Assembly (NCBI RefSeq): GCF_021245725.1
Contig: NZ_JAJGSX010000001.1
Span: forward strand, 620,001 to 684,000
DNA: 64,000 nucleotides
Direction of reading: 5' to 3'
Origin: Pseudonocardia sp. TRM90224
GTDB lineage: Bacteria > Actinomycetota > Actinomycetes > Mycobacteriales > Pseudonocardiaceae
In this document: positions 1-64,000 of the stretch, piece by piece
How positions within the stretch are numbered: the first letter of the stretch is position 1
How the letters are laid out: every line of letters starts with the position of its first letter
Program-made: the position numbers and the translations under genes
The notes under the pieces: generated by a model
The model's input: the letters and a program-made list of their open reading frames with translations, nothing else
What the model was told of the DNA's origin: nothing
The model's database searches: none

Positions 1-472
1 CGTACATCTCGTCCTCCTCGATGACGAGCGGGTGCGGCACCCCCTTCGCGATGGGGTGCGTCGGGTCGACGGTCCAGATGAGCTCGCGGTCGTGCTCGCT
101 GCGCCAGCGCAGCGTGCAGCTGGTCCCCATGAGCTTCACGAAGATCTTCGACCAGTGCCCCGAGTGCAGCACGACGAGCCCCATGCCGGAGAGCACGTGC
201 TGGTGCACCCGCTCGACGACCTCGTCGGCGACCTCGCCGTGCGCGGCGTGGCCCCACCAGACCAGCACGTCGGTCGCGGCGAGCGACTCCTCGGTGAGGC
301 CGTGCTCCGGGTCGTCGAGCGTCACGGTGCGCACGTCGCACCCTTCGCCCAGGTTCTCGACGATGCCTTCGGCGATCGTCGTGTGCATGCCCTGCGGGTA
401 GATCTTCGCGACATGCTCTTCGATCTGCTCGTGGCGGTTCTCGCCCCAAACGGTGACGCGGATGGGAGTCAC
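1..472 (-). CDS. ThuA-like domain protein (partial, cut by left edge)
   Basis: The first 157 codons of a ThuA-like (trehalose-utilisation, class I glutamine amidotransferase-like fold) protein are present; the C-terminus lies beyond the window. The GTG start at 472 gives an N-terminus [12 protein letters not shown], and the family pattern continues with [12 protein letters not shown] and the strand-turn [13 protein letters not shown]. It starts 28 nt after the stop of the sugar permease and is the last visible gene of that operon. ThuA proteins are linked to disaccharide or keto-sugar handling, but their exact reaction is poorly settled, so the substrate is left open. The family call is firm; the function is an inference from context. 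Confidence 0.85.
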
Positions 473-500
473 TTCCGGGTTCTGCCTTTCGTTCGGTCGA

Positions 501-1304
501 TCACTTGACGGCTCCGCTGGAGACGCCGGCGGCCACGTAGCGCTGCGCCACGACGAGCAGCACCACGGCGGGCAGGGACGCGAGCACGGCCGTGGCCATC
601 ACCGAGCTCCAGTCGCTCACGTAGGCCCCGATGTACTGGTAGATCCCGAGGGTCACCGGGCGGACGTCCTCCGTGGTCGTGAGCGTGAGCGCGAACAGGA
701 AGTCGCTCCACGTGAAGAGGAACGTGAAGAGCGCGGCCGTGATGAGCGCGTTGCGGCTCATCGGGAGGACGATCGCGACGAACGTCCGGATCTGGCCCGC
801 ACCGTCGACCCGCGCCGCCTCCGTGACCTCGCTCGGGATGGCCCCGAGGAACGCCCGCATGATCAGGATCGCGAACGGGATCCCGTGCGTCGAGTCGGCG
901 AGGATCAGCCCCGGTATCGAGTTCAGGAGCCCGAGGTCGTTGTACGCGCTGTACAGGGCGTTGGCGACGACGATGCCGGGGATCATCTGGCTGATCAGGA
1001 TCCCGAAGAGCACGATCCCCGCGCCGCGCACCCGGAAGTGCGCCAGCGCGTACGCCGCGGGTGTCGCGACGAGCAGGCTGAACACCACGCTCCCCGCTCC
1101 GACGACGAGGCTCGTGAGCAGGTGCCCACCCTGCTCGCGCACGGCCGTGGCGTAGCCGTCGAAGGAGAGCTGCAGCGGGATCCACGGCGTCCCGACCGCC
1201 GAGCCGCTCGGCTGCAGCGAGACGTTGAGCATCCAGTAGAGCGGGAAGAGCATCACGGCGAGCAGCAGCACGCCGATCACGGTGTTGCTCCATTTCCTCG
1301 TCAT
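501..1304 (-). CDS. ABC sugar transporter permease (MalG/ThuG-like)
   Basis: This 267-residue inner-membrane protein is the second permease of a CUT1-type carbohydrate importer. It opens with MTRKWSN and a membrane helix (about residues 9-27) and has about six helices. The binding-protein-dependent permease EAA loop is visible as [17 protein letters not shown], the site that docks the ATPase. Its ATG overlaps the stop of the preceding permease by 4 nt (ATGA), so the two are translationally coupled. No ATP-binding subunit is encoded nearby, so it probably relies on a shared MsmK/MalK-type ATPase elsewhere. The substrate is unknown, though the ThuA neighbour suggests a disaccharide. Confidence 0.92.
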
Positions 1305-2263
1305 CCGCGCACCGCCTTCCGGTTGGCGCGCAGGTAGAGCAGCGCGAACACCAGCGAGATCACGATGAGGACGTTCCCCAGCGCGGCTCCCTCGCCGAAC
1401 CGGAACTCCCGGAAGGACAGGTGGTAGGACTGCGTCGCGATGGTCTGCGTCGCGTTGGCCGGGCCGCCGCCGGTGAGCCCGAGGATGATGTCCAGCACCT
1501 TGATCGTGTAGACGACGCCGAGCACCAGCACGACGTTCACCACCGGCCGCAGCAACGGCCACGTGACGTGCCGGAACGCCCGCCAGCCCGTCGCTCCGTC
1601 CAGTGCGGCGGCCTCGTACAGCTCCTCGGGCACGTCCTGCAGCCCGCCGTAGAGGATCGTCGTGTTGAACGGGATGCCGATCCAGATGTTCACCCCGATC
1701 ACCGCGATCAGCGCCAACGACGTGCTCGTGAGCCAGCCGGGGTTCTCCCCCACCAGCCCGAGCCCGCCGAGGAAGCGGTTGAGCGCGCCGTTGTCCTGGT
1801 CGAGGATCCACCGCCACACGGCGCCGGAGACGATCAGCGGGATCAGCCACGGCAGGAGCAGCAACGAGCGCAGCAGCCCGCTGAGCGGGAACTTCCGTTG
1901 GAAGAACACCGCGATGGCCAGCCCGATGCAGAACTGCCCGGCGATCGACCCCACGGTGAACAGCACCGTGTTGAGCATCGCCTGGCCGAAGAGCGGCGAC
2001 GCCAGGACGGTCGCGTAGTTGTCCAGGCCGACCCACGGCGCCTCACCGGTGTAGAAGGTGCGGGTCGTGTACTCCTGGAAGCCCATCACGACGTTCTGCA
2101 CGACCGGGTAGCCGAAGAAGAGCGCCAGGTAGAGCACAGCCGGGACGAGGAAGGCGACCTGCAGCAGCCGTTCCCGGCGGCGGGGTGCCCACCACGGCTC
2201 CCGCAGCCGCGCCGGGAGCGCGGCGGCGGGCACCCTGCGGGTCGCCGTGGCGACCTCACCCAT
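1301..2263 (-). CDS. ABC sugar transporter permease (MalF/ThuF-like)
   Basis: This 320-residue membrane protein is the first permease of the CUT1 importer. A basic N-terminus is followed by a helix (LLQVAFLVPAVLYLALFFG), and the EAA loop reads ELYEAAALDGATGWRAF. The ATG at 2263 was chosen because it gives an 8-nt overlap with the stop of the upstream binding-protein gene; a longer reading frame would run far into that gene. It forms the membrane channel with the downstream permease and is co-transcribed with the binding protein and the ThuA-like gene under the LacI-type regulator. Confidence 0.92.
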   Translation of the reverse strand: MGEVATATRRVPAAALPARLREPWWAPRRRERLLQVAFLVPAVLYLALFFGYPVVQNVVMGFQEYTTRTFYTGEAPWVGLDNYATVLASPLFGQAMLNTVLFTVGSIAGQFCIGLAIAVFFQRKFPLSGLLRSLLLLPWLIPLIVSGAVWRWILDQDNGALNRFLGGLGLVGENPGWLTSTSLALIAVIGVNIWIGIPFNTTILYGGLQDVPEELYEAAALDGATGWRAFRHVTWPLLRPVVNVVLVLGVVYTIKVLDIILGLTGGGPANATQTIATQSYHLSFREFRFGEGAALGNVLIVISLVFALLYLRANRKAVRG

Positions 2264-3482
2264 TCTGGGCCTGCTGCAGCGCCTGCTGCGGGCTCGCGCC
2301 ACCGGTGATCGCCGTCTGCACCGCGGTGTAGATCTTGGTGGCGGTCGCCGGCCACTCGGCTCCGAGCTTGCCCGTGCGCGATCGGGCCGTCTGCACCTGC
2401 GCGGTGAACGCCGCCATTCTCGGCACCTCGCTCACGAAGCGTTCGCGCAGCGCCGTCTTGGTCGGGACGGTGTTGCGCTCGCTCGCCAGCGCCAGCTGGG
2501 TGTCGTCGGTGTTGAGGCACTTGACGATCTCGGCCGCCTTCGCCTGCCGCGCCGCGTTGCCGGTCTGCGGGAGCGTCCAGGTCTCCCCGCCGAGCGGCGC
2601 CACCGCCGTCGCGCCGGCCCGCGGTACGGGGATCGGCACGACGTCGTAGTTCAGGCCCTGCACCTTGTCCAGCGCCGGGAACTGCCACGGTCCGTTGACC
2701 ATCATCGCGGCGTTGCCGGCCGCGAACTGGTCCTTGACGTCGGCCTGCCCCCAGTTCAGCACCGACCGGGAGGCCGAGCCGGAGTTGACGAGATCCACCC
2801 ACAGCTGCAGCGCCTGTGCCGTCTCCGGCCCCGCGATGTTGGTCTCGTCGCCGCCGTTGGACCACATGAACGGCAGGAACTGCCACGCACCCTCGTAGTC
2901 CGCCACCGCGGAGAACGCGACGCCGTACCGCTCGCCCTTCGTGAGCGCGGCTGCCGCGGTCTTGAGCTCGTCCCAGGTGGTCGGGGGCGTGATGCCGGCC
3001 TCGGCCAGCAGGTCCTTGTTGTAGAAGAGTCCGATCGTGTTGGTCACCGGCTGGAGGCCGTAGACCTTGCCCTCGAACGTCGACGCGCTGACGACGCCCT
3101 CGGCGTACCCGTCGGTGGAGAGGCCGAAGTCGCTGATCGGGGCGAGCGCGCCGGTCGCCGCGATCTGCTGCACGTCCGGGTTGTCTAGCATCAGGACGTC
3201 CGGGAGCGTGCGTGACGACGCCTGCTGGAGCACCTTCGGGATGAGCGAAGCGCCCGGCACGACCTCCCGCTCGATCTTGACGCCCGCCTGCTGGCCGCAG
3301 GTGTCGAGCGTCTTGGCGTACACCGAGCGGTCGGGCTCGTTGTTGTAGTAGTCCAGCACCCGGATCGTGCTGGCGTCGCCGCCGCCGGGGCCGGCCGTCC
3401 CGCCTCCGCCGCACGCCGCCAGCGCCATCCCGGCCACCGCGACCAGTGCGGTGAGCTCCAGTACTGCTCCTCGTCGAGCCAT
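2256..3482 (-). CDS. Extracellular sugar-binding lipoprotein (solute-binding protein family 1)
   Basis: This 408-residue substrate-binding protein of the CUT1 importer has a signal peptide ending in a lipobox (LAAC, Cys24), so it should be lipid-anchored outside the membrane. A Gly-rich linker follows, then the family 1 fold (LPDVLMLDNPDVQQIA near residue 95; MMVNGPWQFPALD near 250). The ATG at 3482 sits behind GAGAGGAAA; a longer frame upstream would lack the signal peptide and cross the operator. It is the first gene of the operon and has a 14-bp palindrome 23 nt upstream, implying control by the neighbouring LacI-type repressor. The ligand is not predictable from sequence. Confidence 0.92.
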   Translation of the reverse strand: MARRGAVLELTALVAVAGMALAACGGGGTAGPGGGDASTIRVLDYYNNEPDRSVYAKTLDTCGQQAGVKIEREVVPGASLIPKVLQQASSRTLPDVLMLDNPDVQQIAATGALAPISDFGLSTDGYAEGVVSASTFEGKVYGLQPVTNTIGLFYNKDLLAEAGITPPTTWDELKTAAAALTKGERYGVAFSAVADYEGAWQFLPFMWSNGGDETNIAGPETAQALQLWVDLVNSGSASRSVLNWGQADVKDQFAAGNAAMMVNGPWQFPALDKVQGLNYDVVPIPVPRAGATAVAPLGGETWTLPQTGNAARQAKAAEIVKCLNTDDTQLALASERNTVPTKTALRERFVSEVPRMAAFTAQVQTARSRTGKLGAEWPATATKIYTAVQTAITGGASPQQALQQAQNG

Positions 3483-3504
3483 GTCTGGTTTCCTCTCGCA
3501 GATG

Positions 3505-3518
3505 TCGATACGTATCGA
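3505..3518. promoter_or_regulatory. Perfect palindromic operator of the LacI-type regulator
   Basis: TCGATACGTATCGA is a perfect 14-bp palindrome between the lacI-type gene and the sugar-binding protein gene. A near copy with one changed base (TCGATACGCATCGA) lies upstream of the regulator itself. Two matching sites in exactly the two promoter regions of the locus fit a LacI-family operator. The binding protein is inferred, not shown. Confidence 0.8.
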
Positions 3519-3557
3519 TACTGGGCGTGCGTCGGGCCGTTCCGATGCGCTCACGCG

Positions 3558-4577
3558 CTACGGGACGGCGAGGGTGGTTTCTCTACGGGTGAGCCGGGGG
3601 GTCACGAGCTCGACGAGCTCGGCAGCTGGGTCGTCGCGCCGGTCGAGCAGCCGGAACAGCGTGGACATGGCGCGCCGCGAGACGTCGCGCGGCTCCAGCG
3701 AGACGTTCGTGACCTGTGGGGTGCTGGTTTCGGCAACGGCGTCGGTGCACAAACCGACGAGCGAGACGTCGCGGCCGGGGACGAGGCCGTGGTCGAGGAG
3801 CGCCTGCAGCACGTGCGGCGTCTGCACTTCGGAGTTGGGCAGGATCAGGCCGGGCCGGCTGCCGGCGATCTCCAGTGCCTTCCGGACGGCGCCGCGGGCA
3901 CCCTCGCGCCCCGTCGCGTCCGGCGCGACGACCTCGTGGCCGATGCCGTGCAGCACCGCCGCCGAAGCCGTGCCGCCGAGGAAGCGCTTGACGTAGTTGA
4001 CGTTGCGCTCGATCACGGCGGGCGCGTAGCCGATGACCACGACCTTCTCGTGCCCGGCCGCGACCATCTCCTCGACGGCGAGCCGTCCGGCGCTGTCGAA
4101 GTCGACGTCGACGCAGTGCAGGCCGGCGCTGTCGTCCGGGACGCCGATGAGGATCACCGGAACGTCCAGCGACGCCGCCACCGGGATCCGCGCGTCCTCG
4201 GCGCCGATGTCCATCATGACGATCGCGTCGCACAGCCTGCGGCCGGCGAGCCGGGTGAGGCCGGCCGAGCCCTCGTCGGCGGTGACCAGGATGACGTCGT
4301 GGTCCTCGGCGCGCGCACAGCTCGCGATCGTCTCGATGAACGGGAGCAGCCCGCTCGGCTCGACACCCGGCGCGAACGGGATCACCAGCCCGATCACCTG
4401 GGTGCGCTGGCTCGCCAGCGCGCGAGCGCCGGCGTTGGGCTGGTAGGTGAGCTGCTCGATGGCCGCCTCGACACGGCGGCGCGTCTCCTCGGAGATCGAG
4501 CGGCGCCCGCTCATGACGTAGGAGACGGTGCTCTGCGAGACACCGGCGAGCCGGGCGACGTCGCGGCTGGTGACCAT
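3558..4577 (-). CDS. LacI-family transcriptional regulator
   Basis: This 339-residue repressor opens with a LacI helix-turn-helix (MVTSRDVARLAGVSQSTVSYVMSG is read across residues 1-24) and the hinge-helix region PNAGARALA, followed by a periplasmic-binding-protein-like sensor domain (VIGLVIPFAPGVEPSG onward). The ATG at 4577 places the HTH at the very N-terminus with a GGGGG-rich ribosome site in front; a longer frame adds only a basic extension. It lies directly upstream of the sugar importer on the same strand, and both its own promoter and the importer promoter carry the same palindrome, so autoregulation plus control of the importer is likely. The effector is probably the imported sugar. 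Confidence 0.93.
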   Translation of the reverse strand: MVTSRDVARLAGVSQSTVSYVMSGRRSISEETRRRVEAAIEQLTYQPNAGARALASQRTQVIGLVIPFAPGVEPSGLLPFIETIASCARAEDHDVILVTADEGSAGLTRLAGRRLCDAIVMMDIGAEDARIPVAASLDVPVILIGVPDDSAGLHCVDVDFDSAGRLAVEEMVAAGHEKVVVIGYAPAVIERNVNYVKRFLGGTASAAVLHGIGHEVVAPDATGREGARGAVRKALEIAGSRPGLILPNSEVQTPHVLQALLDHGLVPGRDVSLVGLCTDAVAETSTPQVTNVSLEPRDVSRRAMSTLFRLLDRRDDPAAELVELVTPRLTRRETTLAVP

Positions 4578-4606
4578 GCGCCGTCGCCCCCTTCGTCGGG
4601 TTGCCG

Positions 4607-4620
4607 TCGATACGCATCGA
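4607..4620. promoter_or_regulatory. Operator-like near-palindrome upstream of the LacI-type gene
   Basis: TCGATACGCATCGA differs by one base from the perfect palindrome before the sugar-binding protein gene. It sits 30 nt upstream of the regulator start, in the divergent gap shared with the flavin-enzyme gene, which fits autorepression. Confidence 0.7.
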
Positions 4621-4702
4621 CAGTGCCGCGGATGGTAGCCACGTGCCTTCTCGGCGCGCAACCCCCGGAATAGGCCGGAACCGCTCGACGGTTGCTCGCG
4701 AC

Positions 4703-5134
4703 ATGACCGCCTCGGAGTTCGACCCGCACGCCCTGCTCGCCGAGAGCAGCATCGGGGTCCTCGCGACGATCAAGTCGAACGGCTTGCCGCACCTGTCCCC
4801 TGTCACCCCGCACTACGACCGCGAGGCGGGAGTCGTCCTCGTCTCGATGCGCGAAGGCCTCGCCAAGACGAAGAACCTGCGCCGGGACCCGCGGGCCGCG
4901 CTGGAGGTGACCAGCAAGAACGGCTGGGAGTGGGCGACGGCGGAAGGCTCCGTGACGCTCACCGGCCCCGGCACCGACCCGAACGGCCCCGAGGTGGAAG
5001 CCCTCGTCGACTACTACCGCAGGGCGGGCGGCGAGCACCCCGACTGGGACGAGTACCGCGCGGTGATGGTCTCGGACAAGCGGGTCCTCATGCAGCTGAA
5101 GGTCGACAAGGTCTACGGGCAGCGGATCCGCTGA
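4703..5134 (+). CDS. PPOX-class F420/FMN-binding split-barrel protein
   Basis: This 143-residue protein belongs to the pyridoxamine 5'-phosphate oxidase-like split-barrel superfamily, in actinobacteria often F420-dependent (FDOR-B). The N-terminal helix-strand SSIGVLATIKSNGLPHLSPV (residues 15-34) is the classic cofactor-binding opening, and it closes with the typical short C-terminal basic strand. It acts in the cytoplasm, probably reducing a small unsaturated molecule, but the substrate is unknown. The ATG at 4703 keeps the domain complete. It is transcribed away from the LacI-type gene and converges on a MerR gene, with a long hairpin between the two stops. Confidence 0.88.
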   Translation: MTASEFDPHALLAESSIGVLATIKSNGLPHLSPVTPHYDREAGVVLVSMREGLAKTKNLRRDPRAALEVTSKNGWEWATAEGSVTLTGPGTDPNGPEVEALVDYYRRAGGEHPDWDEYRAVMVSDKRVLMQLKVDKVYGQRIR

Positions 5135-5150
5135 CGGGCCTGACCCCAAG

Positions 5151-5213
5151 TTCCCCATCGTTTTGGGTGGATGCGCGCTGAAAAAGCGCGCAAGTACCCA
5201 AAACGATGGGGAA
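5151..5213. terminator. Two-tier long hairpin between convergent genes (family copy 1)
   Basis: The outer arms TTCCCCATCGTTTTGGGT (5151-5168) and its exact complement (5196-5213) form an 18-bp stem. An inner stem GCGCGCT/AGCGCGC (5173-5179, 5185-5191) closes on a 5-base loop. It lies between the stop codons of the convergent split-barrel and MerR genes, and carries T and A runs that suit termination in both directions. The same core recurs near 26.3 kb and 48.65 kb. Confidence 0.85.
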
Positions 5214-5248
5214 GTTCGGGGCCCCGCCACCCCCGAGGTGGGCTGCGC

Positions 5249-6067
5249 CTACGCGACCGTGGGGACCTGGAGTTCCGTCACCCACTCCGTGGGGTCCGCC
5301 GGGCGGGCGATGGAGACTTCACGGGAGTGCCGGGCCGTGAGGCGGCTGCCGTTCTCGTCGAGCCACCGGGCGAGCACCTGCACCGTCGGCAGGATGCCGT
5401 CCATCGGTCCGCAGTGCACGATCGTGGCCGCGCGCTCGACGCCGGCCAGCTCGACCATCCCGACGCCGTCGACCTCCGCGTCCTCCGCCACCGGCAGCCC
5501 GGCGTGCACGGCGACGCCGCCGGTGTGCTGGATGTCCTCGTAGCGGGTCACGCCGGGGCCGACGACGGCGACGCCCGCGGCGTCGAGGCGGGTGCGCAGG
5601 TCGTCGAACAGCGACGTCACGACCGGCCCGATCTCGCGCGGGTCGAAGCTGCCGGAGGTGGCGGTCAGCTCGGCCACCCGCAGCGGCGGGAGGCTCTTGA
5701 TGACGACGGGTTCGGTGGACATCCGGCTCTCGCTCTCGATGGTCCGGAGCCTCGACTCGACCTCGGCCAGCCTGGCCCGGGCGTCGGACATCACCGCCTC
5801 CAGCTCGACCCGCCGCAGCCGCAGCATCCCGCGCAGCTCGTCGGCGGTCACGCGGTCCTGCAGGATCGTCTTGACCTGCTGGAGGCTGAAGCCCAGCTCC
5901 TTCAACGCGACGATGCGGTTGAGCTGTGCGAGCTGGCCTGCGCGGTAGTGGCGGTAGCCGGTGGTGGGGTCGACCCGGGCCGGTCGGAGCAGTCCGATGG
6001 CGTCGTAGTGGCGAAGCATCCGAACCGATACGCGGCCGAGCGAGGCGAAGTCTCCGATGGTGAACAT
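5249..6067 (-). CDS. MerR-family regulator with GyrI-like effector domain
   Basis: This 272-residue regulator has an N-terminal MerR winged helix (FTIGDFASLGRVSVRMLRHY, residues 2-21, then IGLLRPARVDPTTGYRHY), a dimerisation coiled coil (about 75-110) and a C-terminal GyrI-like/AraC effector-binding domain (about 118-272). This is the BmrR/TipA-like layout that senses small hydrophobic or drug-like ligands and distorts spaced promoters. No obvious efflux pump is adjacent, so the target is unknown. The ATG at 6067 starts exactly at the HTH. It is transcribed on the minus strand downstream of an SDR gene but separated from it by a 26-bp-stem hairpin, so it is probably its own unit. Confidence 0.92.
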   Translation of the reverse strand: MFTIGDFASLGRVSVRMLRHYDAIGLLRPARVDPTTGYRHYRAGQLAQLNRIVALKELGFSLQQVKTILQDRVTADELRGMLRLRRVELEAVMSDARARLAEVESRLRTIESESRMSTEPVVIKSLPPLRVAELTATSGSFDPREIGPVVTSLFDDLRTRLDAAGVAVVGPGVTRYEDIQHTGGVAVHAGLPVAEDAEVDGVGMVELAGVERAATIVHCGPMDGILPTVQVLARWLDENGSRLTARHSREVSIARPADPTEWVTELQVPTVA

Positions 6068-6119
6068 GACGGCTCCGAGTAGACGGCCTCACACAGTGAC
6101 AGGGTCAAGCGTGGGCCCG

Positions 6120-6183
6120 CGTCGAGAACGACGTTGTGGCTGAATGGCGAAGCTCCTATTCAGCCACAACGTCGTTGTCGACG
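6120..6183. terminator. Very long near-perfect hairpin (26-bp stem)
   Basis: The arms 6120-6145 and 6158-6183 are complementary over 26 bp with a single mismatch and a 12-base loop. It lies between the SDR stop and the MerR start, both on the minus strand. Such length exceeds what termination needs; the sequence is unrelated to the 5.15-kb hairpin. Confidence 0.8.
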
Positions 6184-6200
6184 GCTAGCTTTCTCTTGAT

Positions 6201-6956
6201 TCACACCGCGGACCACCCGCCGTCGACGGTCAACGTCGCACCGTGGACGTTGGTGGAGTCGGCGCCGGCGAGGAACACGACGGCTTTCGCGACCTCCTCG
6301 GTCGTGCTGACCCGTCGGGCAGGGGCCCTGGCGATCAACGGCGCGATGTGGTCCGCGAACCGGACGCTGCGCGGGGTGCTCGTCGGGCCGGGCGCGACGG
6401 TGTTCACCCGGACGCCGTGCGGCCCGTACTCCGCCGCCCACGACTTCGTCAGCGAGTGGATCGCCGCCTTCGTCGTGCTGTAGAGCGCGGATCCGGCCAT
6501 CCCGACGAGCCCGTTGATCGAGCCGATGTTGACGATCGCGCCGCGGCCGCGCTCCGCCATCCGGGGCGCGACCAGGCCGGTCAGCAGGAACGCGGCCTTG
6601 ATGTTCACCGCCAAGGCACCGTCGATCAGCTCCTCGTCGACGTCCGCCGTCGGACCGGGCTTGATCAACATTGCGGCGTTGTTGACCAGGACGTCGAGCG
6701 GGCCGCCGGCCAGCTCGTGCGCCGCGGCGGCGAGCTCGCGGGCCGCCGGTGCGCCACGGCCGAGATCGGCCGCCACGAACGCCGCCCGCCCACCCGCCTC
6801 GACGATCTGCGCCACGACCTTCTCGCCGCGCTCCCGATCGCGCCCGCTCACCACGACCTGCGTGCCGCCGGCCGCGAGCGCAACCGCGATGGCTGCCCCG
6901 ATGCCGTCGGTCGAGCCGGTGACCAGTGCGGTCGAGTGCTTCCGTGCTTCGGACAT
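6201..6956 (-). CDS. SDR-family NAD(P)-dependent oxidoreductase
   Basis: This 251-residue classical short-chain dehydrogenase/reductase has the nucleotide motif TGSTDGIG (13-20), NNAA (92-95), catalytic Ser146, Tyr159 and Lys163 (YSTTK), and the C-terminal strand LTVDGGWSAV. The ATG at 6956 (MSEARKHSTA) gives the normal family length; a longer frame would cover the divergent promoter. It faces a TetR-family regulator with a short palindrome between them, the usual arrangement for a ligand-inducible reductase. The substrate is not predictable; a role in quinone or xenobiotic carbonyl handling is possible. Confidence 0.92.
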   Translation of the reverse strand: MSEARKHSTALVTGSTDGIGAAIAVALAAGGTQVVVSGRDRERGEKVVAQIVEAGGRAAFVAADLGRGAPAARELAAAAHELAGGPLDVLVNNAAMLIKPGPTADVDEELIDGALAVNIKAAFLLTGLVAPRMAERGRGAIVNIGSINGLVGMAGSALYSTTKAAIHSLTKSWAAEYGPHGVRVNTVAPGPTSTPRSVRFADHIAPLIARAPARRVSTTEEVAKAVVFLAGADSTNVHGATLTVDGGWSAV

Positions 6957-7010
6957 GATCTTCTCCGTCGGTCCGTGGTGTTGACGGAACCCACGCTGCC
7001 GACCATAAAA

Positions 7011-7026
7011 TGGACCCGCAAGTCCA
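7011..7026. promoter_or_regulatory. TetR operator between SDR and TetR genes
   Basis: TGGACCCGCAAGTCCA has inverted 5-bp half-sites (TGGAC and GTCCA) around 6 bp. It lies in the 85-bp divergent gap, 15 nt upstream of the TetR start. It overlaps a TAAAAT-like element that could be the -10 box of either gene. This is the expected position for autoregulation and SDR repression. Confidence 0.7.
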
Positions 7027-7041
7027 GATCTTGGAGGCGTC

Positions 7042-7647
7042 GTGCCCGGAACGCTCACCGCAAAAGGCGCCGCGACCCGGCAGCGGATCGTCGAAGGGGC
7101 CGCTGCCGAGATCAGGGACCGCGGCGTGCTCGCCACCACGCTCGACGACGTCCGCGCCCGCACCGCGACCAGCAAGAGCCAGCTCTTCCACTACTTCCCC
7201 GGCGGCAAGGAAGACCTCCTGCTGGCCGTCGCCGAGCTGGAAGCCGCCCGCGTCATCAGCGTCCAGCAACCGCACCTCGGCGACCTCACGTCGTGGCCGG
7301 CATGGGAGGCGTGGCGCGAGCGGGTGCTCGACCACTACCGCGAGCAGGGCCGCCGCTGCCCGCTCAACGTCGTGACGTCGCAGCTCGGGCGCAGCACGCC
7401 GGGTGCGCAAGCCGTCGTCACCGAGCTGATCGCGATCTGGCAGGGCGAGATCGCCACCGGCATCCGGCACATGCAGGCGAGTGGCGAGATCGCCACCGAC
7501 GTCGACCCCAACCGGTCGGCGGCCGCGCTGGTCGCCGGGATCCAGGGCGGCGTCCTGATCATGCTCAGCACGGGCGGCCTCGGCCACCTCGAAGCCGCGT
7601 TGGGCGCGGGCATCGACGCCCTGCGTCGCAGTAGAAGGTCGCGGTAG
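7042..7647 (+). CDS. TetR-family regulator (LmrA/YxaF-like)
   Basis: This 201-residue regulator has an N-terminal TetR helix-turn-helix (TRQRIVEGAAAEIRDRGV at about 12-29, then SKSQLFHYFPGGKEDLLLAV), and a C-terminal ligand domain with the RRCPLNVVTSQLG stretch typical of the LmrA/YxaF group. The GTG start at 7042 follows a clear GGAGG. It probably represses itself and the divergent SDR gene through the palindrome at 7011. The carboxylesterase that starts 9 nt downstream may be co-transcribed, which would tie the regulator to ester or lipophilic compound metabolism. Confidence 0.92.
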   Translation: MPGTLTAKGAATRQRIVEGAAAEIRDRGVLATTLDDVRARTATSKSQLFHYFPGGKEDLLLAVAELEAARVISVQQPHLGDLTSWPAWEAWRERVLDHYREQGRRCPLNVVTSQLGRSTPGAQAVVTELIAIWQGEIATGIRHMQASGEIATDVDPNRSAAALVAGIQGGVLIMLSTGGLGHLEAALGAGIDALRRSRRSR

Positions 7648-7656
7648 AAATCAGTA

Positions 7657-9123
7657 GTGATCACCGAACCCGAGGTCGGCACGGCAGCCGGCACCGTCAG
7701 AGGCCGGAACGAGCACGGTCTCGCGGTGTTCCGCGGCATCCCGTACGCGCAGCCGCCCGTCGGCGCGCTGCGCTTCGCCGCGCCGGAGCCTGCCGCGAAG
7801 TGGGACGGCGTGCGAGATGCGGGGCGATTCGGCCCACGCCCGCCGCAGCCACCGGCGGTCGGGGCCACGCAGGACGTCGACGGCTCGGACGACTGGCTGA
7901 CGCTCAACGTGTGGTCGCCCGACCTCGGCGCGCGGCTGCCGGTGATGGTCTACATCCACGGCGGCGCGTACCTGCACAACGGCTCGGACAACCCGCACAG
8001 CGACGGCGCCGTGCTCGCCGCCACAGGCGCGGTGGTGGTCAGCATGAACTACCGCCTCGGCTTCGAGGGCTTCGCGCACGTCGACGGCGCACCCGACAAC
8101 CGCGGCATCCTCGACCAGGCCGCCGCGCTGCGCTGGGTGCAGGACAACATCGACGGGTTCGGCGGCGACCCGGGCAATGTCACGGTCTTCGGCCAGTCGG
8201 CAGGCGCGGGGTCCGTCGCGGCACTGCTCACGATGCCGACGGCCGCCGGGCTGTTCCGCCGCGCCATCGCGCTGAGCGTGCCGAGCACGTTCTTCACACC
8301 GGAGCTCGCCGCCGACGTCTCGGCGAGCATCACCGCCGAGCTGGGCCGTCCGGCCACGCTCGCGTCGCTCGTGGACGTCGCGCCGTCGGATCTTGTGCGC
8401 GCCACCCGCTCGGTCACCCTGTCGCTGCCGCAGCGGGAAGCGGAGTGGGGTCCGATCGCGCACACCCCGACGCCGTTCTCGCCGGTGGTCGACGGCGACG
8501 TCCTCGCGTCCGCGCCGTGGGAGGCGCTCGCGGGCGGCGCCGGCCGGGGCGTCGACCTGATCGCGGGCCACACCCGCGACGAGTTCAGCCTGCTCGCCTA
8601 CCGGCAAATGGAAGCCGCGGACGTCACCGCCCTGATCGACGGGCTTGCACCGGGCGGGAGCGCCGCGTACGGCGCCGCCTTTCCGGAGGCCGACACGGCG
8701 ACGCTGTACGGGACGGTCATGTCCGACTGGCTGATGCGCATGCCGAGCCTGCACCTGGCCGAGGCGCACGCCGCAGGCCGCGGCAACGCGTGGGTGTACG
8801 AGCTGGGCTGGTGGTTCGGCCCGGCGGGGGCGTCGCACAGCCTCGACGTCCTGCTGCTGCTCGGCACCCTCCACCACGGCGACCTGCTCGCGGCCGCCAC
8901 CAGGCCCGACGCCGCAGCGGAGGCGGACCGGCTCGGCCGGCTGATGCGCGCCGAGTGGCTGAGCTTCGCGACGACCGGCGACCCCGGCTGGGCCCGGTAC
9001 GCCGACGGCCGCGCCACCCGCGTCTACGACGCCGACACCCGCACCCTCCCTTACCCGGAGGAGGCCTCGCGCCGGATCTGGGCGGGGTACCGGTTCGGGA
9101 CGCTCGACTTGAGAACGCAGTGA
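7657..9123 (+). CDS. Type B carboxylesterase
   Basis: This 488-residue alpha/beta-hydrolase of the carboxylesterase type B family has the oxyanion-hole motif HGGAY (101-105), nucleophile Ser181 in GQSAGAG, an acidic residue near Glu310 (HTRDEFSL), and a candidate catalytic His395 in GASHSLD. The N-terminal signature GTVRGRNEHGLAVFRGIPYA is clear. No signal peptide is seen, so it is probably cytoplasmic. The GTG start lies 9 nt behind the TetR gene without a strong ribosome site, so translational coupling is likely. Substrate range is usually broad in this family (p-nitrobenzyl-esterase-like); the natural ester is unknown. Confidence 0.93.
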   Translation: MITEPEVGTAAGTVRGRNEHGLAVFRGIPYAQPPVGALRFAAPEPAAKWDGVRDAGRFGPRPPQPPAVGATQDVDGSDDWLTLNVWSPDLGARLPVMVYIHGGAYLHNGSDNPHSDGAVLAATGAVVVSMNYRLGFEGFAHVDGAPDNRGILDQAAALRWVQDNIDGFGGDPGNVTVFGQSAGAGSVAALLTMPTAAGLFRRAIALSVPSTFFTPELAADVSASITAELGRPATLASLVDVAPSDLVRATRSVTLSLPQREAEWGPIAHTPTPFSPVVDGDVLASAPWEALAGGAGRGVDLIAGHTRDEFSLLAYRQMEAADVTALIDGLAPGGSAAYGAAFPEADTATLYGTVMSDWLMRMPSLHLAEAHAAGRGNAWVYELGWWFGPAGASHSLDVLLLLGTLHHGDLLAAATRPDAAAEADRLGRLMRAEWLSFATTGDPGWARYADGRATRVYDADTRTLPYPEEASRRIWAGYRFGTLDLRTQ

Positions 9124-9563
9124 GCGTCACCGCCGCCCGCCGCGCGGAGTTCGAGCAGGTGGTGTCGATCGCTCAGCAGTGGGCCGAAACCGACGGCGGC
9201 ATCGTCGCGCTCGGCCTCGCCGGCTCGTGGGCGCGCGGAGCGGAGCGCATGTCGTCCGACGTCGACGTCGTCGTCCTGACCGACGCCCCAGGGAGCTACG
9301 CGTCCTCGACGGAGTGGCTCGGCCCCTTCGGCGACCCGCCCGTGGTCAGGACGCAGCGGTGGGGCGTGCTCATCGAGCGGCGGGTGCGGCTCGAGTCCGG
9401 GTTCGAGATCGAGTTCGGGTTCGTGACGCCGGACTGGGCGTCGACCGATCCCGTCGACGCGGGAACGCACCGGGTCGTGAGCGACGGGATGCGCCCCCTC
9501 CACGACCCCGCCGGGCTGCTGGCGCGGGTGAACGCCGCGGTGCGCCCCGGGTCGGGGTATTGA
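9120..9563 (+). CDS. MNT-type nucleotidyltransferase domain protein
   Basis: This 147-residue protein carries the nucleotidyltransferase fold signature GLAGSWARGAERMSSDVDVVVL (about residues 26-47), that is GS-x-ARG-x7-D-x-D, the metal-binding pair of the polymerase-beta superfamily. The GTG start overlaps the esterase stop (GTGA). Stand-alone proteins of this type may AMPylate or nucleotidylate small molecules or proteins, and some are MNT antitoxins with a HEPN partner. No HEPN gene is adjacent, so a toxin-antitoxin role is not supported. It ends just before a tRNA cluster on the other strand. Confidence 0.85.
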   Translation: MSVTAARRAEFEQVVSIAQQWAETDGGIVALGLAGSWARGAERMSSDVDVVVLTDAPGSYASSTEWLGPFGDPPVVRTQRWGVLIERRVRLESGFEIEFGFVTPDWASTDPVDAGTHRVVSDGMRPLHDPAGLLARVNAAVRPGSGY

Positions 9564-9570
9564 TCTCCAG

Positions 9571-9643
9571 CTGGACGGGCAGGGATCGAACCTACGTGGG
9601 CGAGATTCAGAGTCTCGCTGGCGAGCCAACACACCACCGTCCA
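9571..9643 (-). tRNA. tRNA-Gln (anticodon CTG)
   Basis: This 73-nt cloverleaf on the minus strand has acceptor TGGACGG/CCGTCCA, an anticodon arm with stem CGAGA/TCTCG and loop CTCTGAA (anticodon CTG), and a T arm containing GGTTCGATCC. The discriminator base is G, as usual for Gln. CCA is not encoded. It is the last of three tRNAs and lies 4 nt after tRNA-Arg. Confidence 0.93.
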
Positions 9644-9647
9644 TCAG

Positions 9648-9720
9648 CCGGCCCGGCAGGAGTCGAACCTGCGACTACCCGGTTCGTAGCCGGGTGCTCT
9701 GTCCTCTGAGCTACGGGCCG
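9648..9720 (-). tRNA. tRNA-Arg (anticodon ACG)
   Basis: This 73-nt cloverleaf on the minus strand has acceptor CGGCCCG/CGGGCCG, D arm GCTC...GAGC, anticodon loop CTACGAA (anticodon ACG, read as ICG after deamination) and a T arm with GGTTCGACTCC. It is the middle gene of the Pro-Arg-Gln cluster, with 3 nt and 4 nt to its neighbours. CCA is not encoded. Confidence 0.95.
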
Positions 9721-9723
9721 CTG

Positions 9724-9796
9724 TCGGGGTGGTGGGACTCGAACCCACGTCGTCCTGCTCCCAAAGCAGGTGGCCTGGCCGCTGGCCCACACCCCG
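9724..9796 (-). tRNA. tRNA-Pro (anticodon TGG)
   Basis: This 73-nt cloverleaf on the minus strand has acceptor CGGGGTG/CACCCCG, anticodon stem CCTGC/GCAGG with loop TTTGGGA (anticodon TGG), T arm GTGGG/CCCAC, and discriminator A. It is the promoter-proximal gene of the cluster. CCA is not encoded. Confidence 0.95.
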
Positions 9797-9992
9797 TACA
9801 CCTCGCTCCCGGTGACGGGGCGAGGCGATCAGGGTCGCTGCTGCAGGCTCATGCCGAGAAGGTTAGCGAGCGACGGGGATCGGCGAAATCGAAATAACGC
9901 GCCCTCCCGTGTGTGATGCAGGACACATCAACGGACTGTCCCCCCGACGCCGATGGTTCGTCCCCCCGGTGAAACCCACCGAGGAGGACATC

Positions 9993-10556
9993 ATGCACAA
10001 GGTCATCGTCGCCCAGTTCGTCTCGCTCGACGGCGTCATCGAGGACCCCGACGGTTCCGGCGGCACACCGTTCGGCGGCTGGGCGTTCCGGTACGGTCCC
10101 GGCCCGGTCGCCGGGGACAAGTTCCGGCTGGGCGAGGTCCTCGACACCGGCGTCAAGCTGCTCGGCCGCACGACCTGGGAGCTGTTCGCCGGCATTTTCG
10201 CCGCCCGCGACGACGACTTCTCCCGCCGCCTGACCGGCATGCAGAAGCTCGTCGCCTCGCGGTCGCTCCAGAACACCGACCGCTGGGCCAACTCCACCCT
10301 CCTGGAGGGCGACCTGATCAAGGCCGTGGCCGAGCGGCGCGAGCACCAGGACGTCCTGGTCACCGGCAGCGCCAGCATCGTCGACCAGCTGGTTGCGCAC
10401 GACATGGTCGACGAGTTCCGGCTGATGGTCTTCCCGATCGTGCTCGGCAAGGGCCGCCGGCTCTTCGACGGCGCGAGCGCGCCCGTCGAGCTGGAGCTGG
10501 TGTCGAGCGAGGACGCCGGCGCCGGCGCGCTGCGCCAGATCTACACCCGCAAGTGA
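9993..10556 (+). CDS. Dihydrofolate-reductase-like (RibD C-terminal) family protein
   Basis: This 187-residue protein of the RibD_C/DHFR-like superfamily opens with HKVIVAQFVSLDGVIEDP (the YyaP/YwjB subfamily start), contains LLGRTTWELFAG and DVLVTGSASIVDQL, and ends with FPIVLGKGRRLFDG. These are the family's NADPH-fold landmarks. The ATG at 9993 follows GAGGAGGA at good spacing; an upstream in-frame start would lie before the ribosome site. Members reduce unidentified, pterin-like or other substrates and are not genuine DHFR. It is the first gene of a run leading into the DGPF/ECF42 module, where such reductases often cluster. Confidence 0.9.
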   Translation: MHKVIVAQFVSLDGVIEDPDGSGGTPFGGWAFRYGPGPVAGDKFRLGEVLDTGVKLLGRTTWELFAGIFAARDDDFSRRLTGMQKLVASRSLQNTDRWANSTLLEGDLIKAVAERREHQDVLVTGSASIVDQLVAHDMVDEFRLMVFPIVLGKGRRLFDGASAPVELELVSSEDAGAGALRQIYTRK

Positions 10557-10591
10557 CCCGGAACCCGACAAGAGGAACGGACGGACCAGCC

Positions 10592-10993
10592 ATGACCGAG
10601 AACGACAACACCGAAGCCGTGCGAGACGTCCTGCGCCAGGCGTACAGCGCGTGGGCCGACAACGACGCCGACGCCTTCGCCGCCCTGTACACCGACGACG
10701 CCACCGTCGTGATGCCCGGCGTCTTCCACCCCGATCGCGCCACGATCCACGGCTACATGAGCGCCGGGTTCGCGGGGCCGCTCAAGGGCTCGCGCGCCGT
10801 CGACGAGGAGCGCAGCCTGCGCGTACTGGGCGATTCCGCCATCGTGATCAGCCGCTCGATCATCCTGATGGCCGGCGAGAGCGACGTCCCCGACGACGCC
10901 GACGCGCGTGCGGTCACGGCGACGTGGGTGCTCACCCGCACCGCGGACGGCTGGAAGATCGCCGCGTACTCGAACGCCCCGGAAGCGCGCTGA
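10592..10993 (+). CDS. SgcJ/EcaC-family SnoaL-like protein
   Basis: This 133-residue NTF2-like protein has the family start VRDVLRQAYSAWADNDADAFAALY followed by DDATVVMPG and the closing strand TWVLTRTADGWKIAAYSN. This matches the SgcJ/EcaC group of the SnoaL-like superfamily. These proteins form small alpha+beta barrels that bind or isomerise small ligands; the substrate is unknown. It lies 35 nt after the DHFR-like gene and 50 nt before the DGPF gene, in what looks like one transcript with the ECF42 sigma factor. Confidence 0.87.
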   Translation: MTENDNTEAVRDVLRQAYSAWADNDADAFAALYTDDATVVMPGVFHPDRATIHGYMSAGFAGPLKGSRAVDEERSLRVLGDSAIVISRSIILMAGESDVPDDADARAVTATWVLTRTADGWKIAAYSNAPEAR

Positions 10994-11043
10994 TCGACCG
11001 GGATGCAGAATCGGCCGCACGAGCGACGACCGAAGGGCGGCCG

Positions 11044-11382
11044 ATGCGGTACGCACTCCTGATCAACGAACGGCCCGGGGCCTACGACGGCTTCGACGCC
11101 GAGCGGCGAGAGTCGATCAGCGCCGAGTACACGGCCATCCGCAACGACGAGCGGGTGTACAACGGCGAGCGGCTCCAGCCGGCCGCGACCGCGACCACCG
11201 TCAGGGCGTCGGGCGAGGAGCTCCTGCTCACCGACGGCCCGTTCGCCGACACCAAAGAGGTGTTCGGCGGGTTCTTCCTCATCGAAGCCCCCGACCTGGA
11301 CGGCGCGCTCGAACTCGCCGCGCGCATCCCCGCCGTCCGGCTCGGGGGATCGGTGGAGATCCGCCCCCTGCTCGACCACTGA
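11044..11382 (+). CDS. DGPF (YCII-related) protein, module 1
   Basis: This 112-residue YCII-like protein carries the signature LLTDGPFADTKEV (about residues 60-72), the DGPF motif that names the partners of ECF42 sigma factors. It starts MRYALLINERPG and ends [13 protein letters not shown], as usual in the family. It lies 6 nt before the ECF42 gene, so the two are cotranscribed. In this group the DGPF genes are typical targets of the linked sigma factor; whether the protein has an enzymatic role is unresolved. Confidence 0.92.
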   Translation: MRYALLINERPGAYDGFDAERRESISAEYTAIRNDERVYNGERLQPAATATTVRASGEELLLTDGPFADTKEVFGGFFLIEAPDLDGALELAARIPAVRLGGSVEIRPLLDH

Positions 11383-11388
11383 CGGCCC

Positions 11389-12579
11389 GTGCCCGAACCG
11401 AGTGACCTGGCCGAAGTCTTCCGCGCCGAGTGGGCGCGGGTCGTCGCCGCGCTCGTCGGCTTCTGCGGCGACCTGCACGTCGCGGAGGACGCCGCGCAGG
11501 AGGCGTTCGCGACCGCGGCCGTGCGGTGGCCGGTAGACGGCACCCCGGACGTTCCGCGGGCGTGGCTGCTCACCACCGCCCGCAACCGGGCCATCGATCG
11601 GCTCCGCCGCGACCAGCGGCTCACGCAGAAGCTGCGCCTCCTCGAGCAGCAAGAAGCAACGGATCAGGGAGCGGAGGCAGCTGTGGACGCATCGACGATC
11701 CCCGACGAACGCCTCGAGCTGATGTTCCTCTGCTGCCACCCGGCGCTCGCCGCAGAGGCCAGGGTCGCGCTCACGCTGCGCGCCGTCGGCGGCCTCGACA
11801 CCGCCGAGATCGCCCGCGCGTTCCTCGTCTCCGAGGAGACGATGAAACGCCGCCTCACTCGCGCCCGCACGAAGATCCGGGACGCCGGCATCCCGTTCGG
11901 CGTGCCCGCCGCACACCTGCTGCCGGCCCGGCTCGACACCCTCCTCGCCGTCGTCTACCTGATCTTCAACCAGGGCTACGGCGACGGCCGGGCCGATCTC
12001 GCAGCCGAGGCCGTCCGGCTCGCGAGGGTGCTCGACGCCTTGCTGCCGGACCAGCCGCGGGTCACCGCGCTGCTGGCGCTGATGTTGCTGCACGACTCCC
12101 GTCGGGCCGCCCGCGTCCGCGACGGCGAGCTCGTGCCGATGGCCGACCAGGACCGTTCCCTCTGGGACACCGCCCAGATCGAGGAGGGACGCAAGCTGCT
12201 GGACAGCGCCGTTGCCCGGGGAGCGCGCGGCGCCTACCCGCTACAGGCGGCGATCGCCGAACTGCAGACGGAGGACCCGATCGACTGGCCGTCCGTCGCC
12301 CGGCTCTACGAGACGCTCGTCGACGAGACCGGCTCCGCGGTGGCCGCGCTCAACCGGGCCGTTGCCGTCGCCGAGATCGACGGTCCGGCCGCCGCGCTCG
12401 CGATCGTCGACGCGCTCGACCTCGACGACGACTACCGCTACCTGCACTCCACCCGCGCGGAGCTGCAGCGCCGACTCGGTGACGGCCAGGCGGCGCGCGC
12501 CGCCTACCGGCGTGCGTTGGACCTGACCACTACCGACGCCGAGCGCCGGTTCCTGCAGCGCCGTCTTGCGGAGCTCTGA
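11389..12579 (+). CDS. ECF42-type RNA polymerase sigma factor with C-terminal TPR domain, module 1
   Basis: This 396-residue protein has sigma region 2 (about 10-75: [38 protein letters not shown]) and region 4 (about 105-165: [38 protein letters not shown]). A long C-terminal TPR-like extension follows, with the hallmark [12 protein letters not shown] and [10 protein letters not shown] stretches. This length and layout are those of ECF42 factors, which lack a classical anti-sigma factor and depend on the C-terminal domain for activity. The GTG at 11389 is 6 nt after the DGPF stop. Its last 50 bp overlap, tail to tail, the end of a second ECF42 gene. Confidence 0.93.
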
Positions 12580-13756
12580 CCGCCGCGTCGACCCGCCGCC
12601 GTTCCAGGAACCGGCGCTCGGCGTCGGAGTGCACGAGCTCCAGCGCCCGGTCGTAGGCCGCGACGGCTTCGTCTGGACGGTCCAGCCGCAGCAGCAGCTC
12701 CGCGCGCGTCGCGTGCAGGTACTGGTACTGGTCGAGGTCGAGCCCGTCGGCCAGCGCCAGCCCGGCCTCGACGTCGCCGGCCTCGGCAAGCGCGACGGCC
12801 CGGTTCAGCTCGACGACCTGCGACGACGTGAGCACGGCGAGCTCGCCGTAGAGCTCGGCGATCCGCGCCCAGTCGGGCGGCTCGGCGAGGTGCAAGGCGG
12901 CGATCGCGGCCTGCAGGGTGTAGGGGCGGTGGCCGCCGAGCCGCAGCGCACGATCCAGCACCGCGCGCCCGTCGGCCAGCTCGTCCAAGTCCCACAACGA
13001 CCGGTCCTGCTCGTCCAGGAGGACCAGCTCACCGTCGCGGAACCGGGCGTCCCGGCGGCTGTCGTTGAGCAGCATCAACGCGAGCAGGCCGTGCGTCTCG
13101 GCCTCGTCGGGCATCAGCTCGGCCAGCGCACGCCCGAGCCGCAGGGCCTCCGCCGCGAGCTCGCCCCGCCCCGCGTACCCCTCGTTGAAGATCAGGTAGA
13201 CGACCGCGAGCACGGCGTCGAGCCGATCGGGCAGCAGGTACGGCTCGGGCACCCGGAACGGGATCCCGGCGGTCTTGATCTTCCGTTTCGCCCTGACCAG
13301 CCGTTTGGCCATCGTCGGTTCCGGGACGAGGAAGGCGCGCGCGATCTCCTCGGTGCGCAGCCCGCCCAGCGTCCGCAACGTCAACGCGACCTGCGCGTCG
13401 AGCGCGAGCGCCGGGTGGCAGCAGGTGAAGACGAGCTCCAGCCGCTCGTCGGGGATGGCGGTGTCGTCCATGGCCTCCTCCGCCGCGTCCCGTGCGGTCG
13501 TCACCTCGTCGAGCAGACCGATCTTCGTGGTGAGCATGCGGTCGCGACGGATCCGGTCGATCGCCCGGTTGCGGGCGGTCGTGACCAGCCAGGCGCGCGG
13601 ACTCGTCGGCACGCCGTCGCGGGGCCAACGCTTCGCCGCGATTGCGAACGCCTCCTGAGCAGCCTCCTCGGCGAGGTCGAAGTCGCCGAGGAAGCTGATC
13701 AGGTTGGCGAGCACGCGACCCCACTCGTCGCGGAACACCTGGTCGAGAATGGTCAC
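12530..13756 (-). CDS. ECF42-type RNA polymerase sigma factor with C-terminal TPR domain, module 2
   Basis: This 408-residue paralogue of the convergent sigma factor has region 2 ([39 protein letters not shown]), region 4 ([20 protein letters not shown]) and the TPR-like tail with [13 protein letters not shown] and [12 protein letters not shown]. The GTG start at 13756 overlaps the stop of its DGPF partner (GTGA). The 3' end overlaps the other ECF42 gene by 50 bp on the opposite strand. The C-terminal tail beyond RRFLERRR is longer and basic compared with module 1. Two complete modules back to back suggest duplication followed by divergence, or acquisition of a second module. Confidence 0.93.
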
Positions 13757-14094
13757 CCCTGCATGAACGGGCGGATCTCCACCGAGCCGCCCAGCCAGGT
13801 CGCCGGAATGCGCGCAGCGAGCTCGATCGCCGCGTCCAGGTCGTCGGCCTCGTAGGTCAGCCAGCCGCCCAAGGCCTCCTTGAGCGCGACGAACGGACCG
13901 TCGGTCGTCAGCGTCTTGCCGTCCTGCACCCGCACGGTGGTGGCGTTCTCGGCGCCTTCGAGCCGCTCACCGGGTGTCACGCCCGGCGTGTTGTTGATCG
14001 CGGCGTAGCCGGCGTAGATCTTCTTCTGCTCTTCCTGGGAGAGCGACTCGAATTCGGGTGCGTCACCGTGCTGGATCAGAAGCAGGTACTTCAT
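13753..14094 (-). CDS. DGPF (YCII-related) protein, module 2
   Basis: This 113-residue protein has the family start [15 protein letters not shown], the signature [17 protein letters not shown] (about 66-82) and the end [13 protein letters not shown]. The ATG at 14094 follows GGAGGTTTCGAA. It is the first gene of the second DGPF/ECF42 pair and overlaps the sigma gene by 4 nt. It is clearly diverged from the module 1 protein, so the two modules probably respond to different signals. Confidence 0.92.
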
Positions 14095-14212
14095 TTCGAA
14101 ACCTCCTCGTGGAGCTGGGTCACGGAAGGGACGAACGGCGGCCGCCGATGAGGACACCCCGGCCCGAGAAACTTACAGAACCTGCGAACGCACCCCCGGT
14201 AGCTTCACCCTC

Positions 14213-14881
14213 GTGGAGCTCGCCGCCGCCATCGCAGCGCACGTCGTCGGTGAACTCCGGTCCCGGCCGCGGATGACGATCGCGTTCGACGGCCCGGACG
14301 CAGCCGGCAAGACGACGCTGGCCGACGAGGTCGCGAAAGCCACGCCCGCGGCCGTCCGGGCGTCCATCGACGGGTTCCACCGCCCCGCGGCCGAACGTCG
14401 GCTGCGCGGCGAGCTCTCGCCGGAGGGGTACTACCACGACACGTTCGAGCTGGAGCGCGTCCACGACGCGATCGAGGACTTCCGGTCGGGCTCGCCGACG
14501 ATCACGATCTCGACGTTGGACCTCGCGACCGACCGGCCGCAAATCGTGCGTCGAGCGGTCCCGGCCCCAGCGGCACTCCTGTTCGACGGGGTCTTCCTCC
14601 AGCGGCCCGAGCTCCGCCACCTCTGGGATGTCGTGGTCTACCTGTACGTCCCGGAAGAGGTGATCCTCCAGCGGGCGCTGTCGCGCGACATCGCACTGTT
14701 CGGCGACGCCGAGAACGTCGAGCGGCGCTACCGGGCGAAGTACCTGCCCGGCCAGACCCTCTACCGGCGGCACGTCGGGCCCCTGCTGCAGGCCGATCTC
14801 TCGGTCGACAACAGTGATCCCGACGCACCGGTCGTCGCCTTCGACCACCTCGGGATCACGCGCCGGGCCGACTTCCCGTAG
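14213..14881 (+). CDS. Uridine-kinase-like P-loop kinase
   Basis: This 222-residue protein has a Walker A motif GPDAAGKTT (27-35) right after an N-terminal helix, a substrate-loop DGFHRPAAERR (about 53-63), a Walker B-like strand AALLFDGVFLQRPEL and the phosphate-stabilising RYRAKYLPGQ stretch. This is the Udk/PRK-like NTPase family; the exact phosphate acceptor (nucleoside, pantothenate or other) is not certain. The GTG start has no strong ribosome site, and TAGCTT about 8-13 nt upstream could be a -10 box, so a leaderless transcript is possible. It is divergent from the DGPF gene and convergent with the F420 oxidoreductase. Confidence 0.87.
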   Translation: MELAAAIAAHVVGELRSRPRMTIAFDGPDAAGKTTLADEVAKATPAAVRASIDGFHRPAAERRLRGELSPEGYYHDTFELERVHDAIEDFRSGSPTITISTLDLATDRPQIVRRAVPAPAALLFDGVFLQRPELRHLWDVVVYLYVPEEVILQRALSRDIALFGDAENVERRYRAKYLPGQTLYRRHVGPLLQADLSVDNSDPDAPVVAFDHLGITRRADFP

Positions 14882-14886
14882 CGGCG

Positions 14887-15873
14887 TCACACCACGTGGG
14901 GCAGGACCTCGCGGGCGGTCAGCTCGGCCACCTGCTCCGCGCGGTCGGTCGGGAAGAGCCACAGCCCGACCGAGTCGGCGCCGGCGTCGTAAAGCGCCCG
15001 GAGCCGGGCGCGGCAGTGGTCGGGGTCGCCCGCCACCGCCACCTCGTCGAGCCACGCGTCCGGAATCCGCTCGGCCAGCGCCGCGCTGTCGGCTAGCAGG
15101 TCGCTGAGCGGCTCGGCGAGGCCGGGCACGCGCACCAACGCGCTGGCCGCCTCTGCGGCCAGGAACATTGCGACCGTCTCGCGGACCGCGGCCCGCGCCT
15201 GGGCGCCGTCGGGATCGACCGCGTAGAGGGCGAACGCGGTCACCCGGTGGCGTGCCGGATCCCCGCCCGCGCGGGCCGCACCCTCGGCGATGCGTTCGCG
15301 GGCCCACCGCACGTACCGCGGGCCGGACAGCACCGACAGGATCGTGCCGTCCGCGATCTCGCCGGACAGGCGCAGCGCCCGCTCGTTCACGGCACCGATG
15401 TGAATAGGCAGCGGCGCCGGCGGCGGGAAGTCCAGCCGCACGCTCTTCAGGGAGTGCGCCACCCCGTCCGACGTGACCTCGTCGCCCTGCAGCAGCGCCC
15501 GGATCTGCCCGACCGACTCGCGCAGCACCGTCAACGGCCGACCGGAGCGCACCCCCATCTGCTCCAACCAGCCGACGACACCCAGCGCCACCCCCGGCAC
15601 CACCCGTCCCGGGAAGCTGCGCGCGAGCCCGGCGAACTCCATCGCGGTGACCGCGGGATGGCGGGAGAGCACCGACACCGCCCCGGTCCCCACCGGGATG
15701 CGCGTGGTCGCGGCCAGCATTTGCGCAATCCCCGACATCCCACCGGAGAAGAAGCAGTCCTCCGAGAACCACAGCTCGCCGAACCCGAGCTCCTCCGCCC
15801 GCCGCGCCATCCGCCCGATCCCCTCCGGCGGCGTCACGCTGCCGAAGACCACACCCAACCGCCGCTCGTCCAT
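14887..15873 (-). CDS. LLM-class F420-dependent oxidoreductase
   Basis: This 328-residue TIM-barrel protein of the luciferase-like monooxygenase superfamily has GRMARRAEELGFGELWFSED (about 20-39), TTRIPVGTGAVSVLSRHP (about 56-73) and LPIHIGAVNERALRLSGEIADG (about 156-177). These match the actinobacterial F420-dependent subgroup. The cofactor (F420 rather than FMN) is inferred from the family. The ATG at 15873 starts exactly at the first barrel strand. A GGACAC-A-GTGTCC inverted repeat lies 22 nt upstream and may be its operator. It is transcribed on the minus strand, convergent with the kinase gene, with 5 nt between the stops. Confidence 0.92.
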   Translation of the reverse strand: MDERRLGVVFGSVTPPEGIGRMARRAEELGFGELWFSEDCFFSGGMSGIAQMLAATTRIPVGTGAVSVLSRHPAVTAMEFAGLARSFPGRVVPGVALGVVGWLEQMGVRSGRPLTVLRESVGQIRALLQGDEVTSDGVAHSLKSVRLDFPPPAPLPIHIGAVNERALRLSGEIADGTILSVLSGPRYVRWARERIAEGAARAGGDPARHRVTAFALYAVDPDGAQARAAVRETVAMFLAAEAASALVRVPGLAEPLSDLLADSAALAERIPDAWLDEVAVAGDPDHCRARLRALYDAGADSVGLWLFPTDRAEQVAELTAREVLPHVV

Positions 15874-15894
15874 GAGTCGATGGTCGGACTATGC

Positions 15895-15907
15895 GGACAC
15901 AGTGTCC
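15895..15907. promoter_or_regulatory. Inverted repeat upstream of the F420 oxidoreductase
   Basis: GGACACAGTGTCC has perfect 6-bp half-sites around a single A. It lies in the 51-bp gap before the oxidoreductase start. A TetR/MarR-type operator or a small hairpin are both possible; no regulator gene is adjacent. Confidence 0.5.
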
Positions 15908-15924
15908 ACATCACGTGACGGCCC

Positions 15925-16440
15925 TCACGCGCAGCCAGGACGCCGCGGGTCGTTCAGCTCGACCCAGTACCGCCGTGCGGGCCCGAGATCGGTTTCCCGA
16001 ACGCCCTCCAGCACTCCACCGTTGCGCTCGATGACGCGCCCTGATGCCGCGTTCTCGGCTGCGCAGACGATCAAGACCAGATCGAGCCCGAGAGTCGTCG
16101 CCACGACCAGCACCTGCCCCAACGCCCAGGTCGCCAAGCCGCGTCCCCTGACCGAGGGGCGAACTCCGTAGCCAACCTGACCCACCTCGATCGCGCGGCC
16201 GTCCAGCCGATGCCGCAGCGCGGCGGCCCCCAGGACGTCATCGCCTTCGACGATCCATCGGTACGTGACGCCCGACTCTCGCTCAAGGCGCCGGATCCAG
16301 GCTTCGAACCCGTCCCGCGTATCTACGTCGTCCGTGATGAGCAGCCCGAACCCATCCTCATGGGTTCCGGGACCCCAGTCCTCGCGCGCCGCTCGCCAAG
16401 CCGCATACAGACGCGTCGTCGGCTCGACCAGGTCCGCCAC
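15925..16440 (-). CDS. GNAT-family acetyltransferase (RimJ/RimL-like)
   Basis: This 171-residue GNAT protein shows the acetyl-CoA pyrophosphate-binding motif VGYGVRPSVRGRGLATWAL (about 89-107) and the following helix-strand with CAAENAASGRVIERNGGVLEG (about 127-147), typical of the RimJ/RimL/YhhY group. The substrate is unknown (N-terminal amine, amino acid or antibiotic). The GTG start at 16440 has a weak ribosome site, so the exact start is less sure. It lies upstream of the F420 oxidoreductase with 51 nt between. Confidence 0.87.
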   Translation of the reverse strand: MADLVEPTTRLYAAWRAAREDWGPGTHEDGFGLLITDDVDTRDGFEAWIRRLERESGVTYRWIVEGDDVLGAAALRHRLDGRAIEVGQVGYGVRPSVRGRGLATWALGQVLVVATTLGLDLVLIVCAAENAASGRVIERNGGVLEGVRETDLGPARRYWVELNDPRRPGCA

Positions 16441-16555
16441 CCCGAAGACGATAGTGATCGGGGAATCCGCATCAGCGCTGCCCAGGCAGCGTGGTCGCGC
16501 ATCTCGACCGTGTACGGGTTGGAAGCTCTGCCCACCGACGGCGTCGGCGCGATAG

Positions 16556-17003
16556 GGGGCCGAAGCCGAGGCGCTCCGGGCGTTCCGCGCCGGCGATCCG
16601 CTCCCCGCAACGATCGGTCCGCACGCTGCCGTGGCTCGCGCGGGTGGCGCGGAGCAGCGTCATGGACGGGAAGCGGTGGGCTCGGACCCGCGTCGTTTCC
16701 GATCCGCTCACAGACTACGAACGATGGGAACTCGGCACGTACATCGAGGGACAGACGGTCAGTGAGCGGATTCGGATCGCGCTGAGACGTGACGTCGAGG
16801 AGGTCGGCCCCGACTTCCGGCTGTTCGACGCCGGGCAGGCCGACGCGGTTGCCGTGGTCATGGAATACGACGCCGAGCGGCGGTGGCTGGGCGCCGAGAA
16901 GGCCACCGCCCATGACGCCGTCGCCGAACTGCTCGCCCTCCGAGATCGCGTAGACGCCGCGACTGTCAGCTTGAACGAGTTCCTGGCAGGTCGCCGTGGC
17001 TGA
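16556..17003 (+). pseudogene. Frameshifted DUF6879-family remnant
   Basis: From 16662 an open frame of 113 codons (MDGKRWARTRVV, then SDPLTDYERWEL and DFRLFDAGQADAVAVVMEY) is the C-terminal two thirds of a DUF6879 protein. The residues just before that ATG in the same frame (RTLPWLARV) also fit the family. Upstream, from about 16559, the expected preceding segment (AEAEALRAFRAGDPLPA) is present, but in another frame, and a TAG at 16553-16555 precedes it. The junction needs a +1 shift around 16605-16620. DUF6879 proteins normally run about 170-190 residues and sit with XRE and DUF397 genes in actinobacteria; neither is here. A sequencing error is the alternative. Confidence 0.65.
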
Positions 17004-17096
17004 GGCATCCCGACTGTGTCGACGCCTCGGCGCTGAGCTGCACGAGCCAGGCCGCCGGTTCGACCGGCTCCGGATGCGCCTGACCTGCGAGTTGAG

Positions 17097-17169
17097 TGGG
17101 CCCCCGGGGGATCGAACCCCGAACCCGCGGATTAAAAGTCCGCTGCTCTGCCGATTGAGCTAGAGGCCC
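17097..17169 (-). tRNA. tRNA-Lys (anticodon TTT)
   Basis: This 73-nt cloverleaf on the minus strand has acceptor GGGCCTC/GGGGCCC (one G-U pair), D arm GCTC...GAGC, anticodon stem GCGGA/TCCGC with loop CTTTTAA (anticodon TTT) and T arm CGGGG/CCCCG. The discriminator is A. CCA is not encoded. Confidence 0.95.
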
Positions 17170-17335
17170 GTGCGCGCGTCTACGGTTGCACGCCAAGCCT
17201 ACGACCACCACGCATATCGGCCACGCGGGCCATCGGCCGACGCGGACGGTAGTTCTCCCGGGTACCCATGCCACCCGGCCGGACCAACGGCCGGGGCGGT
17301 CCTTGTGACCTTGTGTCAGCGAGCATCCTTGACGC

Positions 17336-17932
17336 ATGCGCCGTCGCAGCCGTGCCGTCCTCGCCGGAGCCTTCGGCCTCCTCGCCCTTTCCGGGTGTGC
17401 GCAGGCGAGCACGCCGCCGCCCCCGGTCTCCGTGTCCGCGCAGGCGGCGGCCGACGCGCGCAGCGTCCAGACGAGCGCGACGTTCGGCACCGGCCTCGGT
17501 GATGCGATCACGTACGACACGGCGCTCGTCCCGGCCGGGGCGCACGGGGCGGTGAGTGCGACGAACGACGGCACGAACATGACCGTGACGCTGGCGCTGC
17601 GCGGGGTCCGGCCCAACTACCGCTACGGCGCGCACGCCCACACCCAGCCGTGCGGGGCGAAGGGTGATGACGCGGGGCCGCACTTCCAGTTCCAGGTCGA
17701 TCCCGTCAAGCCCAGCGTCGATCCCGCCTACGCGAACCCGCAGAACGAGATCTGGCTCGACCTGTCCACCGACCCGACCGGCGCCGGCAGCTCCGAGACG
17801 AAGGTCGCGTGGGTCTTCCCGGTCGACCGCCGCGCCAAGTCCGTCATCGTGCACTCGATGCAGACGTCGACGGAGCCCGGCAAGGCCGGAACAGCGGGTG
17901 GTCGCGCGGCCTGCATCACGGTTGCGTTCTAA
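17336..17932 (+). CDS. Secreted SodC-like superoxide dismutase lipoprotein, probably Cu-only
   Basis: This 198-residue protein has a basic signal peptide with lipobox LSGC (Cys21), so it should be a cell-surface lipoprotein. The Cu/Zn-SOD fold is visible, with candidate copper ligands His100 and His102 (GAHAH), His116 (GPHF) and His173 (IVHSM), and a likely disulfide Cys106-Cys193. The segment that normally carries the other zinc ligands (after His116) lacks histidines, so the protein looks Cu-only or atypical. It should remove superoxide outside the membrane. It ends inside the left arm of a long hairpin. Confidence 0.82.
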   Translation: MRRRSRAVLAGAFGLLALSGCAQASTPPPPVSVSAQAAADARSVQTSATFGTGLGDAITYDTALVPAGAHGAVSATNDGTNMTVTLALRGVRPNYRYGAHAHTQPCGAKGDDAGPHFQFQVDPVKPSVDPAYANPQNEIWLDLSTDPTGAGSSETKVAWVFPVDRRAKSVIVHSMQTSTEPGKAGTAGGRAACITVAF

Positions 17933-17989
17933 GGAGGGTCCTGAACAACGGGCGCCGCGCAGCAGGTCCCAGTTGTTCAGGACCCTCCT
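17932..17989. terminator. Perfect 18-bp hairpin after the SodC-like gene
   Basis: AGGAGGGTCCTGAACAAC (17932-17949) is exactly complementary to 17972-17989, with a 22-base loop. The left arm begins in the TAA stop of the SodC-like gene. The next gene (Dus) starts 23 nt after the right arm on the same strand, so the hairpin probably insulates the two. Confidence 0.8.
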
Positions 17990-18011
17990 GGTTCAGGGAC
18001 AATGGAGCACC

Positions 18012-19151
18012 GTGAGTGCTCCTGCCGCCGTCCGCGCACCCCTCCGCATCGGGCCGTACGTGTCCGATACGCCGGTGGTGCTCGCCCCCATGGCCGGGAT
18101 CACCAACGCCGGGTTCCGCCGACTCTGCCGTGAGCAGGGTGCCGGGTTCTACGTCTGCGAGATGATCACTTCCCGCGGGCTGGTCGAACGCAACCCGCTG
18201 ACGTTCCGCATGATCGCGATGGATCCGGACGAGAACCCGCGCTCGATGCAGCTGTACGGGGTCGACCCCGCCACCGTCGGCGCCGCGGTGCGCATGGTCG
18301 CCGAGCGCGACCTGGCCGACCACGTCGACCTGAACTTCGGCTGCCCCGTCCCCAAGGTCACCCGTCGCGGCGGCGGCGCCGCGCTGCCGTACAAGCGGCA
18401 GCTGTTCGAGCGGATCGTGCGGGCGGCCGTCGACAACGCCGGCCGTATCCCCGTCACCGTCAAGATGCGCATCGGCATCGACGACGAGCGCCACACCTAC
18501 CTCGACGCGGGCAGGCGCGCGGCCGACGCCGGCGTCGCCGCTGTTGCGCTGCACGCCAGGACGGCCGCGCAGCGCTACTCCGGCACGGCCGACTGGTCGG
18601 CCATCGCCCGCCTGCGCGACGAGCTCCCGGCCGAGCTGCCCGTCCTCGGCAACGGCGACATCTTCAGCGCCGCCGACGCTCTCGCGATGGTCGACGCGAC
18701 CGGGTGCGACGGCGTCGTCGTCGGGCGCGGGTGCCTCGGCCGCCCGTGGCTCTTCGGCGACCTCGAAGCCGCGTTCGCGGGCCGCCCGCTCCCGACGCCG
18801 CCCACGCTCGGGCAGGTAGCGGCGACCATGCGCCGCCACGCCGTGCTCCTGCAGGAACACATGGGCGTCGACAAGGGCATCCGCGACATGCGCAAGCACA
18901 TCGCCTGGTACCTGAAGGGCTTCCCGGTCGGCTCCGACCTGCGGCGCAGGCTCGGGCTGGTCAGCAGCATCGACGAGCTCGACGAGCTGCTCGCGACCCT
19001 CGACCATGCCGAGCCCTTCCCCGCCGACGCCGACGGGCCGCGTGGCAGGCAGGGCAGCCCCGGCCGGGTCGTGCTGCCGGAGCACTGGCTCGACGACCCG
19101 GACGACCCGGCCGTTCCGTTCGGGGCAGAGCTGGAGCACTCCGGCGGCTGA
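18012..19151 (+). CDS. tRNA-dihydrouridine synthase (Dus family)
   Basis: This 379-residue FMN-dependent enzyme reduces uridines to dihydrouridine in the D loop of tRNA. Landmarks are the start APMAGITNAGFRRLCREQG (about 26-44), LNFGCPVPKVTRRGGGAAL with the catalytic Cys of the GCP loop (about residue 115), VKMRIGIDDERH, ALHARTAAQRYSG and GNGDIFSAADAL. The GTG at 18012 is behind GGAGC; any start further upstream would enter the hairpin. In M. tuberculosis a homologue (Rv0823c) lies next to the LCP/LytR_C gene, as here once the inserted genes are ignored. Confidence 0.94.
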   Translation: MSAPAAVRAPLRIGPYVSDTPVVLAPMAGITNAGFRRLCREQGAGFYVCEMITSRGLVERNPLTFRMIAMDPDENPRSMQLYGVDPATVGAAVRMVAERDLADHVDLNFGCPVPKVTRRGGGAALPYKRQLFERIVRAAVDNAGRIPVTVKMRIGIDDERHTYLDAGRRAADAGVAAVALHARTAAQRYSGTADWSAIARLRDELPAELPVLGNGDIFSAADALAMVDATGCDGVVVGRGCLGRPWLFGDLEAAFAGRPLPTPPTLGQVAATMRRHAVLLQEHMGVDKGIRDMRKHIAWYLKGFPVGSDLRRRLGLVSSIDELDELLATLDHAEPFPADADGPRGRQGSPGRVVLPEHWLDDPDDPAVPFGAELEHSGG

Positions 19152-19161
19152 CGGATCTGCC

Positions 19162-19809
19162 TCAGCCGTCGCGCGTCGCATCGATGCGCAGCACCGCCGG
19201 CGCCGCATGACCGCGCGTGAGCCGTCGCGCCCACGACGACTCGACGGCGCGCGTCTCCACGGTGTCGAGCCACCGGGCGTCGGTGATCCGCCACCCCGCG
19301 GATGCATACGCGCAGGCCAGTGCGTTCGTGACAAGCTCCGGGCTCGGCCGTTCCAGCCCGCGCAGGGCGTGCGGCACGGGCTCGCGCCACGCGTCGGTCG
19401 CGATCAGCACCCGCAGCGCGGCGCCGGGCTTTGCCAGCGCGGCGAGGCCGTCGAGGGTCCGCCGCTCCGGCCGGACGAGGCCGGCCAGCAGCGATCCCCA
19501 CGGCATGGTCGCGTGGATCTCGTCGACCACCCCGAGCAGCTCAGCAGGCGGCTCCTCCGCCGTGGCAGCGACGAACCACAGGTTCGGCGCACCACCGCGC
19601 TCCGGCCGCTGCCGCGCTCGACCGGCCACAGCGACCAGCTGCTGCCATGCCGGCTCGACACCGATGACCGTTGCGGCCGGATCGGCTCGCGCACGACGCA
19701 GCGCGGCCTTGCCGTCGCCGGCACCCATGTCGACAACAACACGGGAATCAGCAGATCAACATCAATGTCGCTCGCCGGCGACGAGGCGCTTTCCCTCGAC
19801 AATCTTCAT
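19162..19809 (-). pseudogene. NpmA/KamB-type 16S rRNA (A1408) methyltransferase homologue, N-terminus disrupted
   Basis: Reading the minus strand from an ATG at 19809, the frame gives MKIVEGKRLVAGERH, then TGA, one codon and TGA (19764-19756). The same frame then resumes with SADSRVVVDMGAGDGK. The rest matches the NpmA/KamB fold: SAM motif DMGAGDGK, MPWGSLL and SSWARRLTRG, the last two carrying the tryptophans that stack on A1408 in the known enzymes. The intact part from ATG 19728 (188 codons) would lack the first beta strands. Either it is decayed, or it is expressed in shortened form. The functional family methylates A1408 and confers aminoglycoside resistance; activity here is doubtful. 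Confidence 0.75.
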
Positions 19810-19931
19810 GACGCGACCCTCCCGCACGCAGCTGCGGCGGGGCCACCGAGTTTCCCGCGCACTGTCGGGTGGATCTTCTCAAGCGTCACTCCTTTCCCGT
19901 CGACCCCACCTATAACACAGGAGGTGGGAAC

Positions 19932-20726
19932 GTGGTGATGGTGCGTGCGGCGGTCGCGGACGACGGCACCGCGAACCCCGCGACCGCGAGCGCGGTCGCC
20001 GAGCACACGTCGGCGGCCGAGGACCTCGCCGCGGACGGCCGCTGGGAGGACGCGTACCACCACCTCCGCGCCGCCGTCCGCATCCTGCACGGCCGGCCGG
20101 GTGCGGCCGACGAGCTCGACCGGCTGCGCCGCGAGCACGCCGAAGCTCGCGAGCAGAGCCGCCGCGACAGCCTCACCTCCACGTACAACCGGCGTTACCT
20201 CGACGAACGGCTCGTCGCGCTCCTCGACGATCCCGCGTGCCGCGGCACGGTTGGTGTCTGCGTCGCGCTCGTCGACGTGGACCACTTCAAGCAGGTGAAC
20301 GACACCTACGGCCACCGGTTCGGTGACCGGGTGCTGCAGCGGATCGTCGGCGAGCTCGGCAGCGGACTCCCCGACGGTGCGTTCTGCGCCCGCTACGGCG
20401 GCGAGGAGTTCGCGCTCGTCATGCCCGGCTGCGATCTCACGGCCGCCGTGCGGACGTGCGAGGCCGCCCGCACGCGGATCGACCATCACCCTTGGCCGGA
20501 GCTGGACGAGCACTTGCGCGTGACGGTCAGCATCGGCGTCGCGCACAGCACCGCCCCGCGCACCGACGTGGAGCGGCTGGTCGGGGAGGCCGACAGCCTG
20601 CTCTACGCAGCCAAGAACTCCGGCCGCAACGCTGTGGCGTTCCGGGACGAGCGCGCCGGGCACGTCCGCCTGGCCGGCCCCGCCGGCCGCCGGCGCGCCA
20701 TCGCCCAGCCGATGAAGACCGGTTGA
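19932..20726 (+). CDS. GGDEF-domain diguanylate cyclase
   Basis: This 264-residue cytoplasmic protein has a short N-terminal helical region (about 15-75; coiled-coil-like ELDRLRREHAEAREQSRRD) and a C-terminal GGDEF domain from SLTSTYNRRYLDERL (about 80). The active-site motif is GGEEF (156-160), with metal residues in VDVDHFKQVND (about 114-124), so it should make c-di-GMP. No RxxD inhibitory site precedes the motif. The GTG at 19932 follows AGGAGG at 7 nt; GTG 19935 and ATG 19938 are alternatives. No transmembrane or recognisable sensor domain is present. Confidence 0.9.
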   Translation: MVMVRAAVADDGTANPATASAVAEHTSAAEDLAADGRWEDAYHHLRAAVRILHGRPGAADELDRLRREHAEAREQSRRDSLTSTYNRRYLDERLVALLDDPACRGTVGVCVALVDVDHFKQVNDTYGHRFGDRVLQRIVGELGSGLPDGAFCARYGGEEFALVMPGCDLTAAVRTCEAARTRIDHHPWPELDEHLRVTVSIGVAHSTAPRTDVERLVGEADSLLYAAKNSGRNAVAFRDERAGHVRLAGPAGRRRAIAQPMKTG

Positions 20727-20763
20727 CCGTTGGGCGCATCTCCCCTCACGTGGCCAGTTTCAC

Positions 20764-20779
20764 TCGAACGAGCGTTCGA
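20764..20779. promoter_or_regulatory. LexA (SOS) box, exact consensus
   Basis: TCGAACGAGCGTTCGA matches the Gram-positive/actinobacterial LexA consensus TCGAAC-N4-GTTCGA exactly. It is extended on both sides into a 22-bp perfect palindrome (20761-20782). It lies 119 bp upstream of the 80-residue ORF and downstream of the GGDEF gene, so the small ORF is the likely DNA-damage-regulated target. Confidence 0.8.
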
Positions 20780-20897
20780 GTGACGTGGTGGGTGCGTGTA
20801 GCGTGCAGCCGTCCGGTCGCGCGGGCCCACGGGACGGGGCCTGCGTGACCGTGACGCCCTCGACCCCCCGGAGCCCGAACTCGCTGAGGAGCCTGCC

Positions 20898-21140
20898 GTG
20901 ACCGCGCTGCGCCAGCCGACCGATCCAGATTCGACCGCGCTCACGGCAACGGCCGAGGTGCTCCGCGAGGTCGCCGCGTACGACCAGCGGACGGACGACA
21001 GGCGGGCCGACGTCAGCTATGCGCAAGCGGACCTGCTCGAGGCGTGTGCCCGCAGGCTCTCCGATCTGCCCGACGACGTGACCCGCCACGCCATGCGGGT
21101 AGCCGCGGCCGTCGACAGGGCAACCGGGCAGCGCCGCTGA
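20898..21140 (+). CDS. Small conserved-type hypothetical protein (80 aa), putative SOS target
   Basis: This 80-residue ORF starts with GTG 7 nt behind GAGGA. It is mostly helical, acidic in the middle (AEVLREVAAYDQRTDD) and ends in RATGQRR, with no signal peptide, membrane helix or recognised domain. Codon use matches the neighbours (strong third-position GC). The exact LexA box upstream suggests induction by DNA damage. I do not recognise the family, so no function is assigned. Confidence 0.6.
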   Translation: MTALRQPTDPDSTALTATAEVLREVAAYDQRTDDRRADVSYAQADLLEACARRLSDLPDDVTRHAMRVAAAVDRATGQRR

Positions 21141-21299
21141 AGGCGAGACCTCCCGACGCCGGAGCCGGCAGGGGCGGAGCGATCTGGGTCATGGATCGAA
21201 CATAGATTCGAGCACCGACAGTTTTCGGCTGCTCTCAGGCGTTCTCAGCACCCCCTGGACAACCTGCCTCCACACGACCGTAAGCTCGGGCTGTCAGTG

Positions 21300-21344
21300 G
21301 AGGGGCGGGCACAGGTCGTAGACCCGTGTCCGCCCCTCTCGCTT
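21300..21344 (+). terminator. Hairpin with T run in the gap before the LCP gene
   Basis: GAGGGGCGGGCAC (21300-21312) pairs with GTGTCCGCCCCTC (21326-21338) with one G-U pair, and is followed by TCGCTTTT. It may terminate the transcript of the 80-residue ORF or act as an attenuator for the LCP gene that starts about 20 nt downstream. Confidence 0.6.
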
Positions 21345-21364
21345 TTGGGACCCCGGGAGGTGGC

Positions 21365-24300
21365 GTGGAGGACGGTCGTGACCGTGCTCGGCGCCCGGCG
21401 GGTCGCGAGAACCGCAGGTCGGACGACCACAGCGGCGATTCGCTCGACGACATCCTCGCGCGCCACGGCCTGCTCGACGGCGAGGCGGACGACGAGGCGG
21501 ACGACGAGCCTGCCCCGGCCGCCGCGGGTGGCAGGGCGGCGCGTCGCCGTGCCGCGGAGCTGCAGGAGCAGGGCCACCGTCCGCCGAGCGGGCGAAGACG
21601 AGCACCCGAACCCGAGGCGCCGTACCCCTCGAACGGCAGACGTGCCGCCGACAACGGGACGAACGGGTCGTACGTCAACGGCAGCTACTCCGATCCCGAC
21701 GAGAGCCGCGCTTCACGCAGAGCGCGCCGGGAGGCCGAGGAACAGCAGTCCGGAGCCCGCCGGATCCCCGATCCGCCGAGCCCGCCGAGCCGGAGATCAC
21801 GGCGCGCCGCCGAGCCGGACGACTGGGACGCCGGCGAGTCCCGCACCACCGTGTCCCGTGCGGCCGCGCCCCCGGAGGAGCGACGGGGTCACCGGGCCGC
21901 CGAGCTGCCTCCGTGGCGGACGGACGATCCCGATCCGCCGGCACGTGATCCGCTGCCACCACGCGGCGCCAACGGATCGCCGCCTGCCCGCCGGCCGTAC
22001 GAACCGTCGAGCGGGGATGCCCGCTCGCGCCGCCGCCGCGCTGCCGACATCGCCGGGCCTGGAAGTTACCCCGAGGAAGCCTTCCTCCCCGTGCGCGACA
22101 CGCCGCCACCTGTGCGGCGGGTCAGGGGCCCGGAGAGCGCACCCGACCCCATGACGCAGGCGCTGCCGACGAACGGGTCCGCCCGCAGGCGCGCCGCCGA
22201 ACCACCACCCACCACCGGGGAGCGTCCGCGCTTGCGCCGCGGGGATCGCGAATCGGGCACCCATGCGATTCCCCCCGGCGAACGCTCGGCAGCTCGCGAA
22301 ACACGCGCCCGCCGCACCGACGCCGAAGGCGGCACCCGGCCGGCACCCGCCGACGGCCGCGCACGGGAGCGCCGCGACCGCGACAGCGGAACGCACGCGA
22401 TCCCGCCCGGCGAGCGGTCCGCGGCTCGCGCCCGCCGCAGCGAGCCCGAGCCGGAGGGCGCCACCAGGGCCATCCCGACCGGGGACCGGCTGCGCACGCG
22501 CCGCGGAGATGCGGACAGCGGCTCGCTCCCGGTGCCCCCGCGCTCTCGGCGCCGCGACGCCGAGAGCGGGGCACATCCCGTCCCGACGGGCGAGGGCCCA
22601 CGGGTCCGCCGCGGCGAGCAGGACGACGACGGCTCCACCCGCGCCATCCCCACGAACGGGCGCCCGCGCAGCCGCCGCTCGGACCCCGAGAGCGGATCAC
22701 ACGCCGTGCCCCCGCGCAGCCGCCGGCGCGAGGCCGAAAGCGGGGCGCACGCCGTCCCACCACCGCGTCGCCGCGCCGAGGAGATGTCCGACGACGCCGG
22801 CACCACCCGGGCCATCCCGGCCGGCGAGCGACCCCGAAGCCGCCGTGGCGAGCGTGATGCGGAGAGCGGCGCGCACGTCGTGCCGCCCGGGGAGCGCTCC
22901 TCCCCACGCGTCCGCCGAACCGAGCCGTCCGCCGACGACAGCGGCGCGCGCCGGATCCCGGCAGGCGAACGATCCGGCTCGCGGACCAGGAAGGCGCCCC
23001 GCGACGCCCAGAAGCCAGACCAAAAGCCAGACCGGAAGCCCGTTCCGGACGGCGTTCGCGCGGCGGCGTTCGGCGCCGGCGCCGGTCCGCGGGCCGCCCG
23101 TGGCGACGTCGAGGCCGACAGCACGCAGGCGATCCCCCAGGGCGGGCGACCGCCGCTCCGCCCACCGCGCAAGGCACCGGCGCCGGTCCCCGACGACTTC
23201 GCCGACGATCCCGAGTTCGGCGCCGGTGTCACCCGCGCCCTGCCCACCGGTCCACCGCGCAGGCCACCGCGTGACGAGCGCGGACTCGACGAGTTCGCGC
23301 CGAGCGGACTGCCGGAGCGGCAGCGTCGTGGCGACCCGATCGACCCGCGGGCCGCGCGCATCGACGAGACGCTCACCCGCCTGACCGCGGCGCACGCCGG
23401 CATGGCGATCGCCCGCGACGACGATCCGGACGACACCGAGAAGAAGCCGACGAAACGGTCCCGCTTCACCCCCGGCCGCATCCTCGGGCTCGGGGTGGCC
23501 GCACTCGTCTTCGGCACCACGGCGCTCGGGTTCACGAGCAAGACGCTCCTCGATTCCGCCGTGCTCGACGTCGCGGCGCTCGACAAGAAGGCGGCATCGA
23601 TCGTCGACGCGCCCGCGCAGGCAGGCGACGAGAACGTGCTGATCATGTCGACGTCGGGCAACGCGCAGCCCTCGGCCTCCGATCTCGCGGCCAGCTCGGT
23701 CGCGGTGGCGCACTTCCCGGCCGGCGGCGGTGAGGTCAGGGTGATCTCGCTGCCGTGGAACCTCGAGATCAACCGGCCGCCTTGCGAGCCGTTCAACCCG
23801 CAGACCGGCACCTACGGCGGCCAGCCCGTGCAGATCGAGGCCAACACGAACCTCGCCAGCGCCTACCAAAAGGGCGGGCCCAAGTGCTCGGCGCAGGTCG
23901 TGCAGGCACTCACCGGGCTGGCGATCACCTCGTTCGTGGGCATGGACCTGGAGAAGATGAAGGCCGCGGTCGACGCCGTCGGCGGCGTCGAGGTCTGCGT
24001 GACGCGCCCCATCCGCGACACCGCGCTGGGGCCGATCCTGCCCAACGCGGGTGATCAGAACATCGACAGCAAGCGGGCCGGCGACCTCATGCGTGCCGTC
24101 GACGTCGAGGGCGACCCCACCTCGGGGCGCGGGATCATCGAGCGGCAGCAGAAGGTGCTCGCCGGGGTCCTCGACAGCACCGTCTCCACGACCGGCCTCC
24201 TGAGCGTCCGGCGGGTGAGCGCGCTGCGCACCGCGCTCGGTGGCGCGCTGATGGCCGACGGCTCCGACATCGACCAGATGCTGGCGCTCTCGCGGACGCT

Positions 24301-24829
24301 GAGCAGGCTCGACGCCGACGGTGTCGCCTACCTGCCGGTCCCGACCACCACCCAGCCGAACCAGCGCGGCCACGTCGAGCTGCGGCAGACCGAGGCCGCG
24401 GCGATCTTCACCGCGATGCGCGGCGACACCCCGCTCCCCGAGGGCGCAGTCGGGGCGGGCTCGTCCGGGTCCGGGTTGGCACCGAAGGACCTCAGCATCC
24501 GGGTCTTCAACGCGTCCGACCGCTCCGGGCTGGCCGGGACCGTCGGCGAGACGCTCAAGGGCCTCGGGTTCGGCGTCAGCGAGGTCAAGAACGCCGACAA
24601 GCCGACGCAGAAGACCGTCATCAAGTTCTCGCCCGACAAGCAGGCCGCTGCCGAGCTGCTGGCTGCGACCGTCCCCTCCGCCGAGACGGTGCCCGACCCC
24701 GGCACCAACGGTGTGCTCGACCTCGTGCTCGGCCGCTCGTTCGACGACGCCGTGAAGCCACCGGTCGGGCCGAGCCCCGCGACGGAGGGCCCGGCCGCGC
24801 CCGCGGCCGGCGGCGCAGCTTGCAACTGA
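21365..24829 (+). CDS. LytR-CpsA-Psr/LytR_C membrane protein with long repetitive cytoplasmic N-terminus
   Basis: This 1154-residue protein has three parts. Residues 1-700 are disordered, Arg/Pro/Gly/Asp-rich, with about a dozen repeats of the type [A/R]-[I/V/L]-P-x-G-x-R-x-R-x-R between about residues 260 and 635. One membrane helix follows (about 706-728, RILGLGVAALVFG...). The extracellular part has a divergent LCP domain (about 755-1010) and a LytR_C domain (IRVFNASDRSGLAG onward). LCP proteins attach polymers such as arabinogalactan to peptidoglycan. Here the usual PRD(L/T) phosphate-binding motif reads LPWNL (796-800), so catalysis is questionable, although IERQQ is kept. GTG 21365 behind GGGAGG was chosen. 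The M. tuberculosis counterpart appears to be Rv0822c. Confidence 0.88.
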   Translation: MEDGRDRARRPAGRENRRSDDHSGDSLDDILARHGLLDGEADDEADDEPAPAAAGGRAARRRAAELQEQGHRPPSGRRRAPEPEAPYPSNGRRAADNGTNGSYVNGSYSDPDESRASRRARREAEEQQSGARRIPDPPSPPSRRSRRAAEPDDWDAGESRTTVSRAAAPPEERRGHRAAELPPWRTDDPDPPARDPLPPRGANGSPPARRPYEPSSGDARSRRRRAADIAGPGSYPEEAFLPVRDTPPPVRRVRGPESAPDPMTQALPTNGSARRRAAEPPPTTGERPRLRRGDRESGTHAIPPGERSAARETRARRTDAEGGTRPAPADGRARERRDRDSGTHAIPPGERSAARARRSEPEPEGATRAIPTGDRLRTRRGDADSGSLPVPPRSRRRDAESGAHPVPTGEGPRVRRGEQDDDGSTRAIPTNGRPRSRRSDPESGSHAVPPRSRRREAESGAHAVPPPRRRAEEMSDDAGTTRAIPAGERPRSRRGERDAESGAHVVPPGERSSPRVRRTEPSADDSGARRIPAGERSGSRTRKAPRDAQKPDQKPDRKPVPDGVRAAAFGAGAGPRAARGDVEADSTQAIPQGGRPPLRPPRKAPAPVPDDFADDPEFGAGVTRALPTGPPRRPPRDERGLDEFAPSGLPERQRRGDPIDPRAARIDETLTRLTAAHAGMAIARDDDPDDTEKKPTKRSRFTPGRILGLGVAALVFGTTALGFTSKTLLDSAVLDVAALDKKAASIVDAPAQAGDENVLIMSTSGNAQPSASDLAASSVAVAHFPAGGGEVRVISLPWNLEINRPPCEPFNPQTGTYGGQPVQIEANTNLASAYQKGGPKCSAQVVQALTGLAITSFVGMDLEKMKAAVDAVGGVEVCVTRPIRDTALGPILPNAGDQNIDSKRAGDLMRAVDVEGDPTSGRGIIERQQKVLAGVLDSTVSTTGLLSVRRVSALRTALGGALMADGSDIDQMLALSRTLSRLDADGVAYLPVPTTTQPNQRGHVELRQTEAAAIFTAMRGDTPLPEGAVGAGSSGSGLAPKDLSIRVFNASDRSGLAGTVGETLKGLGFGVSEVKNADKPTQKTVIKFSPDKQAAAELLAATVPSAETVPDPGTNGVLDLVLGRSFDDAVKPPVGPSPATEGPAAPAAGGAACN

Positions 24830-24864
24830 GCTTCCTGCATAGCCTGCACAGCAAGTTCGTGATC

Positions 24865-24886
24865 GTTCACCCGCGGTTCACCCTCG
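24865..24886 (+). promoter_or_regulatory. PHO box (PhoP-binding direct repeats) upstream of phoU
   Basis: Two adjacent 11-nt direct repeats, GTTCACCCGCG and GTTCACCCTCG, match the actinobacterial PHO-box unit (GTTCACC core). They lie 39 bp upstream of the first phoU gene, implying control by PhoP under phosphate starvation. Confidence 0.8.
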
Positions 24887-24925
24887 TGGGCGGCCCGATC
24901 CCGTATGTCCGACTACGCTCGCCCC

Positions 24926-25582
24926 ATGCGTGACGTGTACCAGGAGCAGCTCGACGATCTCGCCGAGGGCCTGGCGGGGATGTGCGTGCAAGTCGCCGCG
25001 GCCATGGAGAAGGCAACGCGCTCATTGCTCGAGACCGATCTCCACCTCGCCGAAGAGGTGATCTCCGAGGACATCAGGATCGACGAGCTGCGTGCCTCGG
25101 CAGAGGAGAAGGCGTTCGCGCTGCTCGCGCTGCAGGCGCCGGTCGCGACCGACCTGCGCATCGTCGTCTCGGCGATCCACGGCGCAGGTGACATCGAGCG
25201 GATGGGCGACCTCGCGCTGCACGTCGCGCAAGCCGCCCGGCGCCGCCATCCGCAGCCCGTGCTGCCCACCGAGGTCGTGCCGTACTTCGCGGAGATGGGC
25301 AGCGTCGGTGTTGCGCTCGCGAAGAAGGCGGGCGAGGTCATCCGGTCGAGGGACCTGGCGATGGCCGCCCAGCTCGAGTCGGACGACGACGCCATGGACG
25401 ACCTGCACCGGCACATGTTCAGCGTCCTGATGGACCCTGCGTGGACGCACGGCGTCGGACCGGCCGTCGACATCACGTTGCTGGCCCGGTTCTACGAACG
25501 CTATGCCGACCACGCCGTCGCCGTCGCGCGCCGCATCGTCTACGTCATCACCGGGCAGATGCCCGGCCCGCTGACTGTTTAG
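24926..25582 (+). CDS. phoU: Phosphate transport regulator PhoU (first copy)
   Basis: This 218-residue all-helical protein shows the two PhoU three-helix bundles, with the metal-cluster signatures [15 protein letters not shown] (about 90-104) and [16 protein letters not shown] (about 190-205). It restrains phosphate uptake by PstSCAB and signals phosphate status to the histidine kinase. The ATG at 24926 ([12 protein letters not shown]) fits the family start. It is preceded by a PHO box and followed 20 nt later by a second phoU. Both converge on pstB. M. tuberculosis has PhoY2 at this place. Confidence 0.94.
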
Positions 25583-25602
25583 CCCTCTCCTACTCTCGCC
25601 GC

Positions 25603-26253
25603 ATGCCTCCCGTACCCCTTCCGCAGCAGCTCGGAGAGCTCTCCGAGCTGCTGGGACAGATGTGCGCCCGGGTGGCGGAGGCGTTGAACAACGCGACCGT
25701 CGCGTTGATCGATGATCGCGAGCGGCTCGCCCATCTGGTCGTCGTCGGCGACGCGGACGTCGACGCCCTGCGCGTACGGATCGAGGAGATCGCGAGCGAC
25801 GCGCTCCTCTTCCACTCCCCCGTTGCGGGGGACCTCCGGCAGGTCGTCTCGGCCATCCGCGCCGCGGGCGACATCGAGCGGATGGGCGACCTGGCGCTGC
25901 ACGTCGCGCAGGTGGTCGAGCGAAAGCGCAGGCTCCCCGTCGAGGTGCGCGACGACTTCACCGAGATGGGCAAGGTGGCCGTCCAGCTCGCGCTGAAGGC
26001 CGCCGAGGTGGTGCGCACGCGCAACGTCGTGCTCGCGGTCGAGCTCGACACCGACGACGACGCGATGGACCGGCTGCACGAGCACATGATGAGCGTGCTG
26101 ATGGACCCGGACTGGCCGCACGGCGTGCCGGCGGCCGTCGACATCACGCTGCTGGCGCGCTACTACGAGCGCTTCGCCGACCACGCGGTGGTGGTCGCGC
26201 GGGAGACCGTCTACGCGGTGACGGGCAAGGAGCCCGACGCGATCCCCATCTGA
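25603..26253 (+). CDS. phoU: PhoU-like phosphate regulator (second copy)
   Basis: This 216-residue paralogue of the preceding gene keeps both signatures, [15 protein letters not shown] and YYERFADHAVVVARETVY, but has a different N-terminus (PQQLGELSELLGQMCARV) and middle. Tandem phoU genes in one locus point to a duplication. In mycobacteria two PhoU-type proteins exist but at separate sites. It probably shares the PHO-box promoter upstream of the first copy. Its stop is followed within 5 nt by a large hairpin that separates it from the convergent pstB. Confidence 0.92.
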   Translation: MPPVPLPQQLGELSELLGQMCARVAEALNNATVALIDDRERLAHLVVVGDADVDALRVRIEEIASDALLFHSPVAGDLRQVVSAIRAAGDIERMGDLALHVAQVVERKRRLPVEVRDDFTEMGKVAVQLALKAAEVVRTRNVVLAVELDTDDDAMDRLHEHMMSVLMDPDWPHGVPAAVDITLLARYYERFADHAVVVARETVYAVTGKEPDAIPI

Positions 26254-26257
26254 ACGA

Positions 26258-26327
26258 AACTTCCCCACCGTTTTGCCTACTTGCAGGGCCGCAGGGCCGT
26301 GCAGGTTGGCAAAACGGTGGGGAAGTT
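26258..26327. terminator. Long hairpin between convergent phoU2 and pstB (family copy 2)
   Basis: The arms 26258-26277 and 26308-26327 are perfectly complementary over 20 bp (core CTTCCCCACCGTTTTG) around a 30-base, partly self-complementary loop. It stands between two convergent stops, so it can terminate both. It shares its core with the hairpins at 5.15 kb and 48.63 kb. Confidence 0.87.
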
Positions 26328-26335
26328 CGGGGTGC

Positions 26336-27115
26336 TCAGCCGAAGCGGCCGGAGACGTAGTCCTCGGTCGCCTTCTCCTTCGGCTGGGAGAAGATCGTCT
26401 TGGTCTCGTCCATCTCGATCAGGTGCCCCGGCTTGCCGGTGCCCTCGATGTTGAAGAAGCCGGTGAAGTCGCTCACCCGCGCGGCCTGCTGCATGTTGTG
26501 GGTGACGATGACGATCGTGTACTCGGCCTTGAGCTCGTTGATCAGGTCCTCGATGGCGAGGGTCGAGATCGGGTCGAGCGCCGAGCACGGCTCGTCCATC
26601 AGCAGGACGTCTGGCTGCACGGCGATGGCGCGCGCGATGCACAGCCGCTGCTGCTGCCCACCGGAGAGGCCGGAGCCGGGCTTGTCGAGCCGGTCCTTCA
26701 CCTCGTTCCAGAGGTTCGCGCCACGCAGCGAACGCTCGACGAGCTCGTCGGTCGCGTCCTTGCGCATCTTCTTGTTGTTGAGCCGCTGACCGGCCACGAC
26801 GTTGTCGTAGATGGACATCGTCGGGAACGGGTTGGGCCGCTGGAAGACCATCCCGATCTGGCGGCGGACGCCGACGGGGTCGACGCCGGGCGCGTAGAGG
26901 TCCTTGCCGTCGAGCTCGAGCGAGCCCTCGACGCGCGCGCCGGGGATGACCTCGTGCATGCGGTTGATCGAGCGGAGGTAGGTCGACTTCCCGCAGCCGG
27001 ACGGGCCGATGAGCGCGGTGACGGTCTTGGGCCGGATCGACATCGTCACGCCCTCGACCGCGAGGAACGAGCCGTAGTAGATGTTGAGGTTCCTGGCTTC
27101 GATCGCTTTGGCCAC
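26336..27115 (-). CDS. pstB: Phosphate ABC transporter ATP-binding protein PstB
   Basis: This 259-residue ATPase energises high-affinity phosphate uptake. It has Walker [10 protein letters not shown] (37-45), a Q loop in [10 protein letters not shown], the signature LSGGQQQR (about 150-157) and Walker [14 protein letters not shown]. The [18 protein letters not shown] stretch is PstB-specific. The GTG start lies 9 nt after the pstA stop (minus strand). It is the last gene of pstS-C-A-B and is probably regulated by PhoP through the box before pstS. Confidence 0.96.
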
Positions 27116-27124
27116 GGTGGTTCC

Positions 27125-28216
27125 TTATCGGGTCTTGGGTGCGAACAGGCGGGCGATCAGCCGTGCGACCAGGTTCAGCAGCAACACGATGATGATCAGC
27201 ACGAGCGCTGCGGCCCATGCCCTGTCGATGTACGGGTCGCGCGGCACACCCGGCGCCGCGTACGAGGTGTAGGAGAAGACCGGCAGCGTCGCCATGCGCC
27301 CGTCGAACGGGTTGAGGTTCACGCTGGTCGTCAGGCCGGCGATGATCAGCAGCGGGGCGGTCTCACCGATCACGCGCGCGACCGCCAGCGTCACGCCGGA
27401 CGCGATGCCGGCGATGGAGGTCGGAATGACGATCTTGACGATGGTCCGCCACTTCGGCGTGCCCAGCGCGTACGCGGCCTCGCGCAGCTCGTTGGGGACG
27501 ATCTTCAGCATCTCCTCGGTCGCACGCACGACGACCGGGATCATCAGCACGCTGAGCGCGACCGCGCCCGCGAAGCCCATCCGGACACCGGGCCCGAAGA
27601 ACAGCGCGAACAACGCGAACGCGAAGAGGCCCGCGACGATCGACGGGATGCCGGTCATGACGTCGACGAAGAACGTGATGGCCTTCGACAGCCGCGTCCG
27701 GCCGCCGTACTCCACCAGGTAGACGGCAGTGAGCAGGCCGATCGGGATCGACATCACCGCGGCGAGCCCGGTGATGATCAGGGTGCCCATGATCGCGTGG
27801 TAGGCGCCGCCGCCCTCACCGACGACACCGCGCATCGACGAGGAGAAGAACTCCGCGTCGAACCGCGCGATGCCGTTCCCGATGACGGTGACCAGCACGG
27901 AGATCAGCGGGATCAGCGCGACCGCGAAGGCCGACGTCACGACGATCGTCACGAGCCGGTCGGTGGCCTTGCGCCCGCCCTCGACGACCCGCGAGAGGGC
28001 GTAGGTCACGACGGCGTAGAGGACCACGGAGCCGACGACGAACAGGCCGATGCTGAAGCCGGTGATCGCGAGCAGTCCGCCGACGAGCACGAGCGAGCCG
28101 GCGAACACCGCCCACGGCGCCCATCTCGGGAGCTCGGCCCGCACGAGCGAGGTCGACTCCGCGCCGCTCCTGCTCTTGAGCCGCTCGCGCTGCACCGTTT
28201 CGGTGTCGATGGTCAT
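27125..28216 (-). CDS. pstA: Phosphate ABC transporter permease PstA
   Basis: This 363-residue membrane protein has two N-terminal helices (about 31-80) before the conserved six-helix permease core, with the EAA loop ELREAAYALGTPKWRTIVKI and the family sequence GIPSIVAGLFAF. The extra N-terminal helical segment of about 90 residues makes it longer than the roughly 290-300 residues of enteric PstA; this is common in actinobacteria. The ATG at 28216 shares one base with the pstC stop (TGATG), so they are coupled. Confidence 0.95.
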   Translation of the reverse strand: MTIDTETVQRERLKSRSGAESTSLVRAELPRWAPWAVFAGSLVLVGGLLAITGFSIGLFVVGSVVLYAVVTYALSRVVEGGRKATDRLVTIVVTSAFAVALIPLISVLVTVIGNGIARFDAEFFSSSMRGVVGEGGGAYHAIMGTLIITGLAAVMSIPIGLLTAVYLVEYGGRTRLSKAITFFVDVMTGIPSIVAGLFAFALFALFFGPGVRMGFAGAVALSVLMIPVVVRATEEMLKIVPNELREAAYALGTPKWRTIVKIVIPTSIAGIASGVTLAVARVIGETAPLLIIAGLTTSVNLNPFDGRMATLPVFSYTSYAAPGVPRDPYIDRAWAAALVLIIIVLLLNLVARLIARLFAPKTR

Positions 28217-29169
28217 CAGTTGGCCCCTGAGAACTCGCGGCGGCGGTTGACGATGAAGCGGGCGAGCGCGTTGACCAGCAGGGTGATCACGAAGAGCACC
28301 AGACCCGACGCGATCAGCGTGTTCACCGCGAGCCCGGTGGAGTCGGGGAACTGCAGCGCGATGTTGCCGGCGATCGTGGACGGGTTGTCCGAGCTGATCA
28401 GGTTGAACGTCACCGCGCCGGAGGCGGAGAGGATGATCGCGACGGCCATCGTCTCGCCGAGCGCCCGGCCGAGGCCGAGCATCGCGCCGCTGATGATCCC
28501 GGAGCGGCCGAACGGGAGCACCGCCATGCGGATCATCTCCCAGCGCGTGGCGCCGAGCGCCAGCGCGGCCTCCTCGTGCAGCTTCGGCGTCTGCAGGAAC
28601 ACCTCGCGCGAGACGGCCGTGATGATCGGCAGGATCATCACGGCCAGCGTGACGCCGACGACGAGCATCGTGCGCCCGGTCACCGAGACCGGCCCGGCGA
28701 AGAACGGCAGCCAGCCGAGGTAGGTGTGGAGCCACGTCATCAGCCCGAGGGCGGCGGGTGCGAGCGTGAAGGCGCCCCAGAGGCCGAACACGATGCTGGG
28801 CACCGCGGCGAGCAGGTCGACGACGTAGGCGAGGCCCTGCGCGATCCGGCGGGGGGCGTAGTGCGTGATGAACAGTGCCACCGCGATGGCCAGCGGCGTC
28901 GCGATGATCAGCGCGATCACGGCGGCGAGCACCGTGCCGAAGACGAGCGGGCCGATGTAGGCGGCGAGGCTGCGTTCACCCGGCAGCTCGGCCGGGGAGG
29001 CGACGACTGCGGGGAAGGCCTGGGCGACGAGGAAGGCCGCGACACCGGCGAGCACGACGAGGATCAGGATCCCGGCGCCCTTCGCCGAACCCGCGAAGAT
29101 CCGGTCGCCGAGCTGCGTCACCGGCTTCGCCGGGGCAGGTGTGGTCGCGGTTTCAGTGGGTGCGGTCAC
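28216..29169 (-). CDS. pstC: Phosphate ABC transporter permease PstC
   Basis: This 317-residue membrane protein has six predicted helices, the family motif AAVPSIVFGLWGAF (about 117-130) and the EAA loop KLHEEAALALGATRWEMIRM. It forms the phosphate channel with PstA. The GTG at 29169 leaves a 118-bp gap to pstS, which holds a hairpin that should keep pstS transcripts more abundant than the permease message. Confidence 0.95.
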   Translation of the reverse strand: MTAPTETATTPAPAKPVTQLGDRIFAGSAKGAGILILVVLAGVAAFLVAQAFPAVVASPAELPGERSLAAYIGPLVFGTVLAAVIALIIATPLAIAVALFITHYAPRRIAQGLAYVVDLLAAVPSIVFGLWGAFTLAPAALGLMTWLHTYLGWLPFFAGPVSVTGRTMLVVGVTLAVMILPIITAVSREVFLQTPKLHEEAALALGATRWEMIRMAVLPFGRSGIISGAMLGLGRALGETMAVAIILSASGAVTFNLISSDNPSTIAGNIALQFPDSTGLAVNTLIASGLVLFVITLLVNALARFIVNRRREFSGAN

Positions 29170-29226
29170 GATGTCCCATCTGAGAGCGGGAGAAGAAGGG
29201 GAGACCTGCGATGAACGCGCCGGCAG

Positions 29227-29261
29227 GGCCGGGTGGTTGCCATGATGACAACCTCCCGGCC
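29227..29261 (-). terminator. Hairpin between pstS and pstC
   Basis: GGCCGGGTGGTTG pairs with CAACCTCCCGGCC (one T-T mismatch) around a 9-base loop. There is no T run. It lies just after pstS, where a partial terminator or 3' stabiliser would raise binding protein over permease, a common pattern in ABC operons. Confidence 0.7.
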
Positions 29262-29287
29262 CCGCTGGCTAGGTGATGCTGTGTTGC

Positions 29288-30406
29288 TCACGTACCAGCC
29301 GCGATGGCGTTGATCGCGGGCGTGAGGTCCGTGCGGAGCTTGTCGCTGAGCGGAGCGGCACCGGCCTTCTCGGCGGCGACCTTCTGCCCGTCGGCGCTGA
29401 CCACGTACGTCAGGTACGACTTCACCACGTCGGCCGTCGCGGCGTCCGGGTACTTCGAGCAGGCCAGCAGGTAGGACACGAGCACGACCGGATAGGTGCC
29501 CGACGCGGTGGTGTCGCGGGCCAGCTTGTACGCGAACGCGTACTGGCCCTGGCCGTCGACCTTCGTCGAGGCCTCGAGGACCTGCGCGGCCGCCTCGGGG
29601 GTCGGGCCGACGTACTCCGAGCCGACCTTGACCTTCACGTGCCCGAGGCTCTTGGCCTGGCTCTCGTCGGCATAGCCGATCGTGCCCTGGCCGTTGGTGA
29701 CAGCTCCGACGACACCGGAGGTGCCCTGGGCGGCCTCACCGCCCGCGACCGGCCACTCGTCCTTCACGTCGTACGACCAGGCACCGCCGGAGGCGGCCTT
29801 GAGGTAGTCGGCGAAGTTCTGGGTGGTGCCGGACTTGTCGGACCGGTTGACCGGGGTGATGGCAAGGTCCGGCAGCGTCTTGCCGGGGTTGTCGGCCGCG
29901 ATCGCCGGGTCGTTCCACTTGGCGATCTTGCGGTCGAAGATCTGCGCGATCGTCGCCGGCGCCAGCTGCAGGTCGGTCACGCCGGGAACGTTGTAGATGA
30001 TCGCGATCGGCGAGACGTACGCCGGGATCTCGACCACGTCACCCGCGCAGCGGGTCTTCGCCTTCTCCAGCTCGTCGGCCTTCAGGTACGCGTCGCTGCC
30101 GGCGAACGCGACACCGCCGCCGAGGAACTGGGTGCGGCCCGCTCCGGAGCCGCTGGGGTCGTAGGAGATGTTCGCCTCGGGGTTCGACGCCGTGAAGCCC
30201 GCGATCCACGCTTCCTGGGCGGCCTGCTGAGCGCTGGAGCCTGCACCGGCGATGGTGCCGGAGACGGCGGCGCCCCCGGTCGCGCCGCCGCCGGCCGGAG
30301 GCGCGGACTCGTTCGACGCGCCACACCCCGCGATCAGCATGGCGCTGCTGGCGGCGATGCCCACCGCGGCAATTCGAGCACGGGAACCGTGCCGGACGGT
30401 CTTCAC
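29288..30406 (-). CDS. pstS: Phosphate-binding lipoprotein PstS
   Basis: This 372-residue lipoprotein captures phosphate outside the membrane. The signal peptide ends in LIAGC (Cys28) followed by a Gly/Ala/Pro linker. Phosphate-binding signatures include IAGAGSSAQQAAQEAW, YDPSGSGAGRTQFL and VNRSDKSGTTQNFADYL. The GTG at 30406 is 6 nt behind GGAGGA; longer frames would enter the PHO-box region. It heads pstSCAB and is preceded by a PHO box, so it should be strongly induced by phosphate limitation. Confidence 0.96.
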   Translation of the reverse strand: MKTVRHGSRARIAAVGIAASSAMLIAGCGASNESAPPAGGGATGGAAVSGTIAGAGSSAQQAAQEAWIAGFTASNPEANISYDPSGSGAGRTQFLGGGVAFAGSDAYLKADELEKAKTRCAGDVVEIPAYVSPIAIIYNVPGVTDLQLAPATIAQIFDRKIAKWNDPAIAADNPGKTLPDLAITPVNRSDKSGTTQNFADYLKAASGGAWSYDVKDEWPVAGGEAAQGTSGVVGAVTNGQGTIGYADESQAKSLGHVKVKVGSEYVGPTPEAAAQVLEASTKVDGQGQYAFAYKLARDTTASGTYPVVLVSYLLACSKYPDAATADVVKSYLTYVVSADGQKVAAEKAGAAPLSDKLRTDLTPAINAIAAGT

Positions 30407-30490
30407 CTGTAATCCTCCGTCATGGCGTACGCGGCTCGGGGCGGCCGCACGCCCGGAACGGTAGGTAAGTCCGGTGCACGCACCCCCCCG

Positions 30491-30512
30491 ATCAGGTAAA
30501 CGGGAAATGAAC
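30491..30512 (-). promoter_or_regulatory. PHO box upstream of pstS
   Basis: On the minus strand two adjacent 11-nt units, GTTCATTTCCC and GTTTACCTGAT, resemble PhoP-binding direct repeats; a weaker unit GGCTCACCCCC lies 8 nt further upstream. The box is about 85 bp before the pstS start and oriented towards it. Confidence 0.75.
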
Positions 30513-30624
30513 ACGTCCCTGGGGGTGAGCCATCACACGTCGGCGCCCGGCGCCCGTGACCAAGCCGTGACCAGCGGCAATGTGATCGGGGCCATCTGAC
30601 GCATGATTGCGGCGGAGTAAACAG

Positions 30625-31518
30625 TCAGCGCCGCAGATAGGAAACGTCGGTGTCCCAATGGTCGAATCCGAGGCCTTCATACACCCGAATGGCCGCATTG
30701 TTGTCGGACTCGACATAGAGCATCACGTCACGAAGTCCGTGGTCTCGCAGATGCAGCAGACCGGCGGCGGTGAGCACCGAACCGAGTCGCATGCCGCGCG
30801 CCGACGGGTCCACCCCGAGCACGTAGACCTCACCCATCGGTGGGGCGTCGCCGACGGCCTCGTGGACCTTGGTCCAGTGGTAGCCGAGCACCGTGCCGTG
30901 CTCGTCGACCGCCAGCAGGAAGCCCTTGGGGTCGAACCACGGCTCCGCTTCGCGCTCCTCGACCTGGTCGATGTCCCACCCGCCCTGCTCGGGGTGCCAG
31001 TCGAAGGCCGCGTTGTTCACCCGGAGGAACTCCGCCTCGTCGACGCCGACGACGAACGGCCTGATCCGGACGCCGGCGGGGACGTCGGGCTGGATGATGG
31101 GCGGCTCGACGAGGCTGCGGCGCATCCGCCAGAGCGCTCGGGCCTCGACGAAGCCGAAGCGGCGCGCCAGCGCGACCGCTCCGAGGTGCGCGCCGTGCGC
31201 CCACGCGCGCAGCTCACGTCCCTCCGCACGCTCGACGATCGCCTGCACGAGTGCGGTACCGATGCCCTTGCGGCGATGGGCGGGGTGCACGGCCAGCTCG
31301 ACGGCGATGGCGTCGACGGAGACGTCGAGCTGGGCGAACGCCACGAGCTCGCCGGCGTCGGTGGCCAACAGGTGGGTGACGTCGTCGCGACCGAGCCGGC
31401 GCAGGACACCCTCGTCGACGGGGCTGACGCCGGCGTCCTCCTCGGCAGCCGAAACGAGCGCGCGCACGGCCGCTGACTGCTTGTCATCGAGCGCGGTGTG
31501 CCACGCGAGGTCGCTCAC
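30625..31518 (-). CDS. mshD: Mycothiol synthase MshD
   Basis: This 297-residue enzyme acetylates Cys-GlcN-Ins, the last step of mycothiol synthesis. It has two tandem GNAT domains: the N-terminal one with VELAVHPAHRRKGIGTALV, and the C-terminal, catalytic one with VYVLGVDPSARGMRLGSVL and the ending YVESDNNAAIRVYEGLGFDHWDTDVSY. The GTG at 31518 fits the family start (SDLAWHTALDD). It lies 26 nt after glnR and is transcribed the same way. It also explains why inositol, a mycothiol precursor, matters to this organism. Confidence 0.95.
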   Translation of the reverse strand: MSDLAWHTALDDKQSAAVRALVSAAEEDAGVSPVDEGVLRRLGRDDVTHLLATDAGELVAFAQLDVSVDAIAVELAVHPAHRRKGIGTALVQAIVERAEGRELRAWAHGAHLGAVALARRFGFVEARALWRMRRSLVEPPIIQPDVPAGVRIRPFVVGVDEAEFLRVNNAAFDWHPEQGGWDIDQVEEREAEPWFDPKGFLLAVDEHGTVLGYHWTKVHEAVGDAPPMGEVYVLGVDPSARGMRLGSVLTAAGLLHLRDHGLRDVMLYVESDNNAAIRVYEGLGFDHWDTDVSYLRR

Positions 31519-31544
31519 GGCGCCGACAGTACCTCCGCGACCGG

Positions 31545-32345
31545 TCAGGCCATCCCGGCCATGCGATCGGCGCTCCGACCGGTGACCCGGTCGGGGGCCC
31601 GCATGGTGACCCGATCGGGGTCGTCGTCGGCATCGGCGGCGCCCTCGTCGTGCACCGCGGCGCTGTGGCCGATCGAACCCCGGCTGGGGCGCACGAACTT
31701 GTAGCCGACGTTGCGGACCGTCCCGATCATCTGCTCGTGCTCGGTGCCGAGCTTCGCGCGCAGCCGCCGCACGTGCACGTCGACGGTGCGGGTGCCGCCG
31801 AAGAAGTCGTATCCCCACACCTCCTGCAGCAGCTGGGCGCGGGTGAAGACCCGGCCGGCGTGCTGCGCGAGGTACTTCAGGAGCTCGAACTCCTTGTACG
31901 TGAGTTCGAGCAACCGCCCGCGCAGCCGCGCGGCGTACGTCGCCTCGTCGATGACGAGCTCGCCCAGCACGAGCGCGCCGTTGTCGCGACCGGCGTCGGC
32001 ACCGGGGCGCGACTTCAGCAGCCGCAGGCGCGCGTCGACCTCCGCCGGCCCCGTCGTCGGCAGCAGGATCTCGTCGACGACCCACTCGCTCGACACGGCG
32101 ACCAGCCCGCCCTCGGTGAGCACCGCGACGACCGGCGCGTCCATCCCGGTGCTGCCCAGCAGGCGGCAGAGGCTCCGGGCGGCGACGAGGTCGGTGCGGG
32201 CGTCCACGAGCACGGCGTCGTGCGGCCCGGCGTCGAGCAGCGCCGCGACCTCCGGGGCCGCGGTCCGGACACCGTGCGGGAGCAGGGCCAGCGCCGGCAG
32301 CACCGAACCCGGGTCCGCGTCAGCGGTCAGCAGGAGGAGTTCCAC
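31545..32345 (-). CDS. glnR: Nitrogen-metabolism regulator GlnR
   Basis: This 266-residue OmpR-type orphan response regulator has the receiver-like domain ([25 protein letters not shown] at the start is the GlnR hallmark, read here only as positions 1-25) and a winged-helix DNA-binding domain ([36 protein letters not shown]) at about 125-222. Actinobacterial GlnR controls ammonium assimilation genes such as glnA and amtB, and links to phosphate control. The GTG at 32345 follows GGAGG. The C-terminal 40 residues form a divergent, Asp/Arg-rich tail. Confidence 0.95.
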
Positions 32346-32576
32346 GTGGTGCCTCCTTTCCAGCTCCGATGACGGTGGGAATCGCTCAGCACCGTTGCCA
32401 CGCCACGCAACCCGGTCGGAGCACCGATACGTGGATCGATGCAGGATAGCCGGGTACGGGCGGATCCGAGGAGCCGCGCGGCGCAGGTCACGCCTACCCG
32501 GTGAAAGCGCCGGAAGGCGCAGCTCTACGGTCGGGGGTTCACCGGCAGGTCGTCGGTAGGCAGGGTCGGAGGTCGG

Positions 32577-33365
32577 ATGAGGCGCCTGATCATCGCGGTG
32601 CTCGTGCTCGCGGGGCTGCTGGTCGCGGCGGACTTCGGCGCGGCCGCACTCGCCGAATCGGCGGTGTCGCGCCAGATGCGCGAGCAGATCGGGCTCGACG
32701 ACGACCCCTCCGTGCGCATCAACGGCTTCCCCTTCCTCACCCAGGCGATCTCCGGCCAGTACGGCAGCGTCGACGTGGTCGCCAACCGCATCAAGGTGGG
32801 CGAGCTGAAGTCGGTCGACGTCACCGCGCAGCTGCGCGAGGTCGACGCACCGCTGTCGATGCTGCTCGGGTCCGGCCCCAAGTCGCTCGTCGTCGGCGAG
32901 GCCGAGGGCACCATCCGGATCCCGGCGAAGGATCTCGAAACGATGATCCCGGGCATCGAGGACCTGCGGATCGAGACGATCGACCTCGCGGCGCTCGAGG
33001 CGGCCATGGAGGACGGCGGCGACGAGACGCTCTCCGTCATCGACACCGAGAAGGCGGCCCGCCTGGTCGGCACGACCACCCTGATGGGGAAGGAGGTCGA
33101 GGTCTCCGTCATCGCCGTGCTGCAGCTCGTCGACAAGAAGGCCCAGATCGTGCCCCGCGACATCCGGCTCGGCGGCACCGACGCCCCGCCGCTGCCGGCG
33201 ACCATCCAGCGCACGCTGCAGAAGACGTTCACGGTGACCGTCGACCCCGGCTCGCTGCCGCTGAAGGTGGTCCCGATCGCCCTACGCGCCGACAACGGCG
33301 CACTGGTCGTCAGCGGGGTGGCGGAGAACCTCACGCTCGGGGCGGCGGCGACCACCAACCCGTAG
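32577..33365 (+). CDS. LmeA-like (DUF2993) phospholipid-binding protein
   Basis: This 262-residue protein has an N-terminal signal or anchor helix (about 3-22, [18 protein letters not shown]) and one DUF2993 domain with the recognisable [21 protein letters not shown] stretch (about 48-68). The mycobacterial relative LmeA is a periplasmic phosphatidylinositol-binding protein needed for lipomannan maturation. It lies divergent from glnR, as the homologous gene does in M. tuberculosis. The ATG at 32577 directly precedes the signal helix. The role in this organism, beyond envelope lipid handling, is an inference. Confidence 0.88.
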
Positions 33366-33441
33366 ACCGCGCGGGGCCTGCCGTGGTCGTCCCGCACGCG
33401 AGGGCAGGAATTGCTGCCGCCGGGTGGGGGTTGGTGCAGGG

Positions 33442-33867
33442 GTGAGCTGGACGGGGTTGTTGGTGCTGGTCGTGGCGTTGGCCCTCGCGACGGCCATCGG
33501 GTTCGTCCTGCGCGCACGCAACGGCAAGCTGCGCACCGGGGGCGCCGCGACGGGCGGGTGGGCGCTGACCGGCGCCGCACCGGCGCCCGACCAGCGAGTG
33601 CTGCTGCTCCAGCTCTCCTCCCCCGTCTGCACGCCGTGTCGGCAGACGGCCGCGTTGCTCACCGAGCTGGCAGGGCGCGAGCCGCGGATCGTCCACCGCG
33701 AGGTGGACGTCGCCGACCGCCCCGACGTCGCACGCGAGCTCGACGTGATGCGCACCCCGACCGTTGTCGCGTTCGACCGTGCGGGCGTCGAGCTGCTGCG
33801 GGTCTCCGGGGTCCCCCGAACGTCCGAACTGGAGACCGCGCTCGCCGGTCAGCTGGCCTCCCAGTGA
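33442..33867 (+). CDS. Membrane-anchored thioredoxin-like protein (ThiX-type)
   Basis: This 141-residue protein has an N-terminal membrane helix (about 4-24), then a thioredoxin fold with the active-site motif CTPC (63-66, in SSPVCTPCRQTA) and the cis-Pro segment MRTPTVVAFD. The linker before the domain is Gly/Ala-rich. It should be a thiol-disulfide reductase or sulfur carrier near the membrane. It lies just upstream of the sulfurtransferase operon, which suggests work in sulfur transfer. GTG 33442 was chosen behind GCAGGGG. Confidence 0.87.
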   Translation: MSWTGLLVLVVALALATAIGFVLRARNGKLRTGGAATGGWALTGAAPAPDQRVLLLQLSSPVCTPCRQTAALLTELAGREPRIVHREVDVADRPDVARELDVMRTPTVVAFDRAGVELLRVSGVPRTSELETALAGQLASQ

Positions 33868-33922
33868 GGCGTAGCACTCCACACGCTCCCGAAATCGCGA
33901 AGACTCGGTTACCCTCGGTCCC

Positions 33923-33997
33923 GTGTTCTGGCCGCTGACCCGACGACGCGCAGTCGATCTGTGCCGCGTCGGCAGCTGCCTGTGTCTGGCTTCCTGA
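33923..33997 (+). CDS. Cysteine-rich leader peptide (uORF, 24 aa)
   Basis: A 24-codon ORF starts GTG (read MFWPLTRRRAVDLCRV) and ends GSCLCLAS before TGA. The pattern RRR-VDLCRV-xxCxC matches the short actinobacterial leader peptides found upstream of sulfur-metabolism operons, where scarce cysteinyl-tRNA stalls the ribosome at the Cys codons and alters translation of the next gene. It lies 58 nt before the DUF4395 gene of the sulfurtransferase operon. Regulation by cysteine is an inference from the known mycobacterial cases. Confidence 0.85.
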   Translation: MFWPLTRRRAVDLCRVGSCLCLAS

Positions 33998-34055
33998 GTG
34001 TCCCGTGCGCGCCCCATCGGGCCGCGCACTCCCGTTCACCCTCAGGAGCCCTCGT

Positions 34056-34529
34056 ATGTCCACGTCTGGCACCTCTGGCACTTCCAAGACCGACCCACCC
34101 GTCGATCCGCGCGGGGTGCGCTTCGCCGCCGCGCTGACGACGGTCGTGCTCGCGCTGGTGCTGCTGTCCGGTAGCGGATGGCTGCTCGCCGCGCAGGGTG
34201 TCGTGTTCGCGCTCGGCGCCTTCGCGGGGATGCGGTTCTCGCCGTACTCCGTGCTCTTCCGCTCGCTCGTCGCGCGCCGGCTCGGGCCGCCGTCGGAGAG
34301 GGAGGACGCGGCGCCGGTCCGGTTCTCCCAGCTCGTCGGCTTCGTCTTCGCCGTCGCCGGCACGGTCGGCTTCTTCACCGGCCTGACCGTGCTCGGCATC
34401 ATCGCGACGGCGTTCGCGCTGGTAGCCGCATTCCTCAACGCCGCATTCGGGTTCTGCCTCGGCTGCGAGATGTACGCACTGATCGTCCGCCTCCGTCAAT
34501 CCGTCAACAAGCAAGGAGCCACCGCATGA
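34056..34529 (+). CDS. DUF4395 membrane protein
   Basis: This 157-residue protein has a short Ser/Thr-rich N-terminus, then DUF4395: two pairs of membrane helices (about 29-60 and 93-130) with PPVDPRGVRFAAALT at the start and the conserved CLGC (in FGFCLGCEMYALIV) near the end. The paired cysteines suggest a role in membrane sulfur or thiol transport; the family is uncharacterised and typically sits with thiosulfate sulfurtransferases. The ATG at 34056 is behind AGGAG. It overlaps the sulfurtransferase start by 4 nt. Confidence 0.9.
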   Translation: MSTSGTSGTSKTDPPVDPRGVRFAAALTTVVLALVLLSGSGWLLAAQGVVFALGAFAGMRFSPYSVLFRSLVARRLGPPSEREDAAPVRFSQLVGFVFAVAGTVGFFTGLTVLGIIATAFALVAAFLNAAFGFCLGCEMYALIVRLRQSVNKQGATA

Positions 34530-35365
34530 GCCGCCAGGACGTCCTGGTCACCACCGAATGGGCCGAGAAGAACCTCGGCACGGAGGGCATCGTCTTCCTC
34601 GAGGTCGACGAGGACACCACCGCGTACGACGGCGGCCACCTCACCGGTGCCGTCAAGATCAACTGGACCACCGAGCTGCAGGACCCGGTGCGCCGCGACA
34701 TCGTCACGAAGGAGCAGTTCGAGCAGCTGCTCTCCAGCAAGGGCGTCTCGGCCGACGACACCGTCGTGCTCTACGGCGGCAACAACAACTGGTTCGCCGC
34801 CTACGCCTACTGGCAGTTCAAGCTCTACGGCCACGCCGACGTGAAGCTGCTCGACGGCGGGCGCAAGAAGTGGGAGCTCGACGGCCGCCCGCTCACCACC
34901 GACGTGGCCGAGCGCACCGCCACCACCTACACCGCCAAGGACGCCGACGTCTCGATCCGCGCCTTCCGCGACGAGGTCGTCGACGCGATCGGCAACAAGA
35001 ACCTCGTCGACGTCCGCTCGCCCGACGAGTTCTCCGGCAAGATCCTCGCGCCGGCGCACCTCCCGCAGGAGCAGTCGCAGCGCCCCGGCCACATCCCCAC
35101 GGCGATCAACATCCCGTGGAGCAAGGCGGCCAACGAGGACGGCACGTTCCGCTCCGACGAGGAGCTCGCCAAGCTCTACGGCGACGAGGGCTTCGACGGC
35201 GGCAAGGCGACCATCGCGTACTGCCGCATCGGCGAGCGCAGCTCGCACACCTGGGTGGTGCTGCACGAGCTGCTCGGCCACGGCGACGTCAAGAACTACG
35301 ACGGCAGCTGGACCGAGTACGGCTCGCTGATCGGCGTCCCGATCGAGCTGGGAGCGCGTGCCTGA
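34526..35365 (+). CDS. Thiosulfate sulfurtransferase (rhodanese, CysA2-like)
   Basis: This 279-residue two-domain rhodanese has an inactive N-terminal domain (VDEDTTAYDGGHLTGAVKINW) and an active C-terminal domain with catalytic Cys233 in YCRIGERSSHTW. Family landmarks VVLYGGNNNWFAAYAYW and SPDEFSGKILAP are clear. It transfers sulfane sulfur from thiosulfate to cyanide or biological acceptors in the cytoplasm. It is the central gene of a DUF4395-sulfurtransferase-SseC operon behind a Cys leader peptide, so it is probably up-regulated in sulfur or cysteine shortage. In M. tuberculosis the counterpart is cysA2/cysA3. Confidence 0.95.
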   Translation: MSRQDVLVTTEWAEKNLGTEGIVFLEVDEDTTAYDGGHLTGAVKINWTTELQDPVRRDIVTKEQFEQLLSSKGVSADDTVVLYGGNNNWFAAYAYWQFKLYGHADVKLLDGGRKKWELDGRPLTTDVAERTATTYTAKDADVSIRAFRDEVVDAIGNKNLVDVRSPDEFSGKILAPAHLPQEQSQRPGHIPTAINIPWSKAANEDGTFRSDEELAKLYGDEGFDGGKATIAYCRIGERSSHTWVVLHELLGHGDVKNYDGSWTEYGSLIGVPIELGARA

Positions 35366-35664
35366 TGTGTGGAGCACCTGACCAGGCCGTGGCACTCCCG
35401 CCCGGCACCGACCTGACCAAGGAGACCGTGCTGACCGGGCGCGTCGTCGCCGACGGCCAGCCCGTCGGCGGAGCGTTCGTCCGGCTGCTCGACGACACCG
35501 GCGAGTTCACCGCCGAGGTCGTCTCGTCCGCGAGCGGCGACTTCCGCTTCTTCGCCGCGCCGGGCACGTGGACGGTGCGTGCTCTCTCGCGCAGCGGCAA
35601 CGGCCAGACGGAGCTGACGGCCGACGCACCGGGCCTGCACCGGGCGGAGATCGCGGTCGCCTGA
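35365..35664 (+). CDS. sseC: SseC-like DUF1416 protein
   Basis: This 99-residue DUF1416 protein starts MCGAPDQAVALPPGTDL and has the carboxypeptidase-regulatory-like beta fold (VLTGRVVADGQPVGGAFVRLLD, then GDFRFFAAPGTWTVRALS). It shares one base with the stop of the sulfurtransferase (TGATG) and always partners that enzyme in actinobacteria (SseC in M. tuberculosis). The role is probably as an accessory in thiosulfate or sulfite metabolism; no catalytic residues are evident. A strong hairpin follows 12 nt after its stop. Confidence 0.92.
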   Translation: MCGAPDQAVALPPGTDLTKETVLTGRVVADGQPVGGAFVRLLDDTGEFTAEVVSSASGDFRFFAAPGTWTVRALSRSGNGQTELTADAPGLHRAEIAVA

Positions 35665-35676
35665 ACCGCTATTGCC

Positions 35677-35709
35677 AACGGCCCTCGCGCGACTCGCGCG
35701 GGGGCCGTT
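35677..35709 (+). terminator. Terminator of the sulfurtransferase operon
   Basis: AACGGCCCTCGCGCG pairs over 15 bp (one G-U pair) with 35695-35709 around the 3-base loop ACT. It lies 12 nt after the sseC stop. No long T run follows. Confidence 0.8.
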
Positions 35710-35748
35710 CGCTGTGCACCGCGCCTACGCGGACTACGCTTCCCCGCC

Positions 35749-35880
35749 GTGCACTGGGTATTCACCGGCCTGCTGATCGCGGTCAGCGCCGGCATCGTCG
35801 TCTACACCGGCTACCTGCTCCGGCGGCTGTTCACCGCCGAACCGGCCGCCCCCGACGCACCTGTGGAGCCCACGCCATGA
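35749..35880 (+). CDS. Small single-pass membrane protein (43 aa)
   Basis: A 43-codon ORF starts GTG (MHWVFTGLLIAVSAGIVV) and has one membrane helix (about 4-24), then LLRRLF and a short acidic/Pro tail. Its stop overlaps the ATG of the nitrobindin gene (ATGA), which strongly supports translation. No known domain. It may help anchor or regulate the downstream heme protein, but that is only suggested by coupling. Confidence 0.7.
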   Translation: MHWVFTGLLIAVSAGIVVYTGYLLRRLFTAEPAAPDAPVEPTP

Positions 35881-36503
35881 CCGGCCCCGAATCCGAACTG
35901 CCCAGCACCATGCCCGGGCCGACGAACGCCGCTCCGGACTCACCGCGGCGCAACCGGCCGCGCTTCGACGACCTCCCCGTGCCGGACGACACCGCCAACC
36001 TGCGCGAAGGGCCCAGCCTGCACGACCAGTGCCTCGGCCTGCTGCCGCTCGTCGGCGTGTGGCGCGGGGCCGGGGAATCGGTCTACCCGACGATCGAGGG
36101 GCCGTACACGTTCGGCCAGCAGATCGTGTTCGCGCACGACGGGCGCCCGTTCCTCTCCTACGAGTCGCGCTCGTGGCTGCTCGGGCCGGACGGCGAGATC
36201 ATCAGGGCCGCGGCGAGGGAGACCGGCTTCTGGCGGCCGCAGCCCGACGGCGAGCTGGAAGTGATCCTCACGCACGCATCCGGCATCACGGAGATCTTCT
36301 ACGGCCGCGCGCGCAACCTCACGTCGTGGGAGATCGAGACCGACGCCGTGGTGCGCACGTCGAGCGCCAAGGACGTCACCGCGTCGCACCGGCTGTACGG
36401 GCTCGTCGAGGGCGGCGACCTCGCCTACGTCGACGAGCGCGCGATGATGGGCCAGCAGCTGCAGCCGCACCTCTCGGCCAGGCTGAGCCGCATCGCGGGC
36501 TAG
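35877..36503 (+). CDS. Nitrobindin-family heme-binding protein
   Basis: This 208-residue protein has a disordered Pro-rich N-terminus (about 1-35) and a FABP-like/THAP4-type beta barrel (about 50-205). It shows the family motif GVWRGAGESVYP (the LxGxWxGxG type) and a C-terminal HLSARLSRIAG, where His is the expected proximal heme ligand. Nitrobindins bind ferric heme and react with NO and peroxynitrite. The M. tuberculosis relative (Rv0813c) is also next to sseC-cysA2. The ATG overlaps the small membrane ORF. Confidence 0.9.
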   Translation: MTGPESELPSTMPGPTNAAPDSPRRNRPRFDDLPVPDDTANLREGPSLHDQCLGLLPLVGVWRGAGESVYPTIEGPYTFGQQIVFAHDGRPFLSYESRSWLLGPDGEIIRAAARETGFWRPQPDGELEVILTHASGITEIFYGRARNLTSWEIETDAVVRTSSAKDVTASHRLYGLVEGGDLAYVDERAMMGQQLQPHLSARLSRIAG

Positions 36504-36505
36504 GG

Positions 36506-37261
36506 TCACGCCGAGCGCTGGGTGTCCTGCCCGAGCAGCTCGACCACGTCGTCGAGCGGGAGCGCGGCCAGCTTGGCGAGCTGGTCGGGGCGCAGGCCCG
36601 TGCCGGCCAGCCGACGGAGCACGGCCCGCAGCACGGCACGCTCGTGGTTCACCGCGGCGGAGAGGCGGTCGAGCTGCGCCCGGCAGGCGTCGAGGTCGAT
36701 GGTGGCGCCGACGGCACGTGCGGGGTCGTCGAGCAGCACGGCGAGCAGGCGGTCGCGAGCGTCACCGCGCAGGCCGGCGGCGCGCTCGCTCGTCGAGGGC
36801 TGCTGCGGGACACCGGTGGCGGCGGCCGCGGCAGTCGCGGCGGTCCGGACGGCCAGTGCCTTCGCGACAGCTGCGGCGACGGACATGTTCGACCCGGGCG
36901 GTACGGATGGGTCTGCCGGCTTCTCCGGCGCCCGCTCCGGTGCGGCAGCCGACTCCCGCGGTTCGGGCACCGCAGGGGGCGGGGTGGGCGGCGGCGCCTT
37001 CGACTCCGGCGGGCGCAACACACGCTCCAGCAGCAGGGGCGACGAGATCGGGGCGTCGATCCCCCGAGCCGCGGCCGGCGGCGGAGTGAGCGGCGGAGCG
37101 GGCGTTGTTGTGTTCAACGGCTCCACTTGCGGGCCGGCCGGGGCGCGGCGCCGTCGGCGCGCACGCACGACCAGTACGGCGAGCAGGACGAGCCCGAGCA
37201 CCACCGCACCCGCGCCCGCATATAGCGGGATCAGCACGTCCGCCGTGAATGGCAGCTGCAT
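36506..37261 (-). CDS. Membrane-anchored hypothetical protein with Pro/Ala linker
   Basis: This 251-residue protein has one N-terminal membrane helix (about 13-34, YAGAGAVVLGLVLLAVLVV), a basic stop-transfer RARRRRR, a long Pro/Ala-rich linker (about 40-160), and a C-terminal helical domain (RDRLLAVLLDDPARAVGATIDLDACRAQLDRL... to LLGQDTQRSA). No recognised domain. It is just downstream of the DivIVA-like gene on the same strand (45 nt gap), so it may act in polar growth or the divisome. It converges on the nitrobindin gene with 2 nt between the stops. Confidence 0.75.
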   Translation of the reverse strand: MQLPFTADVLIPLYAGAGAVVLGLVLLAVLVVRARRRRRAPAGPQVEPLNTTTPAPPLTPPPAAARGIDAPISSPLLLERVLRPPESKAPPPTPPPAVPEPRESAAAPERAPEKPADPSVPPGSNMSVAAAVAKALAVRTAATAAAAATGVPQQPSTSERAAGLRGDARDRLLAVLLDDPARAVGATIDLDACRAQLDRLSAAVNHERAVLRAVLRRLAGTGLRPDQLAKLAALPLDDVVELLGQDTQRSA

Positions 37262-37306
37262 AAGCGCGCACCGTACGCCACTTGGAGTAACGCTACGCGA
37301 CCGGGC

Positions 37307-39658
37307 TCATCCGGAGCGTGACGAAGACGGCGATCGGTTCTTGCCGTAAGGGACGTTCGCGTTGGGCGCAGGGTGGGGGTTCGCGGCGCGCGGGTCGCGC
37401 TGGGGCGGACCGCCGCCGTTCGTGTGGCCGTTCGTGTGGCCGTTGGTGTGGCCGTTCGCATGACCATTGGGATGGCCGTTCGGCTGGCCGGTGACGTGGC
37501 CGTTCCCGTTCGGGTGGGCGGGCAGCGGGGGTGCGGCGAAGACGCCCGACCCCGACCCGTTGCGCACCGGGTTGACCTTCATCGTCGACTCGACGCCCTG
37601 CGACCGGTAGGCGGGCGTCGCGTCGCCGTCGGTGACGGGACCCGACGACCGGGCGCCCTGGATGGCCGCGGCGGCCGCATTCGGGCGGCGGGCCACGGCG
37701 GACGTCCGTGGCTCGATCTTCCCCTGCTCGCCCGTCGGCTGGAACAGGTCGGCCGCCACGGGTGTCGCCTCACCGCGGGGCCGCATCGACTGCGAGCTCT
37801 CGCCGGGCTGCGGGTGGCCGGGGAACGACGTCGGCACCGCAGCGGTCTCCGGGCTCTCGGGTGCCGCCGGGGCACCCCGAGGAGGTGCCGGTTCGGTGGT
37901 CGCGAGCATGGCCGTCGGCGTGCCGTTCTGCGCGTCGGGACGCTGCGCGGGGTTCGGCGAGGGGGTGGCGGGACTCGGCGCGCCTTGAGCCGGCTGGCCG
38001 GGGTTGCGCCCGGGCTGCTGGCCCTGCTGGTTCTGCTGGTTCTGTTGGCCCTGCTGCGGATGGCCCGGCCGGGCGGGCGACGGCGGCCGCGACCCACCGG
38101 GACCAGGAGCCGGCAGGCCCTGCTGACCGGTGTTCTGCTGGGCCGGGTTCTGCTGGGCCGGGTTCTGCTGGGCCGGCGGAGCCATGCCCGGGTGCGACTG
38201 GCTGGCCGTGCCCTTCTGATCCTGCTGGCCGGGAGCCTGCTGCCCACCTTGCGGCTTCGCACCTTGATGCGTGACGTTCTGCTGGTTCGGGCCCTGCTGA
38301 CCCTGCGGCATCTGGCCCTGCTGGGTTGGCTGGCCCTTCGCGGCGGCGTGCGGCCCCTGCGGGTTCGGGTTCTGCGGGTTCGGGTTCTGCGGACCCTGCC
38401 CCTTGGCGCCCTGCGGCCCGTGCCCCTGCGGGTTCGGACCCTGCTGGTGCGGGCCTTGCGGCCCGTGCTGCTGCCCGTGCACCTGCGGACCTTGCTGGCC
38501 CGGACCCTGCTGGCCCGGACCTTGCTGGTTCTTGGGGCCCTGCAGGTTCTGCCCCTGCTGGGTGTGCCCCTGCTGCTGCGGGCCTTGCTGGCCGGGCGCC
38601 TGCTGGCTGGGGGCGGGCTGGCCCGCCTTGCCCTGGCCGGGCTGACCCGGCGCCTGGGCGCCCTGGCTCGGCTGAGCCTTTCCCGACTGGGCCTGTCCCG
38701 GCTGCCCCTGTCCGGGCTGGGCCTGACCCGGCTGCGGCTGACCCGCCTGCGCGGCGGCCGGCTGCTGTTGCGGGGCACCTTGTGCCGGCTTTCCGTATCC
38801 CTGCGGGCTTGCGCCGATCGGCGAGACCTTCACCGGCTTCGGCGCCACCGGCGCCGGGGACGCGATCGGCCGCGGCGCCGCGGGGGCCGGCTGCGAGGTC
38901 GGCTGCGGAACCGGGCGGGGCGAGGCCTGCTGCGGCGTCGGGCGTGGGCCGGCGGGCGGCTGAGCGCCGGCGGGCTGCGGCTTGGCGGACTGCGGCTTGG
39001 CGGACTGCGGCTGGGCCGGCTGGGCCTGGACGGGCTGGGCCTGCGTGGGCTGCCCCTGGGCGGATTGCGGCGGGCCGGATTGCTGCGGGGCGGATTGCTG
39101 CTGCCCGGGCCCGGGCTTACCCGACTGGGCAGCCTGGGCGGGCTGCTGCGGCTTGTTCGGCTGCTTCTGCGGCTGCTGAAGCTGCTGAGACTGGCCGTGG
39201 CCCTGCTGCTGAGACGGTTGGGGCAGCTTCTGCTGGCCCGCCTGCTGCGGCTGGCCCGGGCGGCGGGGGCCCATGTCGTGCGACGCCCGCTCCATCGTCG
39301 ATGCCGCCAGCATCGGCTCCATCTGGCCGCGCATGCTGGCAAGATCGGCCTTGAGCTGGTCGCGCTGCCGCTTCAGCTCCGCGAGCTCGGCGCGTGCCTT
39401 GTCGGCCTCCGCCTTCGCGTTGCCGCGGATCATCGCGGCGTCCTTCTCTGCCTGCGCGACGAGCTCGGCCGCCTTGTTGCGGTCGGCGGCCGGGGTGACC
39501 ACGGGCAGCGGCTGGCTGCGCGCCACGGCGAGGTCGGCCCGCATCTTGGAGAGGATGCGCTGGAGGCGTGCGACGTGCTCGTCGACCTGCCGGCGGTCGT
39601 ATCCGCGGAGAACGACGTCGAACCGAGGGGGCCCTGAGCCGCCCACGTCATTCGTCAT
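37307..39658 (-). CDS. DivIVA-like coiled-coil protein with giant Gln/Pro/Gly-rich tail
   Basis: This 783-residue protein starts with a DivIVA/Wag31-type N-terminal segment (PPRFDVVLRGYDRRQVDEHVARLQ, about residues 10-33), then a coiled coil (about 55-120, Ala/Glu/Lys-rich). The rest, more than 500 residues, is low-complexity Gln/Pro/Gly/Ala (GQQGPGQQGPQ-like). It ends in a run of NGHx repeats (NGHPNGHANGHTNGHTNGH) and a basic Ser tail. The head suggests membrane-curvature or pole binding; the tail looks prone to phase separation or to binding metals (His). The ATG at 39658 behind GAGGGGAA was chosen. Codon use remains actinobacterial throughout. Confidence 0.85.
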   Translation of the reverse strand: MTNDVGGSGPPRFDVVLRGYDRRQVDEHVARLQRILSKMRADLAVARSQPLPVVTPAADRNKAAELVAQAEKDAAMIRGNAKAEADKARAELAELKRQRDQLKADLASMRGQMEPMLAASTMERASHDMGPRRPGQPQQAGQQKLPQPSQQQGHGQSQQLQQPQKQPNKPQQPAQAAQSGKPGPGQQQSAPQQSGPPQSAQGQPTQAQPVQAQPAQPQSAKPQSAKPQPAGAQPPAGPRPTPQQASPRPVPQPTSQPAPAAPRPIASPAPVAPKPVKVSPIGASPQGYGKPAQGAPQQQPAAAQAGQPQPGQAQPGQGQPGQAQSGKAQPSQGAQAPGQPGQGKAGQPAPSQQAPGQQGPQQQGHTQQGQNLQGPKNQQGPGQQGPGQQGPQVHGQQHGPQGPHQQGPNPQGHGPQGAKGQGPQNPNPQNPNPQGPHAAAKGQPTQQGQMPQGQQGPNQQNVTHQGAKPQGGQQAPGQQDQKGTASQSHPGMAPPAQQNPAQQNPAQQNTGQQGLPAPGPGGSRPPSPARPGHPQQGQQNQQNQQGQQPGRNPGQPAQGAPSPATPSPNPAQRPDAQNGTPTAMLATTEPAPPRGAPAAPESPETAAVPTSFPGHPQPGESSQSMRPRGEATPVAADLFQPTGEQGKIEPRTSAVARRPNAAAAAIQGARSSGPVTDGDATPAYRSQGVESTMKVNPVRNGSGSGVFAAPPLPAHPNGNGHVTGQPNGHPNGHANGHTNGHTNGHTNGGGPPQRDPRAANPHPAPNANVPYGKNRSPSSSRSG

Positions 39659-39842
39659 CGTTCCCCTCCCCGACCTTGCTCGCGACCGTGTACTTGCTGA
39701 GAGTAGGTACGCGCCGCCCTCTGCCACGGCCGTTCACCCTGACGGAGCATACCGATCCTGGGCCGATCTTCCTTGCCCGGTGTTTCGGACCACCCTCATC
39801 GGTCTCGGGGCACCACCCCATCGGACGGCCTACCATCGGTAT

Positions 39843-40265
39843 GTGGACACCTCACTGCGGAGCACGCTGCACGAGCGCGGCCTCCGCATGACCCCGCAGC
39901 GCCAGCTCGTCCTCGACGCCGTGCGCGAGCTCGGTCATGCCACGCCGGAGCAGATCTGCACGCAGGTGCAACGCGCCGCGCCCGCCGTCAACATCACCAC
40001 CGTCTATCGGACGCTCGACCTGCTGGAGCGGATCGGTCTGGTCCGCCACACCCACCTCGGCCACGGCGCGCCCACCTACTCCGAGCGGGAGCACCAGCAC
40101 GTCCACCTCGTGTGCCACAGCTGCGGCGAGGTGAGCGAGACCCCCACCGAGCTGATGGACGCGCTCGCCGCGAGGTTGCGCCAGGAGTCGGGGTTCGAGC
40201 TCGACGTCACCCACGTGGCCTTGTCCGGCCAGTGCGGCGACTGCCGGGCGGCGAACGCCCGATGA
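39843..40265 (+). CDS. Fur-family metalloregulator, Nur-like
   Basis: This 140-residue Fur-family repressor has the winged helix (LRMTPQRQLVLDAVRELGHATPEQI at about 17-41, then NITTVYRTLDLLERIGLV), the metal-site histidines (HTHLGHGAPTY, EHQHVHLVCHSCGE) and structural CxxC pairs (CHSC, CGDC). Its sequence is close, from memory, to S. coelicolor Nur, the nickel-uptake regulator; Zur or FurA roles are less likely but possible. The GTG at 39843 precedes the first helix; it is divergent from the DivIVA-like gene and overlaps ygfZ by 4 nt. Confidence 0.88.
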   Translation: MDTSLRSTLHERGLRMTPQRQLVLDAVRELGHATPEQICTQVQRAAPAVNITTVYRTLDLLERIGLVRHTHLGHGAPTYSEREHQHVHLVCHSCGEVSETPTELMDALAARLRQESGFELDVTHVALSGQCGDCRAANAR

Positions 40266-41335
40266 CGATCCCGGCAACCGACCCGGACGCCGCCGTCCCC
40301 GCGCACCGCGGCGACCCGCTCGCCGAGCAGCGTGCGATGGCGCGCGCCGCGGCCGTCGTCGACCGCAGCCACCGCGGCGTCATCGCCGTACCCGGCGAGG
40401 AACGGCTGAGCTGGCTGCACCTCCTGCTCACCCAGCACGTCTCCGAGCTGCCCGCAGATACCGGCACCGAGGCGCTGGTGCTCGACATCAACGGCAGGGT
40501 GCTGCACCACATGGGCGTCGCGAGCACCGGCGACACCGTCTACCTCGACACCGACGCCGTCGAGGTGCCCGAGCTGCTCGACTACCTCAAGAAGATGGTG
40601 TTCTGGGCGAAGGTCGAGCCGCGTGACGCCAGCGCGGAACTCGCCGTGCTCAGCGTCGTCGGCCCGGAAACGCCCGCGGTCCTCACCGCGGCCGGGCTGC
40701 CGGTTCCGCGGCAACAGCTCGACGTCGTCGCCGTCGATGGCGGCGGGTTCGTCCGGCGCATGCCGTGGCCGGGGGCCGACGCCGCCGATGTCGTCGTGCC
40801 GCGGGAGAGCATGTCCACGTGGTGGGAGCGGCTCTCGTCGGCAGGCGCCCGGCCCGCCGGGACCATGGCGTTCGAGGCGCTACGCGTCGAGGCTCTGCGG
40901 CCGCGCAACGGGCTCGACACCGACGACCGGACGATCCCGCACGAGGTCGGCTGGATCGGCTCGGCCGTGCACCTCACCAAGGGCTGCTACCGCGGGCAGG
41001 AGACCGTCGCGCGGGTGGCGAACCTCGGCAAGCCGCCGCGCCGCCTCGTGCTGCTGCACCTCGACTCCGGCGACGACCACCTCCCCGTCGCCGGCGACCC
41101 CGTCGTTCGCGAAGGCCGGACGGTCGGGCGGGTGGGCACCGTCGTCCAGCACCACGAGCTGGGACCGGTGGCACTCGCGCTGGTCAAACGGACGGTGCCG
41201 GTCGATGCCGAGCTCACCGCCGGCGCTGACGAGCGCAGCGCTCCGGCCGCGATCGACCCGGCGTCCGTCCCGCCGGAGGACACCGCACCGCAGCCCGGCC
41301 GGGCTGCCCAGATGCGCGGCGGCCTGCGCGGCTGA
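40262..41335 (+). CDS. ygfZ: Folate-binding protein YgfZ/GcvT family
   Basis: This 357-residue aminomethyltransferase-like protein has the YgfZ signature KGCYRGQE (240-247, Cys242), the hallmark that separates it from GcvT. It starts with a tetrahydrofolate-binding domain (VIAVPGEERLSWLHLLLTQHV, about 40-60). YgfZ uses folate to support assembly or repair of iron-sulfur enzymes such as MiaB. It is translationally coupled (ATGA) to the Fur-family gene. The M. tuberculosis counterpart appears to be Rv0811c. The 30-residue C-terminal tail is Pro/Ala-rich. Confidence 0.93.
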   Translation: MTIPATDPDAAVPAHRGDPLAEQRAMARAAAVVDRSHRGVIAVPGEERLSWLHLLLTQHVSELPADTGTEALVLDINGRVLHHMGVASTGDTVYLDTDAVEVPELLDYLKKMVFWAKVEPRDASAELAVLSVVGPETPAVLTAAGLPVPRQQLDVVAVDGGGFVRRMPWPGADAADVVVPRESMSTWWERLSSAGARPAGTMAFEALRVEALRPRNGLDTDDRTIPHEVGWIGSAVHLTKGCYRGQETVARVANLGKPPRRLVLLHLDSGDDHLPVAGDPVVREGRTVGRVGTVVQHHELGPVALALVKRTVPVDAELTAGADERSAPAAIDPASVPPEDTAPQPGRAAQMRGGLRG

Positions 41336-41651
41336 TTCGCGTTACGCATGGCCGGTATTCGTCACTTGTTGCACGCGAAACCACTGGTCATTCCTTTCAG
41401 CTTCCTTCCAGGCTGACCGATACACAGTGGTAAGCGGCCGTACACATTTGTCTCCAATCACTGAATGCGCTTGCACCAGGACTCGCCGTCATCGCTCGAT
41501 GCATCCGTCTACCTGCGAGATGATTGCAAACATGCGATCTTGATCGATGCTCTGACCAGATCTGGATTCGATCAAGGGAAGACCCGCTCGATAGAGCGGG
41601 AATTGCGAGTTAATGTCGCCGGCGTCACGTCGATCCAACACTGGAGGGGTC
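41336..41651. other. 316-bp lower-GC intergenic region before the cysteine-rich peptide gene
   Basis: No gene is supported here. The stretch is clearly less GC-rich than its surroundings. It includes a 7-bp hairpin CCCGCTC-GATA-GAGCGGG (41583-41600) and ends in GGAGGGG before the peptide ATG. It probably holds the promoter and a long leader for the mini-peptide gene. No clear operator or riboswitch fold is recognised. Confidence 0.5.
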
Positions 41652-41816
41652 ATGCAGAGCCTGGTCAAGAAGGTCGCCGACGAACTGCTGGAGCTGGTTG
41701 CACCCAAGACGACTGCCGAAGCGGTCGTCTGCTGGCGCGAGTCGTGTGGCGGCGGCAAGGAGAAGGTCTGCTGCGTCCACAACGGCAGCCCGGTCTCGTG
41801 CACCCCGTGCCGGTGA
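41652..41816 (+). CDS. Cysteine-rich mini-peptide (54 aa), putative modified or secreted peptide precursor
   Basis: A 54-codon ORF begins ATG 6 nt behind GGAGGGG. Residues 1-24 (MQSLVKKVADELLELVAPKT...) form an amphipathic, leader-like helix. Residues 25-54 carry six cysteines at positions 27, 32, 40, 41, 50 and 53, a GGG turn and the ending SCTPCR. There is no classical signal peptide or lipobox. A long leader lies upstream and a strong hairpin lies 12 nt after the stop, so it is a monocistronic transcript. It could be a RiPP-like precursor, a metallothionein-like Cys peptide or a disulfide toxin; no modification enzyme is adjacent. An MFS permease follows after the terminator. Confidence 0.7.
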   Translation: MQSLVKKVADELLELVAPKTTAEAVVCWRESCGGGKEKVCCVHNGSPVSCTPCR

Positions 41817-41828
41817 CCTGATCGCAGG

Positions 41829-41862
41829 GACGAGGTGGGGACGCGCTCGCCCCCACCTCGTC
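41829..41862 (+). terminator. Terminator after the cysteine-rich peptide gene
   Basis: GACGAGGTGGGG (41829-41840) pairs perfectly with CCCCACCTCGTC (41851-41862) around a 10-base loop, 12 nt after the peptide stop and 54 nt before the MFS start. Confidence 0.82.
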
Positions 41863-41916
41863 CACCATCTGAGACAGATCTCTCGCTCTGCGGGATGCAG
41901 GCGTACCGTCCTGGCG

Positions 41917-43107
41917 GTGAGCATTGCTACCTACCGATGGGTTGTTCTAGCCGTCGGCACGCTCGCACAAGCCGCGACGGCCACCTACTTCCTCGGCCTC
42001 GCCGCCGTCACGCCGGCCCTCCGCGACCACTTCGGCCTCGATCTCGCCCAGGTCGGCGCGCTGATCGGGGTCATCTCGGTCGGGCTGGTCGGCACGCTCA
42101 TCGCGTGGGGTGGCGCCGCCGACCGCTTCGGCGAACGCGGCGTGATGGCCGTCGGGCTGCTCGGCGCCGCGGTTGCGCTGGGGGCGGTCGCGTTCGTGCG
42201 GTCCCCGCTGGTCGCCGGGGCGCTCCTGCTGCTCGCCGGCGCGTCCGGCGCGTCGGTCAACGCCGCGAGCGGCCGTGCCGTGCTGACCTGGTTCCCCTCG
42301 ACGCACCGCGGCATGGCGATGGCCATCCGCCAGACGTCGGTGCCCATCGGCGCGGCTCTGGCCGCTGTCGCGCTGCCGGCCGTCGCCGCCGGGGGCGGTG
42401 TCCCTGCCGTCTTCGGCGTGCTCGCGGGTTGCTGCCTGCTCGCGGCCGTCGCCGTCGTCATCTGGATCAGGGAGCCGCCCGGCGTCCGCACCCGCGACCG
42501 GGCGCCGGCAGCCGGGATGCGTGCGGTGCTCGCCGACACGCGGCTGCTCCGACTGAGCCTCGCCGGCTTCCTCCTCGTCGTCCCGCAGTTCCTCGGCTCC
42601 GTCTTCATGGTGGAGGTGCTGCATGATGGCGCCGGCATGTCGCTCGCGCTCGCCGGCAGCCTGCTTGCGCTGACCCAGGTGCTCGGTGCGGCAGGACGGC
42701 TCGGCAACGGGGTGTGGTCCGACCGCGCACGGGCCCGGATCGGGCCGCTGCGGATCGTCGCGCTCGCGGTGGCCCTCACGTGGGCGCTCTCGGCTGCATT
42801 GGAAGGCGGACCCGCGCCACTGCTCGCGGTCGTACTCGTGCCTGCTGCGGCGCTCGCCATCAGCTGGAACGGCCTCGTGTTCACGGCGGCGGGCGAGCTC
42901 GCACCGGAGGGCAGGGCAGCGACGGCGATGGCCGTCTCCAACACGGCGAACTACGTGGCAGCCGCCGTCACACCGGCGCTCGGCGGCCTCGTGGCACAGC
43001 TCACGGGCTGGCCGGCGATGCTCCTGATGGGTGCTATCGCGGCGGCCGCCGCCCTGTTGGCGCTGCGCGGTCTCGCCGAACCGGCCATGACCACCCGATC
43101 GAGCTAA
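41917..43107 (+). CDS. MFS transporter
   Basis: This 396-residue major facilitator permease has about 12 membrane helices, the loop 2-3 motif GGAADRFGERGVM (about 69-81) and a second-half version GNGVWSDRARARIG. The start SIATYRWVVLAVGTLAQA resembles the cyanate/nitrate-like or sugar-phosphate antiporter-type MFS proteins of actinobacteria. The substrate is unknown. The GTG start at 41917 has GGCG in front, so it is a fair but not certain choice. Its proximity to the Cys-rich peptide gene is suggestive, but a terminator separates them. Confidence 0.9.
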   Translation: MSIATYRWVVLAVGTLAQAATATYFLGLAAVTPALRDHFGLDLAQVGALIGVISVGLVGTLIAWGGAADRFGERGVMAVGLLGAAVALGAVAFVRSPLVAGALLLLAGASGASVNAASGRAVLTWFPSTHRGMAMAIRQTSVPIGAALAAVALPAVAAGGGVPAVFGVLAGCCLLAAVAVVIWIREPPGVRTRDRAPAAGMRAVLADTRLLRLSLAGFLLVVPQFLGSVFMVEVLHDGAGMSLALAGSLLALTQVLGAAGRLGNGVWSDRARARIGPLRIVALAVALTWALSAALEGGPAPLLAVVLVPAAALAISWNGLVFTAAGELAPEGRAATAMAVSNTANYVAAAVTPALGGLVAQLTGWPAMLLMGAIAAAAALLALRGLAEPAMTTRSS

Positions 43108-43266
43108 CGAGGAACCGGGCTGGTGGCCACCTATGTCGTCACACCGGTGGTGCCACGTCGCACACCGGGCGGTTCGCAAGGTACGGTGGGCACCAGGACA
43201 TTGATGAGATGAATGGGGCCGCCGAACAATCCGGCCGCCCCTTCCCTGTTGTAAGGGGGACCAGCC

Positions 43267-43470
43267 ATGGGGCGCGGACGAGCCAAGGCCAAGCAGACGA
43301 AGGTGGCCCGTGAGCTCAAGTACAGCTCCCCCACGATGGATCTCGACGCTCTGCAGCGTGAGATCGGCAGTGGGACGGCACTCCGCGACGGGGATGCGGA
43401 GGACGACTACAACGACCCGTATGCGCCCCCGGACGAGGACGACGACACGCGCGGCTACGGCCGGCGCTGA
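43267..43470 (+). CDS. DUF3073 protein
   Basis: This 67-residue actinobacterial DUF3073 protein starts MGRGRAKAKQTKVARELKYS and includes SPTMDLDALQREIG, then a strongly acidic C-terminus (DEDDDTRGYGRR). Its function is unknown; the basic head and acidic tail are family traits. It follows GGGGGA at good spacing. In M. tuberculosis a small protein of this type (Rv0810c) is near the same neighbours. A strong hairpin follows. Confidence 0.93.
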   Translation: MGRGRAKAKQTKVARELKYSSPTMDLDALQREIGSGTALRDGDAEDDYNDPYAPPDEDDDTRGYGRR

Positions 43471-43504
43471 GTCCAACCTCGCGCGGATCCATCTCGACCC
43501 GCTG

Positions 43505-43539
43505 ACCCGCTGACGTCGACTGTTCCGACGTCAGCGGGT
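43505..43539 (+). terminator. Terminator after the DUF3073 gene
   Basis: ACCCGCTGACGTCG (43505-43518) pairs perfectly with CGACGTCAGCGGGT (43526-43539) over 14 bp around a 7-base loop, 34 nt after the DUF3073 stop. Confidence 0.8.
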
Positions 43540-43602
43540 TGACGTGGCGCATCGGCCAAGTGCGTGCGTGGAGTCCTCACGGGGGAGACGAGGGGGCTCG
43601 CA

Positions 43603-44448
43603 GTGCGCGTGTACGTGTCGGTCGACATGGAAGGCATCGCCGGTGTGGCGACCCTCGACCAGGTGATCCGTGGCGGCAGCGGCTACCTGCGCGCGCAGGA
43701 GCTGATGACGGCGGAGACCAACGCGGTGATCGCCGGTGCCTTCGACGCCGGAGCCGAAGAGGTGCTCGTCAACGACTCGCACGGGACGATGGACAACCTG
43801 CTGCACGAGTCGATGGACGAGCGTGCCCGGTTGATCTTCGGTACACCGAAAGCGCAATGCATGGCGCACGGGCTCAACGGCGACCACGACATCGCCATGC
43901 TCGTCGGCTATCACGCACCGGCCGGCGTGTCGGGTGTGCTTTCGCACACATTCTCGTCGTTCTTCACCGGCTTCCGGGTGAACGAGGCCTGCGCCTCCGA
44001 GGCCGATGTGACCGCTCTCGCGGCGGGCGCCCACCAGGTACCGGTCGGTCTCGTCACGGGCGACGACGTAATCTGCGCGCTCGCCGAGACGCAGCTGCCC
44101 GGCGCGGTCACGGTCGCGGTCAAGCGCGCCGAGGGCGGCACGGCGACCAACAGCCTCCACCCCGCGGCCGCACGCGCGCAGGTGCGGGAGGCTGCGGCCC
44201 GAGCGGTGGCAGCGGCTGATCGGCTCACGCCCGTCCGGATGCCGGACGAGCTGGTGCTGGAGGTCGACTTCCAGATCGCCACCGCGGCCGAGCTCGCCGC
44301 GCAGGTGCCGGGCGCCGAACGGGTCGGGCACCTCTCCGTGCGGCGTGAGCTGGCGGATCCCGACGAGCTGATGGGGCTCGTCAACGTCTGGTACCAGATC
44401 GCGGCCGGGGCCGCCCGTACCCAGCTCGGGCTGATGCAGCGGCTGTGA
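43603..44448 (+). CDS. dppA: D-aminopeptidase DppA (peptidase family M55)
   Basis: This 281-residue zinc aminopeptidase releases N-terminal D-amino acids such as D-Ala from peptides. With the GTG at 43603 as start, all residues known from Bacillus DppA fall at the same numbers: Asp8, Glu10, His60, His104, Glu133 as metal ligands and His115 as catalytic base (VDMEGIAG, NDSHGTM, GYHAPAG, SHTFSS). This fixes the start; an upstream GTG at 43564 is in frame but would shift them. It probably serves salvage of cell-wall peptides, in line with the serine hydrolase, M20 and GNAT genes downstream. Confidence 0.95.
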   Translation: MRVYVSVDMEGIAGVATLDQVIRGGSGYLRAQELMTAETNAVIAGAFDAGAEEVLVNDSHGTMDNLLHESMDERARLIFGTPKAQCMAHGLNGDHDIAMLVGYHAPAGVSGVLSHTFSSFFTGFRVNEACASEADVTALAAGAHQVPVGLVTGDDVICALAETQLPGAVTVAVKRAEGGTATNSLHPAAARAQVREAAARAVAAADRLTPVRMPDELVLEVDFQIATAAELAAQVPGAERVGHLSVRRELADPDELMGLVNVWYQIAAGAARTQLGLMQRL

Positions 44449-44517
44449 AGGCGGGCGGGCCAGCCGGGGCCGAGTGCGGGTGGGTGGCTGAGGGGGTGCG
44501 GCCGCGGTGGGATCGGT

Positions 44518-44568
44518 GAACGAACGGCACTTTCGTCCACACCTATTGGACGAAAGTGCCGTTCGTTC
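44518..44568. terminator. Perfect 22-bp hairpin after dppA
   Basis: The arms 44518-44539 and 44547-44568 are exactly complementary (core GAACGGCACTTTCGTCCA) with a 7-base loop CACCTAT. It lies 70 nt after the dppA stop. It may terminate, but the length suggests a palindromic repeat element. Confidence 0.8.
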
Positions 44569-44837
44569 GAGCCTTCGGCCCGGCTGCTGCGGCAGGCGGG
44601 CAACGTGTGCCTCCCGCACCCATCCGGCGTGCACGCTGGCGCGATGGGCTGGCAGGGAAGGTCAGGAAAGTCCGCCATGACCCTCCGGGCCGCGACGAGG
44701 GATGTGAATCCGTGCTGGGCGCGGCCCGGCCCGCCGGGCGGTCGGGAGTGCCTTGCGCACGCATCCGCGGGGCCGTGCTGGGGCTGGGGTGTGTGCGTTG
44801 CGCACGCGAGGGCAGGAAAGCCACTTTCAGGCCCTGT

Positions 44838-44866
44838 GAGGGCAGGAAAGTGGCTTTCCTGCCCTC
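44838..44866. repeat. 13-bp inverted repeat with 3-base loop
   Basis: GAGGGCAGGAAAG, loop TGG, then CTTTCCTGCCCTC: a perfect tight hairpin. A direct copy of the left arm lies 30 bp upstream (44808-44820), so the unit has been duplicated in part. Confidence 0.75.
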
Positions 44867-45300
44867 CACCTGCACCCCGGGGCAGGTGGCCGACCGCTCG
44901 TCGTGGGACCGGGTGGGGTCGACGTTGCATACCGTGGGTGTGCGTTGCACATGGCCGGCCACGTGCAAGGTGTGTCGACGGTGTGCAACGTCGACCCAGG
45001 GCTTGCGGCGATTCACCTGACAGCCACTTTGCTGACCCTGCCCGGCGCGGCGGCGGCCGGTTCGACGGTGCGCACCGTGGATCCGAAGGCTGCGGCGATT
45101 CACCTGACAGCACTTTCCTGTCCGGTGGTGCCAGGAACGTGGCTTTCCTGGCCACGTGTGCGTTGCGCACGCATCCTGCTCGCGAGTAGGTCGTGCTTTC
45201 GCTCCCTCCCCCAACCCCGGAGGGAGTGGACCACGGCTGTCCTTCCGAAGAAGGACAGCGGCATCCGCAGATGACATCCTCGACCGATGGGGGTGTCGGG

Positions 45301-46695
45301 ATGATGTTCGACGATCTGCAGGGACGGCTCGATGCGGTGCTGGAGCGCAGCGGCGTGCCCGGTGCGGCGCTGGCCGTTGCCGTCGGCGACGAGCTGGTCG
45401 AGGTGGCCGGCGGGGTGCTGCACCTCGGTACCGGCGCCAAGGCCACGACCGACAGCTGGTTCCAGATCGGCTCGGTGACCAAGGTGCTCACCGGCACGCT
45501 GATCATGCAGCTGGTCGACCGCGGTGTGCTCGGGCTCGACGACCCGGTGCGCCGGCACATCCCGGAGTTCACGCTCTCCGACGAGCTCGCGGCCGAGGCG
45601 GTCACGATCCGGCAGCTGCTCACGCACACCGCCGGGTTCGACGGGGACGTCTTCGAGGAGCTCGGGACCGACGACGCCGTGCGCCGCTACGTCGAGGTCC
45701 TCGCCGATGCCGCGCAGCTGCACACGCCGGGCGCGATGTTCTCCTACTGCAACAGCGGGTTCACCGTGCTCGGCCGGATCCTGGAGCTGCACCACGGCGC
45801 GCCCTACGCGACCATTCTGCGCGAGCAGCTGCTGGAGCCGCTGGGCGTCGAGGGCGGCACCACCGCGGCCGAGGCGATCATGCGGCGCTCGGCCGTCGGG
45901 CACGTCGGCACGCCGCCCGTACCGGCTCCGCTGTGGTGCCTCCCGGTCTCGGCAACACCTGCCGGCGCCACCCCGATGCTCACGACGGCGGGGCTCGTCG
46001 CGTTCGGGCGGATGCACATCGCCGGCGGCGTTGCGGCCGACGGCACCCGGATCCTCAGCGAGAAGTCGGTGTTCGCGATGCGCGAACGCACGGTCGGGGT
46101 GCCGGGCGGGCTGCAGCTGGGCGCGATGGGGCTCACGTGGGGTCTCTACGAGCGCGGCGACGGCATCGTGCTCGGGCACAACGGCGGCACCATCGGGCAG
46201 TACGCCTTCCTGCGCGTGCATCCGGAGTCCGGCACGGTCATCGCGCTGCTCACCAACGGCCCGCACGCCGGTGTGGTGCTGCGTGAGCTGGTCGAGCCGC
46301 TGCTGGCCGAGTTGACCGGCCTTCCGACCCCGCCGCCACCCGACCTGCCCGCGGAGCCGTTCCCCGTCGATCCCGGTGTCGAGGGCATCTACCAGCACCG
46401 CGACATCACGATCACCGTTCGGCTCGATGGCGCCGGCATCCAGGTCACCGTCTCGACCCGGCCGGGTTCGATGGCCGCCACGCTCGACGACGACAGCAGG
46501 CCGACGTCCTGGCTGCCGGCCGACGGCGACGGCGACTCGGTGCGGTTCCTCACCGGGGAGGTCACCGATGGTGTTCGCGACGTGATGGTGTTCTTCGGCC
46601 GCATGCCCGACGGGCGTTTCGGGTTCTCGTACAGCGGCGGGCGGGTCAGCCCGCGCACGGATGCGGAGCCGTGGCCGGGACGGGAGACCCGATGA
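45301..46695 (+). CDS. Beta-lactamase-family serine hydrolase (class C/DD-peptidase-like)
   Basis: This 464-residue penicillin-binding-protein-like hydrolase has SxxK (Ser58-Val-Thr-Lys61 in GSVTKVL), YxN (Tyr149-Cys-Asn151) and a third motif HNGG (LGHNGGTIG). A C-terminal lipocalin-like domain (from about 360) follows. No signal peptide is seen, so it may be a cytoplasmic esterase or D-aminopeptidase rather than a true beta-lactamase. The ATG at 45301 is preceded by GGGGGTG; an ATG at 45271 would add 10 residues. It overlaps the M20 gene by 4 nt and fits a D-peptide degradation operon with dppA. Confidence 0.9.
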   Translation: MMFDDLQGRLDAVLERSGVPGAALAVAVGDELVEVAGGVLHLGTGAKATTDSWFQIGSVTKVLTGTLIMQLVDRGVLGLDDPVRRHIPEFTLSDELAAEAVTIRQLLTHTAGFDGDVFEELGTDDAVRRYVEVLADAAQLHTPGAMFSYCNSGFTVLGRILELHHGAPYATILREQLLEPLGVEGGTTAAEAIMRRSAVGHVGTPPVPAPLWCLPVSATPAGATPMLTTAGLVAFGRMHIAGGVAADGTRILSEKSVFAMRERTVGVPGGLQLGAMGLTWGLYERGDGIVLGHNGGTIGQYAFLRVHPESGTVIALLTNGPHAGVVLRELVEPLLAELTGLPTPPPPDLPAEPFPVDPGVEGIYQHRDITITVRLDGAGIQVTVSTRPGSMAATLDDDSRPTSWLPADGDGDSVRFLTGEVTDGVRDVMVFFGRMPDGRFGFSYSGGRVSPRTDAEPWPGRETR

Positions 46696-47822
46696 CGAGC
46701 GTGGAGACGCTGCTGCCGCGGTTGCGTGCGGCGACCGGACGGATGGTGGACGATCTTGCAGCGCTGGTGGGCTGCGAGTCGCCCTCCGACGACCTCGCCG
46801 CCACCGCCGCGTGCGCCGACGTGCTGACGAAGCTGACCGCCGACCTCTTCCCGTCGGCACCCGAGGTGATCGAGCGCGGTGGGCGCAAGCACCTGTGCTG
46901 GCGTGGCGGCGGCCCGACCAAGGTGTTGATCGTCGGTCATCTCGACACCGTCTGGCCGCTCGGCACGCTCGCGCGGTGGCCGTTCACGGTCGACCGCGAC
47001 CGCGCCACCGGGCCGGGGATCTTCGACATGAAGACCGGGCTGGTCCAGACGTTCCACGCGCTGAGCACTCTCGACGACCTCACCGGCGTGACGGTGCTGG
47101 TGACCTCCGACGAGGAGCTCGGCTCGCCGTCGTCGCGCTCGCTGATCGAGGAGGAGGCGGCCGGTGCGCGGGCCGCGTTCGTCACGGAGGCCAGCGCGGG
47201 CGGGGCGTTGAAGATCGTCCGCAAGGGCGTCTCGCTCTACCGGGTGGTCGTGCGTGGGCATGCGGCGCACGCGGGTCTCGAGCCGGAGCGCGGGATCAAC
47301 GCCACGGTCGAGCTCGCGCACCAGATCCTCGCCGCGAGTGCGATCGCCGACCCGGAGCAGGGCACGACGGTGACCCCGACGGTGTGCCGCGGCGGGGTCA
47401 CCACCAACACCGTGCCCGAACGGGCCGAGCTGACCTGCGACGTCAGAGCGGCGACGCCGGCCGAGCAGGCTCGCGTCGACGCCGCGTTCCACGCGCTGCG
47501 CCCCACCCAACCCGGCGCTCGCGTCGAGGTCGAGGGCGGGCCGAACCGGCCGCCGCTCGACGCGTCCTCGTCCGCCGCGCTCTTCGCGGCAGCTCAGCGG
47601 CTCGCGGACGGGATCGGGATCGGGCCCATCGACGGTGTTGCGGTGGGCGGGGCGTCCGACGGCAACTTCACCGCGGGCGTCGGGATCCCGACGCTCGACG
47701 GGCTGGGCGCGGTCGGCGACCTCGCCCATGCGGAGGGCGAGTGGGTGTCGATCGCGGCCATGCCGGAACGGGCGGCGTTGCTCGCGGCTCTGGTGGCGGC
47801 GGTGCAGGCGGGTGAGGCGTGA
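46692..47822 (+). CDS. M20-family metallopeptidase (carboxypeptidase G2/deacylase type)
   Basis: This 376-residue zinc hydrolase has the M20 ligands and catalytic residues: His83 and Asp85 in GHLDTVWP, Asp112 in GIFDMKTG, Glu141 and Glu142 in SDEELGS, and the dimerisation domain (RGHAAHAGLEPERGINA, about 190-300). M20 enzymes remove acyl or terminal residues. Next to a COG3375 GNAT, this may be the desuccinylase or deacylase of an N-acyl-amino-acid pathway. The ATG overlaps the hydrolase stop, and its own stop overlaps the GNAT start (GTGA). Confidence 0.92.
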   Translation: MTSVETLLPRLRAATGRMVDDLAALVGCESPSDDLAATAACADVLTKLTADLFPSAPEVIERGGRKHLCWRGGGPTKVLIVGHLDTVWPLGTLARWPFTVDRDRATGPGIFDMKTGLVQTFHALSTLDDLTGVTVLVTSDEELGSPSSRSLIEEEAAGARAAFVTEASAGGALKIVRKGVSLYRVVVRGHAAHAGLEPERGINATVELAHQILAASAIADPEQGTTVTPTVCRGGVTTNTVPERAELTCDVRAATPAEQARVDAAFHALRPTQPGARVEVEGGPNRPPLDASSSAALFAAAQRLADGIGIGPIDGVAVGGASDGNFTAGVGIPTLDGLGAVGDLAHAEGEWVSIAAMPERAALLAALVAAVQAGEA

Positions 47823-48634
47823 GCGGGTTCGCCGCCGACGCAGCCGCCGACGCCGAGCGCGCGGCGGCCGACGCCGGCGTCCGGATCGACCTTCTGGACT
47901 CACCGGCCGAGACATCGGCGGCCGCGGAGGTGCTGCACGCGGTCTGGCCCAACGAGGCCGGCAAGCCGATGCCGGCGGAGCTGATGCGGGCGATGGCGCA
48001 CGCCGACAGCTACGTGGCCGGCGTGTACGTCGGCGACGAGCTCGTCGGGGCCGCCGCGGCGTTCCACGTCCGGCCGGCGTCACTGCACTCCCACATCACC
48101 GGCGTGCTCTCCACGGTGCGGGGCCGCTCGGTCGGCTACGCGTTGAAGATGCACCAGCGCGCGTGGGCGCTGGAGCGCGGCATCGGGCACATCCTCTGGA
48201 CGTTCGACCCGCTGATCAGGCGCAACGCCCACTTCAACATCAACAAACTGGGCGCGACGGCGTACGAGTACCTCCCCGACTTCTACGGTCCGATGACCGA
48301 CGCCGTCAACGCGGGCGATCAGACCGACCGCCTGCACATCCGCTGGGACCTCGCCGCCGAGCACGCCGGGCGGGGCTGGCTCCCCGAGCAGGACGGCGCG
48401 GTCGTCGTCGCGACCGCGGCGGACGGCGGCCCGGTCCTCACCCCGGCGCCGCCGGACGCCCCGCGGCTGCTCGTGGAGCTGCCGGCCGACGTCGAGGCGC
48501 TGCGCGAGCGGGACAAAGCGCTCGCACTTCGCTGGCGCACGGCCGTCCGCGAGGCGCTGCTCCCGGCGATGTCGGCCGGCTACACGATCACGGGCCTCGC
48601 CAGCCCGGGCACCTACGTGCTCGAACACCCCTGA
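47819..48634 (+). CDS. COG3375 GNAT-superfamily acyltransferase
   Basis: This 271-residue protein belongs to the predicted GNAT group COG3375, with HSHITGVLSTVRGRSVGYALKMHQRAWALERG (about 87-118, in parts) and the diagnostic ILWTFDPLIRRNAHFNINKLGA and YLPDFYGPM stretches. In Geobacillus, a protein of this group succinylates D-amino acids in a D-to-L conversion pathway with N-succinylamino acid racemase and an M20 desuccinylase. Here the M20 gene is directly upstream with a 4-nt overlap, and D-peptidases are next; the racemase itself is not in the window. The pathway role is an inference. Confidence 0.9.
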   Translation: MSGFAADAAADAERAAADAGVRIDLLDSPAETSAAAEVLHAVWPNEAGKPMPAELMRAMAHADSYVAGVYVGDELVGAAAAFHVRPASLHSHITGVLSTVRGRSVGYALKMHQRAWALERGIGHILWTFDPLIRRNAHFNINKLGATAYEYLPDFYGPMTDAVNAGDQTDRLHIRWDLAAEHAGRGWLPEQDGAVVVATAADGGPVLTPAPPDAPRLLVELPADVEALRERDKALALRWRTAVREALLPAMSAGYTITGLASPGTYVLEHP

Positions 48635-48700
48635 CTTCCCCACCGTTTTGGGCACATGCGCGCCATTTCGGCGCGCATCCACCCAAAACGGTGGGGAAGT
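48634..48700. terminator. Two-tier long hairpin between convergent genes (family copy 3)
   Basis: The outer arms ACTTCCCCACCGTTTTGGG (48634-48652) and 48682-48700 are perfectly complementary over 19 bp. An inner stem ATGCGCGCC/GGCGCGCAT (48656-48664, 48670-48678) has a 5-base loop. It lies exactly between the stop of the GNAT gene and that of the convergent GntR gene. Confidence 0.87.
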
Positions 48701-48705
48701 TCGGG

Positions 48706-49464
48706 TCAGATGGTGAGGGTGAGCTCGAACGAGTAGCGGTCGGCGCGGTAGATGTGTGAGCCGTACTCGACGCCGCGCCCGGCCGCGTCCCACGCCGTGC
48801 GGGTCATCGTCAGCAGCGGGGCGCCGCGCGACTCGCCGAGCACCCGCGCCTCCCCCGCCGACGCGGTGCGGGCGCCGACCACCTGGTTCGCCATCCGCGG
48901 CACGCACCCGGCGGCGCGGAGCAGCTCGTACAGCCCGTTCGAGACGAGGTCGTCGCGGTCGATCGCGAGGACGGCGACGGGCACGGCGTTCTGCATGATC
49001 GCGAGCGGCTCGCCGCCGGCGTAGCGGAGCCGCTCGAACCAGGTGATCTCGGCGCCCTCCGGGATGCCGAGCGCCTCGGCGATGTGGTCGGGCGCCGGCC
49101 CCACCTCGAACGACCTGATCTCGGTCCGCGGCTGCTGCCCGGTCTTCGCGAGGTCGTCGTAGAGGCTCGACAGCTCGACGGGCCGGCGCACCTTGGGGTG
49201 CACGATCTCCGTGCCGACCCCGCGGCGGCGCACCAGCATCCCGCGCTCGACGAGGTACTGGATCGCGCGGCGCATCGTCGGGCGGGAGACGCCGAGCCGC
49301 TCCGCGAGGTCGATCTCGTTCTCCAGCTTCCCGCCGACCGGCAGCTCGCCGGCCTCGATGAGCTGCTGCAACCGCGTGGCGACCTGGAAGTAGAGGGGCA
49401 CGGGGCTGGTGCGGTCGAGCGCGACGTCGGGAACGAACCCACCTCCCACCGTCCGTTCCGACAT
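48706..49464 (-). CDS. GntR-family (HutC/UTRA) regulator of inositol catabolism
   Basis: This 252-residue repressor has a GntR winged helix (LYFQVATRLQQLIEAGELPVGGKL, about 23-46; LAERLGVSRPTMRRAIQYLV) and a C-terminal UTRA sensor domain (about 100-250, from VELSSLYDDLAKTGQQP). It is divergent from the inositol operon, with a 14-bp palindrome between them. By position it is the inositol repressor (IolR role), relieved by an inositol-pathway intermediate; the effector is not known. The ATG at 49464 gives the family start; longer frames run through the operator. Confidence 0.9.
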   Translation of the reverse strand: MSERTVGGGFVPDVALDRTSPVPLYFQVATRLQQLIEAGELPVGGKLENEIDLAERLGVSRPTMRRAIQYLVERGMLVRRRGVGTEIVHPKVRRPVELSSLYDDLAKTGQQPRTEIRSFEVGPAPDHIAEALGIPEGAEITWFERLRYAGGEPLAIMQNAVPVAVLAIDRDDLVSNGLYELLRAAGCVPRMANQVVGARTASAGEARVLGESRGAPLLTMTRTAWDAAGRGVEYGSHIYRADRYSFELTLTI

Positions 49465-49482
49465 GAGTACCCCCGAAGGTCG

Positions 49483-49496
49483 TTTGTCAGGACAAA
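49483..49496. promoter_or_regulatory. Operator in the GntR/iol divergent promoter
   Basis: TTTGTCAGGACAAA has perfect 6-bp inverted half-sites (TTTGTC and GACAAA) around 2 bp. It is 18 nt upstream of the GntR start and just before a TTGACG -35-like element (49500-49505) facing the iol operon. It is the probable binding site of the GntR regulator. Confidence 0.75.
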
Positions 49497-49567
49497 GTAT
49501 TGACGTACAGGTTGGCCGAAGAGTACACCTGGTGCTGCCGCGGCGGGGTTGACGAAAGGGATCAGCG

Positions 49568-50515
49568 ATGGCGCTCGAAGTGCTCACGATGGGGCGCATC
49601 GGCGTCGACATCTACCCGCTGCAGGTGGGGGTGTCCCTGCGCGAGGTCGAGACGTTCGGGAAGTACCTCGGCGGCAGCCCGTCCAACGTCGCCGTCGCCG
49701 CCGCGCGCTACGGCCGCCGCAGTGCCGTCATCACCCGCACCGGCCAGGACCCCTTCGGCGAGTTCATCCACGACGCGCTGCGCGGCTTCGGCGTCGACGA
49801 CCGGTTCGTCACGCCGGTGCCGCACCTGCCGACGCCCGTGACGTTCTGCGAGATCTTCCCGCCCGACGACTTCCCGCTGTACTTCTACCGCTTCCCCAAG
49901 GCCCCCGACATGGAGATCCACGTCGGGGAGCTGGACCTCGACGCCGTCCGCGGCGCTGACGTCTTCTGGGTGACCGGCACCGGCCTGTCCGAGGAGCCCA
50001 GCCGCACCGCCACGCTCACCGCCTTGCGCGAGCGGCGCAAGGCCGGCATCACGGTGCTCGACCTGGACTACCGCCCGATGTTCTGGCCGTCGCGCGAGGA
50101 GGCCCGCCGCTGGGTGCAGGAGGCGTTGCCGCACGTCACGGTCGCCGTCGGGAACCTCGACGAGTGCGAGACCGCGGTCGGCACCCGCGATCCGCAGGCC
50201 GCCGCGGCGGCGCTGCACGAGGCCGGCGTCGAGCTGGCCGTCGTCAAGCAGGGACCGGCCGGCGTGCTCGCCTCGAACGGGAAGGAAGAGGTGACGGTGC
50301 CGCCCGCTCCCGTCGAAGTGGTGAACGGCCTCGGCGCAGGTGATGCCTTCGGTGGCGCGCTCTGCCACGCGCTGCTCAGCGGCTGGGACCTGGAACGGGC
50401 CATGCGGTTCTGCAACGCGGCCGGCGCGATCGTGGCGGGGCGGCTGGCCTGCGCCGACGCGATGCCGACCGCCGACGAGGTCGAGGCGAAGCTCGGGGAG
50501 GCGATCCGTGCGTGA
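49568..50515 (+). CDS. iolC: 5-dehydro-2-deoxygluconokinase IolC
   Basis: This 315-residue PfkB-type kinase phosphorylates 2-deoxy-5-keto-gluconate in inositol breakdown. It has the N-terminal GG (35-36, GKYLGGSPSNVAVAAAR) and the C-terminal catalytic GAGD (256-259, base Asp259). VTMGRIGVDIYPLQ-like start and DLDYRPMFW are typical of IolC. It is the first gene of the iol operon, behind the operator and a plausible -35 box. It overlaps the aldolase gene by 8 nt. Confidence 0.94.
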   Translation: MALEVLTMGRIGVDIYPLQVGVSLREVETFGKYLGGSPSNVAVAAARYGRRSAVITRTGQDPFGEFIHDALRGFGVDDRFVTPVPHLPTPVTFCEIFPPDDFPLYFYRFPKAPDMEIHVGELDLDAVRGADVFWVTGTGLSEEPSRTATLTALRERRKAGITVLDLDYRPMFWPSREEARRWVQEALPHVTVAVGNLDECETAVGTRDPQAAAAALHEAGVELAVVKQGPAGVLASNGKEEVTVPPAPVEVVNGLGAGDAFGGALCHALLSGWDLERAMRFCNAAGAIVAGRLACADAMPTADEVEAKLGEAIRA

Positions 50516-51383
50516 CGACCAGCTGCAGCACTTGATCGACTCCAGGGTGCACCGCCCCGGCGCAGTCGCGGCGGCGGCGGCGAGCCGCGTGCGGCCCGAC
50601 TCGCTCGTCGGCGCCCACGGCAAGCTCATGATGATCGCCGCCGACCACCCCGCCCGCGGCGCTCTGCGCGCGGGCGACCGTCCCTTCGCGATGGCCGACC
50701 GCGCCGACCTGCTCGACCGGCTGGTGCTCGCGCTGTCCCGCCCCGGCGTCAACGGCGTGCTCGGCACCCCCGACGTGCTGGAGGACCTGCTGCTGCTCGG
50801 CGCGCTCGACGGCAAGGTCGTCGTCGGCTCGATGAACCGGGGCGGTCTCGCCGGCACCGTGTTCGAGATCGACGACAGGTTCACCGCCTACGACGCCGCG
50901 AGCATCGCGGCGAGCGGATTCGACGGCGGCAAGATGCTCGTCCGCATCGACCCCGAGGATCCCTCGACCGCACGCACGCTGGAGCACTGCGGCCGCGCGG
51001 TCGGCGAGCTGGCCGGCCACGGCCTGATGGCGATGGTCGAACCGTTCATCTCCCACCGCGTCGACGGGCGGATCCGCAACGAGCTCACCGCCGACGCGAT
51101 GATCCGCGCGATGACGGTTGCCGCCGGGTTGGGCCGCACCTCGGCGCACACCTGGTTGAAGGTGCCGATCGTCGACGACATGGAGCGTGCGATGGCCGCG
51201 ACCACGCTGCCGGCGCTGATCCTCGGCGGCGAGGTGTCCGCCGACCCCGACGCCGCCTTCGCCAGCTGGAGCAAGGCGCTCGCACTGCCGACGGTGCACG
51301 GGCTGGTCGTCGGCCGCTCGCTGCTCTACCCGCCGAACGACGACGTCGAGGCCGCGGTCGACGCGGCCGTCGGCCTGCTGTGA
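50508..51383 (+). CDS. Cgl0158-family aldolase (inositol pathway)
   Basis: This 291-residue TIM-barrel protein resembles the Cgl0158/DeoC-LacD-type class I aldolases found in actinobacterial iol clusters, with GKLMMIAADHPARGAL (about 38-53) and HTWLKVPIVDDMERAM (about 214-229), where the Lys is the candidate Schiff-base residue. It probably cleaves 6-phospho-5-dehydro-2-deoxygluconate to dihydroxyacetone phosphate and malonate semialdehyde, replacing IolJ. The GTG at 50508 overlaps iolC by 8 nt. Confidence 0.87.
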   Translation: MRDDQLQHLIDSRVHRPGAVAAAAASRVRPDSLVGAHGKLMMIAADHPARGALRAGDRPFAMADRADLLDRLVLALSRPGVNGVLGTPDVLEDLLLLGALDGKVVVGSMNRGGLAGTVFEIDDRFTAYDAASIAASGFDGGKMLVRIDPEDPSTARTLEHCGRAVGELAGHGLMAMVEPFISHRVDGRIRNELTADAMIRAMTVAAGLGRTSAHTWLKVPIVDDMERAMAATTLPALILGGEVSADPDAAFASWSKALALPTVHGLVVGRSLLYPPNDDVEAAVDAAVGLL

Positions 51384-51417
51384 CCCACCCTGCCGAACTT
51401 TTGGGAGACGCCGAGAC

Positions 51418-52289
51418 ATGAGCAAGCACGTCGTGCGCAAGGGCGAGACGGCCGACGGGCCGTTCTCGCTGGTCGTCACGCCGGAGTCGGCGGGGTGGGG
51501 CTACAGCTCCCTGCGGTTGCTGGAGCTGCCGGCCGGCGGGTCCGCCACGTTCGCCACCGGCGAGGACGAGACGGTGGTGCTCCCGCTCGCCGGCGCGTGC
51601 ACCGTCGAGTGTGCCAGTGCCGGTGATCGGGAGCGGTTCGAGCTGGCCGGCCGTTCGAGCGTGTTCACGCGGGTCACCGACTTCGCCTACGTGCCACGCG
51701 ACGCCGAGGTCACCGTCTCCTCGGTCGACGGCGGACGCTTCGCGCTGCCGGCCGCCCGCGCGACCCGGCGGCTCGCGCCGCGCTACGGCCCCGCCGAAGG
51801 CGTGCAGGTGGAGCTGCGCGGCGCCGGCCAGTCGAGCCGGCAGGTGAACAACTTCTGCACCCCGCAGACGTTCGAGGCGGAGAAGCTGATCGCCGTCGAG
51901 GTGCTCACCCCCAGCTCGAACTGGTCGTCCTACCCGCCGCACAAGCACGACGAGCAGCGCGAAGGGGAAGCCGAGCTGGAGGAGGTCTACTACTTCGAGG
52001 TCGAGAACGGCGGGCCCGGTTTCCAGCGCGTCTACACCTCCGGCGAGGGCAAGGAGATCGACGTCTGCACGGAGGTCCGCAGCGGCGACACCGTCCTCAT
52101 CCCGCACGGCTGGCACGGCCCGTCGATGGCCACACCCGGCTACCACCTCTACTACCTCAACGTCATGGCCGGCCCGAGCCCCGACCGCGCCTGGCTGATC
52201 TGCGACGACCCCGAGCACGCCTGGGTCCGCGGCACGTGGGACGACCAGGAGATCGACCCGCGCCTCCCGCTCACCACCACGGAGGAGAA

Positions 52290-52293
<4 letters not shown>
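51418..52293 (+). CDS. iolB: 5-deoxy-glucuronate isomerase IolB
   Basis: This 291-residue bicupin isomerises 5-deoxy-glucuronate to 2-deoxy-5-keto-gluconate. The metal site is visible as His175 and His177 in SYPPHKHDEQ, with Glu in ELEEVYYF and His in LIPHGWHGPS. The N-terminal cupin half starts at GPFSLVVTPESAGWGYSSL. It starts 34 nt after the aldolase and overlaps iolD by 4 nt. Confidence 0.95.
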
Positions 52294-54133
<1,840 letters not shown>

Positions 54134-54137
<4 letters not shown>

Positions 54138-55630
54138 GGACCGTCACGCACTGGATCGGTGGCAAGCCCGCGACCGGGACGTCCACCCGCACGAGCCCGG
54201 TCTGGAACCCGGCGACCGGCCAGCAGCAGGCCGAGGTGCTGCTGGGCTCCGCCGCCGATGTCGACACCGCGGTGCAGGCCGCCGCGGCGGCGTTCGAGAC
54301 GTGGTCGCAGTCGTCGCTCTCGCAGCGCACGAAGGTGCTCTTCGCGTTCCGCGAGCTGGTCAACGCCCGCACCCAGGAGCTGGCCGAGATCGTCTCGGAC
54401 GAGCACGGCAAGGTCGTCTCCGACGCGCGCGGGGAGGTGCAGCGCGGCCTGGAGGTGATCGAGTTCGCCTGCGGCATCCCGCAGCTGCTCAAGGGCGAGT
54501 ACTCCGACCAGGTCTCCTCCGGCGTCGACCTCTTCTCCTTCCGCGAGCCGCTGGGCGTCTGCGCGGGGATCACGCCGTTCAACTTCCCGGCGATGGTGCC
54601 GATGTGGATGCACCCGATGGCGATCGCATGCGGCAACACGTTCGTCCTCAAGCCGAGCGAGCGCGATCCGAGCACGTCCACGCTGGTCGCCGAGCTGTGG
54701 GCCGAGGCCGGGCTGCCCGACGGCGTGTTCAACGTGGTGCACGGCGACAAGGAGGCGGTCGACGCGCTGCTCGACCACCCGGACGTCGCCGCCGTGTCGT
54801 TCGTCGGCTCGACCCCGATCGCGAAGTACATCCACCAGCGCGGCACCGCGAACGGCAAGCGCGTGCAGGCGCTCGGCGGCGCCAAGAACCACGCGATCGT
54901 CCTGCCCGACGCCGGCATCGACTACGCGTCGGACCACCTGGTGGCCGCGGCGTTCGGCTCGGCGGGCGAGCGGTGCATGGCGATCTCCGCGGCCGTTGCC
55001 GTCGGAGGCGCGGCCGACGAGCTGGTCGCGGCGGTGAGCGAGAAGGCCCGCGGCGTGAAGGTCGGGCCCGGACGCGCACCGGAGAGCGAGATGGGACCGG
55101 TCATCACCGCGGCCGCGCGCGAGCGCATCCTCGGACTGATCGGATCCGGCGCCGAGCAGGGCGCCACGCTCGCCGTCGACGGCCGCGACCTCTCGGTGCC
55201 CGGCCACGAGGAGGGCTTCTTCGTCGGCCCGACCGTGATCGACGACGTCTCCCGGGACATGGACGTCTATCGCGAGGAGATCTTCGGGCCGGTCCTCTCC
55301 GTCGTGCGCGCGAGCACCGTCGAGGACGCGATCGCGCTGATCAACTCCAACCCGTACGGCAACGGAACCGCGATCTTCACCTCCAGCGGCGAGGCGGCAC
55401 GGCAGTTCCAGCGCGGTGTGAAGGTCGGGATGATCGGAGTCAACGTCCCGATCCCGGTGCCGATGGCCTACTACTCGTTCGGCGGGTGGAAGGACTCGCT
55501 CTTCGGGCAGAGCCACATCTACGGCCCTGAGGGCATCGCGTTCTACAGCCGGGCCAAGGTCGTCACCTCCCGCTGGCCGCACGTCGAGCAGGCCACCGGC
55601 GCGAGCTACCACTTCCCGACGGCGACCTGA
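54134..55630 (+). CDS. iolA: CoA-acylating methylmalonate/malonate-semialdehyde dehydrogenase IolA (MmsA)
   Basis: This 498-residue aldehyde dehydrogenase oxidises malonate (or methylmalonate) semialdehyde to acetyl-CoA (or propionyl-CoA) with release of CO2. The catalytic Cys281 is in GSAGERCMAIS and the MmsA-type GGAKNHAIVLPDA (248-260) is present, instead of the usual ELGGK motif. GITPFNFPAMVPMWM is the family signature. It is the last metabolic step of the pathway. The GTG overlaps iolD, and its stop overlaps iolE by one base. Confidence 0.95.
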
Positions 55631-56532
55631 TGGAACGCCTCCGGCTGGGCACCGCACCGGACTCGTGGGGGGTGTGGTTCGCCGACGAGCCGAACCAGGT
55701 GCCGTGGGAGCGCTTCCTCGACGAGGCCGCCGAGGCGGGTTACGAGTGGATCGAGCTGGGGCCCTACGGCTACCTGCCGACCCACCCCGGGCAGCTGCGC
55801 GACCAGCTGGGCCGGCGCGGGCTGCGGCTCTCCGGCGGCACGGTGTTCACCGGCCTGCACCGCGGCGCCGACGCGCTCGACCAGGCGGTCGAGGACTGCC
55901 GGCGGGAGGCCGAGCTGCTCGCCGCGCTCGGAGCGCGGCACCTCGTGCTGCTGCCGGAGGGCCACACCGACCTCGACGGCCGGACCACCCAGCCCGTCGA
56001 GCTCACCCCCGAGCAGTGGCGCGACCTGACCACCGGCATGTCGACGCTGGCCAGGACGCTGCATCAGGAGTTCGACGTCGAGCTGGTGTTCCACCCGCAC
56101 GCCGACACCCATGTCGACACGCAGTCGCGGGTGGAGCGGTTCCTCCTCGACACCGACCCGGAGCAGGTCGCGCTGTGCCTCGACACCGGGCACATCGCGT
56201 ACTGCGGCGGCGACAACATCGCGATCATCGAGGCGTTCCCGGAGCGCATCGGCTACGTGCACCTCAAGCAGGTGGACCCGGCCGTCGCCGCCCGTGCCCG
56301 CGATGAAGGGCTGGGGTTCGCGCAGGCCGTCGCGCTCGGGGCGATGGTGGAGCCGCCGACCGGGGTGCCGCAGATGCCGCCGCTGCTCGACGCGCTCGCC
56401 CGGCTCGACGTCGACCTGTTCGCGATCGTCGAGCAGGACCTCTACCCGTGCGAGAAGGACGTGCCGCTGCCGATCGCGACACGGACCGCCACTTATCTCA
56501 ACGGCTGCGGGCTGGGACCCGTCCGCCGCTGA
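55630..56532 (+). CDS. iolE: Inosose dehydratase IolE
   Basis: This 300-residue AP-endonuclease-2-like TIM barrel removes water from scyllo-inosose (2-keto-myo-inositol). The start GTAPDSWGVWFADEPNQVPW (about 7-26) and EAGYEWIELGPYGYLP are typical of IolE. Metal ligands fit Glu in RREAELL/EGHTD, His in FHPHADTH and ALCLDTGH, and Glu in IVEQD. A TGATG junction couples it to iolA. A second, more diverged TIM-barrel protein of this superfamily is encoded later in the operon. Confidence 0.9.
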   Translation: MERLRLGTAPDSWGVWFADEPNQVPWERFLDEAAEAGYEWIELGPYGYLPTHPGQLRDQLGRRGLRLSGGTVFTGLHRGADALDQAVEDCRREAELLAALGARHLVLLPEGHTDLDGRTTQPVELTPEQWRDLTTGMSTLARTLHQEFDVELVFHPHADTHVDTQSRVERFLLDTDPEQVALCLDTGHIAYCGGDNIAIIEAFPERIGYVHLKQVDPAVAARARDEGLGFAQAVALGAMVEPPTGVPQMPPLLDALARLDVDLFAIVEQDLYPCEKDVPLPIATRTATYLNGCGLGPVRR

Positions 56533-56558
56533 AGTCCCCCGATGGAGAGGAATGCTCA

Positions 56559-57557
56559 ATGAGGAGTACCCGAAGAGTGGTGCGCGGGCTGGCGCTGGCC
56601 GCCGCGCTCGGTGTGGTCCTGGCCGCGTGCAGCAGCCAGGGCGGTCGGCAGGAGGAAGCCGCGGCGCCGGGGGGCGGCGGCGGGCAGACCGCAACCACAC
56701 CACGGCTGACGATCGCGATGATCACCCACCAGGCACCTGGCGACACGTTCTGGGACAAGGTCCGCACCGGCGCCGAGGTCGCGGCGGCGAAGGACAACGT
56801 CGAGCTCAAGTACAACAACGACCCGGAGGCCGCCCGGCAGGCGACGCTGATCCAGAACGCCGTGGACAGCGGTGTCGACGGCATCGCGGTGACGATGTCG
56901 AAGCCGGAGCCGCTGGCGCCGGCGATCAAGGCGGCCGTCGACAAGGGCATCCCGGTCGTGGCGATCAACTCGGGCATCGACGCCTGGAAGCCGCTCGGGA
57001 TCAAGATGTACTTCGGCTCCGACGAGACCGTCGCCGGTGAGAGCGTCGGCGAGCGGCTGACGAAGGAGGGCGCGGGCAAGGCGCTCTGCGTGATCCAGGA
57101 GCAGGGTTCGGTCTCGCTAGAGGCCCGCTGCGCCGGTGTGAAGAGCACGCACCCGACCACCGAGAACCTCGTCGTCAACGGCGTCGACCTGCCGTCGGTG
57201 CGCTCGACGATCGCGGCGAAGCTGCAGCAGGACCCGTCGCTCACGCACGTGGTGACGCTGGGCGCGCCGTTCGCGCTCGCGGCGCTGGAGTCGATCGCCG
57301 ACGCCGGCAGCTCGGCGAAGGTCGCCACCTTCGACCTGAACTCCGACGCCGCGCAGGCGATCAAGGACGGGAAGATCGTGTTCTCGGTCGACCAGCAGCC
57401 GTACGTGCAGGGCTACGAGGCCGTCGACGCGCTCTGGCTGAACCTCACCAACGGCAATGACCTCGGTGGCGGGCGCGCGGTGCTGACCGGGCCGTCGTTC
57501 GTCGACAGCACGAACATCGACCAGATCATCACCTACGCGAAGAACAACACACGCTGA
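56559..57557 (+). CDS. Inositol/sugar-binding lipoprotein (RbsB-like, CUT2 family)
   Basis: This 332-residue lipoprotein has a signal peptide with LAAC (Cys24) and a Gly/Gln linker, then a periplasmic-binding-protein type 1 fold with KLQQDPSLTHVVTLG and the sugar-site stretch FSVDQQPYVQGYEAVDALWL. It is the ligand receptor of a CUT2-type importer; the location inside the iol operon suggests myo-inositol (IbpA-like). GGAGAGGAA stands before the ATG at 56559. A 12-bp hairpin follows the gene, separating it from the permease. Confidence 0.93.
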   Translation: MRSTRRVVRGLALAAALGVVLAACSSQGGRQEEAAAPGGGGGQTATTPRLTIAMITHQAPGDTFWDKVRTGAEVAAAKDNVELKYNNDPEAARQATLIQNAVDSGVDGIAVTMSKPEPLAPAIKAAVDKGIPVVAINSGIDAWKPLGIKMYFGSDETVAGESVGERLTKEGAGKALCVIQEQGSVSLEARCAGVKSTHPTTENLVVNGVDLPSVRSTIAAKLQQDPSLTHVVTLGAPFALAALESIADAGSSAKVATFDLNSDAAQAIKDGKIVFSVDQQPYVQGYEAVDALWLNLTNGNDLGGGRAVLTGPSFVDSTNIDQIITYAKNNTR

Positions 57558-57566
57558 TCCCCGCCC

Positions 57567-57596
57567 GGAAGGGGCCGGTTCCCGCCGGCCCCTTCC
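57567..57596 (+). terminator. Hairpin between the binding-protein and permease genes
   Basis: GGAAGGGGCCGG (57567-57578) pairs perfectly with CCGGCCCCTTCC (57585-57596) around 6 bases. It lies 9 nt after the binding-protein stop, inside the operon, so it probably acts as a partial terminator or 3' stabiliser that favours the binding protein. Confidence 0.78.
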
Positions 57597-57618
57597 CCTG
57601 ATCATCGGAGCTACAGCC

Positions 57619-58686
57619 ATGAGCCAGACCGTGGCGACCGAGCCGGAGCCCCCGGCCAGCCCGCCGACACCGCCGTCGGCACCAGCGCAGCGTTCCGCGT
57701 TCTCCCGGCTGCTCGCCCGGCCGGAGCTGGGTGCGCTCGCCGCGGCGATCGCGATCTTCATCTTCTTCTTCGCCGTGGCCGAGCCCTTCCGCTCGCTCCC
57801 GGCGCTCTCGACGATCCTGTACGCCAGCTCGCAGATCGGGATCGTCGCGGTCGGCGTCGCCCTGCTCATGATCGGCGGCGAGTTCGACCTCTCCGCGGGC
57901 GTCTCGGTGATCACCGCGGCGCTGACCGCCTCGATGATCAGCTACCAGTTCAGCGCCAACATGTGGGTCGGCACGCTCGTCTCTCTGGTGCTGATGATGG
58001 CGATCGGATTCGTCAACGGGTACCTCGTCGTGCGCACCGGGATACCGAGCTTCCTGGTCACGCTCGGCACGTTCTTCATGCTCCAAGGCATCAACCTGGG
58101 CGTCACGAAGATCATCTCGGGCACGGTCTCGACGGAGAACGTCGCCGACATCGACGGGTTCGCCTCGCTGAAGGCGATCTTCGCGTCGGAGTTCGCCGTC
58201 GGCGGCGTGACGATCAGGGCGACTGTCCTGTGGTGGCTGCTGTTCGTCGCTGTCGCCACCTGGATCCTGCTCAGGACGCGGGTCGGGAACTGGATCTTCG
58301 CGGTGGGCGGCAACGCCGACAGCGCCCGTGCCGTCGGCGTCCCGGTGGACAAGGTCAAGATCGGGCTGTTCATGGCCGTCGCGTTCCTGGCGTGGTTCTA
58401 CGGGCAGCACCGCCTCTACGCGTTCTCGACCGTGCAGTCGGGCGAGGGCGTGGGGAACGAGTTCCTCTACATCATCGCCGCGGTGGTCGGCGGCTGCCTG
58501 CTCACCGGCGGCTACGGCTCGGCGATCGGTGCCGCCATCGGCGCGTTCATCTTCGGCATGACGACGCAGGGCATCGTCTACGCGGGCTGGGACCAGGACT
58601 GGTTCCGCTTCTTCCTCGGCGCGATGCTCCTGCTCGCCACGATGCTCAACCTGTACGTCAAGAAGATCGCCCTCACCAGGAAGTGA
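57619..58686 (+). CDS. Inositol/sugar ABC transporter permease (RbsC-like)
   Basis: This 355-residue membrane protein has about ten helices. The N-terminal 35 residues are Pro/Ala-rich and cytosolic. The CUT2-permease landmarks are SQIGIVAVGVALLMIGGEFDLSAGV (about 72-96), GIPSFLVTLGTF and RAVGVPVDKVKIGLFM. It forms the importer channel with the ATPase encoded next. It lies 61 nt after the binding-protein gene, past the hairpin. Confidence 0.93.
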   Translation: MSQTVATEPEPPASPPTPPSAPAQRSAFSRLLARPELGALAAAIAIFIFFFAVAEPFRSLPALSTILYASSQIGIVAVGVALLMIGGEFDLSAGVSVITAALTASMISYQFSANMWVGTLVSLVLMMAIGFVNGYLVVRTGIPSFLVTLGTFFMLQGINLGVTKIISGTVSTENVADIDGFASLKAIFASEFAVGGVTIRATVLWWLLFVAVATWILLRTRVGNWIFAVGGNADSARAVGVPVDKVKIGLFMAVAFLAWFYGQHRLYAFSTVQSGEGVGNEFLYIIAAVVGGCLLTGGYGSAIGAAIGAFIFGMTTQGIVYAGWDQDWFRFFLGAMLLLATMLNLYVKKIALTRK

Positions 58687-58693
58687 CGAGATC

Positions 58694-59509
58694 ATGACGG
58701 ACACGATCGCGGAGCACGCGGCGTCCGACCTGGAGGTCGGCAGCCCGCTCATCGAGATGGACGGCGTCGGGAAGTCGTACGGGGCGATCACCGCGCTGGA
58801 GGGCATCGACCTGCGGGTCGGCGCGGGCGAGGTGACCTGCGTGCTCGGCGACAACGGCGCGGGCAAGTCGACGCTCATCAAGATCATGTCGGGGCTGCAC
58901 CCGCACACGTCGGGATCGCTGAAGGTCGACGGCGAGGAGACCCGGTTCGGGTCGCCGCGCGAGGCGCTCGACCGCGGCATCGCCACCGTCTACCAGGACC
59001 TCGCGGTGGTCTCGCTGATGGAGGTCTGGCGCAACTTCTTCCTCGGCTCGGAGATCCGCAAGGGCAACTTCCCGCTCGCCCCGATGGACATCGCGGGCAT
59101 GCGCCGCATCGCCGACGCCGAGCTGCGGAAGATGGGCATCGCCGTCAAGGACATCAACCAGCCCATCGGCACGCTGTCGGGTGGCCAGCGGCAGTGCGTC
59201 GCGATCGCGCGCGCCGTCTACTTCGGCGCCCGCGTGCTGATCCTCGACGAGCCGACGGCCGCGCTGGGCGTCAAGCAGTCGGGGGTGGTGCTCAAGTACA
59301 CGGCGGCCGCGCGCGACGCCGGGCTCGGCGTCGTGTTCATCACGCACAACCCGCACCACGCCTACCTGGTCGGCGACCACTTCATCATCTTGAAGCTGGG
59401 CAGGCGGGTGCTGGACCGGAAGCGCTCCGAGGTCACGCTCGAGGAGCTCACCGCCGAGATGGCCGGCGGGCAGGAGCTGGCGGAGCTGTCGCACGAGCTG
59501 AAGCGGTAG
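58694..59509 (+). CDS. Inositol/sugar ABC transporter ATP-binding protein (single domain)
   Basis: This 271-residue ATPase has Walker A LGDNGAGKST (51-60), signature LSGGQRQ (161-167) and Walker B VLILDEPTAAL. Classical ribose-type importers use a double ATPase of about 500 residues; this one has one domain, as in frcA-like CUT2 systems. The ATG is 7 nt after the permease stop. It powers the importer in the membrane. Confidence 0.93.
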   Translation: MTDTIAEHAASDLEVGSPLIEMDGVGKSYGAITALEGIDLRVGAGEVTCVLGDNGAGKSTLIKIMSGLHPHTSGSLKVDGEETRFGSPREALDRGIATVYQDLAVVSLMEVWRNFFLGSEIRKGNFPLAPMDIAGMRRIADAELRKMGIAVKDINQPIGTLSGGQRQCVAIARAVYFGARVLILDEPTAALGVKQSGVVLKYTAAARDAGLGVVFITHNPHHAYLVGDHFIILKLGRRVLDRKRSEVTLEELTAEMAGGQELAELSHELKR

Positions 59510-59518
59510 GGAGATCTC

Positions 59519-60538
59519 GTGACACTGAACGTCGGCGTCATCGGCGTTGGCATGATCGGACAGGACCACATCCGGCGCCTCACCCACGTCCTGTCGGGGG
59601 CGCGCGTCGCCGCGGTCACCGACGTGGACCTCGACCGGGCGCGGGCCGTGGCGGACGACCTGCCCGGCGCAAAGCTCCACCAGAACGGGCCGGCGCTGAT
59701 CACCGACCCGGACGTCGACGCGGTGGTCGTCACGTCGTGGGGGCCGACGCACGAGGAGTACGTGCTCGCGTCGATCGCGGCGGGCAAGCAGGTGTTCTGC
59801 GAGAAGCCGCTCGCCACCACCCGCGAGGCGTGCGACCGGATCGTCGACGCCGAGGTCGCCGCGGGCCGGCGCATGGTGATGGTCGGGTTCATGCGCCGCT
59901 ACGACGACCAGTACCGCGCGATGAAGGCCGCCGTGACCAGCGGCGACATCGGCGCGCCGCTGATCATGCATGCTGCGCACCGCAACCCGTCGGTGCCCGG
60001 CCACTACACCAGCGACATGATCATCAACGACTCGACGGTGCACGACATCGACGTCGCCCGCTGGATGTTCGACGACGAGATCGCCGCCGTCACCGTGCTG
60101 AAGCCACGGGTCAGCAGCAAGGCCCGCCCCGGCTTCAACGACCCGCTGCTGGTGCTGCTGGAGATGGCCAGCGGCGTGCTGGTCGACGTCGAGGCCATGG
60201 TCAACGCCGGGTTCGGCTACGACATCCGCGGCGAGGTGGTCTGCGAGGACGGCACCGTGGAGCTGTCCGAGAGCGAGGGCACGGTCGTCAAGCGCGCCGG
60301 CCGGTTCTCCGGGCGGGTGCCGGCGACCTGGCGCGAGCGGTTCATCCGCGCGTTCGACTTGGAGTTCCAGGCCTGGATCGACGCCGTCCGCGCGGGCGGG
60401 ACCACCGGCCCCAGCGTGTGGGACGGGTACGCGGCGACCGTTGCATGCGAGACCGGGCTCGCAGCGCTGCGCAGCGGCGTGCGGGAGCCGATCACCCTGC
60501 GGGCGCGGCCCGACCTCTACAAGCAGGACGTCGCGTGA
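59519..60538 (+). CDS. iolG: Inositol 2-dehydrogenase IolG (Gfo/Idh/MocA family)
   Basis: This 339-residue NAD-dependent dehydrogenase oxidises myo-inositol to 2-keto-myo-inositol. The Rossmann motif is GVIGVGMIGQDH (6-17), the EKP motif is E95-K96-P97 (CEKPLATT), and the catalytic region reads STVHDIDVARWMF with Asp and His. RRYDDQYRAMK and NPSVPGHYTSDM match inositol dehydrogenases. The GTG is behind GGGAGA and lies 9 nt after the ATPase gene; it overlaps the next dehydrogenase by 4 nt. Confidence 0.9.
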   Translation: MTLNVGVIGVGMIGQDHIRRLTHVLSGARVAAVTDVDLDRARAVADDLPGAKLHQNGPALITDPDVDAVVVTSWGPTHEEYVLASIAAGKQVFCEKPLATTREACDRIVDAEVAAGRRMVMVGFMRRYDDQYRAMKAAVTSGDIGAPLIMHAAHRNPSVPGHYTSDMIINDSTVHDIDVARWMFDDEIAAVTVLKPRVSSKARPGFNDPLLVLLEMASGVLVDVEAMVNAGFGYDIRGEVVCEDGTVELSESEGTVVKRAGRFSGRVPATWRERFIRAFDLEFQAWIDAVRAGGTTGPSVWDGYAATVACETGLAALRSGVREPITLRARPDLYKQDVA

Positions 60539-61539
60539 CGGCCCGCCTGCCCGTCGCGCTCGCGGGCCTCGGTCGGATGGGGCGGATCCACGCGGCCAAC
60601 CTCGCCCGCGGCAGCGCAGTTCGGCTCGCGGCCGTGCACGACGCCGATCCCGAGGTCGCACGCAGCGTCGGCGAGGAGCTCGACGTCCCGTGGGTCGCCA
60701 CGTTCGACGACCTGATCGACGCGGCACCCGCCGTCGCGATCTCGACGCCGACCGGGACGCACGCCGAGCTGATCGTCGCCGCGGCCGAGGCCGGCAAGCA
60801 CGTGTTCTGCGAGAAGCCGATCTCGCTCGACCGGGCCACCGCGGTGGCCGCCGTCGAGGCCGCCGAGAAGGCGGGCGTGGTGCTGCAGGTGGGTTTCCAC
60901 CGGCGGTTCGACCCCGACTGGGTGGTCGCCGCCGAACGCATCCACGCCGGCGAGCTCGGCGAGGTGACGCTCTTCCGCACGACGCTGCGCGACATGAACC
61001 CGCCGAACCCGGCGTTCCTCGCCCACTCCGGCGGCTTCTTCGCCGACGTCACCGTGCACGACCTCGACGTCGCACGCTGGCTTGTCGGCGAGGTCGTCGA
61101 GGTGACGGCGCACGGCGCGGCGAGCGACCCGGCGTTCGCCGAGATCGGCGACATCGACACGGCCGTCGTCGTGCTGCGCTTCGCGAACGGCGCGCTCGGT
61201 GTGATCGACAACAGCCGCTCGGCCCGCTACGGCTACGAGTGCTCCACCGAGGTGATGGGCACGCTCGCTACCGCGCGGGTCGACGGCGCGCACCGCCACA
61301 ACTACGAGTGGCGCACACCGGGCTGGGCGTCGCGCGATCTGCTGAGCAACTTCGGGGAGCGGCACCGGCTCGCGTACATCGCCGAGCTGGAGGCGTTCGC
61401 GCACAGCGTCGGCAGTGGCGAGCCCGCGAAGGTGGACGGTCGCGCCGCGCTCGCGGCGTTCGACCTGGCCGCGGCCGCGGAGCGCTCGTACCGCACGGGG
61501 CTCCCCGTGACCGTCGACGGAAGGAACGGATTGTCATGA
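60535..61539 (+). CDS. Gfo/Idh/MocA-family dehydrogenase (second, inositol-type)
   Basis: This 334-residue oxidoreductase has the Rossmann motif AGLGRMGRIHAAN (10-22), the EKP motif (FCEKPIS) and TVHDLDVARWLV, the same catalytic pattern as IolG. It may oxidise another inositol stereoisomer such as scyllo- or D-chiro-inositol, or a keto-inositol; the exact substrate is unknown. GTGA overlaps join it to iolG in front and to the TIM-barrel gene behind (ATGA). Confidence 0.88.
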   Translation: MTARLPVALAGLGRMGRIHAANLARGSAVRLAAVHDADPEVARSVGEELDVPWVATFDDLIDAAPAVAISTPTGTHAELIVAAAEAGKHVFCEKPISLDRATAVAAVEAAEKAGVVLQVGFHRRFDPDWVVAAERIHAGELGEVTLFRTTLRDMNPPNPAFLAHSGGFFADVTVHDLDVARWLVGEVVEVTAHGAASDPAFAEIGDIDTAVVVLRFANGALGVIDNSRSARYGYECSTEVMGTLATARVDGAHRHNYEWRTPGWASRDLLSNFGERHRLAYIAELEAFAHSVGSGEPAKVDGRAALAAFDLAAAAERSYRTGLPVTVDGRNGLS

Positions 61540-62420
61540 CCGCCCACAAAGAGGCGCAGAAGATCGCCGGGGCGCCGATCTCGTGGGGCGTCTGCGAGGT
61601 CCCGGGCTGGGGCTACCAGCTCTCCCCGGAGCGGGTGCTCGCCGAGATGCACGAGGTCGGGCTCGTGGCGACCGAGCTGGGCCCCGACGGCTTCCTGCCT
61701 GCGGAGCCCGCCGCGATGGCAGGCGTGCTGGCGCAGCACCACCTGCAGGCGATCGGCGGGTTCACGCCGCTGCTGCTGCACGTGCCGGGCCACGACCCGG
61801 CGCCCGAGGTCGAGAAGCTGCTGCAGACCTACGCCGCAACCGGCTCCGACGTGCTCGTCCTCTCGGCGATCACCGGGCTCGACGGCTACGACACCCGTCC
61901 CGAGCTCGACGAGCAGGGATGGCGCACGCTGCTCACGAACCTCGACCGCCTCGCCGCGATCGCCGGCGAGCACGACGTGCGCGCCGTGCTGCACCCGCAC
62001 GTCGGGACGATGGTGGAGAACGGCGACGACGTGCGACGAGTGCTGGAGGGATCGTCGATCGCGCTGTGCCTCGACACCGGGCACCTGCTCATCGGCGGCA
62101 CCGACCCCGCGGAGCTCACCCGCCAGGCGCCGCACCGGATCGCGCACACGCACATCAAGGACGTCGACGCGGCGCTGGCGAAGCAGGTGCAGTCGGGGCG
62201 GCGGACGTACACCGAGGCCGTGCGCGAGGGCATGTACCGGCCGGTCGGGCAGGGCGACGTCGACTTCGGGGCGATCCTCGGGCACCTCCAGGCCGACGGG
62301 TACGACGGTTGGTACGTCCTGGAGCAGGACACGATCCTCACCGAGGAGCCGGCGGGGATCGGGCCGGTCGCGGACGTGCATACGAGCGTCGAGCGGCTGC
62401 GCGCGATCATGGGGTCATGA
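61536..62420 (+). CDS. TIM-barrel sugar phosphate isomerase/epimerase (IolE/IolH-like)
   Basis: This 294-residue AP-endonuclease-2-like barrel starts KIAGAPISWGVCEVPGWGYQL and contains LHPHVGTMVE, ALCLDTGHLLIGG and HTHIKDVDAAL, so its metal site is intact. It is related to IolE but more distant than the gene at 55630. It may act on another inosose isomer or as an IolH/IolI-type epimerase. It overlaps both flanking dehydrogenase genes by 4 nt. Confidence 0.87.
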   Translation: MTAHKEAQKIAGAPISWGVCEVPGWGYQLSPERVLAEMHEVGLVATELGPDGFLPAEPAAMAGVLAQHHLQAIGGFTPLLLHVPGHDPAPEVEKLLQTYAATGSDVLVLSAITGLDGYDTRPELDEQGWRTLLTNLDRLAAIAGEHDVRAVLHPHVGTMVENGDDVRRVLEGSSIALCLDTGHLLIGGTDPAELTRQAPHRIAHTHIKDVDAALAKQVQSGRRTYTEAVREGMYRPVGQGDVDFGAILGHLQADGYDGWYVLEQDTILTEEPAGIGPVADVHTSVERLRAIMGS

Positions 62421-63421
62421 GCTCCCCACTCCGCATCGGAATCCTCGGCGCAGCCCGGATCGCCGTCGGTGCGCTGATGCAGGCCGCGGCCGACACCGGC
62501 GACCGGGTCGTCGCGATCGCGGCCCGCGATCCGCAGCGGGCCGCGGCGTTCGCCGAGCAGCACGGCGTCGAGCGGACCGTCGCGACCTACGCCGACCTGG
62601 TCGCCGACCCCGAGGTCGACCTCATCTACAACCCGCTCCCGAACGGGTTGCACGGGCCGTGGAACCTCGCCGCGATCGAGGCGGGCAAGGACGTGCTGAG
62701 CGAGAAGCCGTTCGCCAGCAACGCCCCGGAGGCCCGGCTGGTGCGCGACGCCGCGGTGGCCGCGGGCGTGACGGTGGTCGAGGCGTTCCACTACGTCCAC
62801 CACCCCGTGATGCGGCGTGTGCTGGAGGTCGTCGGGTCGGGCGAGATCGGCGCGCTGCGCAGCGTCGACGCAACGTTCGTCGTGCCGGCGCCGCCCGACG
62901 CCGACCCGCGGTGGTCGCTGCCGCTCGCCGGCGGCGCGTTGATGGATCTCGGCTGTTACTCGTTGCACGCGAACCGGATGCTCGGGCAGTTCGCGGGCGG
63001 CGCGCCGAGCGTCGTCTCCGCAACGGGGCAGGAGAAGCAGGGCAACCCCGGCGTCGACGAGATGATCGACGCGCAGCTGGCCTTCCCCGGCGGCGCCACC
63101 GGGCGGGCGATGTGCCGGATGGGCGGCACCGACTTCTCGGCACCGCTGCTGGTGACCGGCGAGACCGGGGCCGTGGCGGCCGCGAACTTCGTGCTGCCGC
63201 ACCGCGACGACACCGTGAAGATCACGACAGCGGCCGGGACGCGCACCGAGAACCCCGGCACCCGTCCGAGCTATGCGTTCCAGTTGGAGGCCCTGCGGGC
63301 CCACCTTCGGGGCGGTCAGGCGTTTCCGATCGACCTCGACGACGCCGTTGCGACGGCCGAACTCATCGACGAGACATACCTTGCGGCCGGTTTTGAACCA
63401 CGCCCAACCTTTGCAGGTTAG
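62417..63421 (+). CDS. Gfo/Idh/MocA-family oxidoreductase (third)
   Basis: This 334-residue protein differs from the two IolG-like enzymes. It has GILGAARIAVGALM (about 8-21), SEKPFASN as the EKP motif, and DLGCYSLHANRML as the active-site stretch, a pattern typical of the glucose-fructose-oxidoreductase/dihydrodiol-dehydrogenase branch. Its substrate need not be inositol. It is the last gene of the operon, overlapping the TIM-barrel gene by 4 nt. Confidence 0.88.
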   Translation: MSSPLRIGILGAARIAVGALMQAAADTGDRVVAIAARDPQRAAAFAEQHGVERTVATYADLVADPEVDLIYNPLPNGLHGPWNLAAIEAGKDVLSEKPFASNAPEARLVRDAAVAAGVTVVEAFHYVHHPVMRRVLEVVGSGEIGALRSVDATFVVPAPPDADPRWSLPLAGGALMDLGCYSLHANRMLGQFAGGAPSVVSATGQEKQGNPGVDEMIDAQLAFPGGATGRAMCRMGGTDFSAPLLVTGETGAVAAANFVLPHRDDTVKITTAAGTRTENPGTRPSYAFQLEALRAHLRGGQAFPIDLDDAVATAELIDETYLAAGFEPRPTFAG

Positions 63422-63556
63422 CTCGATGGAGGCGTTTTGCTCACCCGGTGTGCACGCCGGTGCGCAATGCGTCTCACGTGTTTCCGAAAGGTGACGTACG
63501 CCTCACGACGAGGTGACACACCGACGCCCACCCCGGCGATAGAGCCAGGAGAATCA

Positions 63557-63769
63557 ATGGCCGACACTGGTCAAGAGAACCTCCGGGAGGCGAGCAGCAT
63601 GGTCAACATCTCCGTGTCTTCACGATCGCTGGCTGCAGCGCGCTCGGTGGATCCGAACGTGTCCCCGGCCGCCGTGCACGCCGCTGTCGAGGCCGCGATC
63701 GCCGAGCAGCTGCGTCAGCTCGGGCACGGGCGCGGCGAGCCGCGCAAGCAGCCCGCACCGCAGGACTGA
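63557..63769 (+). CDS. Small hypothetical protein (70 aa)
   Basis: A 70-codon ORF starts ATG 6 nt behind AGGAG ([18 protein letters not shown]) and is predicted soluble, with an amphipathic helix ([21 protein letters not shown], split here at about 42-62) and a basic/Pro tail. No recognised family. It lies 135 nt after the iol operon and is probably separately expressed. The ribosome site and codon use support a real gene. Confidence 0.65.
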
Positions 63770-63788
63770 TCCACCAGTAGGCCCGTGG

Positions 63789-63817
63789 CCGATTAGGCCA
63801 TGGACCGACCTAATCGG
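63789..63817. promoter_or_regulatory. Inverted repeat upstream of the epoxide hydrolase gene
   Basis: CCGATTAGG (63789-63797) and CCTAATCGG (63809-63817) are perfect 9-bp inverted arms separated by 11 bp, ending 16 nt before the epoxide hydrolase start. TACGCT follows as a possible -10 box. This looks like a repressor operator (TetR/MarR type). Confidence 0.65.
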
Positions 63818-63833
63818 TACCTACGCTTACCAC

Positions 63834-64000
63834 ATGAGCGATGAGATCCGACCTTTCCGCCTCGCCGTCCCGCAGAGCGAGCTCGACGACCTGCGTGCTC
63901 GGCTCGCGGCAACCCGGTGGCCGAAGCAGCTGCCGGGCGAGGCGTGGAGCAGGGGTGTCCCCGTCGAGTACCTGAAGGACCTCGTCGAGCACTGGCGCTC
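63834..64000 (+). CDS. Epoxide hydrolase, N-terminal part (cut by right edge)
   Basis: The first 55 codons show the epoxide-hydrolase N-terminal domain: [20 protein letters not shown] (start), then [13 protein letters not shown] and [18 protein letters not shown], which precede the alpha/beta-hydrolase core in the EHN family. The catalytic residues lie beyond the window. The start is an ATG close behind a short promoter; little leader is present. It is divergent in function from the iol operon and probably has its own regulator. Confidence 0.88.

Follow-up and report, generated by a model that had tools for sequence, protein, structure and literature searches.

The small cysteine-rich peptide gene in the window (the whole stretch of 64,000 nucleotides that was analysed) is one of about fifty dispersed paralogues, mostly single genes, in the genome of Pseudonocardia sp. 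TRM90224. The family has a conserved leader and hypervariable cores with even cysteine numbers, and in relatives it is linked to a cassette of four genes. The best explanation, with a probability of about 0.78, is that these genes encode secreted, disulfide-bonded peptides that would be exported by an ABC transporter and cut by a signal peptidase, the cassette serving the dispersed precursors in trans.

The features of the peptide gene and its surroundings are listed in Table 1. According to the translated reading frame, the six cysteines are spaced C-x4-C-x7-CC-x8-C-x2-C. An earlier note, made from the letters alone, had described the gene correctly in this respect, as it had its good ribosome-binding site and its arrangement as a leader plus a cysteine core; the leader motif is common to 47 precursors of the same genome. 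The codon-position G+C content of the frame (0.61/0.50/0.89) is that expected for a coding frame. The lower G+C content that had been pointed out 5′ of the gene is real as well, being 54% for the spacer at 41340-41651 versus 71% for the whole window, and this spacer is probably part of a stretch that was acquired together with the peptide gene. The strong terminator that had been proposed is confirmed in part. Folding of 41820-41885 gives -33.7 kcal/mol (z -3.9), with none of 200 shuffles being equally stable, but the hairpin has no T tract and a terminator scan over 41300-41960 gave none. A scan of the same interval for sigma-70-type promoters gave none either, and a search of 41300-42000 against Rfam yielded only miRNA matches at chance level, under the gathering scores. 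The peptide itself has no match at E ≤ 1 in Pfam and NCBIfam, and the suggestion of an undescribed class of cysteine peptides is probably right.

Table 1. Features of the peptide gene and its flanks in the window.
Feature	Position	Strand	Basis
Upstream gene (presumably YgfZ-like), probable bystander marking the insertion site	40262..41335	+	Same-genus comparison
Low-G+C 5′ spacer	41336..41651	+	G+C composition; 64-288 bp peptide-free spacer in 20 relatives
Ribosome-binding site GGAGGGG, just 5′ of ATG	41643..41649	+	Read from the sequence
Precursor peptide gene, 54 aa, ATG start, TGA stop	41652..41816	+	Sequence; among 53 own-genome profile matches
Leader, residues 1-24 (MQSLVKKVADELLELVAPKTTAEA)	41652..41723	+	Alignment of 47 own-genome precursors
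Core, 30 residues, six Cys	41724..41813	+	Hypervariable between paralogues
Stable hairpin 3′ of the stop	41828..41863	+	Folding versus shuffles; possible terminator without T tract
MFS transporter (PF07690), probable bystander	41917..43107	+	Pfam; same-genus comparison

Used as a query against its own genome (G000; 9.38 Mb in 113 contigs), the window peptide gave weak matches, mostly centred on the leader. When eleven members were combined into a profile, 49 matches at E ≤ 1 resulted, from which 46 were extracted; with one more from the single-sequence search they make up a set of 47 precursors, which excludes three weak matches (E 0.19-0.52; on contigs C81, C70 and C37) and includes a weak one at C1:242733. 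The profile of these 47 recovered at least 53 own-genome matches at E ≤ 0.001 among the best 100 of 285 candidates scored. They are spread over 32 contigs, with seven neighbouring pairs less than 5 kb apart, and in 51 of the 53 the frame is open and about as long as usual. In one copy (C74:858-1037, L196) an in-frame stop breaks the reading frame, and another (C81:40305-40445, L267) extends past the usual end, which suggests a turnover of copies. In Pfam and NCBIfam searches at E ≤ 0.5, other families were matched by no more than one of the 47 members each (best: PF21320, 2.7e-4), and the peptide profile has no match at E ≤ 1 among PDB sequences.

Upstream of the 47 own copies, no word of 6-10 bases is shared more than in Markov controls, so there is no sign of co-regulation. 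Near-palindromic repeats of about 60-70 bp are found 3′ of several precursor genes (L014, L017, L026, L039, L040, L050 and L055). Shared flanking DNA was considered as the mark of a mobile cassette and was rejected, as the downstream repeats recur at up to 37 places of 150 bp in the 585 kb of own-genome DNA searched. Because of this wide recurrence, they look like extragenic palindromes and not like parts of the peptide genes. Two unlinked orphan precursors (L041 and L047) have an upstream stretch of 182 bp in common, with 88% identity, which is possibly the trace of a duplication or a repeat element.

A MAFFT alignment of the 47 own precursors has an invariant A24 and shows conservation of at least 90% at D10, L13, P18 and A22, the leader consensus being roughly R-L-A-D-R-L-L-x-x-V-V-P-x3-A-x-A. 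Type I signal peptidases follow a -3,-1 rule, and the family leader carries the small residues that it asks for at these positions (A-x-A). Alanine is found at -1 in 46 of the 47 precursors and at -3 in 42, in figures to which the anchoring motif contributes, as it itself demands small residues there. In the window peptide, the cut is predicted after A24. Of the 47 leaders, 38 have D at position -15, 29 have R or K at -18 and 20 have R at -14; these charges appear to speak against a classical Sec signal, in which some 8-12 residues form an uncharged hydrophobic core. The family does not belong to the class of double-glycine leaders and C39 exporters either, since the leader consensus has no GG and one cassette ABC protein, searched against Pfam, has no C39 domain. 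In the broad sense of the term, the family is built like a RiPP, i.e., as a ribosomal precursor with a conserved leader and a variable core.

The own cores are 30 to 50 residues long and show 44 distinct cysteine spacings in 47. The number of cysteines is even in all 47 (6, 8, 10 or 12) and likewise in six further own-genome matches, interrupted and run-on copies included. Family-wide, with the own copies included, 113 of 115 distinct cores are even and two are odd, the 115 being 116 rows minus one false match in L173; cores from a genus that contributed nothing to the profile are even in 24 of 24 cases. Control cysteine-rich frames without the leader are even in 553 of 1482 cases with a floor of five cysteines and in 553 of 873 when the floor is raised to six, so that the control parity depends on the floor, and neither figure approaches that of the family. 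The peptide profile favours cysteines, not their parity. The members are related and hence not independent draws; given 44 different spacings, however, descent alone would be a hard explanation for the even numbers. They would be explained by complete pairing of the cysteines, i.e., by disulfides. The earlier note had left the choice between a disulfide and a thioether peptide: the even numbers and the MauE/thioredoxin cassette favour the former, and the latter less.

Clustering of the neighbours at 61 loci revealed four families that recur beside the precursors in relatives: an ABC exporter of about 600 residues, a membrane-anchored thioredoxin-like protein of about 180 residues, MauE and signal peptidase I. 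The thioredoxin-like protein has an N-terminal helix and a C-x-x-C motif that is invariant in 27 aligned sequences; the alignment holds 27 of 29, leaving out one short sequence and one without C-x-x-C. The MauE of a relative scores 78.4 bits against PF07291 (cut-off 27), which places it in the MauE family, and the signal peptidase I scores 68.5 bits against TIGR02227 (cut-off 47), with its Ser and Lys invariant. The thioredoxin-like proteins are under the Pfam cut-offs and the NCBIfam MauD cut-off; against the MauD equivalog TIGR02661, the protein of one relative reaches 20.3 bits (cut-off 188.6) and the own-genome protein on contig C27 has no match at E ≤ 0.001. AlphaFold2 models of the own-genome MauE (pLDDT 92.7) and thioredoxin-like protein (pLDDT 95.7) are confident. 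The latter has a ResA/TlpA-like fold (best 3hdc, E 6.6e-7), and the MauE model matches nothing in the PDB at E ≤ 0.001. Thioredoxins of the ResA type frequently act as reductants and not as oxidants, so the redox chemistry of the cassette may run in either direction. A comparison of the MauE of genome G060 with plasmids gave no match. Other recurrent neighbours are a large regulator at 15 of the 61 loci (L119, L123, L128, L138 and others), which we take to be of the BTAD/NB-ARC type, and two clusters at seven loci each, presumably of the MFS and SDR types.

The linkage is also seen in a genus that was not used to build the models. There, loci were found by the peptide profile alone, and the cassette HMMs were built from order-level loci. 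Among 295 genomes of that genus, 35 were positive, and 20 of these contributed one locus each; two of the 20 loci (L303 and L308) are profile matches missed by the motif and stand outside the 18 loci counted. All four genes lie within 8 kb of the precursor at 16 of these 18, one locus having three and one having one, and the family thus has the linked modification, processing and export genes of a RiPP in the broad sense. Of the 40 loci of the order, many having served to train the models, 26 have all four genes within 8 kb and ten have none; nine of these ten are from two genomes (G218 and G060), both with many copies. Contig C23 of genome G011 carries identical precursors at two loci (L148 and L149), one with the full cassette and the other without a cassette gene by the HMMs. 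The cassette-free copy has only a thioredoxin-like remnant, which lacks the C-x-x-C.

Cassette and precursors co-occur across genomes too. Within the genus, MauE is found at 161 bits or more in 9 of 9 precursor genomes and at 100 bits or more in 1 of 53 others; within the order, it is found at E ≤ 1e-25 in 43 of 44 precursor genomes versus 13 of 353 others (Fisher 4.9e-10 and 9e-45, values that ignore phylogeny and rest on counts of the best candidates among the matches listed). The 100-bit and 1e-25 lines were drawn after the genus scores were known, and the best scores of the genomes leave the interval from 67 to 108 bits empty. At E ≤ 1e-8, 58 of the 62 same-genus genomes have a MauE-like match of some kind. 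Thirteen genomes of the order have MauE without a detected precursor. The sole precursor genome without MauE in the order scan (G224) has a weaker MauE, of 92 bits, near its precursor.

In the own genome, one operon on contig C27 encodes the thioredoxin-like protein, the ABC exporter and MauE, the genes of the last two overlapping by four bases; this MauE scores 166 bits against the cassette profile, and no precursor was found near the operon in 20 kb. The three family signal peptidases are not on C27 but on contigs C24, C48 and C44, and those on C48 and C44 are open frames adjoining orphan precursors. To the window peptide, these peptidases would be tied by family only. Among the 43 own loci with a recognised precursor (L196, which has no motif-recognised precursor, is outside this number), none of the four cassette genes is present at 41 and the signal peptidase only at two. 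The separation of cassette and orphan precursors is repeated in genome G218, from another family, where the four-gene cassette has no precursor in the 19.5 kb searched and six fetched loci, of a genome with ten precursor matches, are without cassette genes. The remark of the earlier note that no RiPP enzyme is adjacent is incomplete: the cassette genes are unlinked from the window gene, but candidate machinery is present in trans (C27; C24, C48 and C44).

From these elements, the following route is proposed. The ABC exporter, being without a peptidase domain, would recognise the leader and export the precursor, and a dedicated type I signal peptidase would cleave it after A-x-A. The membrane-anchored thioredoxin-fold protein and the MauE-type membrane protein would make or shuffle the disulfides. 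In the own genome, the single exporter/thioredoxin/MauE operon on C27 and the family signal peptidases would serve the roughly fifty dispersed precursors in trans.

As a single query, the window peptide found 0 relatives in the genome contig collection and, at E ≤ 0.01, matched 2 of 60 genomes, i.e., the own one and one other. A phylum-wide scan with the peptide profile (E ≤ 1e-4, best 15 candidates per genome) was positive for the own genome only (1 of 396). This probably understates the spread of the family, because a denser scan of one same-class genus at E ≤ 0.001 gave 35 positives in 295. One family member is conserved in 10 Micromonospora records with all ten cysteines kept. These orthologues are under purifying selection, pN/pS (pairwise average, no tree) being 0.14 for the leader and 0.45 for the core. 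Together with the 53 profile matches in the own genome, this selection makes the window frame more than a chance one. The earlier note would have given up the gene if it had no homologues or if its frame were not conserved in relatives; looked at on the level of the family, it withstands this, the own genome alone holding those 53. In M. lupini (L152), all four cassette genes are within about 1 kb of the precursor. The Micromonospora cassette (L224-L231 and L233) adjoins a gene that we take to be pheT-like, with a presumably rplT-like gene further out in some records, and the pheT-like neighbourhood looks like a conserved integration place.

How the gene came to its present site can be judged from the same genus. 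The upstream gene, which we take to be YgfZ-like, has a match in 59 of the 62 genomes of the genus; the best 30 loci were taken, the own one included, which gives 29 of the 58 relatives. In 20 of these 29, the MFS gene follows the upstream gene after 64-288 bp, whereas the window has a spacer of 581 bp that contains the peptide gene. The remaining relatives comprise seven without the MFS gene nearby and two with partial matches only, and no motif-recognised peptide is present in the flanks of the upstream gene in any of the 29. Most simply, the peptide gene would have been gained alone at this site, next to an MFS gene that is an ancestral bystander. The earlier view of a monocistronic gene is right in that the gene stands on its own. 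The MFS protein that had been pointed out as an exporter was rejected as a partner on the ground of this comparison with relatives. The MFS gene is adjacent and on the same strand, but the gene order is the same where there is no peptide, and the MFS-type cluster that recurs at 7 of the 61 loci does not include the MFS gene of the window. That this protein exports the peptide is therefore scarcely credible.

More weight is due to the idea that the expansion left many orphans, the window copy among them, as decaying or silent relics, with only a few copies in use. The copy with the in-frame stop, the run-on copy and the lack of shared promoter words are what one would expect from it. We consider it unlikely nonetheless, given the frame of usual length in 51 of 53 own copies and, in the window copy itself, the ribosome-binding site, the high third-position G+C content, the intact leader and the even cysteine number. 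It is quite unlikely, too, that the cysteines are otherwise modified, by thioethers or other cross-links, with MauE and the thioredoxin handling the thiols or keeping them as such before an unseen enzyme acts. The RiPP-like layout of leader and core fits such a modification, and so does the ResA-like fold of the cassette thioredoxin, as such folds are often reducing. Moreover, decRiPPter took MauE clusters as RiPP candidates, according to the passages of that report on these clusters (PMC7794033). However, thioethers to Ser/Thr would not need the parity that is seen in 113 of 115 and in 24 of 24 cores. Beyond the four cassette genes, the regulator and the MFS-type and SDR-type clusters, no neighbour cluster is present at more than four of the 61 loci; the SDR genes are at least 3.2 kb from the precursors, and no Lan or radical-SAM cluster was recognised among the recurrent neighbours of these loci, as far as these neighbours were identified.

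Metal- or thiol-buffering small proteins, as opposed to secreted natural products, would also be small, cysteine-rich and present in many copies. This reading is very unlikely: the leader is conserved and ends in A-x-A, an exporter and a signal peptidase are linked to the precursors in relatives, and 44 cysteine spacings in 47 cores fit diversification and not one metal site. A secreted, disulfide-bonded peptide is the preferred reading. For its putative role, antagonism or signalling towards other microbes is the most likely one, at about even odds.

One leader that routes dozens of unrelated cysteine frameworks through a single system of export and oxidation would be a source of new peptides as well as a platform for the production of disulfide-rich ones. 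Orphan precursors far from the enzyme genes are easily overlooked by cluster-based genome mining, and the shared leader provides a direct handle to search for them.

Large disulfide-rich peptide arsenals are known from venoms and plants, and a comparable one within a single bacterial genome would be unexpected. Conotoxins and plant NCR peptides combine a constant leader with hypervariable cores on cysteine frameworks in large gene families, and they use the eukaryotic Sec pathway. They resemble the present family in the layout of leader and core and in family size, without any homology being claimed. We lean slightly towards seeing a bacterial counterpart of venom-type diversification here, with about fifty dispersed precursors, more than 40 cysteine frameworks and one trans-acting maturation system, through which further disulfide-rich peptides could be acquired as single genes, with no need for a biosynthetic cluster of their own. 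Among bacteria, the prochlorosins of cyanobacteria have many dispersed precursors with one leader, hypervariable cores and few enzymes. They are similar to the present family in these dispersed precursors with one leader and variable cores, but their lanthionine synthetase makes thioethers, in contrast to an actinobacterial cassette for export and oxidation.

MauE is thought to help, with MauD, in disulfide formation in a subunit of methylamine dehydrogenase, as stated in the passages on MauE of the decRiPPter report (PMC7794033). In that system the substrate is a protein, whereas here small peptides, an ABC exporter and a signal peptidase are involved, and the thioredoxin-like partner is, unlike MauD, under the cut-off of the MauD model. 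For TMcin, the sections that describe its maturation report leader removal, disulfide formation by a cluster-encoded oxidoreductase and ABC secretion, all of which resemble the proposed system (PMC13252029). TMcin differs, by the same sections, in being staphylococcal and in having a DsbA-family enzyme, an S2P-type protease and a transmembrane precursor with one disulfide (PMC13252029).

The closest description is that of decRiPPter (2020), whose passages on MauE list three mauE-containing families from Streptomyces as uncharacterised candidates, each with a predicted precursor of at least eight cysteines and one of them with mauD in addition (PMC7794033). The strict filter described there required a transporter, a peptidase and a regulator (PMC7794033). 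Those families and the present one have MauE, with or without a MauD-like protein, and cysteine-rich precursors in common, and they may well overlap, in a comparison of descriptions and not of precursor sequences. The passages on the decRiPPter families give no shared leader, signal peptidase site, even-cysteine rule, orphan expansion or service in trans (PMC7794033). Compared with the open-access literature searched, the leader with its signal peptidase motif and the linked peptidase, the even-cysteine rule and the co-occurrence of cassette and precursors are new, and above all so are the roughly fifty dispersed genes in one genome that are apparently served in trans.
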